Source of the DNA: Planctomycetota bacterium
Lineage (GTDB): Bacteria; Planctomycetota; Phycisphaerae; Tepidisphaerales; Tepidisphaeraceae
Assembly: GCA_038746835.1 (NCBI GenBank)
Contig: JBCDKH010000014.1
Location: 1-35,369 of the forward strand
Reading direction: 5' to 3'
DNA: 35,369 nucleotides
A program made the translations under genes and the position numbers. Under the pieces are notes generated by a model. That model ran no database searches. It was not told where the DNA came from and was given only the letters and a program-made list of their open reading frames with translations. This document shows, piece after piece, positions 1 through 35,369 of the stretch; the stretch's first letter is position 1; every line of letters starts with the position of its first letter.

Positions 1-2
1 AC

Positions 3-3000
3 GGCAACGACCTCTGGACCGTCGAACGCGCCGGGGGCGTCGCACGCCCGCTCGCCAGCCCGCCCGGACAGGAGCTCTTTCCCAAGTTCAGCCCCGACGG
101 CCAGACCATCGCCTTCGTCGGCAACTACGACGGCGACCGCGACCTCTACCTCATCGACAGCTTCGGCGGCCTCGCCCAGCGGCTCACGTACCACCCGAGC
201 AACGAGCTCCTCTGCGACTGGGCCGGCGACAATCGCCTGCTCTTCAGCGCCGGCGGTCGCAGCCACCGTCCGCAGCCGCGGCAGACCAGGCAGCTCTACT
301 TCCTCGACGTCGACAACCCCGCCCAGCAGGAAGAGCTGCCCGTGCCGTACGGCGTCAACGCCAGCCTCGGCGAAGACGGCAAGACCCTCGCCTACACGCC
401 CAACTCCCGCGACTTCCGCACCTGGAAGCGGTACACCGGCGGCCTCGCGACCGACATCTGGCTCTACGACCTCGAGGACAACACCGCAACACCAGCCACT
501 GATTGGGAGGGCACCGACACCGCCCCGATGATGTTCGGCGGCAAGCTCTACTACCTCAGCGACCGCATCGACGACGCCAACGACACCGGACGACTCAACC
601 TCTTCGAGTACGACCCGACTACGCAAGAAATCCGCCGCATCACGAACCACACCGACTGGGACGTCAAGTTCCCCAGCATGGGCCCCGGCCCCGACGGCAA
701 CGGCGAGATCGTCTACCAGTACGGCAGCGACCTCTACCTCGTCGGCCTCGACGAAGGGGCTAAGCCGACGGCAGTGAAGGTGCAGATTCCGGGTGCGACG
801 CCGAAGCTCGCCGGTCGCACCGTCGACGCCGCCGAGTTCGTCGGCTCGGCCGCCATCGGCCCGACGGGCAAGCGCGTGCTCATCGAAGGCCGCGGCGACA
901 TCTTCAGCGTCCCGGCCGAAACCGGCTTCGTTCGGCCGATCACCGACTCGCCCGCATCGGCCGAGCGTTACCCAGCCTGGAGCCCCAACGGCCGATGGGT
1001 GCTCTTCAGCAGCGACGCCGATGGCGAGTACAACCTCTACCTCCGCCGTGCCGACGCCCCGGCGGGCATGGGCGAGGCGACGAAGCTCACCGACCTGACC
1101 GGCCGCTTCTGGTCCGCCGGCCAGTGGTCGCCGGATGCCAGCAAGATCGCCATCAGCGACCAGACCGGCCGACTGACGTTGATCACGTTCCCCGCCGACG
1201 AGCCGGAAGAGACCGGCGACGAGGACGCAACGACCAATCCAGACGAGGCCGAAGCCGTCGACCCGAACGTCCCGCCGACACCCGAGAGCGTCGTCGAGAT
1301 CGACAGCAACCCGACCGGCAGCCCGATCACCGTGAGCTGGTCGGCCGACTCCCGCTGGCTCACCTACAGCCGCGGCGACGACGTCGCCTACACGTCGGGC
1401 GTCTACCTCTACGACACGACCGCCGACGAGCCCGAGCCTCTGAAGGTCACGAGCGACTTCTTCAACGCCACCAGCCCGGCCTTCGATCGCGAGGGCGACT
1501 GGCTCTACTTCGTCTCGTCGATGGACTTCCGAGGCCCCAGCTACGAGCAGGCGGGCACGACGTTCGTCTACGACAATCTCGACCGCCTCATCGCCGTGCC
1601 GCTGCGCGAGGACGTCGAGAACCCGATGCTCCCCGAGCTTGACGAGGAAGAGATCGAAGAACCCGAAGCCAAAGAGGAAGAAGAGAACGAAGAGCCCCCA
1701 ACGACGCAGCCCGCCACGCAACCGGCAGACGAAGCGGAAGCTGACGAGGCCGACGACGCCGAAGCGGACGACGAAGAAGACGCCGGCATCGCCTTCGACG
1801 CCGAGTCGCCCATCCACGCCAACTGGTCCGGCGAATTGCGTGGCCTCGGAGCGATGGGTGCTCCCGATCCGTCCCCCTTCACGATGACCATCTTCGCCTA
1901 CGCCGACGGCTCCTTCGCCGGCAACAGCACTGCTGACGGCGAAACCACCGACTTCGACTCCGTCGACTTCGCCGACGGCACGTTCACCTCAACAAGCACG
2001 CAAGGCCCGATCACGGCAACGATGACGGGCACGCTCGACGGCGACGAACTCACGGGAACCTGGGAAGCCGCCATGAACGGCCAAGCCCTCGTCGACGGCA
2101 CCTGGAGCGCAACACGCTCCGGTCCCATCTCCGACGAAGACGTGGCCGAAGCTGCCGAATCCGGCGGATCATCGAGTGGCGACGTCGACCCGGTCGAGAT
2201 CGACCTCGACGGCTTTGAAGAACGGGCCATGCTCCTGCCCGTCTCGAAAGGCTCGTTCGGCAACCTCGCCGTCAACGACAAGAACCAGCTTCTCTACGTC
2301 CGTCAGGCCGACGGCGTCTCGAGCATCAAGCTCTTCGACCTCTCTGACGACGATCCCGAAGAGGGCAACGTCGTCAGCGGCATCATCTCGGCCGGCTCGT
2401 TCTGGCCCGGCTTCCAGATGTCGGCGGACGGCAAGAAGCTCCTCGTCGGCGCTCCGCGCCCCGGCCAATTCGGAGTGCTCCTGGGCGGCGGACGGCAGGT
2501 CGGCATGGCCGTCCTCAACGCCAGCAAAGGCCAGTCGATCAGCAAGCTCGTGCCCACAGCCGGCATGGAAAAGCGCCTCGAGAACCCGCGCGACGAGTGG
2601 CGCGGCCTCGTGACCGACGCCTGGCGACGCAATCGCGATTTCTTTTACGTCGAGAACATGCACGGCGTCGATTGGCCCGCCGTCCTCGACCAGTACCTGC
2701 CGATGGTCGACGACGCCACCAGCCGTGAAGACGTCGGCTACATCATCGGTGAGATGATCGGCGAGCTCAACGTCGGCCACGCCTACGGCTGGGGCGGCGA
2801 CTCCGACGAGAGTCAGCCCAGCCGCAACGTCGGCCTGCTCGGGGCCGACTTCGAACCCGCCGGCGAGTCGGCCTTCAAGTTCGTCAAGATCCTCAGCGGC
2901 GCGCCGTACGACCACGACGCCAAGGGCCCGCTGACCATGCCCGGCGTCGACGTCGAGCCGGGCGAGTTCCTCCTCGCCGTCAACGGCCGCCCGGTCGACG

Positions 3001-3830
3001 CGACGCAGAGCGTCTACAAGCCGTTCCTCAACCTCGCCGGCCGGCTGACGACGCTCACTGTCAGCGACAAGCCCGAGCTGGACGACGAGAACGAGAACCA
3101 GCGCGACGTCACGGTCCGTCCCATCGCGAACGAAACGTCGCTCCGCTTCCGCGACTGGATCACCCACAATCGCCAGCTCGTCGCCGAGAAGACCGACGGC
3201 CGCGTCGGCTACATCTACGTGCCCAACACCGGCATCGAGGGCCAGAACGAGCTGTTCCGCCAGTTCCACGGACAGATGCACCTCGACGGCCTCGTCATCG
3301 ACGAACGGTGGAACGGCGGCGGGCAGATCCCGACGCGGTTCATCGAGCTGCTCAACCGCCCGCGGACCAACTACTGGGCCCGCCGCGACGGCCGCGACTG
3401 GGCCTGGCCGCCCATCTCCCACCAGGGCGTGCAGGCGATGCTCATCAACGGCAACGCCGGCTCCGGCGGCGACATGTTCCCCTGGCTATTCAAGCGTGCC
3501 GAGCTCGGCCCGCTCGTCGGCACCCGCACCTGGGGCGGCCTCGTCGGCATCACCCAGATGCCCCCACTCATCGACACCGGCTACGTCGCCGTCCCCAGCT
3601 TCGGCTTCTACGAAACCGACGGCACCTGGGGCATCGAAGGCCACGGCGTCGACCCGGACATCGAGGTCATCGACGACCCGTCGAAGATGGCCGACGGCAC
3701 CGATCCCCAACTCGAAGCCGCCATCGACTACGTGATGGCCGAACTCGAAGCCGGCCGCGGCTACTCACCCGCCGACCGACCCGCCGACCCCGACCGCCGC
3801 GCCGTCGGCATCACGGAATCGGACAAGTAG
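3..3830 (+). CDS. Tricorn-like S41 protease, 5'-truncated by the window edge
   Basis: The reading frame is open from the first bases of the window, so the start lies upstream; 1275 residues are visible. WD40/TolB-like propeller repeats fill roughly residues 1-540, an Asp/Glu-rich linker follows (about 540-600), then a compact beta-rich insert (about 604-710), a PDZ-like segment (about 960-1030) and the S41 catalytic core. The candidate nucleophile Ser lies in NAGSGGD (codon 3462-3464), the His in VGHAYGW (codon 2778-2780) and the Glu in GIEGHGVDPD (codon 3636-3638). Tricorn proteases trim peptides released by other proteases; in bacteria many homologues are secreted or periplasmic, and location cannot be judged without the N-terminus. 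The residue before the His is Gly, where archaeal tricorn has Ser; I recall this in bacterial relatives. A hairpin follows 36 nt after the stop. A diverged copy of the last ~22 codons lies at 9085-9152. Confidence 0.93.
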   Translation, partial: GNDLWTVERAGGVARPLASPPGQELFPKFSPDGQTIAFVGNYDGDRDLYLIDSFGGLAQRLTYHPSNELLCDWAGDNRLLFSAGGRSHRPQPRQTRQLYFLDVDNPAQQEELPVPYGVNASLGEDGKTLAYTPNSRDFRTWKRYTGGLATDIWLYDLEDNTATPATDWEGTDTAPMMFGGKLYYLSDRIDDANDTGRLNLFEYDPTTQEIRRITNHTDWDVKFPSMGPGPDGNGEIVYQYGSDLYLVGLDEGAKPTAVKVQIPGATPKLAGRTVDAAEFVGSAAIGPTGKRVLIEGRGDIFSVPAETGFVRPITDSPASAERYPAWSPNGRWVLFSSDADGEYNLYLRRADAPAGMGEATKLTDLTGRFWSAGQWSPDASKIAISDQTGRLTLITFPADEPEETGDEDATTNPDEAEAVDPNVPPTPESVVEIDSNPTGSPITVSWSADSRWLTYSRGDDVAYTSGVYLYDTTADEPEPLKVTSDFFNATSPAFDREGDWLYFVSSMDFRGPSYEQAGTTFVYDNLDRLIAVPLREDVENPMLPELDEEEIEEPEAKEEEENEEPPTTQPATQPADEAEADEADDAEADDEEDAGIAFDAESPIHANWSGELRGLGAMGAPDPSPFTMTIFAYADGSFAGNSTADGETTDFDSVDFADGTFTSTSTQGPITATMTGTLDGDELTGTWEAAMNGQALVDGTWSATRSGPISDEDVAEAAESGGSSSGDVDPVEIDLDGFEERAMLLPVSKGSFGNLAVNDKNQLLYVRQADGVSSIKLFDLSDDDPEEGNVVSGIISAGSFWPGFQMSADGKKLLVGAPRPGQFGVLLGGGRQVGMAVLNASKGQSISKLVPTAGMEKRLENPRDEWRGLVTDAWRRNRDFFYVENMHGVDWPAVLDQYLPMVDDATSREDVGYIIGEMIGELNVGHAYGWGGDSDESQPSRNVGLLGADFEPAGESAFKFVKILSGAPYDHDAKGPLTMPGVDVEPGEFLLAVNGRPVDATQSVYKPFLNLAGRLTTLTVSDKPELDDENENQRDVTVRPIANETSLRFRDWITHNRQLVAEKTDGRVGYIYVPNTGIEGQNELFRQFHGQMHLDGLVIDERWNGGGQIPTRFIELLNRPRTNYWARRDGRDWAWPPISHQGVQAMLINGNAGSGGDMFPWLFKRAELGPLVGTRTWGGLVGITQMPPLIDTGYVAVPSFGFYETDGTWGIEGHGVDPDIEVIDDPSKMADGTDPQLEAAIDYVMAELEAGRGYSPADRPADPDRRAVGITESDK

Positions 3831-3866
3831 TCGGAGTCGCCCCGCAACACTCACTGAGCCGAGCGG

Positions 3867-3890
3867 CCCGCCCGGATTGGGCCGGGCGGG
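3867..3890. terminator. GC-rich hairpin between convergent genes
   Basis: A perfect 9-bp inverted repeat (CCCGCCCGG / CCGGGCGGG) encloses a 6-nt loop. It lies between the tricorn-like stop (3830) and the stop of the convergent surface-protein gene (3897), so it could end transcription from both sides. There is no clear T-run, so it may work weakly or with Rho. A similar hairpin sits at 9187-9216, at the matching place in the duplicated flank. Confidence 0.65.
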
Positions 3891-3896
3891 TCGCTC

Positions 3897-6800
3897 TCAT
3901 CGGAGCCGTTGTAGTGGTGGGATGTCGTCCAGATCATCGAAGCCGCCGGCGCGTCTGTCGGCATCTCGATTGTCTGGCCATTCGGCTTTGCCGAAGAGCA
4001 CGTCGCGAGAGTCATTGCCACCGAAGCGGTCGGCACCGGATTCACCGAACAGGCGATCGCGGCCAGCTGTGCCGGTGGTCGTGCCGTTCGCGCTGCCCAC
4101 AGTCACGGCGTCAGCGTCGATGTCCATCAACCCGCGCGTATCGATGTCGATGCCTGAGAAGTCGACCCGGTCGTCGGCTTCCTCCGTGAACAGCTTGATG
4201 CGATCAACACCGGATCGATCGAAGAACTGCGTGACGGTGTGTAGCCCGAAGCGCATTTCATCGCCACAAAGCACGATCGAGAGGACGTCCTCGAGATCGG
4301 TCCAGAAGGTCGTGACGCCGCGCTCTTGCTTATCCAACTCGGTGACGTCCTCTTCGTCGTTGCGGTGCTCGTAATCATTGTCGTCTTCATCGCCACCGCT
4401 GCCCGCACTTGACGCTTCGCTGACAATCTCAGCACCGATCTCTTCCAGGTAATCAGCCCAGTAAGGGTCAAGCGGCGGGAGGACCGGGTCCACGTCTGGC
4501 AAGGCCGGACCCACGAGCCCGCCGACGAGGAAGACCGCTTCCTCGGCCGCGTCGGGCAGGAGTGCGTCGGAGACGGACGTGCCGAACTCGTCTTGAAGTT
4601 GCTGGTTGGTCAGTTCAATCAGTTCGGGCCGGACGTACTCCGCGAGTTCGCCGCCCGCCGGTACTGGCACGAAATCGCCGGCTTGCTGGGGGAAGTAGAG
4701 CCCGACGTTCTCGAAGCCGGGGATGTCGAGGACGATCCGGTCCGGAAGCAAGATCGGTGGCACGTTGTTGAGTTGTTCCTCGTCGAAGAACGCATCATCG
4801 CCAAACAGGCCACCGGCGAGGCCGAGGTCGCGCGAGATGTCCATCAGGATGCCGATGCCGTCGTCGGCATAGTCGATGTCGGCCCCGTCGAACAACGGAC
4901 CCGGCGGGAGAAACTCGACGTCCCGGATCTCCAGGTTTCGTGGCCCACGGTCTGGGGCGTTGATGCGAATGCCGACCGGAGCGGCGATCTCTGCGTTGTC
5001 GATGACGGCGTCACCTTGCCGCTGGGCCGCGATGCCGACAGCGAAGCCCTCCAGGGTGACGTCGCGGACCGTGATGTCGTTCTCGTTCGAAAACTGGTCA
5101 AGCTTGATGCCGACGGAGTCCTCTACGCCGGTGCCAAAGAGATTGACATTCTCGAACGTAAGCCGGCCGGAGTACGGCGCGGCGATGCCGGAGAGGGAGA
5201 CGTTCCATGCGGTGAAGTCGGTGAAGGTCGAATGCAGCCTGTTCTCGTAAGCGTCCGGCACGCCGGCGATGATCCCCTCGTCGACGTAGAACTGATCGTT
5301 GCCGTCGCGGTTGTCGGTGTGGAGATAGGCCACGACAAGGCCCTTGGGGGCGTTGTAGGTCGCGTTGCCGTCGAAGCTGGGAACGGGGACCTGCTTACTG
5401 CGGACGAGTGTGCCGTCAGGGCCGATGAGTTCGCCGTTCGGGAGGTTGCCAACGTCAACCATGTTCTCGCCGAGGCCGCGTTCGACCAGGCCGAGGGTCC
5501 AGTAGATGAAGCCGTGGCCGGTCGCGCCGGAGACGACGTTGTCCTCGACGGTGACGCCGGCACCGTGGAACCAGAACCCGTCACCCTGCCAGCCGAAGTC
5601 CTGAGTGAGGACGCGGAAGTCGGGCGACTGATCTTCGTTAACCTCGGTGTCGGGCGGATTGGGGTTGCCATTCGGGTTGATCGTTCGGATGGCGATGTTG
5701 CCGACGAACGATCCGACCTCGTCGCCGGCCTCGGTGTTGAACGCGGCGCCAGTCGTGTTGTGGGCGACGTTGTCGAGGAAGTCGACGTTGGACGAGTGGT
5801 TGACGTAGGCCCAGCCCGGGTCGTCGCGGACGACGGCACCTTGCACGATTGCCGGCGCACCCGACGGACCGCCACGATGGAAGTGGACGGTGTACCGGCC
5901 GCGCACGTTGAACCCGCCGAGCTCATCCACCTCAGTCCGTTCCGTGCCGATCGATTCCTCCGACCCGGTGATCAACCGCCAGTCCTGCAGATCGATTGAC
6001 TTATCAGTCCGGCCCAACCCTTCGAAGGCAACGTACCTGGCGTCGACATCGTTGGTGTGCATGAACATCACGTGGCCACGCCGGTCGATCGCGGTGTTCT
6101 CGGAGGTGAAGACGACGTTGCGTGTGAGGTTGGCGACGTGGACGTCCAGGTCGGGCCGCGGGGCGACGTGGTCGGTGGCAAGTGGTCGGTCGATCGTGAC
6201 GACGTTGCCGTCGAGCGCGGTGATCGTGACGAGCTCGTCGCCAGCCGGGTCGGCCGGGTCGGTGCCGGCGACCGTGATGACGTCGCCGACCCGCCAGCCC
6301 GTCGGCTCGGCGGTGAGTGTGAGTTCGGTCGACCCGGCCGATGCACCGCCATCAAGCGCGAGGAACGCCGTCCTCTCCTCGCCGTGGATGAAGGTCCGGC
6401 CGTGGAGCAACGCGCCCCGACTCAGCAGCCGCGGGTCCCACGTTCGGTCGATCGCACCGGTGTCGGCGACGACAACGCGTGCCGTCACATCCTCGGCGAC
6501 CGGATTCGCCGCCGTGCCGATTTCCAACACGCCGGTCATCGCGCTGACGAGCGTGTCGACCCGAAGCTCGGTGTCGACGTCCGTGGCGAACCGGAGCGTG
6601 CCGTCGAGGCGGACCGTCAAGATTGCCTCAGTGATCACCCCATCAATCGTGACGGTGACGCCCTCTGGCACGTGAACGTCGGCATTGTCAGTCGGGACAG
6701 TGTTGTCCCGCCAAGTCGCGGGATTCGACCAAGCCCCATCGGCGATCGCAACGTGCGTCGCCGACTCGATCGGGACCAACAGCAATGCGGGCATCTGGCT

Positions 6801-7031
6801 GTGGTCGGCCATGGCGTGTGCGCGACGGCCGTGGCCGTGACCATGCCCGGGCCGTGTCGGCTCGGCGTGCTCAGTGTGGACGTCATGACCTGTCGACATC
6901 GATGCGTCGCCGCTCGATGCGTCGGCACAGGCTGCGTGGCCGGCCAAGAAAACCCTCTTCTCCAGAAGTTCGACCACGGGACGGACGGCGTCGGTGACGG
7001 CATGATCAACGCGATTCTGGTGGCATGTCAT
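3897..7031 (-). CDS. Large surface protein: LEPR-like N-terminus, G8 domain, beta-helix, RTX-like end
   Basis: This is a 1044-residue protein starting at the ATG with a strong Shine-Dalgarno (AAGGAG, 6-nt spacing); the upstream in-frame ATG at 7073 lacks one. Residues 19-31 (VVELLEKRVFLAG) resemble the LEPR-type N-terminal motif of planctomycete surface proteins. A His-rich linker (50-77) follows, then a G8 domain starting at GAWSNPATW (99-107). From about 295 onward the sequence resembles the CEMIP/TMEM2-type G8-beta-helix family (HVANLTRNVVF, GRYTVHFHRGGPSG, DDPGWAYVNHSSNVDFLDN). Near 990-1013 there are weak RTX-like nonapeptides (GRDRLFGESGADRFGG). Extracellular polysaccharide binding or cleavage is an inference from eukaryotic relatives. 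The gene lies 131 nt downstream of a sigma/anti-sigma cluster on the same strand and is probably part of its regulon. The last ~30 codons overlap a remnant of an unrelated gene. Confidence 0.85.
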   Translation of the reverse strand: MTCHQNRVDHAVTDAVRPVVELLEKRVFLAGHAACADASSGDASMSTGHDVHTEHAEPTRPGHGHGHGRRAHAMADHSQMPALLLVPIESATHVAIADGAWSNPATWRDNTVPTDNADVHVPEGVTVTIDGVITEAILTVRLDGTLRFATDVDTELRVDTLVSAMTGVLEIGTAANPVAEDVTARVVVADTGAIDRTWDPRLLSRGALLHGRTFIHGEERTAFLALDGGASAGSTELTLTAEPTGWRVGDVITVAGTDPADPAGDELVTITALDGNVVTIDRPLATDHVAPRPDLDVHVANLTRNVVFTSENTAIDRRGHVMFMHTNDVDARYVAFEGLGRTDKSIDLQDWRLITGSEESIGTERTEVDELGGFNVRGRYTVHFHRGGPSGAPAIVQGAVVRDDPGWAYVNHSSNVDFLDNVAHNTTGAAFNTEAGDEVGSFVGNIAIRTINPNGNPNPPDTEVNEDQSPDFRVLTQDFGWQGDGFWFHGAGVTVEDNVVSGATGHGFIYWTLGLVERGLGENMVDVGNLPNGELIGPDGTLVRSKQVPVPSFDGNATYNAPKGLVVAYLHTDNRDGNDQFYVDEGIIAGVPDAYENRLHSTFTDFTAWNVSLSGIAAPYSGRLTFENVNLFGTGVEDSVGIKLDQFSNENDITVRDVTLEGFAVGIAAQRQGDAVIDNAEIAAPVGIRINAPDRGPRNLEIRDVEFLPPGPLFDGADIDYADDGIGILMDISRDLGLAGGLFGDDAFFDEEQLNNVPPILLPDRIVLDIPGFENVGLYFPQQAGDFVPVPAGGELAEYVRPELIELTNQQLQDEFGTSVSDALLPDAAEEAVFLVGGLVGPALPDVDPVLPPLDPYWADYLEEIGAEIVSEASSAGSGGDEDDNDYEHRNDEEDVTELDKQERGVTTFWTDLEDVLSIVLCGDEMRFGLHTVTQFFDRSGVDRIKLFTEEADDRVDFSGIDIDTRGLMDIDADAVTVGSANGTTTGTAGRDRLFGESGADRFGGNDSRDVLFGKAEWPDNRDADRRAGGFDDLDDIPPLQRLR
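3902..3990 (-). pseudogene. Remnant of a gene related to the 9247-9936 hypothetical
   Basis: The segment 3901-3990 aligns without gaps to 9318-9407, the 3' part of the intact hypothetical gene, with 64 of 90 bases identical by my count. Read on the minus strand in the matching frame, it gives a peptide containing EMPTDAPAASMIWTTSHHYNG, against AMPLDVPAGATIWVTANYYNG in the intact protein, so similarity holds at the amino-acid level. No start or N-terminal part remains. The fragment is overlapped in another frame by the last ~30 codons of the surface protein at 3897-7031. It probably represents the C-terminal end of a decayed paralogue. Confidence 0.7.
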
Positions 7032-7037
7032 GGCTAT

Positions 7038-7043
7038 CTCCTT
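7038..7043 (-). promoter_or_regulatory. Ribosome binding site deciding the surface-protein start
   Basis: On the minus strand AAGGAG stands 6 nt before the ATG at 7031. No comparable site precedes the upstream in-frame ATG at 7073, so translation most likely starts at 7031 and the 14 extra codons are untranslated leader. Confidence 0.75.
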
Positions 7044-7162
7044 GAGCGGAAAGTGCAGTTGTGCGTACCTCACCCATCGATCCGTCGGCGTTGCGTGCCG
7101 GACGGACCGTTGGGAGGGGCAGGTGAACGAAAACGTCTACGTGAACGAAGTGACTGCTCGGC

Positions 7163-7717
7163 TCAATCGCCAAGCGGTCGGTCGAGGATCAGCCGCTTCA
7201 ACTGACCAATTGCCTTCTCGGGCTGGTCGATGTCGCGGTACATCTCAGCAAGCTGGAAGCGGATGACACGCGCGACGACGATGTCGCCTTCGTCGTCCGG
7301 ATCCAGCTCTGGGAGCACTTCTTCCAACAAGAGGACCGCCTCCTCCCGTTCGGCATATTCGGTCACAGCCAGGACTGCTGCCACGGCCGCGGATGTCCGC
7401 TCCGAACCGATCTCGGTCGCTTGGCGGACCTTCTCCATCAATGCGCCGAAGTACTCGAGCTGCAAGAGTGCTTCGCCCCAGGCTTCCTCGTAGTTCCACT
7501 CTTCCTCCTCGTTGAAGTCTTCCTCCTCGTCGAACGCTTCCTCATCAAAGTCCTCGTCGTCTTCAAACGACTCATCCTCTGCTGCAAGCGAGACGCGGGC
7601 GAAGGGCTCTGGTTGCGCAAACGCTCGGGAAGAACTCCACACGAGGCCCAGAGCGAGCAATGCAGCGAACGGGAGCAGGAGCGGCTTGGACGATTGGATC
7701 GTGGTCAGATGTCTCAT
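7163..7717 (-). CDS. Small acidic secreted protein, unknown function
   Basis: This is a 184-residue protein with a clear signal peptide: a hydrophobic core at about residues 12-27 and a likely cleavage after AFA (34). The mature N-terminus carries a very acidic stretch (about 46-78, almost all Asp and Glu with a few Phe, Trp and Tyr). The C-terminal half is helical, and its end (EMYRDIDQPEKAIGQLKRLI) looks like a single TPR-type helical hairpin. The ATG overlaps the stop of the upstream anti-sigma-like gene (ATGA, 7714-7717), and GGAG lies 8 nt upstream. Its position as third gene of the sigma cluster suggests an accessory or sensing role outside the membrane; no family was recognised. Ca2+ or basic-ligand binding by the acidic stretch is a guess. 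Confidence 0.82.
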   Translation of the reverse strand: MRHLTTIQSSKPLLLPFAALLALGLVWSSSRAFAQPEPFARVSLAAEDESFEDDEDFDEEAFDEEEDFNEEEEWNYEEAWGEALLQLEYFGALMEKVRQATEIGSERTSAAVAAVLAVTEYAEREEAVLLLEEVLPELDPDDEGDIVVARVIRFQLAEMYRDIDQPEKAIGQLKRLILDRPLGD

Positions 7718-8352
7718 GTGTTGTTCTCCAATGGCAAGGGGAATGCAGACGCCCCGGGCGTCGGCGGTGTGATCTGGCGGGGAGGCGTGGCCGGAATCAG
7801 CCGGTCGCGCGTCTGGCGCGGACGCTGCGGCCGTCGCAAGTCCATGCGGTCGTAGAACGAACGCCCCGCAACGGTCGACCGTGCCTCGTCCACGCGGCCG
7901 TTTGCCACGTGCACAAGGCTGCGATCGTTCGGTTGCTGGATGAGGCCAAACCCAGGAGTCAGCCCGCGTGGCTTGTGTTCCGGCCCTCGGCTAACGCGAA
8001 TCGGTAACTCAGCACGATTGGTAGCCGATGTGCTTTGCTCAGCCTCACTCACTGTGAGTGCACCGTCGTGTTGAACGACTGTCTGGTATGGCTGGTCGAC
8101 CCGAGCGGTCGGTTGATCTCGATTGGCGAGGGACCGAATCGTGACGGCAACCACGCCGGTAGTGATGAGAAACGCCGCCGCGACGCGCCACTGTCGGAGA
8201 GAACCGATACGTCCAATCGACGCAGAATGGCTGAAATGACTCGGTCCAAGCACATCAGCTCGGGTCGCGATATCGTCGGCCAGATCGCCGGGATATCTCG
8301 TGTTTCGATGCGCTCTGCCGGCTTGATCGAGTTGTCGTTCGAGCTCGTTCAT
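7714..8352 (-). CDS. One-pass membrane protein, probable anti-sigma factor
   Basis: A 212-residue protein with a short basic and acidic N-terminal domain (1-54), one transmembrane segment (about 55-73, core VAAAFLITTGVVAV) and a Pro/Arg-rich extracytoplasmic part of ~135 residues. This is the usual layout of anti-sigma factors that hold an ECF sigma at the membrane. I see no HxxxCxxC zinc motif, so it would belong to a zinc-free type. Both ends are coupled: its ATG overlaps the sigma-factor stop by 4 nt (8349-8352), and its stop overlaps the next ATG by 4 nt. The role is inferred from position and topology; sequence similarity to a named anti-sigma family was not recognised. Confidence 0.75.
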   Translation of the reverse strand: MNELERQLDQAGRAHRNTRYPGDLADDIATRADVLGPSHFSHSASIGRIGSLRQWRVAAAFLITTGVVAVTIRSLANRDQPTARVDQPYQTVVQHDGALTVSEAEQSTSATNRAELPIRVSRGPEHKPRGLTPGFGLIQQPNDRSLVHVANGRVDEARSTVAGRSFYDRMDLRRPQRPRQTRDRLIPATPPRQITPPTPGASAFPLPLENNT

Positions 8353-8999
8353 TCAAAGGCTCCCAGCTTGAGTTTCAGGTTGCTCATCGCTTGGCTGAGG
8401 GTCGCTTTGACAGTCCCCTCGGCGCAGCCCATCACGGCCGCTGTGTCGCGGACCGAGAGCTGCTCAAAGTGCCGAAGCACGACCGCCTCTCGTTGACGGT
8501 CGGACAGGTGCAGCACTGCCAAACGCACGGCGTCAATTTGTTCGGCCGTGTCGGCAACAGCCGCAGGAGCAGGCTGTCGGTCGACGGGCTCGGCCGCGTC
8601 GTGATTCGTGAAAGGAACGCGGCGTTGCATCTCGCGACAAACGTTCAATGCGATGCCCAATCCCCAGGTTCGCACAGAACTCCTGCCGTCGAACCTCGCG
8701 ATCTCGCGGATGAACCGCAGGCCAGTCTCTTGCGTCGCGTCACACGCAGCATCACGGCGACGAAGGATCGAAACGGCATAGCGATACCACACGTCCTGCT
8801 CTGCTCGAAGGAGCTCGTTCAACGCGGCACGATCACCGCACCGCGCCGCCTCGACTCGCGCCGGAGGCGTGGACGCCACACTCACGCTGTCGCCGCTCTG
8901 TGAGACGGATGTGTCGAGCCAACGTCGCAACTTCAACCCCGGTCGGGTTTCCAACAGAGCTGCAGCGTGTTGGGTGCTTTGGAACACAACCATCTCCAA
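8349..8999 (-). CDS. ECF-type RNA polymerase sigma factor
   Basis: Up to 216 residues. Sigma region 2 spans about residues 50-125 (AALNELLRAEQDVWYRYAVS, then DATQETGLRFIREIARFDG and RTWGLGIALNVCREMQRR). Region 4 spans about 158-212 (LSDRQREAVVLRHFEQLSV, MGCAEGTVKATLSQAMSNLK) with a helix-turn-helix. It should direct RNA polymerase to a small regulon, most simply the cluster it heads. The start is uncertain: TTG at 8999 and ATG at 8993 are both in frame without well-spaced ribosome sites, and the first ~45 residues exceed the usual ECF length, so a GTG nearer to region 2 is possible. The stop overlaps the anti-sigma-like ATG by 4 nt, a sign of coupled translation. Confidence 0.88.
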   Translation of the reverse strand: MEMVVFQSTQHAAALLETRPGLKLRRWLDTSVSQSGDSVSVASTPPARVEAARCGDRAALNELLRAEQDVWYRYAVSILRRRDAACDATQETGLRFIREIARFDGRSSVRTWGLGIALNVCREMQRRVPFTNHDAAEPVDRQPAPAAVADTAEQIDAVRLAVLHLSDRQREAVVLRHFEQLSVRDTAAVMGCAEGTVKATLSQAMSNLKLKLGAFE

Positions 9000-9084
9000 G
9001 TTACAGCCGCGTGGTCATCTCGGGCCACACGTGAGTGCGAACCAGCGGCGTCCGGTTTAGTCGTCATCCGATATTTTCGCTCCG

Positions 9085-9152
9085 CTGACCGCGGCTACGA
9101 ACCCGCCGACCCCGACCGCCGCGCCGTCGGCATCACGGAGGACGACAAGTAG
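9085..9152 (+). pseudogene. Remnant of the 3' end of a tricorn-like gene
   Basis: Bases 9102-9161 match 3780-3839 at 54 of 60 positions by my count, and the first 38 are identical. The match continues back to about 9085 with a 12-nt deletion. In frame it reads RGYEPADPDRRAVGITEDDK then stop, against the tricorn-like tail RGYSPADRPADPDRRAVGITESDK (shown here with its extra four residues). Similarity stops abruptly upstream of 9085. It is followed by a hairpin like that after the intact gene. This is the end of a lost paralogue or the trace of a segmental duplication. Confidence 0.8.
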
Positions 9153-9186
9153 TCTGACTCGGCACGACGTCGCGGCCACACGAAAA

Positions 9187-9216
9187 CGGCCCGCCCGGCT
9201 CTCGCCGGTCGGGCCG
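9187..9216. terminator. Bidirectional hairpin terminator
   Basis: Two 12-nt arms (CGGCCCGCCCGG / CCGGTCGGGCCG) pair at 11 of 12 positions around a 6-nt loop. On the minus strand the hairpin is followed by TTTT, fitting intrinsic termination of the gene ending at 9247. It is the counterpart of the hairpin at 3867-3890 in the duplicated flank. Confidence 0.7.
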
Positions 9217-9246
9217 CCTCAACAGAAAAGGAAGCATCGTGCGTCG

Positions 9247-9936
9247 CTACGCCGCCAGACGGACCTGGCCGCCGGGCAGGTTGGTTGTCGCCGCATCCGC
9301 CAGCGGCCCGACTTCGCCGCGGCCGTTGTAGTAGTTGGCCGTCACCCAGATCGTCGCACCGGCCGGCACGTCGAGCGGCATCGCGATCGTGTGGTTCATC
9401 CGCGTCGCCTGGCCCGCGTGCGTCCAGCCGCCGATGTGCGTCGGGACCGTCGGGCTGACCGCGTAGTAGACGTTCATGCCGTTGATGCCCGCCGGCTTGC
9501 CGGCCCGGCCGTCTTCGCGGCGAATCTTGATCGCCACCATGTGCCGCTGGCACTCGCTGATCGTGACGACCGGCTCTTCAGTCGGGGCCGGCCGCTCGGT
9601 GCGGGTGCGATCCGGCACCGTGATGCCCAGGGTCCGCCGCTGGAAGTCGGTGGTCTCCGGCCGCGCCTGAATCTGGCGAACCAGGGCTCGTGTTGCCGTG
9701 CGCAGTTCGCGCAATTTTTCCTGCTGTTCTTCGACAACAGGCCCGGTGCGGGTGTGCGGGTTGCTCGCCATGCCGACGAGCGTCTGAGTGTCCGTCAGGA
9801 TGCCCTGGTACGCCGTGAAGGCGGCGGGGTCGACGCCGTAATCAGTCGGCTCAGGCGCAATGTTGGCGACGAAGGAGACGCACCACTCGATGAGGTCGGC
9901 GATGCGATTTGGCAGATAGTCGGTACGTCCGGGCAT
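9247..9936 (-). CDS. Conserved hypothetical protein with helical N-terminus and fn3-like end
   Basis: The start is taken at the ATG at 9936 (MPGRTDYLPNRIADLIEWC), giving 229 residues; the frame stays open upstream to 10101, but that part looks non-coding. The N-terminal ~100 residues look helical (DYLPNRIADLIEWC through EEQQEKLRELRTATRALVRQ). A Pro-rich hinge (ERPAPTEEPVVTI) leads to a beta-rich C-terminal half ending in IWVTANYYNGRGEVGPLADA, which resembles an fn3 strand pattern. I recall similar proteins of unknown function in several environmental bacteria but no established role. There is no signal peptide. The end of a diverged paralogue lies at 3902-3990. A hairpin with a T-run follows on its own strand. 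Confidence 0.8.
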   Translation of the reverse strand: MPGRTDYLPNRIADLIEWCVSFVANIAPEPTDYGVDPAAFTAYQGILTDTQTLVGMASNPHTRTGPVVEEQQEKLRELRTATRALVRQIQARPETTDFQRRTLGITVPDRTRTERPAPTEEPVVTISECQRHMVAIKIRREDGRAGKPAGINGMNVYYAVSPTVPTHIGGWTHAGQATRMNHTIAMPLDVPAGATIWVTANYYNGRGEVGPLADAATTNLPGGQVRLAA

Positions 9937-10135
9937 GGGAGTTCTCGGTAGAAGATCGTGGAACCAGCCGGCCCCGGTATCACCGTGACACCCGCCGGCT
10001 GAGACCTGTGTCGACCACCACGGCAGGGCACTTTGGGCGAGGACAAGATTTTTCCCGACTGCGTCTTCCCTTCTGTCGTCTCGAATCGCGACCGACGGCA
10101 TCAGTTAAAGTGCATGCCGCCGACAACGCAGCGTC
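9937..10135. other. Intergenic region between divergent genes
   Basis: These 199 bases separate the minus-strand hypothetical (start 9936) from the plus-strand frameshifted gene (start 10136) and should hold promoters for both. I see no strong -35/-10 pair or operator-like palindrome by eye. Confidence 0.4.
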
Positions 10136-10539
10136 ATGGCCGACTTCGGGATCATCCTGCTCATCTTCATCTTCATCGTCGGCGTCGTGCTTGCCTTCCC
10201 GCTCGCAGCCGGTACCTGCGCTACGCTCGGAGCTCCGCTGTTCGCCCTCGACTGGCTAGGGGAGCACTGTCCCGGCTTCACGCACCTCCGCCGCCTCTAC
10301 CGTTCGGGCCGCCTCGTCATCCGGTTCATCGCCCCCAACATCCGCCGCGACGTCGAAGTCCTCGACGCTTCCCGCGTCTATGACGGCCTGCTCCTCGTCC
10401 GACAACGAACTTGGAACGTCCTCTACGCGTCCCATGGCGAAGGCCGAAGCCGCCGTTCGGCGAGCTTGAAACGGTCGCCATCAACGAACTGTGGTTGCGA
10501 ACCGGCCGCCCCTGGGGCGGGCCGGTGCCGACGAAGTAG
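10136..10539 (+). pseudogene. Small membrane protein gene with a frameshift
   Basis: The frame from ATG 10136 encodes one N-terminal membrane helix (about residues 5-32, ILLIFIFIVGVVLAFPLAAG) and a soluble part that reads well to about residue 102 (TWNVLYASHGEG). Beyond that the frame becomes Arg/Ser-rich and runs on to 10843 over an opposite-strand gene remnant. In the frame starting at 10444 the expected coding texture resumes (PPFGELETVAINELWLRTG) and stops at TAG 10537-10539. A one-base loss near 10440 would explain this. The intact product would be about 134 residues. The function is not recognised. A sequencing error remains possible. Confidence 0.6.
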
Positions 10540-10542
10540 CGT

Positions 10543-10622
10543 TGAGTCAAAACGAACACGGTTCCGCTTTTGGTCACACTCGATTCCCGGCACTTGCAGC
10601 AACCCTCTGACTCAAACGAACA
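10543..10622. repeat. Pair of imperfect 15-nt direct repeats
   Basis: TGAGTCAAAACGAAC (10543-10557) and TGACTCAAACGAAC (from 10608) nearly repeat each other 65 nt apart, just after the frameshifted gene and before the WD40 pseudogene. No function is evident; they may mark a small rearrangement. Confidence 0.35.
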
Positions 10623-10664
10623 AGCTGCATCTGTGGCCAATCTTATGCCAGACATCGATCTCAT

Positions 10665-11495
10665 TCACGGGACGCCCCATGTCTTCGCGGTCCCGTCGTA
10701 GGACCCCGAGAGAATCAGCCGCCCGTCCGGAGAGACAACGAGATCGCGAACACGTTTCTCATGGGCTTGGATCGTGTGCATCTTCTCGCCGGTCACGAGA
10801 TTCCAGAGCAGGACACGCCCAAAGTCGTCGCCCGCGGCAATGACATTGTCACTGACGAACGCGACGGCGAAGACCTTGTAGCCGTGACGGAACGTCCCGA
10901 GTTCTTCGCCGGTCGTCGCGTTCCATGCACGAACCGTGCCGTCGCGTGACGTGGACGCGATGCGATCGCCACGGACGGCCAGGTCGAGCACGACGTCACT
11001 GTGGCCGTTGAGCTCCCGCTCCATCTCGCCGGTCGCGTAGCTCCACACCTCCACACGGCCGTGTTCGGTCCCGGTGAAAGCCCGCTCCGGCGACACCGCG
11101 ACGGATCAGACGTGCAGGTTTCCGGCGCCTGGCTGTAGCTGAGAGTCCTCGACCTCTTTGCGATTCGCGACGTCAAAGACATGCACGCGGGTATCGCCGC
11201 GAAAGACGAAGAGCCGCGACCCGTCCGGGCTGAAGAGTGACCGCCAAGCGACGACGCCCGCATCGAGCGGGAACCAGCCGATCCGCCGGCCGTCACTCAT
11301 GCTCCCGAGCGTCACGGTCGGCTTCGCCCACGCGTGTTGTCCGTGAGCCGTCACCACGGCGAGGACCAACCCGTCCGGCGAAACGGTGACGCCCTGCACC
11401 TGCCACGTAAGGTCTTGCCCAAGCCGGACCGGCTGGATGACGGCGGTCTATTCGCCGGTCTGAAGGTTAAAGAAGCGGACCGTGTCGCACTTCAC
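10665..11495 (-). pseudogene. WD40-repeat gene remnant with two in-frame stops
   Basis: A single minus-strand frame encodes consecutive WD40 repeats (VSPDGSRLFVFRGDTRVHVF, DRIASTSRDGTVRAWNATTG, FGRVLLWNLVTGEK, DGRLILSGSYDGTAKTW). It is broken by TAG at 11448-11450 (after FFNLQTGE) and TGA at 11106-11108. At the second stop the frame continues without shift: NLHV-stop-SVAVSPERAF, where WD40 logic expects Trp, so a TGG-to-TGA change is likely. No start or kinase part remains; similarity is lost upstream of about 11495. It lies just downstream of the kinase-WD40 gene on the same strand and could be the end of a lost paralogue or the kinase's former C-terminus. Confidence 0.8.
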
Positions 11496-11552
11496 GTTTT
11501 GAGAACAGCCTTGAATCCACGCTGCCGCTAATCAGCTTCACGCGCACGCAAA

Positions 11553-14500
11553 TCAGCTTGCGGCTCTCCGCGCGCGGGATCGACGTTCACCTTCAATATA
11601 TCGCAAAAGCATTTTGCTGGCTTCGCCTCGCAGTCTGTCGTCGATCTCGGCGTTCGTCCGGATCATTCGAGCGACGTCCGATGCGTCGCCCCGGGTCTCC
11701 TCCCAGAGCGTGCCAATCATCTCTTCTGCTGACATCTTGGCTGCCCTGACCGCTTGCTGCTCATCCAGTTGCCGTGTTGGATCAGCGGAGTCCCAAACGC
11801 CCACAATCGTCTCATTCTCGCAGATAGAGACAGTAATGAGCCTTCGACCGCTTCGGTCGAACGCCATCCAACCGAGGTACACGTCGTCTCTGACGTCTCG
11901 TCGAGATAGGGCGCCGAGGTATCGCGGAGCACGACCGCTTTCGCTGCCAACAATTGACACGCCTCCTTCCACCGTACCGACAGCCAGTCGTTCCCCGTCT
12001 GGATGGAATGCGAACCCACTTACCAGTTGAGTATTGATCCGAACGACGTTAGTGGGATGGCTGACTCCGGCAGCAGCGTCTGTAATCTCTTCGCCAGCTC
12101 TCAAAACAGCGATCGAGGGTCCACGGAGGTCGACTTCACCGGTCGAGGGAACCGTGTCGAACATCTGATAGGCAATGTCGCCCGAGTATGGATTGACCTC
12201 GGCAACGAACATAGCTTTCGTCTCAGCTATTACGCTCTCGATTCGGGTCCACGAATTTGTGTCCCAGCGACTGATCTCATCGTACGGAAACGACGTCCCA
12301 ATTAGAGTATGACCGTCGTGAGAGAACATTAGATCGATGAAGCCATCGTACTCGACTTCGACACATGTCTGTATCTCTCCACGTCGAGTATCGATAACGT
12401 ACAGTGCTGAGCTGACCGTGACATCCTCTGATAAGAACGTCGCAGCAATCAAATAGTCCCCACTCGGATGCCAGCAAATCCGATCTGACTTCATCTGATG
12501 ATCACCTTGATCTATCAACCAAACGTATTCAAGAGACCATGTATCAATGAGCGATATAGAATCGCGTCGTACGATTGCAAGTCGTGATCCATCAGGTGAC
12601 AGAGATAAGTCCGTGACACGACTACCGTCGCCAATGATCGATACCAGATGTTCGGCCCTATCATAGTCGTAGATGTGAATATCTCCGCTGTCGCCGACCA
12701 TGTAGACAAGCTCTCGATGCGTATCAGTGTCTATATCGATGGCAGTTGCGGTATAGGGTTTTGTGAACGAACGGTACGCGGACTGCTCGGTCGCACGGCG
12801 CCGTGAGACGAGCCAGAGTGCTGGGTTCGACCGTTGCCGATCATCGTCGATCTCCGATCTAGATAAAAACGAACGGCGTTCATCGCCGTAACATGGTAGG
12901 CCCTCTTGGTCACGAATGCTGTCCGATTGCAATGGCTCGATTGACAGACGCGGTGACCGGGGAGTGCCGAGGCTTCGGCGACCGCCTTTTGAATATGGCC
13001 GAAACCGTCGAAGGTCCGTTGGAATAACAAAATTGTCCAGCAAAAGTGAAAGCTCCGCGTTTTCGATGTGGCGGCCGCTGTCGACTGTCCAGGATTGCGC
13101 CCCGGTAGACTGATTATCAATGTTAAACATGACATGCACGTGGCGGCCGCCTTGCGAAAAGGCAAGTTGTAACCTATCTACGTCTTTGATCGATCGTTCG
13201 AAGAAGAGGGAGTGATCTGAGAAATCCCAAATCTTCAGCTTGCCGTCGACGGACAGGGCCGCGATCTGCGAACGGTTTGGACGGAATCGGACCTCGGCCA
13301 CGTGACTTTGGCTGACAACGAAATGTCGCGGTTCACTCGTTGGCTGGACGACATTGAACAGCCTCACATGGCCGTCCGCTCCCCCGACTGCGACAAGTGA
13401 GCCATCAGCGGTCATCGCGATCGGTGTCGTGGCACTTCCTTCGCCCGCAGTGGTTTCTAGGTCGGGCTTGAGATTCCAAGGCGAGCGGCTGATGTCCCAG
13501 ACCCGTAGACGTCCCGTGTCGTCGATCGCGGCGAGAACGGTGCCGTCTTCGCTCGTGTCGATGTCGATACCGACGACGACGCCAAGCAACTCTGTCGAGA
13601 ATTCCTCAATTGCGGGTGTCCACCACCTGTCGGCTTGGAGGGCCGCTGCTTTGTTCCGAAGAACGCCCCATTCCCAACCCCTGACATCTTCGGGCGTCTT
13701 TTCAAGCCACTCGAACGCATCACCGGGTCGGAAGTCATCGAGTGAGGCGGACACGAATGAGAGCGTGTTGGCGTAGCTGAGTCTCTTGTTCTCGTTAAGT
13801 CGTTCGACGGCTTCGTTCCGCGCTTCGTTGGCTGCTCGGGCGGCAGCGATCGATTCATTGCGTCGAAGGACTGCGACTTCGGCTTCTTCGTCAGCCCGCT
13901 GGCCCTCTCGAATCGCGTGTGTAGCGAAAACCGAGGTGGAAAGCAGTCCCAAAAGCAGTGCGATCAAGACCGACGCTGCGGCGACGACGGGGCCGCGATG
14001 GCGGCGAACGAGCTTGCGGAGTTGATAGATGTGTGAAGGCGGGGCGGCCTCGACGGGGTCGCCCGCTGCATGTCGTTCGACATCGTCGGCGAAATTGCCG
14101 GCCGAGTCGTACCGCCGGGATCGGTCCTTCTCGAGCGCCTTCATCACCATCCAGTCAAGCTCGCCGCGCATCAGCAGTCCCAAGCGTTTTGGTTCAGACC
14201 GTCGGTGCTTGGCGATCTCGGGCGAGGTGACGAGGCTCGTCGACACCCGCGTACTTGGCTTCGGCGGCTCTTCCTCGCGGATGATGCGTTGCCATTCGTC
14301 GATAGCACCTTTGGCAAAGCGCGTGTGATCTAGGGGCGTGGTGCCGGTGAGCAGTTCATAGAGGATGACGCCCAGCGAGTAGACGTCGCTGCGGGTGTCG
14401 ACGTCGAGGCTGCCGTCGGCCTGTTCGGGGCTCATGTATTCGAGCGTGCCGATCATGCCGCCGTGGGCGGTGAAGAGCGTCTTTTCGGTCAGCCGTTGGC

Positions 14501-15224
14501 TGATCGCCTTGGCGATGCCGAAGTCAATGACCTTGGCGAAGGGCCGGCCGTCCTCGGTGGCGACGAGCACGTTGGCGGGCTTGAGGTCGCGGTGGATGAC
14601 GCCTTTTTGGTGGGCGTGCTGGACGGCGCTGCAGACCTGGCGGAACAGGTCGAGGCGGGCGGGGATGTCGAGGCTGTGCTTGTCGGCGTACGCCGTGATC
14701 GGGTCGCCGCGGACGAGGTCCATGACGAAGTACGGCCGGCCCGTGTCGGTCACGCCGGCGTCCAGCACGCGGGCGATGTGCGGGTGGTCCATCAAGGCCA
14801 GCGCCTGCCGCTCGGCCTCGAAGCGGGCGACGACGGCCATCGTGTCCATGCCGAGCTTGATGACTTTTAGGGCGACTCGCCGGACGACCGGGCTCGTCTG
14901 CTCGGCCATCCAGACGCTGCCCATGCCGCCCTCGCCGAGGCGTTGGAGCAGCTTGTACCGGCCGATCAGTTGGCCTTTCTTCTCCGTCTTGCCGAAGCCG
15001 TCGAACTCGGTCGGCGGCTTGGCCATCAGCCGGTCGGCCGGCACCTGCAAAAAGCCCTCGCCGTCGGCCGCCTCGGCGGCTTCGACGAGCGCCGCCACTT
15101 CCTCGCCGAGCGCCTCGTCGTCGCCGACCGCGTCGAGGATGAAGGACGGGCGCTCGTCCGGCGGCAGGTCCATCGCCTGCTCGAAGAGCTTTTGGACGCG
15201 TTGTGGGTCGGGCTGGTCAGGCAT
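11553..15224 (-). CDS. Membrane Ser/Thr protein kinase with C-terminal WD40 sensor
   Basis: This 1223-residue protein has a short N-terminal helical domain (1-65) and a Hanks-type kinase domain (about 90-370). The key residues are all present: GEGGMGSV (97-104), VALK Lys120, HRDLKPAN with Asp213, DFG with Asp234, and the MSPEQ activation-loop end. One membrane helix follows (about 411-433), then a coiled stretch and WD40-like repeats to the end. It should phosphorylate cytoplasmic targets in response to an extracytoplasmic signal. Its ATG overlaps the stop of the upstream ECF sigma gene by 8 nt, so the two are co-translated; sigma-kinase pairs are a known planctomycete arrangement. The WD40 part has much lower G+C (40% at 12481-12540) than the kinase part (75% at 14881-14940, hand counts). 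Confidence 0.93.
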   Translation of the reverse strand: MPDQPDPQRVQKLFEQAMDLPPDERPSFILDAVGDDEALGEEVAALVEAAEAADGEGFLQVPADRLMAKPPTEFDGFGKTEKKGQLIGRYKLLQRLGEGGMGSVWMAEQTSPVVRRVALKVIKLGMDTMAVVARFEAERQALALMDHPHIARVLDAGVTDTGRPYFVMDLVRGDPITAYADKHSLDIPARLDLFRQVCSAVQHAHQKGVIHRDLKPANVLVATEDGRPFAKVIDFGIAKAISQRLTEKTLFTAHGGMIGTLEYMSPEQADGSLDVDTRSDVYSLGVILYELLTGTTPLDHTRFAKGAIDEWQRIIREEEPPKPSTRVSTSLVTSPEIAKHRRSEPKRLGLLMRGELDWMVMKALEKDRSRRYDSAGNFADDVERHAAGDPVEAAPPSHIYQLRKLVRRHRGPVVAAASVLIALLLGLLSTSVFATHAIREGQRADEEAEVAVLRRNESIAAARAANEARNEAVERLNENKRLSYANTLSFVSASLDDFRPGDAFEWLEKTPEDVRGWEWGVLRNKAAALQADRWWTPAIEEFSTELLGVVVGIDIDTSEDGTVLAAIDDTGRLRVWDISRSPWNLKPDLETTAGEGSATTPIAMTADGSLVAVGGADGHVRLFNVVQPTSEPRHFVVSQSHVAEVRFRPNRSQIAALSVDGKLKIWDFSDHSLFFERSIKDVDRLQLAFSQGGRHVHVMFNIDNQSTGAQSWTVDSGRHIENAELSLLLDNFVIPTDLRRFRPYSKGGRRSLGTPRSPRLSIEPLQSDSIRDQEGLPCYGDERRSFLSRSEIDDDRQRSNPALWLVSRRRATEQSAYRSFTKPYTATAIDIDTDTHRELVYMVGDSGDIHIYDYDRAEHLVSIIGDGSRVTDLSLSPDGSRLAIVRRDSISLIDTWSLEYVWLIDQGDHQMKSDRICWHPSGDYLIAATFLSEDVTVSSALYVIDTRRGEIQTCVEVEYDGFIDLMFSHDGHTLIGTSFPYDEISRWDTNSWTRIESVIAETKAMFVAEVNPYSGDIAYQMFDTVPSTGEVDLRGPSIAVLRAGEEITDAAAGVSHPTNVVRINTQLVSGFAFHPDGERLAVGTVEGGVSIVGSESGRAPRYLGALSRRDVRDDVYLGWMAFDRSGRRLITVSICENETIVGVWDSADPTRQLDEQQAVRAAKMSAEEMIGTLWEETRGDASDVARMIRTNAEIDDRLRGEASKMLLRYIEGERRSRARRAAS

Positions 15225-15741
15225 TGCAGTCTTTCAGCAGGCGGTAGAGCTGGGCTCGGGCGAATTGCCAGTCGCGTTTGACGGTGCGTTCGGTGATGTC
15301 GAGGGCTTCGGCGATCTCGGCGAGCGAGAAACCGCCGAAGAACTTCATGCGCACCACGTCGGCCGCGCGGTTGTTGCTTCCCCCACCTAAGCGGGAGATG
15401 GCTTCGTCAAGGGACAGGATTTCTTCGCACCGGTCGGCGGCGGCGAGTTGCAGGGCGTCGGGCAGGTCGTCCCACCGAACCGGCCGGGCGTCGCCGCCAC
15501 GTTTGTCGGCGAGCTTCTGGCGGGCGTGGTCGACGAGCACACGCCGCATCGCGGTCGTCGCGGCCTTGAAGTACGCGGCGGCGTTGGGGTAGCTGCCGCG
15601 ACGCAACCGCAGAAAAACTTCGTGAACGACGGCCGTCGCGGAGAGCGTGTGGTCGCGACGCTCCTGCTGCATCATCCGCCCGGCGGCCTGGCGCAGCTGG
15701 TCATAAAGCTGCCGATCGAACGGCGACGTTTCGTCTGCCAT
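15217..15741 (-). CDS. ECF sigma factor paired with a Ser/Thr kinase
   Basis: The start is taken at ATG 15741 (MADETSPFDRQLYDQLRQ), giving 174 residues. The in-frame ATG at 15777 would overlap the divergent gene start and adds nothing conserved. Region 2 includes AAGRMMQQERRDHTLSATAV and VHEVFLRLRRG. Region 4 includes RMKFFGGFSLAEIAEAL and ITERTVKRDWQFARAQLYRL. The pattern fits the ECF group (Sigma70_ECF type) common in Planctomycetota and Acidobacteriota, which typically neighbours protein kinases. There is no anti-sigma gene here; activity is probably controlled by phosphorylation from the downstream kinase (inference). The 8-nt overlap with the kinase start (15217-15224) supports a single operon. 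Confidence 0.9.
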   Translation of the reverse strand: MADETSPFDRQLYDQLRQAAGRMMQQERRDHTLSATAVVHEVFLRLRRGSYPNAAAYFKAATTAMRRVLVDHARQKLADKRGGDARPVRWDDLPDALQLAAADRCEEILSLDEAISRLGGGSNNRAADVVRMKFFGGFSLAEIAEALDITERTVKRDWQFARAQLYRLLKDCNA

Positions 15742-15775
15742 CGGCCGCAGGATATCGAAAGCGAACAGCGTTCGC

Positions 15776-16192
15776 ATGTCGGATACGCTGTCATGGACCG
15801 TGAGCGACGACTACCAGCGACGCACGGAGGAACTCGGGCGGGCGCTGCGAAAGCAGGGCGTGCGGGGGCGGGAGTTCGCGCCGTGGCCGTACCGAGTGGC
15901 ATGGCGGATGGGATGGCGGGTGCGGTCGCCGTTGTATCAGCCGCTGTGGTTGCTGGCGATCGTGTGGGGCGTGCCGTACGGCGTGACGCTGGCGATTCTA
16001 TTTTGGCTGGACTCGGCGACGATCGGGTGGCTGACATCAAACGTGGGCGGGGACGGTGGATTCAGTTGCGCGATGATCGTCTTCATGAGCACGTTCTGGG
16101 GCGTCGGGATGGCTTGGTGGTTGAAGAGCAGATTCCGCAACGTGACGCTGCCGCCTTGGGACGCGGCACCCCCTGGCGAAGCAACCGCATGA
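15776..16192 (+). CDS. Small membrane protein, DUF6404-like
   Basis: 138 residues. The N-terminal ~45 residues are polar (EELGRALRKQGVRGREFAPW, then YRVAWRMGWRVRSP). Two membrane helices follow at about 57-78 (LLAIVWGVPYGVTLAILFWL) and 96-115 (CAMIVFMSTFWGVGMAWWL). This layout, and the short LWRLG-like motif before the first helix, match my memory of the DUF6404 family of unknown function. The start at 15776 or a GTG eight codons later cannot be told apart; neither has a good ribosome site. It is divergent from the sigma-kinase operon, with only 34 nt between starts, so promoter regions must overlap. Confidence 0.7.
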   Translation: MSDTLSWTVSDDYQRRTEELGRALRKQGVRGREFAPWPYRVAWRMGWRVRSPLYQPLWLLAIVWGVPYGVTLAILFWLDSATIGWLTSNVGGDGGFSCAMIVFMSTFWGVGMAWWLKSRFRNVTLPPWDAAPPGEATA

Positions 16193-16391
16193 GGCAGCCG
16201 TGGCTCGACGTTGGCTTCGCGCGGGTGAACGTAAGCGGGCTTGGCGGCAAACTACGAGCTGAAGCTCGTGCCACCGGGGATGGGGTGAGTGAACCCATCA
16301 CGGCATTGGCGTCATCCCGGGCAGGATGGCTGTCAGGATGGGTGGGAGCGGCGCCGGCCTTGCAGAGACTGAGGCCTAGGCGGACGTCATT
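16193..16391. other. Non-coding stretch with a short palindrome
   Basis: This is the first part of a 616-nt region without a convincing gene (16193-16808). An inverted repeat, ACGAGCT-GA-AGCTCGT, lies at 16254-16269, 62 nt after the preceding stop. It could be a terminator stem or a dispersed element; I cannot test copy number. No coding frame with family-like texture was found. Confidence 0.4.
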
Positions 16392-16643
16392 GGCGTGATT
16401 GTGGGCAAGACTGGATGCAATCCTGGCGTCATTGGCTTCCGTGGCGGCGATATTGGCTTGTGTCCCTGCAAGAATGACGTCAGTCTTCGGAAAACTGGTC
16501 TCATTCTTGACAAAAATGGTTTAACTCTTGTCGGGAATGGCTTCATTCCTCGCAAAACTGGTCTCATTCTTCGCAAGAATGTTCTCATTCTTTGGAAGAT
16601 TGAACCCAGTTTTTGCCGCACTGGCATTCGGACGTCGCGGACT
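16392..16643. repeat. Degenerate 21-bp tandem repeat array, twelve units
   Basis: The sequence breaks cleanly into twelve 21-nt units without any indel. The best units (16497, 16539, 16560) follow GGTCTCATTCTTCGCAAAACT closely; the outer units are more diverged. Because 21 is a multiple of three, both strands read as heptapeptide repeats: RKTGLIL-like on plus, RMRPVLR-like on minus. The array is AT-richer than its surroundings. Whether it is translated is unknown: short frames exist on both strands (16395-16655 plus, 16376-16627 minus), but neither has a clear ribosome site. The remaining 16644-16808 shows nothing recognisable. Confidence 0.85.
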
Positions 16644-16808
16644 GATGGACGGTGACGGCCGGTTGAACGCGTGGTGGGGCGGTTTTACTTGGACGCACGG
16701 CACATCAGCGGCTCATAAGGCGGAATCGGACGCTCATGGGTGGTGTGTGGTCGATCTATGCGATGGCGCGATCGACGGGCTGGACAGTCAGGCGTGACGC
16801 CAGCGGAT

Positions 16809-17480
16809 TCAGTGGCGGGGACGCCGCGTGCGGCCGAGCAGGAGTGTGCCGATGGCCAGGGTCGAGAGCGTGGCAGGCTCGGGGATCGCCGTGGCGTTGA
16901 TGGCGAAGCTGTTGAAGACCGAGCTGTCGGCAGTCGGTGGCGTCGCGCTGATGCCGAAGCGGTAGCCGTCGAATGTGGCGGGGCCCGTGGGCGTGACGGC
17001 GGGGTTCTCGGCGTTCCAGAAGAAGGTCTGGTTGCCGATCGCGCCGTTGACCAGGAGGAAGTAGCTCGTGTCGGGCAGCAGCTCGAAAGGTGTCCCGGCG
17101 GTGAAGGTGAAGAAGTTGCTCACGCCGACGGGGAAGTTGTCGGGCGACAGGGCCGGGTTGTCGAGGACGAAGAGCTGGGTCTCGGGAACGCCGAGGGTGC
17201 CGTCGGAGGAGGAGCTGCTCCAGATCGCGACATGCGGGATCGACGGGCTGAGGCTCGTGACGTCGGACAGGAGGAGCGTGACGTCCTCCAGCTCGTAAGG
17301 CACGCCGGCGGGCGTGGTGAAGCCGACGGCCTTGCTGCGGGCTTCGACGTTGGAGACGCTCGAGCCGTTGAAGACGGTGGCGGCGTTGGGGTCGGAAGGA
17401 AGGTTGCCGAGGAACTGGGCCGACGCGAAGTTGGCGAACGCGAGGCCGGCGACAAGGCCGACGAGCAGGGTCTGTTTCAT
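16809..17480 (-). CDS. PEP-CTERM secreted protein
   Basis: 223 residues. The ATG at 17480 is chosen because GGAG lies 5 nt upstream; an ATG directly before it is also possible. A signal peptide (KQTLLVGLVAGLAFANFASA) is followed by a beta-rich domain and a PEP-CTERM sorting signal: PEPATLSTLAIGTLLLG, then an Arg-rich tail. In PEP-CTERM/exosortase systems such proteins are cut and anchored or exported at the outer surface. The middle part (ELEDVTLLLSDVTSLSPSIP and FELLPDTSYFLLVNGA) resembles the choice-of-anchor type of PEP-CTERM proteins. The exosortase itself is not in this window. Ligand and role are unknown. Confidence 0.88.
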   Translation of the reverse strand: MKQTLLVGLVAGLAFANFASAQFLGNLPSDPNAATVFNGSSVSNVEARSKAVGFTTPAGVPYELEDVTLLLSDVTSLSPSIPHVAIWSSSSSDGTLGVPETQLFVLDNPALSPDNFPVGVSNFFTFTAGTPFELLPDTSYFLLVNGAIGNQTFFWNAENPAVTPTGPATFDGYRFGISATPPTADSSVFNSFAINATAIPEPATLSTLAIGTLLLGRTRRPRH

Positions 17481-17597
17481 CATCTCTCCAGAAGGCGTGG
17501 TGGAACGCCGTGGTTTGTTCTGAGAACATAACGAGGCGGAGCAGCCATCGCAATCCAATTCTGAAGGCGGTTGCTTTTCCTTGAAGATTGAGCCAGC

Positions 17598-18551
17598 TTG
17601 CAACACGTCAATGGCCGACGTGTCGTACGCTGCCCATCGGTGCAGGTGATCGAGCCAACGCAGTCGGACGTCGTCGAAGCTGGATCGCCAGAGACGGTTC
17701 GGCCGGCGCGGATGTTGCTGCCGGCGGCGATGCACCCGACGACGGTCGAGCGGTTCTGGGTCGCGCGCAATGAAGTCCGTCGCATCGTCGGTGCGGCGGC
17801 GGTGTCGCGTTTGTGGTCGGGCGGCGAGGATGCCGGGCCGAGTGCAGAGCTGTCGGTGCTGGACGGCTTTCGTGGGCGCGGCCTTGGTCGAATGCTGCTT
17901 GAACAGGTCGTGTCGCACGCGAGAACGCTCGGTGCGAAGGGGTTGCACGGGCGGGCGGCGTACGCGGAGGACTCATCGGAGCTGCGGGCCGCGCGGTCGA
18001 TGGGGTTCGATCGCGGCGTGGCTGCGATGGAGGTGACGCTCGACGCACGCGACGTCGCTCGCGAGTGTCAGCACGTGCTGGACCGACTGCGACAGCGCGG
18101 CCGTGTGCCAGCGGGTGTTGTCGCTCGGCCGCTGTGCGAGGTGGACGAGGCGTTGCTCGACGAGGTGGCTGAGCAGCAGTGCATCGAGGTCGGCGGCGAT
18201 GCAGTAGACGTGCGACGTCGACTCGGGCGGATCGATCCTGACGCGTTCGACCTGGACGTGTCGGTGGCCGTGACGGATGCGGAAGGGCTGGTCGGCTTCG
18301 GCCTGGTGCACGTGCCGGCGAGGGACGTGGCTGCGACGGTGATGGAGTCGGTCGTCGTGCTGCCGCGGGCCAGGCGTGGCTGGGCGAACGCGATGCTCAA
18401 GGAGAAGGTCGCCACGCAATTCGTCGCCAAGGGCGGGACGACGTTTCAGATGATGACGTTCGACACGCACCGCGACACGCGTCGCCAGGGCGAGCGGCTG
18501 GCGGCGGTCAAGACGCGGACGCTCGTTCGGCCGACGATGCTTCTTGCTTGA
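17598..18551 (+). CDS. Two-domain GNAT-type N-acetyltransferase
   Basis: Up to 317 residues. The first GNAT domain has a clear acetyl-CoA binding motif A (LSVLDGFRGRGLGRMLLEQV, with RGRGLG at 92-97) and the following helix and MGFDR motif B. The second half (about 195-317) repeats the fold weakly: ESVVVLPRARRGWANAMLKE aligns with motif A but lacks the full Gly pattern, so it may be structural only. The substrate is unknown. The start is uncertain: TTG 17598 gives the longest frame, and GTG 17646 and ATG 17712 are alternatives. The gene's end overlaps the convergent 18508-20154 gene by 44 nt. Confidence 0.8.
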   Translation: MQHVNGRRVVRCPSVQVIEPTQSDVVEAGSPETVRPARMLLPAAMHPTTVERFWVARNEVRRIVGAAAVSRLWSGGEDAGPSAELSVLDGFRGRGLGRMLLEQVVSHARTLGAKGLHGRAAYAEDSSELRAARSMGFDRGVAAMEVTLDARDVARECQHVLDRLRQRGRVPAGVVARPLCEVDEALLDEVAEQQCIEVGGDAVDVRRRLGRIDPDAFDLDVSVAVTDAEGLVGFGLVHVPARDVAATVMESVVVLPRARRGWANAMLKEKVATQFVAKGGTTFQMMTFDTHRDTRRQGERLAAVKTRTLVRPTMLLA

Positions 18552-20154
18552 GCGCTTCCTGCTCGTGCAAGACGGCGGCGTGTTCGTCGCCGAGTTGACG
18601 GAGCAGCCGGGCGAGGCGTCGCCGGGTCGGGACGTCGCCCGGACGCCAACGCAGCGACTGCTCGAACGCGAGACGCGCGTTACTTGCGTCGCCGGCACCG
18701 GCGAGGCACCGGGCGAGCGTGGCGTGGGCATGGCCGTCTTGCGGCCGGGCTTCGACGACGGTGAGAGCGTGTTCGATCGCGGCTTCGTGTTCGCCGGCGA
18801 CTGCGTGCAGACGGGCGAGTGCCGCGGCGGCATCGGGATGGGGCAGGCAGCGTTCGTAAAGCGACCGAGCTTGCGGCAGTCCGGCGAGGTCGGCGGCGGT
18901 CGCGGCAAGGAGTGGATCGTCGATCTGGTCCAGCAGGGTTGCGGCGGCTTCCGCGTCGCCATCGCGGGCGGCAGTCAGGGCCGAGGCTGCGCGGAGCAAC
19001 GGCGTGTCGTGCCCGGCAGCGGCGATGGCCTGGACCTGCGACGAGAGCGCGGCCTCGTCGCCGGAGCGAAAGGCAGCCATCGCGGCGACGGTTCGCGCCG
19101 GGAGCGTGTCGAGCCGATCGGCGACGGTGTCGATCCAACGCGTCGCCACGTCGGACCGGCCGTCGGCGAGTGCGGAGGCGGCGAGCACGACGGCCGCGGG
19201 GTCGTTGAGCCGCTGCCGGGTCTCGCCGTCGCGACGGACGACAGGCTCGCGAAGTCCACGTGATGTGAGGAACGCGATCGACTCGGCCTCGGGGTGTTCA
19301 ACGCTGGTCTCCGGCTCGGTCGATGGAAAGACCGGAACCTCGACCTTGCCAGGAATCCAGGACTTGCCGGGATGGTCTGCACGCGGCGGCAGGGCGAGCA
19401 GTTGTCGCACCGTCGGAGCGACGTCGATCGCCTGGGTTTCCGCGGGTGCGGGAACGCCGCGGGTCAGGAGGAAGCCGTCACTGGTTCCTGCGGGTGCCGG
19501 TGCATGAGTCGCCCAGTGGGCAGCGGTCTGGCATCTCGCGCCGGCTACGATGAGTCGGCCGCCGAGTTGGCGGACTCGGCCGATCATCATCGCGGCGAAT
19601 CGGCCCAGTCGCTCGCGATCACCGCCGGCACGGAGGATCGGCCCGAGGTCGTACGCGACGAACAGCAGCGGCGGGCGATCGCGCTCCAACACGTCGGTTG
19701 CCGCGGCATGCAGACTCACGAGCTTTGCCAGGTGCTCGGCAGCGACGAGTGCACCGCGGCGTTCTGCGAGCGTGCCGCTGCGAAGGCGTCGAATGAGGTC
19801 ATCGCCAGCGATGTCGGCGAGGGCGTCGTCGCCGAGGTCGTCAGGCGTGAGCGAGTCCGTGGCCTCGGCCGTGACGGCGGACGAGACGTCCGACCATGCC
19901 GTCGCGGTTGGGATCGACGCGGGTCGAGGCGCGTAGAGCAGCGGATCCCAGACGTCGTCGTTGCCGACGCGGTGTCGCCAGGCCGGCAGGCCGGTTACGA
20001 GTGTTGCGAACAGCGTCGCGGCGACCGGCGGATCGGCAATGTGCAGCCGGGCGATCGGACTGTCCGCTTCATTCGAGCTGGAACCGCCCACGTCGTCGTA
20101 GCTCAGACCGGCGATGCCGACGAGCACGAGCGTGGCATCCGACGCGTCGGCCAT
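18508..20154 (-). CDS. Degenerate phosphodiesterase/sulfatase-fold protein with TPRs
   Basis: 548 residues from ATG 20154 (TTG 20160 also possible). The N-terminal ~260 residues keep traces of the alkaline-phosphatase-like fold of type I phosphodiesterases: the strand TLVLVGIAGL at the start, LLFVAYDLGP in the middle, and IDVAPTVRQLLALPPRADHP at the end of the domain. Metal ligands expected for an active enzyme (an Asp after the first strand, a DHG-type His) are not seen, so it is probably not catalytic. The C-terminal half is helical with TPR units (HEAAIEHALTVVEARPQDGH, NARLAFEQSLRWRPGD). It starts 8 nt after the stop of the PEP-CTERM gene upstream and is probably co-transcribed. A scaffold or regulatory role is an inference. 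Confidence 0.8.
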   Translation of the reverse strand: MADASDATLVLVGIAGLSYDDVGGSSSNEADSPIARLHIADPPVAATLFATLVTGLPAWRHRVGNDDVWDPLLYAPRPASIPTATAWSDVSSAVTAEATDSLTPDDLGDDALADIAGDDLIRRLRSGTLAERRGALVAAEHLAKLVSLHAAATDVLERDRPPLLFVAYDLGPILRAGGDRERLGRFAAMMIGRVRQLGGRLIVAGARCQTAAHWATHAPAPAGTSDGFLLTRGVPAPAETQAIDVAPTVRQLLALPPRADHPGKSWIPGKVEVPVFPSTEPETSVEHPEAESIAFLTSRGLREPVVRRDGETRQRLNDPAAVVLAASALADGRSDVATRWIDTVADRLDTLPARTVAAMAAFRSGDEAALSSQVQAIAAAGHDTPLLRAASALTAARDGDAEAAATLLDQIDDPLLAATAADLAGLPQARSLYERCLPHPDAAAALARLHAVAGEHEAAIEHALTVVEARPQDGHAHATLARCLAGAGDASNARLAFEQSLRWRPGDVPTRRRLARLLRQLGDEHAAVLHEQEALKQEASSAERASAS

Positions 20155-20162
20155 GTCCAACT

Positions 20163-20825
20163 CTACCTGCGACGCCGCAGCAGCGTCACACCAGCGACGC
20201 CCGCGAGTGCGACGGTTGTCGGCTCTGGGACGACGGTGACTTGCAGGCCCCAGGCTTCGGTCGTCGTGACCTGCGTCCAGTTCAGGCCGTCGGTCGTGCT
20301 GAACCAGCGCGACTCGAACGTGCCGATCGTCGGGTCGCCGTAGTTGCTGAAGGCAACCGGACGCGTGGTCTGCCGATCACTGATCGCGGCCGCAACGGCA
20401 AAGGTGTCGGGCACCGTGATGTTCGGCACGTCGAACGTCACCTGAAACTCTTGCGAATCGATCGGCAGACTCAGGTTGTCGATGAGCAGATCGTCGATTG
20501 TCGGCGACTGGTAGAGGATCGACGAAGGCCGGCCGGCTGAGTCGACGTCGTAGAGCCGGAGCGTCAGGTCGATCGTGCCGGTGTTGTCGATGCCGCTGAG
20601 CGGGATGAACTGCTTCCAGAGCCCGACCGTCACCTCGGTGACCTCGCGTTCGGTCCCTTCGAGCGTGATCGTGTTTGCGTTGTAGCGCGGCGGTGCCTGG
20701 AACGCCCACTGGATGCCGTCGCGCGTCGGGCCGAAGTTGCTGTAGACGATCTCTGCCGCAACGGATGATGCCGCCAACAGAAGGCCCACCAAGCCCGCGA
20801 CGATCGAAAGGAAGGTCTTCTGCAT
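20163..20825 (-). CDS. PEP-CTERM secreted protein
   Basis: 220 residues, with GGAG 8 nt before the ATG. Signal peptide (KTFLSIVAGLVGLLLAASSV, then AA) and a beta-rich domain containing LTLRLYDVDSAGRPSSILYQ and TFAVAAAISDRQTTRP, a jelly-roll-like pattern common in PEP-CTERM choice-of-anchor proteins. The C-terminus is a canonical sorting signal: PEPTTVALAGVAGVTLL followed by RRRR. It should be processed by an exosortase encoded elsewhere. It heads a likely two-gene transcript with the phosphodiesterase-like TPR gene. Function beyond surface display is not known. Confidence 0.9.
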   Translation of the reverse strand: MQKTFLSIVAGLVGLLLAASSVAAEIVYSNFGPTRDGIQWAFQAPPRYNANTITLEGTEREVTEVTVGLWKQFIPLSGIDNTGTIDLTLRLYDVDSAGRPSSILYQSPTIDDLLIDNLSLPIDSQEFQVTFDVPNITVPDTFAVAAAISDRQTTRPVAFSNYGDPTIGTFESRWFSTTDGLNWTQVTTTEAWGLQVTVVPEPTTVALAGVAGVTLLRRRR

Positions 20826-20854
20826 AGAGAAGCTCCAGTAAAACGAGGAATGGA

Positions 20855-21643
20855 TTAGCGACGTCGGGCGGCGAACGCTGCCGCACCCAACGCGAGCATG
20901 GCAGCCGAGGTCGGCTCGGGAATCACACCCGCGGCGAGGCCGACGCCGGGCGTGCTCTCGTAGGCGTAGCCGGTGACGAAGCCCTCGAGTTCGTCGGGCT
21001 GGCCCGAGAGCGAGGCATTGACCTTGGTTGTGATGACGATGCCGATCCAGCCGTAGTGCTGCTCGCCGTCGATGATGGTGCGGACGCCGATGTACTCGGG
21101 CGTCTTTCCGTCGATGACTTCAAAGTTGCCGCTATCGGTGCCGTCAGCGCCGACCTGATTGCTGCCGGCGATGCCACTGATCGATGACGAAGCATCGGGG
21201 TTGAACGTCGGCCCGGTGAGCCCGATGAACTGCCACGAGCGCGTCGTGCCGTTGTCGGTCGCGTCGATGATCTCGCCGAACTGGAGGTCGAGCGGGTTGT
21301 TGGCTTCGCCGAGCGGCGCGGTGCGGTCGACGAGGATCTCGTCCTCGCGGTTACCAATCGCGTTGTCGGGATTGCCCTGAATCTTGATGTTGAGCGCTCC
21401 CTGTGCTTCCTCGTACGACACTTCGAGCTCCGTCGTGCCGTCCTGGTTGAAGTCGATCGGGATGATGATGTCGTTTCCACCGTTGGCCGGGCCGATGCCC
21501 GGGACGTTGGGGCCGTTGAAGAGGGCTCCGTCGACCGGGCAGAGCTCGGTGTAGACGACGTCGGCGGAAGCAGAAGCCGCGACGGTCAGTGCTGCCGCAG
21601 CGGCGGCGTAGGCGCGAACGCGTGGTTGTGTAGAACGATGCAT
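20855..21643 (-). CDS. PEP-CTERM protein, tandem paralogue A
   Basis: 262 residues from the ATG at 21643 (MHRSTQPRVRAYAAAAAALT); the longer frame to 21733 has no signal-peptide logic. After the signal peptide comes VDGALFNGPNVPGIG, an acidic loop IDFNQDGTTELEV that resembles a Ca2+-binding DxNxDG motif, and the block EYIGVRTIIDGEQHYGWIGI. It ends with PEPTSAAMLALGAAAFAARR. Nearly the same landmarks occur in the same order in the upstream gene at 21790-22539, so the pair arose by tandem duplication. The ribosome site is weak. Exosortase processing is expected from the tail; the role is unknown. Confidence 0.88.
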   Translation of the reverse strand: MHRSTQPRVRAYAAAAAALTVAASASADVVYTELCPVDGALFNGPNVPGIGPANGGNDIIIPIDFNQDGTTELEVSYEEAQGALNIKIQGNPDNAIGNREDEILVDRTAPLGEANNPLDLQFGEIIDATDNGTTRSWQFIGLTGPTFNPDASSSISGIAGSNQVGADGTDSGNFEVIDGKTPEYIGVRTIIDGEQHYGWIGIVITTKVNASLSGQPDELEGFVTGYAYESTPGVGLAAGVIPEPTSAAMLALGAAAFAARRR

Positions 21644-21741
21644 TGGGACGAGGGTCGGGGCGTTTCGATACGCGAAAGCAAACAACCAAACACCTACGTG
21701 GCACGTCGAGACGTGCACGGAAGCGTCGGGCAAAAGGCGTC

Positions 21742-21767
21742 TGCCGCGTGGTTGGGTGCACGCGGCA
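21742..21767 (-). terminator. Intrinsic terminator after PEP-CTERM paralogue B
   Basis: A perfect 9-bp stem (TGCCGCGTG / CACGCGGCA) with an 8-nt loop lies 22 nt after the stop of the minus-strand gene 21790-22539. Read on that strand it is followed within a few bases by CCTTTTG, a short T-run. It separates the two tandem PEP-CTERM genes into different transcripts. Confidence 0.6.
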
Positions 21768-21789
21768 AACGCTGGGAGAGAGTGTCGGA

Positions 21790-22539
21790 CTAGCGGCGGC
21801 GACGCATCGAAGCGAGGCCCGCGGCACCGAGGGCTAGGACGGCTGCCGAGGTCGGCTCCGGAATCGCACCGGCCTTGATGCCTGCGCCGGGAACGTCGTT
21901 GTACGCGTAGCCGCTGACAAAGCCGGTGAGCACGTCGTTGGTGTTGTCGCGCTCAGTGATGACGATGCCGATCCAGCCGTAGTGCTGCTCGCCATCAATA
22001 ATGGTCCGAACGCCGATGTACTCCGGCGCGATCGGGTCGAGCAGGTCGAAGTTGCCACCGCCGTTGCTGTTGGAGATGCCGCTTGGCGAGTTGCCGCTGT
22101 CGGTGAGGCCGATGAACTGGAACGACCGTTCCGGCGACGTCAGCGAAGCGTCAATCGTGTCGCCGAACTGCAGGTTCAACGGGCTGTTTGCGTTGCCCGC
22201 TGCCTGGGTTCGGTCGACCACGATCTCGTCTTCAGCGTTGCCGACCGCATTGGTCGGTGAGCCCTGGATCTTGATATTCAGGTTGTTGGTGACTGGTTCC
22301 TCGTAAACGACTTCCATTTCGGCCGTGCCGTCCTGATCAAAGTCGATCGGGATGATGATGTCGTTGCCGCCGTTGCTGGTGCCTTGGCCAGCGACGTTGG
22401 GCCCGTTGAACAGGGCGCCGTCGACTGGGCCGACTTCGGTGAAGACGATTCCGGCCGATGCCGGCGCGGCGATCGAAAGGGCGGCGGCGGAGGCGGCGTA
22501 GGTGCCGAGGCGTGCGGTATTGAGCTTGTTCTGTTGCAT
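21790..22539 (-). CDS. PEP-CTERM protein, tandem paralogue B
   Basis: 249 residues. Signal peptide (TYAASAAALSIAAPASAG), then VDGALFNGPNVAGQG, the acidic loop IDFDQDGTAEMEV (Ca2+-binding-like), INLQFGD-type strands and EYIGVRTIIDGEQHYGWIGI, which is identical to paralogue A over 20 residues. The tail is PEPTSAAVLALGAAGLAS then an Arg cluster. The middle section between the landmarks (SNSNGGGNFDLLDPIAPE) is the most diverged from A. A good terminator follows. Family function is unknown; surface-anchored protein after exosortase cleavage is the expected state. Confidence 0.9.
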   Translation of the reverse strand: MQQNKLNTARLGTYAASAAALSIAAPASAGIVFTEVGPVDGALFNGPNVAGQGTSNGGNDIIIPIDFDQDGTAEMEVVYEEPVTNNLNIKIQGSPTNAVGNAEDEIVVDRTQAAGNANSPLNLQFGDTIDASLTSPERSFQFIGLTDSGNSPSGISNSNGGGNFDLLDPIAPEYIGVRTIIDGEQHYGWIGIVITERDNTNDVLTGFVSGYAYNDVPGAGIKAGAIPEPTSAAVLALGAAGLASMRRRR

Positions 22540-22690
22540 TTCCGTGGATCTCTCTTCAAGTGGTTCGGCCGTGGTGGAGCCGCGGTCATCTCGAAGCTAC
22601 CGAAGCACGTGGACCACTGCAAGCGTTCTGAGAACATTTCTTAGCCGTGTTTCACGTCGATGAAGGTTGCGGGCGCCGGCCGGTGCGAAT
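22540..22690. other. Divergent promoter region
   Basis: These 151 bases lie between the minus-strand PEP-CTERM paralogue B and the plus-strand gene starting at 22691. They should carry promoters in both directions. No clear consensus elements or palindromic operator were seen. Confidence 0.35.
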
Positions 22691-23986
22691 ATGACGGCTG
22701 TCGTGAGCCGCTCTCGTTCCACGTCCTCCGCGATCCGCCGCCGAAGTCGCGTGGTCAGCCGCGTGCGCCTCGCCCCTGTCTCCGCCAAGGCAGCTCGTGC
22801 ACGTGCTGTCCCGACGGACGCCGAGGTGGAGAAGCTCGGCCGAACCCTGCGAAAATCACTGCAAAAGCTGCTCGATGACGTCTGTGACGGCCCGCCGGCG
22901 GAACACGCGCTAGTCGATCGGCTCGGCCTCGACCGGTCGAGCGTCGGCCGGGTTTTGCGTGCTTTGCGGGAACCGTCAACACACGCGTTTCTCGCTGGTT
23001 TGCCGTCGCCCGAGGGGCTGACGCTGGTTGCCGAGGCGTCGTCCGGACTCGGCGCTGCCACTGCTGACGTGGAAGATGCGACCGAGTTGTTTGCCAACCT
23101 GATCCACCGGCATCCGGGCAAGCGGCGCGGACTCAACGCGCGCCTCGCGGCTGGCGCGCCTTCTGCCAGAGAGCGTGCCGATCGCGACGCCCGTCGTGCC
23201 ATGTCCAAAGCGGCGGCGGAGATGGTCGGATTCCGAGCACGGCGCATCGATGCGACGCTGTTCGTCCTGCCGACGGGAGACCCGAAACGCTTCGATGGTG
23301 CGTACCTGTCGGCCAAGTGGGGCGTTGAGTTGCTTCGGCCGAATGGTCCGTCGGTCTCCGTGGGCTCTGTAAGACCGGGTCCAGCTGCGCCACGCCTCGA
23401 CTACGGGCCACTCGATGCGACCGCTCCAGCGGATGATCCCTCGTCGTGCCTGCTTCGCGACCACTGCCGGGCGGCGAATCGGGCGACGCGACTGGAGTTC
23501 GTCGAACACGGGCCGGACGGCGTCGAACTGCGTCTTCCCGCCTCGGAGCCGGAAGTTGGTGATTCCGTCGACGTCGTCTGGGGCCAACGCATTCGCCATT
23601 CGCTACTTCGTCGACAGACACCCAAGACGCAGTTCGAATGGCTGAGCACGCTTGTCACGATTCCGACGGATCGCGTGGTGATCAATCTGCTGTTGCCGCC
23701 CGAGGTTTGGCCGGACGTCGATCCGGTCGCGGCGATTCGGTTCCACCGTTCGCAACCGCCCGTTCCGCCGACACACGATCGCGGTGCGTTGCCAGGCGAC
23801 CTTGCGACTGACTTTCTAGAAACCTCGACGAGCGACGGCTTGAACGACGACGAACCGCTTCTGTACGACGCGGCAAACCAGCTCGGGCTCGTTCCGAGCC
23901 AGCTGCGTCGCTGGCGATTCGAGTGGGCGTTTCCGGTGTTGAACTCGGAACTCACGATCTGGCTGCCGCTGCCGAGCGACCGTTAA
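22691..23986 (+). CDS. Uncharacterised protein with a possible HTH near the N-terminus
   Basis: 431 residues from ATG 22691; a TTG at 22667 is also in frame. The first ~45 residues are Arg/Ser/Ala-rich and basic. Residues about 58-93 (LDRLGL-type turn: ALVDRLGLDRSSVGRVLRAL) look like a winged-helix or HTH segment of the kind that reads out DNA. The remaining ~330 residues are a soluble alpha/beta domain with no motif I can name; recognisable stretches are EMVGFRARRIDATLFVLP, WLSTLVTIPTDRVVINLLLP and WAFPVLNSELTIWLPLP. It may be a lineage-specific transcription regulator with a large ligand domain (inference). The stop overlaps the convergent gene's stop (23983-23986). No signal peptide. Confidence 0.75.
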   Translation: MTAVVSRSRSTSSAIRRRSRVVSRVRLAPVSAKAARARAVPTDAEVEKLGRTLRKSLQKLLDDVCDGPPAEHALVDRLGLDRSSVGRVLRALREPSTHAFLAGLPSPEGLTLVAEASSGLGAATADVEDATELFANLIHRHPGKRRGLNARLAAGAPSARERADRDARRAMSKAAAEMVGFRARRIDATLFVLPTGDPKRFDGAYLSAKWGVELLRPNGPSVSVGSVRPGPAAPRLDYGPLDATAPADDPSSCLLRDHCRAANRATRLEFVEHGPDGVELRLPASEPEVGDSVDVVWGQRIRHSLLRRQTPKTQFEWLSTLVTIPTDRVVINLLLPPEVWPDVDPVAAIRFHRSQPPVPPTHDRGALPGDLATDFLETSTSDGLNDDEPLLYDAANQLGLVPSQLRRWRFEWAFPVLNSELTIWLPLPSDR

Positions 23987-25614
23987 TCCGCTTCCGCAAG
24001 TTCGCTGCGACTGTTCAGGACGACCGTCGCCTCGCTCGCGTTGCCAGACGCATCAATTGCGAGAACGGCGACGGCCTCGACCGCGTCGTCATCGAAGTCG
24101 GCGATCACCAGCGTGCGTCGCGTGCCGGGGTGGATGGTGGTCGTCCAGCCGGTGGATTCTCGGAGCACCTGGATGGCCCAGCGGCGGGGCGTCTCGCCGT
24201 CGGGGCGGAGCGTCAGACGCAGGCCCGCGTCGGGCTCAGGCGACGGAAGGAACTGGACGGTCTCGAACTTGTCGCCCAGATCGCTGGCAGGCTGCGTCGT
24301 GGGCCGAGTCGCGCGTGTGGCGGTGTCAGCGGCAAGCGAGACGTCGGGGGCGTCCGGTGCGTCGTCGTCGATCCACGGCATCTCGGGCGGCAGGGCGACT
24401 TCGGTGTAGAGGCGGTCGCGGTACTGCTCGCTCATGCCCTTGATGTTCTGCGTCAGAATCTGGCTCGAGAAGTGGACATGACCAGTGCCGGTCTCGGTGA
24501 GCGCGCTGATAGCGCGGGCGGTCAGCACCTGGCCGATGATCTCGTCGACGGGCCAGTCCTGGAACTTCACGCGGCCGGTGTAGAGGCCGGGGGCGAGGAT
24601 GCGGGCCTCGTCGTTCTGCTGGTGCCACCAAACGAGCAGCTGCGGAAAGCTCTGCGGCACGCGGGCAATCGGCCAGTAGAGCTGCGGCGTCCAGTAGTCG
24701 AGCCACCCTTCCTGCAGCCACTTGCGCGCGTCGGCATAGAGGCGGGCGTATTGGTCGAAGCCCTGGATGCTCGGCGGGTTGCCGGGACGCCAGATGCCGA
24801 AGGGGCTGATGCCGACCTTGACGTGCGGCTTGATGTCCTTGGTCTGCTCGTACATCGCCTCGACGAGGTCGTCGATGGCCTTGCGTCGGAAGTCGCCGAG
24901 GCTGAGCTCGCCGCCGCCTTCGACGTAGGCGTCGTACGCGTGGGTCGGCCAGTCGACGCCGTCGACGGGGTACGGATAAAAGTAGTCGTCGATGTGGACG
25001 CCGTCGAGGTCGTAGCGGGTGACGAGGTCTTCGAAGACGGCCAGCGTCCGCTCGCGGGCGGCCGCCATGGCGGGGTTCATCCAAAGCATCCGCTTTGAGT
25101 CGTTGCCATAGTCGACGACGAGCTCGGGGTCGGTGTTGGCGATGCTGTCGGGCGAGAGCTCGTACGAGCCCTTGTTGGGCTGGACACGGAACGGGTTGAG
25201 CCAGACGTGCAGCTCCAGGCCGCGGGCGTGGGACTCGCGGATCCAGAAGGCCAGCGGGTCGTAGAACGGCTCGGGGGCTTTGCCTTGTTCGCCGGTGAGG
25301 TAGTAGCTCCAGGGCTCCAGGTCGCTCGGATAGAGCGCGTCGGCAGCGGGGCGAACCTGGAAGACGACGGTGTTCAGCCGAAGCTCGGCGGCGAGGTCGA
25401 GAATCGCCCGGGCCTCGGCCTGTTGCTGTGACACCGACAGGTCGCGAGCGCTCGGCCAGTCGATGTTCTCGACGGTCGCAACCCAGACGCCGCGAAGCTC
25501 GCGCGCGAGCTCCGGCGGTTCCGGTAGCTCGTCAGCGTGCGAAGCGGGCGTCGCCAAGGCGACCAACAGCGAGATCAAGCAGACGCGGTAGAGCACGCCG
25601 ACAGCATATTTCAT
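23983..25614 (-). CDS. Secreted GHL10-type glycoside-hydrolase-like protein
   Basis: 543 residues from ATG 25614, which begins a good signal peptide (VLYRVCLISLLVALATPASH, then A before Asp29). The next ~340 residues match the GHL10/DUF187 family of TIM-barrel proteins: RGVWVATVENIDWPS at the start, LNTVVFQVRPAADALYPS, LELHVWLNPFRV, YDLDGVHIDDYFYPYP and VKVGISPFGIWRPGNPPS. The acidic pair in GVHIDDYFYP is the likely functional site. Relatives (YngK/YddW-like) are thought to act on peptidoglycan or other glycans, but biochemical proof is limited. A C-terminal beta domain (about 450-540) looks fn3-like. The upstream queE is on the same strand with a 26-nt gap, so co-transcription is possible. 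Confidence 0.9.
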   Translation of the reverse strand: MKYAVGVLYRVCLISLLVALATPASHADELPEPPELARELRGVWVATVENIDWPSARDLSVSQQQAEARAILDLAAELRLNTVVFQVRPAADALYPSDLEPWSYYLTGEQGKAPEPFYDPLAFWIRESHARGLELHVWLNPFRVQPNKGSYELSPDSIANTDPELVVDYGNDSKRMLWMNPAMAAARERTLAVFEDLVTRYDLDGVHIDDYFYPYPVDGVDWPTHAYDAYVEGGGELSLGDFRRKAIDDLVEAMYEQTKDIKPHVKVGISPFGIWRPGNPPSIQGFDQYARLYADARKWLQEGWLDYWTPQLYWPIARVPQSFPQLLVWWHQQNDEARILAPGLYTGRVKFQDWPVDEIIGQVLTARAISALTETGTGHVHFSSQILTQNIKGMSEQYRDRLYTEVALPPEMPWIDDDAPDAPDVSLAADTATRATRPTTQPASDLGDKFETVQFLPSPEPDAGLRLTLRPDGETPRRWAIQVLRESTGWTTTIHPGTRRTLVIADFDDDAVEAVAVLAIDASGNASEATVVLNSRSELAEAD

Positions 25615-25640
25615 AAGACTCTTTTCGGCACGATCAATCC

Positions 25641-26333
25641 TCACGTGCCACGCGTGTCGCCGTACAGGAACACGTGCAGCCGTGGGCAGAAGCGGTAACC
25701 CGTCGACTTGCACAGCTCTGCCAGCCACCCGGATCGTTGTACGAGCGTTTCGGTGTCTGTCCCTTCCGGCATCAGAAGGACGTCGTCAGGAGCGATGTTT
25801 TCAAGACGATCAACCACGTCACCGAGCTCGTCGACATCGCCGGGCGACGCAACGACGAACTTGACCTGGACGTCGCCGCGTCGTGTTCGAGTGTTCGAGA
25901 TCAGCCCGTTCATCGCCTCGAAATCAAGTCGCTGCCGTTCGTGTGCGTCGGCGAACTGGCTTGCGCTAGGCGTCGAGTTGGCGAGCTTGGGCGAGAGGCT
26001 CAGAAGGTCGATCGCGAGCGGCTTGAAGACCGTGCCGGCCGTTTCGAGCGTGATGTGGCGGCCGTCGGACGTGAGACGGTCGCAGAGTTCCTCTGCGTCC
26101 GGCTGGATGACGGGCTCGCCGCCGGTGAAGACGACGTGCTTTCGGTCGACCTCGCCGACCCATGAGACCAGCTCGTCCACCGACTGCTGGCCGCCTTCGG
26201 GTTTCCAGCTCGCGTAGTGCGTGTCGCACCACGAACACCGCAGGTTGCAGCCGCTGGCGCGGATGAACGCACTGGGCACGCCGGTCAGTTTCCCTTCGCC
26301 CTGGATGCTGTCGAAGCGCTCGGCGATCCGCAC
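25641..26333 (-). CDS. queE: 7-carboxy-7-deazaguanine synthase (radical SAM)
   Basis: 230 residues from GTG 26333 (RIAERFDSIQGEG), the position where QueE proteins normally begin; the frame stays open far upstream but overlaps the divergent gene. It converts 6-carboxytetrahydropterin to 7-carboxy-7-deazaguanine on the path to preQ0, queuosine and 7-deazaguanine DNA modifications. The motif CNLRCSWC (Cys29, Cys33, Cys36) binds the 4Fe-4S cluster; the CxxxCxxC spacing is standard. FTGGEPVIQ is the SAM-binding GGE motif. No queC, queD or queF gene lies nearby, so the pathway is scattered. It is divergent from the TonB-like gene, with 35 nt between starts. Confidence 0.93.
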   Translation of the reverse strand: MRIAERFDSIQGEGKLTGVPSAFIRASGCNLRCSWCDTHYASWKPEGGQQSVDELVSWVGEVDRKHVVFTGGEPVIQPDAEELCDRLTSDGRHITLETAGTVFKPLAIDLLSLSPKLANSTPSASQFADAHERQRLDFEAMNGLISNTRTRRGDVQVKFVVASPGDVDELGDVVDRLENIAPDDVLLMPEGTDTETLVQRSGWLAELCKSTGYRFCPRLHVFLYGDTRGT

Positions 26334-26368
26334 GCAGCAGCGTACGACGGGCCGATTCTCCGATAGAG

Positions 26369-27172
26369 TTGGGTGTGCGGATTGCCCGACGCGGGACACG
26401 CTCAATCGGCGGGGCGATAGTGGCCTCGGTGGTCCTTCACGCGTCGCTGATCGCAGCCGGCCTCTACCACGTGGGGTGGAGCCCAGGCGATGGGCTCGAT
26501 CTCGCGGTTGTTCAGCAGACCCTGCCGGACAACGCGCTCGGCACGCCGGGGCAGGGCGAGGCGTTCCTCGAAAAGCAGGGCGAGCTTCCCGAGCTGGCAT
26601 CACGGCTCGGCCGACAGCAGCCGAGATTGCTCGATTCGCCCGCCTCGCCACCGTCGCAAGCTGCGGCGGCCGAGTCGGTGGCAGAGGCGCTGGAGACGCC
26701 CGCGACACCGGAAGGGCTCCGAGGCCCGCTCTCGTCAGACGCGGCGAGCCTCGCCTTCGCCGACGAGGCCGCCAGTCCGACGGAAGACGAGTCGGCCGAT
26801 GCCGAACCGTCGCAGCCGTCTCCGCCGATGACCGCGGGACCGTCGACTGACCGCGAGTCGCCCGCCGTCTCACCGCGACCGGTGCCGGTCATCGACATCC
26901 GGACCGGTGCGGTCATCAGCGGCGGAAAACTCGACTTCAAGCCGCGCCTGCTCAGAGCCGGCCTGAGCGCGTATGCGGACCGCGTGTCGGGGCGAACGAT
27001 GCGGCTGCAACTGGAAATCGACCGCACGGGTCGGCCGAACATCGTGATGATCCTGCGGGCATCGGGAAGTCGCTCAGTGGATGCGCTCGTGGAACGGTCG
27101 CTCTTCGAGTGGTGGTTCAACCCGGATCAGCAGGCCTCGGGCGAGCCATTCGTGATCGACCTGCGGCTGTAA
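26369..27172 (+). CDS. TonB-like energy-transducer protein
   Basis: 267 residues from TTG 26369 (GTG 26375 possible). One N-terminal membrane helix (about 13-33, GGAIVASVVLHASLIAAGLY) with the TonB-typical polar H. A long Pro/Ala/Glu-rich periplasmic linker spans about 60-180. A C-terminal domain of ~75 residues ends the protein: GRTMRLQLEIDRTGRPNIVM, ILRASGSRSVDALVERSLFE and WWFNP, following the TonB C-terminal pattern. It would pass energy from an ExbB/ExbD complex to an outer-membrane transporter, but neither ExbBD nor a TonB-dependent receptor is in the window. The end overlaps the convergent ABC ATPase gene by 46 nt. Confidence 0.78.
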   Translation: MGVRIARRGTRSIGGAIVASVVLHASLIAAGLYHVGWSPGDGLDLAVVQQTLPDNALGTPGQGEAFLEKQGELPELASRLGRQQPRLLDSPASPPSQAAAAESVAEALETPATPEGLRGPLSSDAASLAFADEAASPTEDESADAEPSQPSPPMTAGPSTDRESPAVSPRPVPVIDIRTGAVISGGKLDFKPRLLRAGLSAYADRVSGRTMRLQLEIDRTGRPNIVMILRASGSRSVDALVERSLFEWWFNPDQQASGEPFVIDLRL

Positions 27173-28179
27173 ACGTCGCTGCTGAGTCCGCGACCGGTGA
27201 GCGTCATGAAGACGTCGTCGAGCGTCGCGGCAGAGACGCTACACTCGCGCATCGGCGGAAGGTCGTCGCTGGCCATCAGGCTCGACAGCACGGTCTGGCC
27301 ATCCGGCACACGCAGCGTCAGAGCACCGTCGCCATTGGTCACGTTGCCGTGCGGACGGAGGCATTCGGCAAGGTCGTCGAGCATTGCCGGATCGCGCGGG
27401 GCGAGCCGAACGACGTCGCCGGTCGCACGCTGTCGAAGGGCATCGGGCGTGTCGTCCGCGACGATCCGGCCAGCGTCGATCAGCACAATCCGGTCCGCGT
27501 CAGCCGCGTCGGCGGCGAGATCGTCGAGCAGGTGCGTGCTGACGACAACGGTCATCGGTCGCCCGGACGACTCGCGCAAATGACGAACGAGTTTCCAGAC
27601 GTCACGCCTGGCTCCGGGATCGAGGCCGACGGTCGGTTCGTCCATCAATAGAACATCGGGTTCAGCCAGGAGGCTGCGTGCGATTTCCAGTCGACGCCGC
27701 ATGCCGCCGCTGAGCGTTTTGACGACGTCGGCTCCGCGATCGGCAAGGGCGACACGCTCCAACCAAGCGTCCGCGGCAGCGTTTGCATCGCGTCGGTCGA
27801 TACCGGCCAGACGTGCGTGGTACGCGAGGTTCTCCCGGGCGGTCAGTTCTTTGTCGAGGGCCGGGTTCTGGAAGACGACGCCGAGCTTTGACCGCACGGC
27901 ATCGCGATCAGTGTGCACGTCGAACCCGAGCACCGCGGCCGTGCCCGACGTCGGCGGCAAGAGCGTGGCGAGAACGCGAAAGAGCGTCGTCTTCCCGCCG
28001 CCATTGGGTCCGACGAGCGCGAGGGTTTGGCCGACGTCGCACGCGAACGACACGTCGTCGACCGCAGGCGTCTCGCGGCCGGCGTAGCGGCAGGTCAGGT
28101 GTCGGACGTCGACGGCGGTGGCGTTCAACGCGTGGAGCCTACGCGGCGCTACTTCGCGGCCTTCGCCACGAGTCGCCAC
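27127..28179 (-). CDS. ABC transporter ATPase, DrrA-like
   Basis: Up to 350 residues. Walker A GPNGGGKTT (57-65), signature LSGGM (156-160), Walker B VLLMDEP (176-182) and the H-loop STHLLDD are all intact. A C-terminal extension of ~100 residues (LMASDDLPPMRECSVSAATL, DDVFMTLTGRGL) matches the DrrA/NatA-type ATPases that serve ABC-2 exporters. The start is uncertain: GTG 28179 overlaps the upstream gene by 31 nt, while TTG 28128 would leave a 20-nt gap. No permease follows on this strand; the gene ends by overlapping the TonB-like gene. It may serve a permease encoded elsewhere. Confidence 0.9.
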   Translation of the reverse strand: MATRGEGREVAPRRLHALNATAVDVRHLTCRYAGRETPAVDDVSFACDVGQTLALVGPNGGGKTTLFRVLATLLPPTSGTAAVLGFDVHTDRDAVRSKLGVVFQNPALDKELTARENLAYHARLAGIDRRDANAAADAWLERVALADRGADVVKTLSGGMRRRLEIARSLLAEPDVLLMDEPTVGLDPGARRDVWKLVRHLRESSGRPMTVVVSTHLLDDLAADAADADRIVLIDAGRIVADDTPDALRQRATGDVVRLAPRDPAMLDDLAECLRPHGNVTNGDGALTLRVPDGQTVLSSLMASDDLPPMRECSVSAATLDDVFMTLTGRGLSSDVYSRRSITNGSPEAC

Positions 28180-29003
28180 AGCGCGTGTGGCGACATCGAC
28201 GGCTCGCGTCGCTGGACACGCTCTGCGTTGAACGCGTCGCGCAACGTCTCGAAGTCCTCGCTGTACGGCAACCGATCGCGCCGGCCGATCTTGCCGTCGA
28301 AGAGCTTGTCGATGAGCGAGCGTATCAGCTCGCTCGCCCGATCATCCACGGGCGAAGCGTCGCGTGCGGCACCGAGGCGTGGAAGCTGCCCGCGCTTGCG
28401 GAGCGACAGCAGGTGACGCCACGTCTCGCGACGGTCCGGCTGTGGCCCGGCAAACTCGGCGGCGTAGGCGGTGTGGATCGTCTCGAACTGAGGCGTGTAC
28501 GGCAGGTCGTCTGCTGTCCGGCCAGCCTTTTTGTAGAGCTTGGCGAGTAACTCACGCCTGGGCGATAGCGACGCTGCCACGCCGGGAAAGAGTGCGTCCG
28601 GCGTCGCGGCGGTCTCGACCTGTCGGTCGTCGTCGGTCTCGAGGCTGCGGTCGATGAGCAGCAGCACCGTGCCGAACGGATCGCGGCAGGTCGCCTTGTA
28701 GCCGCGAGCCACTCGCGATGGCAGACTCATGAACGTCAGCCGAAGCTCGTTGCGTCTGTTGTGCAACGCCCGCACGTCGTCGACGAGCAGGAAGACGCCT
28801 TCGCCCGGAAGGTCGTCGTCATCGTGGAGCAGAATCTCCCGGCCGTCCGGCAGGCGAAACGTGGCGAAAGTGCCGCCTTCGCGTCGAAGCTCCAGACCCA
28901 GCGTGTCGCGGTAGTAGCGGACGGCCGCGGGGAAGTTGGCGACGCGGAGCACCAGCCGATCGATGCCGGCGAGCAGCGGAGTTGTCCCGTCGACCTCGGC
29001 CAC
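28149..29003 (-). CDS. Glyoxalase-fold (VOC) protein fused to a duplicated C-terminal domain
   Basis: 284 residues from GTG 29003, 16 nt after the preceding stop; the longer frame to 29099 overlaps that gene. Residues 13-120 form a VOC domain (GIDRLVLRVANFPAAVRYYR, DTLGLELRRE, DPFGTVLLLIDR). Residues 151-208 and 226-284 are two copies of a ~58-residue helical unit: LLAKLYKKAGRTADDLPYT...FETIHTAY...WRHLLSLRKRG against LIDKLFDGKIGRRDRLPYS...FETLRDAF...WRLVAKAAK. I do not recognise the repeated unit. VOC proteins bind metals and small substrates; catalytic identity cannot be told. Confidence 0.82.
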   Translation of the reverse strand: MAEVDGTTPLLAGIDRLVLRVANFPAAVRYYRDTLGLELRREGGTFATFRLPDGREILLHDDDDLPGEGVFLLVDDVRALHNRRNELRLTFMSLPSRVARGYKATCRDPFGTVLLLIDRSLETDDDRQVETAATPDALFPGVAASLSPRRELLAKLYKKAGRTADDLPYTPQFETIHTAYAAEFAGPQPDRRETWRHLLSLRKRGQLPRLGAARDASPVDDRASELIRSLIDKLFDGKIGRRDRLPYSEDFETLRDAFNAERVQRREPSMSPHALWRLVAKAAK

Positions 29004-29019
29004 GCCGAAGCGTAGAGCG

Positions 29020-30558
29020 TCACGTGGCCGGCAACGGTTGAGGCGTGTCGTCGACGTCGGGCTCCAACTCGTGCTCCTGCCGTTTTCCAAACCCGCCACG
29101 CAGAACGAAGATGCCGCCGGTGAGGTTCCAGAGGATCTGGACGACGCGAATGCAGAGCGCCAACGCGAACGCCTGGGCGACCGTCGCGCCCTGCGGCTTG
29201 GTCAAAATGACGGCGAAGAACTCCATCACGCCCGCGCCCTGCGGACTCACCGGCATGCTGGCTGACAGCACGATCACCGGAACGCAAACGAAGTAGTACG
29301 GCCAGGGAATCGGCAGCCCCAGCGCCACACCCGCAAGCATCGCGGAGATGATCACCGCACCGTGGACCGGCACCGTTAGCAGTGACGACTCGACCACGCG
29401 CATCGGCTGACTGCGATACGCCTCGGCCACGGTGTACAGCGCATCGAGGCCATCGCGGGCCTTGAGCTTGATCCGGTCGGACAGCCTGTCCGACACCTCA
29501 TCCGGCAGGTCTTCGTACCGCGGGGCCGCCTTGTCCAGGACACGTCCCAGGCCTGTCCGCGTCCGGATCACTTGCCTGGTCGGAGCGCTGCTCAAAATGA
29601 TGCCGACCACGACCGTTGCGATCATCATCACCACGGCAACGGTGGCGACACGCACACACGCGATCGCGACCGGAGACGACTTGTCGTCGGTCATCGCATA
29701 CTGGATCGTGGCCGCCGTGCCGCCGATGGCGACGAGGACCAGAAGCCCGATCAGCCGATCGACGAACACACTCATCCACGCCGCCGCCTTGTAGCCGGGG
29801 CGGGCATATCGGCCTGCGTAGAAGGCTTTGACGAAGTCGCCGCCCGTGCTGCCGAGCATGAACGAGTTGTAGAACAACCCGACCATGTTGAGCACGAACG
29901 CCTTGCGCAGCGGCATCTCGATACCGAGCGGCGACATCAAGCGCCACCACCTCAAGCCCGTAAAAATCAGCGTCGCCGGGAAGACTGCGATTGCCGCGAC
30001 GAGCAGCGACGGGTCGGCCCCGCGCACCATGTTTGCAAGCCCCGTCCGCACCAGCGGCTGAGGCGGTTGCGGTGTGTACCGAAAGCCCTGCGACGCGTCG
30101 TGTTCGACGACGCGGTAGCCGTCGCCCGATTCGGGCGTGAAGTAATAGATGGTTGTCGCGTACTCGTCGCCGCTGGCGTCTTTTGTCAGCCGCATCGCGG
30201 CGAGTTCGAAGCTGCCGCTGACGAGGTCCACGCCTTTGGCGTCGGGTCCGTTGAGGAGCCGATCGACCGAGACGCGCTCAGGTTCGCCGGTCTCGTACGA
30301 AGCGACGACCACCTCGTCGTCGACCGCAGGATCGAAGGGCTCTTCGACGGCGAGGTCGTAGACCGCGATCTCGTCGCCCTCGCCCTGGAGGACGTAGACG
30401 CGATCGCGGATCGTCAGCTGACTCAAGACCCACGCGATGCCGACGATGGCGATGGTCCATCGGGCGATGAAGGCCAGCCAACTTCGCTTGCCGCCCGAAT
30501 CGACCGGTGGCACATCAAGCGTGTCGGGCGTCGGAGGCTTCGGCGGCAAATCTCCCAT
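29020..30558 (-). CDS. LPG-synthase-TM-type multi-spanning membrane protein
   Basis: 512 residues. One N-terminal membrane helix (about 29-46) is followed by an extracytoplasmic insert of ~130 residues, then several helices (FPATLIFTGLRWWRLMSPLG, KAFVLNMVGLFYNSFMLGST, GGDFVKAFYAGRYARPGYKA, SVFVDRLIGLLVLVAIGGTA). The pattern around RWWRL, FYNSFMLGSTGGD, VFVDRLIGL and PQGAGVMEFF matches the lysylphosphatidylglycerol synthase TM family (UPF0104/PF03706), many of which lack the synthase domain and may flip lipids or form part of envelope pathways. The soluble insert near the N-terminus is unusual for the family. It stands in a minus-strand run with ABC and secreted-protein genes. The start ATG has no clear ribosome site. 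Confidence 0.88.
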   Translation of the reverse strand: MGDLPPKPPTPDTLDVPPVDSGGKRSWLAFIARWTIAIVGIAWVLSQLTIRDRVYVLQGEGDEIAVYDLAVEEPFDPAVDDEVVVASYETGEPERVSVDRLLNGPDAKGVDLVSGSFELAAMRLTKDASGDEYATTIYYFTPESGDGYRVVEHDASQGFRYTPQPPQPLVRTGLANMVRGADPSLLVAAIAVFPATLIFTGLRWWRLMSPLGIEMPLRKAFVLNMVGLFYNSFMLGSTGGDFVKAFYAGRYARPGYKAAAWMSVFVDRLIGLLVLVAIGGTAATIQYAMTDDKSSPVAIACVRVATVAVVMMIATVVVGIILSSAPTRQVIRTRTGLGRVLDKAAPRYEDLPDEVSDRLSDRIKLKARDGLDALYTVAEAYRSQPMRVVESSLLTVPVHGAVIISAMLAGVALGLPIPWPYYFVCVPVIVLSASMPVSPQGAGVMEFFAVILTKPQGATVAQAFALALCIRVVQILWNLTGGIFVLRGGFGKRQEHELEPDVDDTPQPLPAT

Positions 30559-30636
30559 GAGCGACGGACACTGGCGTGTGCCTCACACCGTATCGCCTTC
30601 TTCGGCCACACATCGAGTCACGCGAGCCCGTCGCGA

Positions 30637-32364
30637 TTACCGGACTTGGCCGAGCAGCTCCCGCAGGATTCCGATGCGAACCGCGAGCCGCGTCCGGATG
30701 CCGTCGAACTCGTCCATTACACGCTCGCCAGCGAAGCGACCCGTGCCGCGACTCTGGTTGCGCAGCTCCTGCTGAGCCAGATAGACTGCATCCTGCTGCT
30801 CACGCGGAAGGCCGGACAGGTCAGTGTTGACGACACCCGCGGGCAGGACGAGCGGGTCGACGTGGAACCGCATCACATATCGCAAGGCGTCAGCGTCGGC
30901 TTTCAGGTAGGCGTCGAGCAGCGACCGGAGCGTGACGGCGTCCATCGTCTCGTCGCCGAGCGCGAGGCGGGCATAGGCGATGTCGGCCTCCAGGATCACC
31001 TGGTTCAGCTGCAGCCTGTCGATCGTGGACGTGAAAAAGCCGCGGGCCTCGGGGTGCAGTTCGAGGTGCCTCACGAAGCGATCGGCCGCCGGTACGGCGA
31101 GTTCGAGGCTTCGCTCGTACATCGTCACCGCTCGCCGCAGCAGCGCCGGATAAGGCACGGCCTGCCCGGGTCGGTAGCCGGCGGAGAGTCGTTCGATGAG
31201 TGCCTGCTCACGCCCGTCCACACTGCGGGCCGGGGCCTCCAGACCCAGAGCCTCCGCCTCGAGCTGTCGCCCCTGCTCGTAGGTGGACAGCGACCAGTCG
31301 CGGAGGTTCCGCCCCGGTTGGATTCGGATGTAGGGAATCGAGTGCTGAATGTGCCGCTGGCCGGCGTGCTCCTGGAGGACGTACGCCCGCATCGCATGCT
31401 CAAACGCCAACGCGTGTGGGCCGAGACCTTCGGGGAAGGGGCCGTAGGCGTCCACGAACTGAATCTGACTGCCGTCGAGGTACTCGCCCGACGAGAGGCC
31501 TTCAGGGGCGTCGCGGGTCGGCTCGGTGAGCGACGGCTGGATGCGTCCTTCGGCATCGAGCATCGGCTCCAGACGTGCCAGTCGCAGCGTCGCAGCGTCG
31601 GCGGCACGCGGGTCGAACGGCTCGACCACCAGCAGCGGGCTGTCCGGGTCGGCCTCGATCAGACGAGCGACTTCCAGATCGAGCACCGTCGTCCTCGTCG
31701 ACGCTTCGGCTGGCGTGCGCAGGACCAACTCGCGCGGCGAGATGCCAGCACGGAAGGCCGCCTGCTGGAACGCCTCCTGCTCCGCTGCCGGCAGGACGAC
31801 GCGTGCTCGGGTCCGTTCGGCACGCGTCTCATCGCGAACTCGACGCTCGAAGAAGGCCCGCTCGTCGGCGGCGCCGAGCTTGTTTGAGAAGACCTGCCCG
31901 ATCTGCGTCTCGATGTCGATGTTGCTAGGCCGATCCGCGATCACACGCCGGCCGTAGTCGATGCCGTCGAGGATGGCGGCGTAGCGGGCTCCGGGCGAGA
32001 CCAGCTCCGCAGAGAGATTGATCGCCTTGTTGTAGATCTGCTGGATGTGAACGCTGTCGAACTGCGGCTGCAGCAGTCGGATCAGTTCGATCTTCGTGTC
32101 CAGGCCGCCCAGCAGCTGCTCGCCGCCGGCGCTGCTGCCGCGCTGCTCTTCGGTGCTGGTCCAGAGCGCCATGACCAGCGGCCCACGCAGTCCGCCAAGG
32201 ACGAGACCGAGCGCCGCGCTGTCAAGCTTCGCAAGGCCAGACGTGCCGGCGTTCCCGACATTCTCCGGCGTCAAGCCGTCGCGAACACCCTGAGCGGCGA
32301 CCCGCAGCATGCCTGACAGCACGAGCATGACCACCGCGAGAATGAGCGTCGTCTTCCGACTCAT
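30637..32364 (-). CDS. Large membrane-anchored or secreted helical protein, unknown
   Basis: 575 residues. The ATG at 32364 has a good Shine-Dalgarno (GAGGTGG) and overlaps the permease stop by 4 nt (ATGA), so the genes are coupled. One N-terminal hydrophobic segment (TTLILAVVMLVLSGMLRVAA) serves as anchor or signal. The rest is helical, with TPR-like texture around residues 100-160 (HIQQIYNKAINLSAELVSPG, RYAAILDGIDYGRRVIADRP) and again near 410-520. I recall similar proteins next to ABC genes in planctomycetes, but no family name or function. Coupling to an ABC-2 permease suggests it is the extracytoplasmic partner of that exporter (inference). Confidence 0.8.
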   Translation of the reverse strand: MSRKTTLILAVVMLVLSGMLRVAAQGVRDGLTPENVGNAGTSGLAKLDSAALGLVLGGLRGPLVMALWTSTEEQRGSSAGGEQLLGGLDTKIELIRLLQPQFDSVHIQQIYNKAINLSAELVSPGARYAAILDGIDYGRRVIADRPSNIDIETQIGQVFSNKLGAADERAFFERRVRDETRAERTRARVVLPAAEQEAFQQAAFRAGISPRELVLRTPAEASTRTTVLDLEVARLIEADPDSPLLVVEPFDPRAADAATLRLARLEPMLDAEGRIQPSLTEPTRDAPEGLSSGEYLDGSQIQFVDAYGPFPEGLGPHALAFEHAMRAYVLQEHAGQRHIQHSIPYIRIQPGRNLRDWSLSTYEQGRQLEAEALGLEAPARSVDGREQALIERLSAGYRPGQAVPYPALLRRAVTMYERSLELAVPAADRFVRHLELHPEARGFFTSTIDRLQLNQVILEADIAYARLALGDETMDAVTLRSLLDAYLKADADALRYVMRFHVDPLVLPAGVVNTDLSGLPREQQDAVYLAQQELRNQSRGTGRFAGERVMDEFDGIRTRLAVRIGILRELLGQVR

Positions 32365-34439
32365 GCCGCCACCTCTCGACGTCGCAGAAGCACGTACCCG
32401 GCTGAAAGCACCGGCAGGCCATAGCCGACCGTCTGGATCACGGCATCGCCGACGTTGGACCACGGCACGACCTGCCGACGACTTGCCAGCGGTGCCGCAT
32501 CGAAGACGGCAACGTCTGGCAGAAACTTGGCGACCGTCGACGAGGTGCCGCTCAGCACGTCGTAGCCACGCTCGACGACCTCACGGGCGGCGGCGGAGCC
32601 TTCGTCTTCCTCGCCCTGGAAGATCTGCTGCACGGCATCTCGGCCGTCGAACTGCGTCCCGATGCGTTCGACCACCCATCGCCCGCCGATCGCGACGATG
32701 GTCAGGACGAGCGCGACGGGCCAGTTGACGAATGTGCCGAAGACCACCGCCAACGTCGCGACCAGCAGGCCGAGCAGCCACTGGTTGAGCAACGCCTTGG
32801 CGATGGAGACAAAAACATGCCCGCCCGCGTCGGCCGCTCGAACGCCGGATGTCGACATGCTGACGATCTGGCCGCGGGCTTGCGACTGCACCTGAAGGTC
32901 GAAGTCGCCGGCGGACGTGATCGAGACGGGCAGCTCGAAAAAGGCCGGCAGTCCAGTGTCCAGAAAAATCGTCTGCCACGGCGACGTGGTGCCGTCGGGC
33001 GTGATCCCACGAACGCGGACGCGGCCCGCCGCAAGGGCGAGGTTGCCGAGGTGCGACTCGGAGATTTCCGCGTCGCCAACCGCTAGGAAGCCAACGCCCT
33101 CGTCAGCTCCGCCTAGCGGCGTGTCACGGAACGCGAAGACGCCAACGGGCGACGGTGTGTCGTTAGCGTCGAGTCCGACCCTGAGTCCGAGTCCGCCTCG
33201 GCCATAGCGCGTCTCAAGCCGGATCGCATTCCGCGGGTTGTCGCCCGTCGCAGGCAACAGCTCGAAGATCGACCCGTCGTTGCGCGTGATCCGTATGGCA
33301 ACCGAGTCCGGCGTGATGCCGTACGCGTAGTCACCCGCCAAGCCCCACACGCCGACGACGGCCTCGCCGGTAACGGCAAACACCTCTAACAGCCGCTCGA
33401 CAGCGTCGCTTGTCAACGTGATCGAACCGGTGTCCGCCCAGGATGCCGCTGCACCGTCCATCGAAAGCAGCGCTGCGTTGTTCGGAATCATTTGGACCGT
33501 GACGAACCGATCGCCATCGCTGGTGCGAAGATCGATCGCGACACGCGGAGGCTGCAGTGGCGGCAGGGCGTCGAGGCTCTGAACGCCCACCGGTAGAGAC
33601 CCGGGCGGCAGTCGGCCGGGCAAGAGCTTCCAGTCGAGCCGCAAGAGCACAGAGACACTGGTCGTGCTGCCCTCGGCCACGGCTTCACTTCGCAGTTCCT
33701 CCGCAGTCGCCGGGTCCATGGCGAAGGGCACCATCGCGAAGTAGTCGTTGGGCCCGAAGAATCGCGGCTCGACGTCGTCATCCCCGTGGGCGATGTCCGG
33801 TGCGGTTGCGTATAGCTGAAAGTCGCGCGCACTACGTGGGCCATCCACGCCCAGCAGCCCTCGATCCGCGACGTACTGCAGATAAGGCCGTCGTCCCTCG
33901 TCCGCGAGGCCGGAGGCGAGTCGCCGCTCGACCGTGTCGATGAGCCGGTTCTCCAGCACGAGCAAGACGGCGGACGAAAAGACGCCCATCGCAACGAGCA
34001 CGACTGCGACGAGTCCGCCGAGTCCCGCGATCTTGCCGACGATCAGCTCCAGCCGCGTTACCGGCTTGGTGATGATGCTGAAGATGACACGGCTCTCGAT
34101 CTCGCGCGGAAAGCTTGCGCAGCCGAGGATCAAGGGCACGACAATCGCGATGAGCCCGCTGGCGAACAACGTCGCCCGAATCGCCTGCGAAATCGCCTGT
34201 CGCTCGTCGCGCGGGTCGGCGAGCAGCACCAGCAACACCGTCGCGACCATCGCCAGCGGCACGACGTAGAGCGCACGCCGTCGGACACCTTCACGAAACG
34301 TCAGCCCGGCAACAGCCATGGCACGCCGCAAGCTCCAACGTCTCAGATCGCGAAACCCATAGATCCCGATCCCGCCGACCACCAAAACGACCGACAGAAC
34401 GAGCGGCAGCAGAAGCTGGGAGTCGAACAGGCCTTCCAT
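32361..34439 (-). CDS. ABC-2 type permease with a large extracytoplasmic insert
   Basis: 692 residues from ATG 34439 (GTG 34448 also in frame). N-terminal helices (LVLSVVLVVGGIGIYGF, YVVPLAMVATVLLVLLA, ATLFASGLIAIVVPLILG, GLGGLVAVVLVAMGVFSSAV) surround FPREIESRVIFSIITKPVTR, a typical ABC-2 coupling-loop pattern. About 370 residues (190-565) without helices follow, beta-rich and probably outside. C-terminal helices lie near 575-610 and 670-690. ABC-2 permeases move lipids, polysaccharides or proteins. The upstream ATPase gene ends 44 nt away on the same strand, and the helical protein downstream overlaps by 4 nt, so all three likely form one complex. The substrate is unknown. Confidence 0.87.
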   Translation of the reverse strand: MEGLFDSQLLLPLVLSVVLVVGGIGIYGFRDLRRWSLRRAMAVAGLTFREGVRRRALYVVPLAMVATVLLVLLADPRDERQAISQAIRATLFASGLIAIVVPLILGCASFPREIESRVIFSIITKPVTRLELIVGKIAGLGGLVAVVLVAMGVFSSAVLLVLENRLIDTVERRLASGLADEGRRPYLQYVADRGLLGVDGPRSARDFQLYATAPDIAHGDDDVEPRFFGPNDYFAMVPFAMDPATAEELRSEAVAEGSTTSVSVLLRLDWKLLPGRLPPGSLPVGVQSLDALPPLQPPRVAIDLRTSDGDRFVTVQMIPNNAALLSMDGAAASWADTGSITLTSDAVERLLEVFAVTGEAVVGVWGLAGDYAYGITPDSVAIRITRNDGSIFELLPATGDNPRNAIRLETRYGRGGLGLRVGLDANDTPSPVGVFAFRDTPLGGADEGVGFLAVGDAEISESHLGNLALAAGRVRVRGITPDGTTSPWQTIFLDTGLPAFFELPVSITSAGDFDLQVQSQARGQIVSMSTSGVRAADAGGHVFVSIAKALLNQWLLGLLVATLAVVFGTFVNWPVALVLTIVAIGGRWVVERIGTQFDGRDAVQQIFQGEEDEGSAAAREVVERGYDVLSGTSSTVAKFLPDVAVFDAAPLASRRQVVPWSNVGDAVIQTVGYGLPVLSAGYVLLRRREVAA

Positions 34440-34483
34440 CGACAGCACAAGAGTACGCGGCGTCCCGCTCCGTTCCGTCGCCG

Positions 34484-35368
34484 CTAATCGGAGCTGGTGT
34501 ACGAGGCACCGTCGCCGGCGTTGTCGCGAACGACGCGGATGAACAGGTCTTCGAGCGTCGTCCGCGGGTGCGTGAGCGTCGCGTCGATGCCTTGTCTGGA
34601 AAGGTACTGGCGAAGCTCGTCCTGCTGTTCTTCAGACAGATTCGGGGCCTCGACCATCGTCACGCCGCGATCTTGTGTGAGGTCGCGGACCTGGCCCAGC
34701 GTCTGCATCCGGCCGCGGAAGAGGATCGTGACGCGGTCGCAGACGTCTTCCACGTCGGCCAGTAGGTGGCTGCACAGAATGACCGTCTTGCCCTGATCTT
34801 TGAGGCTGCCGATCAGGTCTTTCATCTCCCGCGTGCCGATGGGGTCCAGACCCGTCGTCGGCTCGTCGAGGAGGACGACGTCGGGGTCGTTGATGAGTGC
34901 CTGCGCCAGCCCGATTCGACGGGCCATGCCCTTGGAATACTCGCGAAGCTTGCGGCGTCTGGCCTTCTGATCGAGGCCGACCGCGTCGAGCAGCAGCGGC
35001 ACGCGTTCGTTCAAATCACGCCGGCTCAGCTTGAAGAGCTTGCCGTAGAAGCGGAGCGTCTCTTCGCCGTTGAGGAAGCGGTAGAGGTACGACTCCTCGG
35101 GGAGGAAACCGATGCGCTTGTTGACGTCCGGGTGCCCGGCCGGCATGCCGAGGATGTTGGCCGAGCCAGCGGACGGGAAGATCAGACCGAGCAGCAGCTT
35201 GATGGTCGTCGACTTGCCGCTGCCATTGGGTCCGAGCAGGCCGAAGACCTCGCCGCGCTTTACGGTCAGATCGAGGTCGTGCAGCGCTGTCACCTTCGGC
35301 CGACCCCAGAAGTCCGTGTACGTCTTGCGGAGCCCGGTGATCTCGATCGCTGGAGAGACGTCCTGCTC
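34484..35368 (-). CDS. ABC transporter ATPase, start beyond the window
   Basis: At least 294 residues; the frame runs open to the right edge (IEITGLRKTYTDFWGRPKV before TALHDLDL), so a GTG at 35293 is not the true start. Walker A GPNGSGKST, signature-region YSKGMARR (a variant of LSGGQ), Walker B VVLLDEPTTGLDP and the H-loop CSHLLADVED are intact. The C-terminal tail (VEAPNLSEEQQDELRQYLSR) looks like a regulatory extension. It resembles CcmA/NatA-type ATPases and most likely powers the ABC-2 permease at 32361-34439. The variant signature is common in this type and does not imply inactivity. Confidence 0.92.
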   Translation of the reverse strand, partial: EQDVSPAIEITGLRKTYTDFWGRPKVTALHDLDLTVKRGEVFGLLGPNGSGKSTTIKLLLGLIFPSAGSANILGMPAGHPDVNKRIGFLPEESYLYRFLNGEETLRFYGKLFKLSRRDLNERVPLLLDAVGLDQKARRRKLREYSKGMARRIGLAQALINDPDVVLLDEPTTGLDPIGTREMKDLIGSLKDQGKTVILCSHLLADVEDVCDRVTILFRGRMQTLGQVRDLTQDRGVTMVEAPNLSEEQQDELRQYLSRQGIDATLTHPRTTLEDLFIRVVRDNAGDGASYTSSD

Positions 35369-35369
35369 A

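Follow-up and report, generated by a model that had tools for sequence, protein, structure and literature searches.

The C terminus of a VOC (glyoxalase-fold) protein from a Tepidisphaeraceae planctomycete harbors two tandem copies of a small helical unit that, judged by sequence, is an undescribed domain, absent from every family library searched. The gene lies in a stretch of 35,369 nucleotides (GenBank assembly GCA_038746835.1, contig JBCDKH010000014.1, positions 1 to 35,369), which is called the window throughout. With moderate confidence, and leaning on a structural model, we propose that the unit is an HTH-like three-helix nucleic-acid-binding module that is reused on different proteins, which would make the window protein a regulator that combines a VOC ligand domain with DNA binding. 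Beyond the original prediction, which described the duplicated unit behind the VOC domain, the gene neighborhoods suggest that the unit is often linked to restriction–modification, toxin, and other conflict genes. The window gene, its parts, and its neighbors are listed in Table 1; the start of the gene may lie upstream of the GTG within a 316-aa frame, and the frame of the downstream ATPase as listed overlaps the 3′ end of the gene.

Table 1. Coordinates of the VOC-doublet gene, its parts, and its neighbors in the window.
Feature	Position	Strand	Remarks
VOC domain + doublet gene, whole	28149..29003	(-)	284 codons + stop, GTG start
VOC (glyoxalase-fold) domain, residues 13-113	28665..28967	(-)	Pfam PF00903
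Unit copy 1, three helices (predicted), RTADDLPYTxxFE ... WRxLLxLRKxGxLP	28371..28568	(-)	
Unit copy 2, three helices (predicted), RRDRLPYSxxFE ... WRLVAKxAK at extreme C terminus	28152..28346	(-)	
LPG_synthase_TM membrane protein, upstream neighbor	29020..30558	(-)	Pfam PF03706
ABC-transporter ATPase, downstream neighbor	27127..28179	(-)	Pfam PF00005; start uncertain

The duplication itself is real. The two copies span about residues 146–211 and 220–284, which agrees with the predicted C-terminal repeat; each unit has about 60 residues, and the originally given length of 58 is about right. The local alignment score between the copies (taken as residues 146–211 and 218–284) is 65; 5000 shuffles averaged 23.0 (sd 4.3), and not one of them reached the observed score. 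Profiles of the two copies, each built from 17 family members including the window protein, match each other with 95.8% probability (E 7e-9). These two results led to the rejection of a repeat that is due to chance or compositional bias, whose probability is negligible also in view of the invariant residues that are present across 17 doublets and of the grouping of second copies in the tree described below. The motif LPY(T/S)xxFET occurs exactly as predicted in both copies, and the predicted WR-L-x-K end is found as WRHLLSLRK in copy 1 and as WRLVAKAAK in copy 2. The A-x-x-AE element can be read in each of the window copies, as AYAAE and as AFNAE, but orthologs do not conserve it, and it therefore lies outside the signature of the unit. 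This signature is typically D-x-L-P-Y-[TS]-x(2)-F-[DE], followed later by W-R-x-[LV]-x(4)-K; in exceptions, W-R is replaced, for instance by F-H or F-R.

The expectation that the unit has no family name held up, as no match to a described family turned up. Pfam-A searches with the whole protein, both copies, 28 diverse units, and 10 single-unit proteins (the last two sets share one locus) returned no credible match to the unit, and neither did PDB sequences. The doublet matched nothing in NCBIfam or PADLOC and nothing credible in PHROGs, NCBIfam having also been searched with the whole protein, and a literature search on the unit motif found no related paper. Hits to unrelated families in Pfam, PHROGs, and PDB sequences are weak and scattered, the best at 0.0022 for one of ten members.

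Structure prediction of the doublet yields a small all-helical unit with three helices per copy, in line with the helical domain that had been suspected. The AlphaFold model (doublet and 17 other rows, pLDDT 91.6, pTM 0.82) places helices at positions 5–17, 28–39, and 48–60 in copy 1 and 78–92, 106–121, and 129–139 in copy 2, an order that recurs in a second instance. The predicted doublet thus has the three-helix core of the HTH/Myb-like DNA-binding fold. A Foldseek search of the doublet model against the PDB and a BFVD fold search gave nothing at E 0.001. In the VIA comparison, where significance starts at Z 8, or at 13 for helical proteins, every row for the unit stays below 8. The best neighbor is the Zeste DNA-binding domain (5cqq, Z 6.8, 62 residues, 2.7 Å), followed by MecI (6.4), BlaI (6.0), Nur (5.8), Cdc6/Orc1 (5.7), and PH0061 (5.5). 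All six are HTH or winged-helix DNA-binding proteins, as which we take Orc1 and PH0061 to be; the lower rows are mixed and include ubiquitin E1 enzymes, MukF, transposition proteins, and others. The same neighbors could mean that the unit is a very diverged branch of a named HTH or Myb/SANT-like family, and one of the 28 units does match HTH_Tnp_1 in Pfam at E 0.044. This reading concerns classification and is compatible with the proposed HTH-like module. It appears rather unlikely, because no family is matched by more than one member and no credible Pfam HTH or Myb match was found among the 28 units and 10 proteins with their one common locus.

The VOC domain is recognized clearly. It scores 31.3 bits against its Pfam family (cut-off 20.6) and aligns in VIA with 2rk9 (Z 12.3, 105 residues, 2.7 Å) and with 1kmz, the mitomycin-binding protein Mrd (Z 11.5), which together place it in the glyoxalase fold of the VOC superfamily. 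At the positions that we take to be the metal ligands, set by eye on alignment A2, the first column holds Arg in 13 of 14 sequences and Thr in one, with no His. The second column has no His and Glu in 5 of 14, and the third has no Glu in 14 and a single His. At least two of the three positions are lost, so the domain does not qualify as a VOC metalloenzyme and, as far as these residues tell, is probably a binding domain. The window protein could be a metal-independent VOC enzyme or a drug-binding protein in which the doublet only multimerizes or places it, an explanation that draws on the clear VOC fold and on the ligand-binding Mrd among the best matches. We regard it as improbable, since mean pairwise identity in 14 sequences is lower for the VOC part (0.49) than for the units (0.62 and 0.57) and since many genomes carry doublets without a VOC domain. 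Full-length orthologs occur in 15 further genomes of the family (16 of 26 with the window), and a 17th family genome (G011, locus L020) also argues against that explanation, as it retains the doublet next to a VOC part that Pfam no longer recognizes.

The surroundings of the window gene are not those of a toxin–antitoxin pair. Its direct neighbors are the LPG_synthase_TM gene and the ABC ATPase gene rather than a toxin-type gene, and no conflict gene was recognized among the Pfam-scanned neighbors. LPG_synthase_TM lies at most 5 kb upstream of the VOC-doublet gene in 12 of 16 orthologous loci by tblastn (at 2.4 kb in one); the ABC ATPase is not a steady neighbor, with matches of only ~30% in 2 of 16 loci. 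Elsewhere in the window, the minus strand encodes a radical SAM protein (25641–26873, PF04055, QueE-like by eye), read from a long, GC-rich frame whose N-terminal extension is doubtful, and two adjacent proteins with PEP-CTERM sorting motifs (20855–21733 and 21790–22539), the second of which scores just below the Pfam cut-off.

The doublet is spread well beyond its VOC context. A search with the A1 doublet alignment matches 69 of 397 Phycisphaerae genomes (51 of 283 among the good ones) and 14 of 392 genomes in a sample of the phylum. In the window's own genome, no second match to the doublet has E <0.02. A scan of genome contigs with the whole window protein found no relative, and a scan with A1 found 13 loci whose named records are Phycisphaerae/Phycisphaerales MAGs, with one each from Tepidisphaeraceae, Humisphaera, and Planctomycetaceae. 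Units also occur in six IMG/VR viral contigs (L042/L043, L062, L063/L064, L203), which are the only relatives found outside Planctomycetota, the phylum whose genomes were profile-searched with the unit. In phages and plasmids, tblastn found no match to single-unit or doublet proteins; one AAA_14-doublet protein (L182) hit six plasmid records, with alignments only from the ATPase part onward, and L195, a protein ending in a single unit, hit no plasmid. In the window's family, a second doublet paralog (L026, L027, L090, L093, L095, L096, L100) carries a tail that is first Lys/Arg-rich and then Asp/Glu-rich.

The different classes of units belong together. Profile comparisons were run among VOC copy 1, VOC copy 2, and single units ending in RK, and between these and the FRG-linked, AAA_14, DUF3644, tail-bearing, PIN-like, and viral units. 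Of 33 pairs, 32 match at 94.0–99.6% probability and one at 72%, for pieces that were excised with the unit's own HMM and therefore have a common register. In a tree of 110 units, 44 second copies from VOC, ArgH, stand-alone, AAA_14, DUF3644, and tailed doublets fall on one side of a branch with 98/93 support, and first copies and single units are mixed. The tree is unrooted, is built on 71 columns with a bootstrap that has not settled, and leaves out the doublets L046–L051, L067, and L090–L100. The common group of second copies suggests that one old duplication probably underlies the doublets, and on this phylogenetic footing one old doublet was probably reused on several different proteins.

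Single-unit genes encode ~70 aa and have a conflict-type gene next to them in 13 of 16 planctomycete loci, which were picked by unit score and unblinded, leaving out among others G050, G279, G366, G424, G494, G543, G733, and second matches in G475, G699, and G726. The adjacent gene encodes Fic (L118, L188), FRG (L190, L191, L197, L022, L025), a HATPase_c_3 GHKL ATPase by Pfam (L187, L200, L201), a GHKL ATPase recognized by BLAST only and empty in its own Pfam scan (L185), Helicase_C and N6_Mtase (L192), or a Cas3-like helicase (L202). No conflict gene was recognized in L186 (read by eye only), L189 (one neighbor scanned), and L193, which has a DNA_alkylation gene. As in type II antitoxins, a small gene thus lies directly beside a toxin-type gene, namely Fic in 2 and FRG in 5 of the 16 loci and PIN in a viral contig (L203), where the unit is placed directly between a PIN gene and a DNA methylase. 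The five FRG-linked genomes have exactly one FRG gene each, the one linked to the unit; of the two genomes with a Fic link, one has a single Fic gene and the other has two. Across the class, no unit lies within ~1.5 kb of any of the 30 best-scoring FRG loci, and 8 of 118 FRG matches have an adjacent unit by coordinates (G011, G025, G042, G555, G567, G494, G543, G733); the link is therefore confined to a subset of FRG genes. According to PMC9503650, Frg belongs to the ART superfamily and is a potential antiviral effector. Two further viral loci were noted. On a 459-kb contig, a unit gene (L063:4920-5147, plus strand) comes two genes after L063:3961-4623 (plus strand), whose protein is related to PDB 2qip (VPA0982, E 1e-9) and by eye resembles a NYN/PIN-type nuclease. 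In L042, the unit follows a 621-aa phage ORF that looks like a large terminase by eye and for which a PDB search gave nothing.

Units are also fused to other proteins, including the single-copy fusions that the original prediction had proposed to look for. A single unit ends an N6_N4 DNA methylase (L196, a weak unit match at E 7e-5) and two ~357-aa proteins without a Pfam match, which are PIN-like by eye and for which Pfam and PDB searches gave nothing. Both sit in type I restriction–modification loci: one (L194) is flanked by a Methylase_S gene and by a gene that encodes DUF4145 and HSDR_N, and the other (L195) is flanked by Methylase_S and RhuM and, on its opposite side, by SLFN_AlbA_2 and HSDR_N genes. 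Doublets precede AAA_14 ATPases in L180 and L183 (Pfam) and in the homologous L181, L182, and L184; L183 alone adds DUF4143, and a DNA methylase gene precedes its AAA_14-doublet gene. In three proteins (L023 and L024 by Pfam, and L067), the doublet stands before DUF3644, a family that PMC3710099 classes as HEPN; the same paper describes an overlapping group, EC042_2821, that carries a wHTH. In both L023 and L024, the DUF3644 part matches PADLOC PDC-S19. One search found the doublet at 3 of 7 DUF3644 loci and none at the other 4. Among 27 plasmid DUF3644 records, 4 were read by eye and no doublet was seen; one of the 4 has an HTH-looking N terminus.

Other doublets are attached to metabolism. 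ArgH and the doublet are read in one frame in L021 (Pfam), L047 and L050 (frames and tblastn of the regions), and L167 and L173 (BLAST). A ThiL-like gene, so named by eye, lies near the ArgH-doublet in 3 of 3 loci of family f15 and within about 0.9 kb of the stand-alone doublet of family f18 in 6 of 6 loci examined (L106–L109, L198, L199). The f18 setting is recurrent, has no obvious link to DNA, and includes an upstream gene that is glycogen-phosphorylase-like by eye in 4 of the 6 loci. A weak AXE1 match was found upstream of one further doublet (L172). The long frames upstream of ten others (L165, L166, L168–L171, L174, L175, L177, L178) are probably not fusions; Pfam gave nothing for those of L165, L174, L177, and L178.

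The net charge of the units varies. The window doublet has +8, that of the VOC ortholog L005 only +1, and eight RK-ending single-unit proteins that begin at Met range from +2 to +9. Averages are +1.2 for 44 first copies, +2.3 for 44 second copies, and +3.2 for 22 singles, with a range from −7 to +10, and 4 of 5 FRG-linked units are acidic (−1 to −4 as called).

Nucleic-acid binding, the most probable function, is favored by the HTH-type VIA neighbors, the fusions to an N6_N4 methylase, DUF3644, and AAA_14, the conflict-gene neighbors, and the basic charges of the RK-ending single units and the window doublet. Against it stand the non-significant fold match, the modest mean charge, the acidic FRG-linked units, and the 3 of 16 single-unit loci that, like the window locus, have no recognized conflict gene. 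The ArgH-doublet and the doublet near ThiL are metabolic settings with no obvious need for DNA binding. Alternatively, the unit may be a protein-binding adaptor or antitoxin-like module, in which the small gene restrains Fic, FRG, PIN, or the GHKL ATPase, a fusion regulates or docks its host protein, and the doublet of the VOC protein docks to a partner in the membrane or in metabolism, for example LPG_synthase_TM. The small genes directly beside toxin-type genes, the mostly acidic FRG-linked versions, the ArgH fusions with the proximity to ThiL, and the LPG_synthase_TM linkage are consistent with such an adaptor. We nevertheless consider it rather unlikely, as one type of unit stands beside or on many unrelated effectors, for which a common ligand such as nucleic acid is a better fit than a partner specific to one toxin; in addition, the fold leans toward HTH, and a unit is fused to a DNA methylase.

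In the preferred explanation, the three helices would form an HTH-like fold that binds nucleic acid. The stand-alone ~70-aa unit would partner conflict effectors, the fused unit would serve as a module on such proteins, and an old tandem duplicate would have become attached to a variety of proteins. In the window protein, the VOC fold may bind a small ligand or dimerize and the doublet may bind DNA, yielding a one-protein regulator that possibly acts on the operon it would share with the LPG_synthase_TM gene. The analysis demonstrates the repeat, its family, the predicted fold, the lost ligand residues, the fusions, and the gene neighborhoods; nucleic-acid binding, ligand sensing, and the target are inferred.

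A wider and more tentative idea, possible though doubtful, is that the HTH-like family provides many antiviral and toxin modules (Fic, FRG, GHKL, HEPN, restriction–modification, AAA_14) in Phycisphaerae and some viruses with a common part that senses nucleic acid or acts as a repressor, the ancient doublet also acting as a regulator in housekeeping genes (ArgH, the ThiL neighborhood, VOC in the window's family). Either direction, from defense to housekeeping or the reverse, is allowed because the tree is unrooted. If true, one profile would flag candidate defense or toxin modules in planctomycetes, ~70-aa candidate partners would be at hand beside Fic and FRG genes, and the orphan doublet protein that recurs in Phycisphaerae would gain a first handle. 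One tandem domain is also common to antiviral-type modules and to the arginine biosynthesis enzyme ArgH.

The unit can be compared with four known systems. HTH and Myb-like domains (Zeste, MecI/BlaI, Fur-type) are its closest structural neighbors, with three helices and a similar size, but the unit has no credible sequence-family match, stays below Z 8, occurs in tandem pairs, and carries the LPYT motif ahead of helix 2. Like the small DNA-binding antitoxins of toxin–antitoxin pairs, the single-unit gene is ~70 aa long and directly beside Fic or PIN, whereas doublets also occur in housekeeping proteins and no family in the searched libraries matched the unit. In HEPN DUF3644/PDC-S19 candidates, for which PMC3710099 describes accessory N-terminal domains, the doublet is such a domain in three proteins (L023, L024, L067); it differs in lying outside the part matched by PADLOC and Pfam and in occurring on and beside unrelated effectors. 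With the VOC/glyoxalase-bleomycin resistance superfamily (PF00903), the window protein shares the fold and the Pfam match, but window-type proteins lack the first and third metal ligands in all 14 aligned sequences and carry the doublet.
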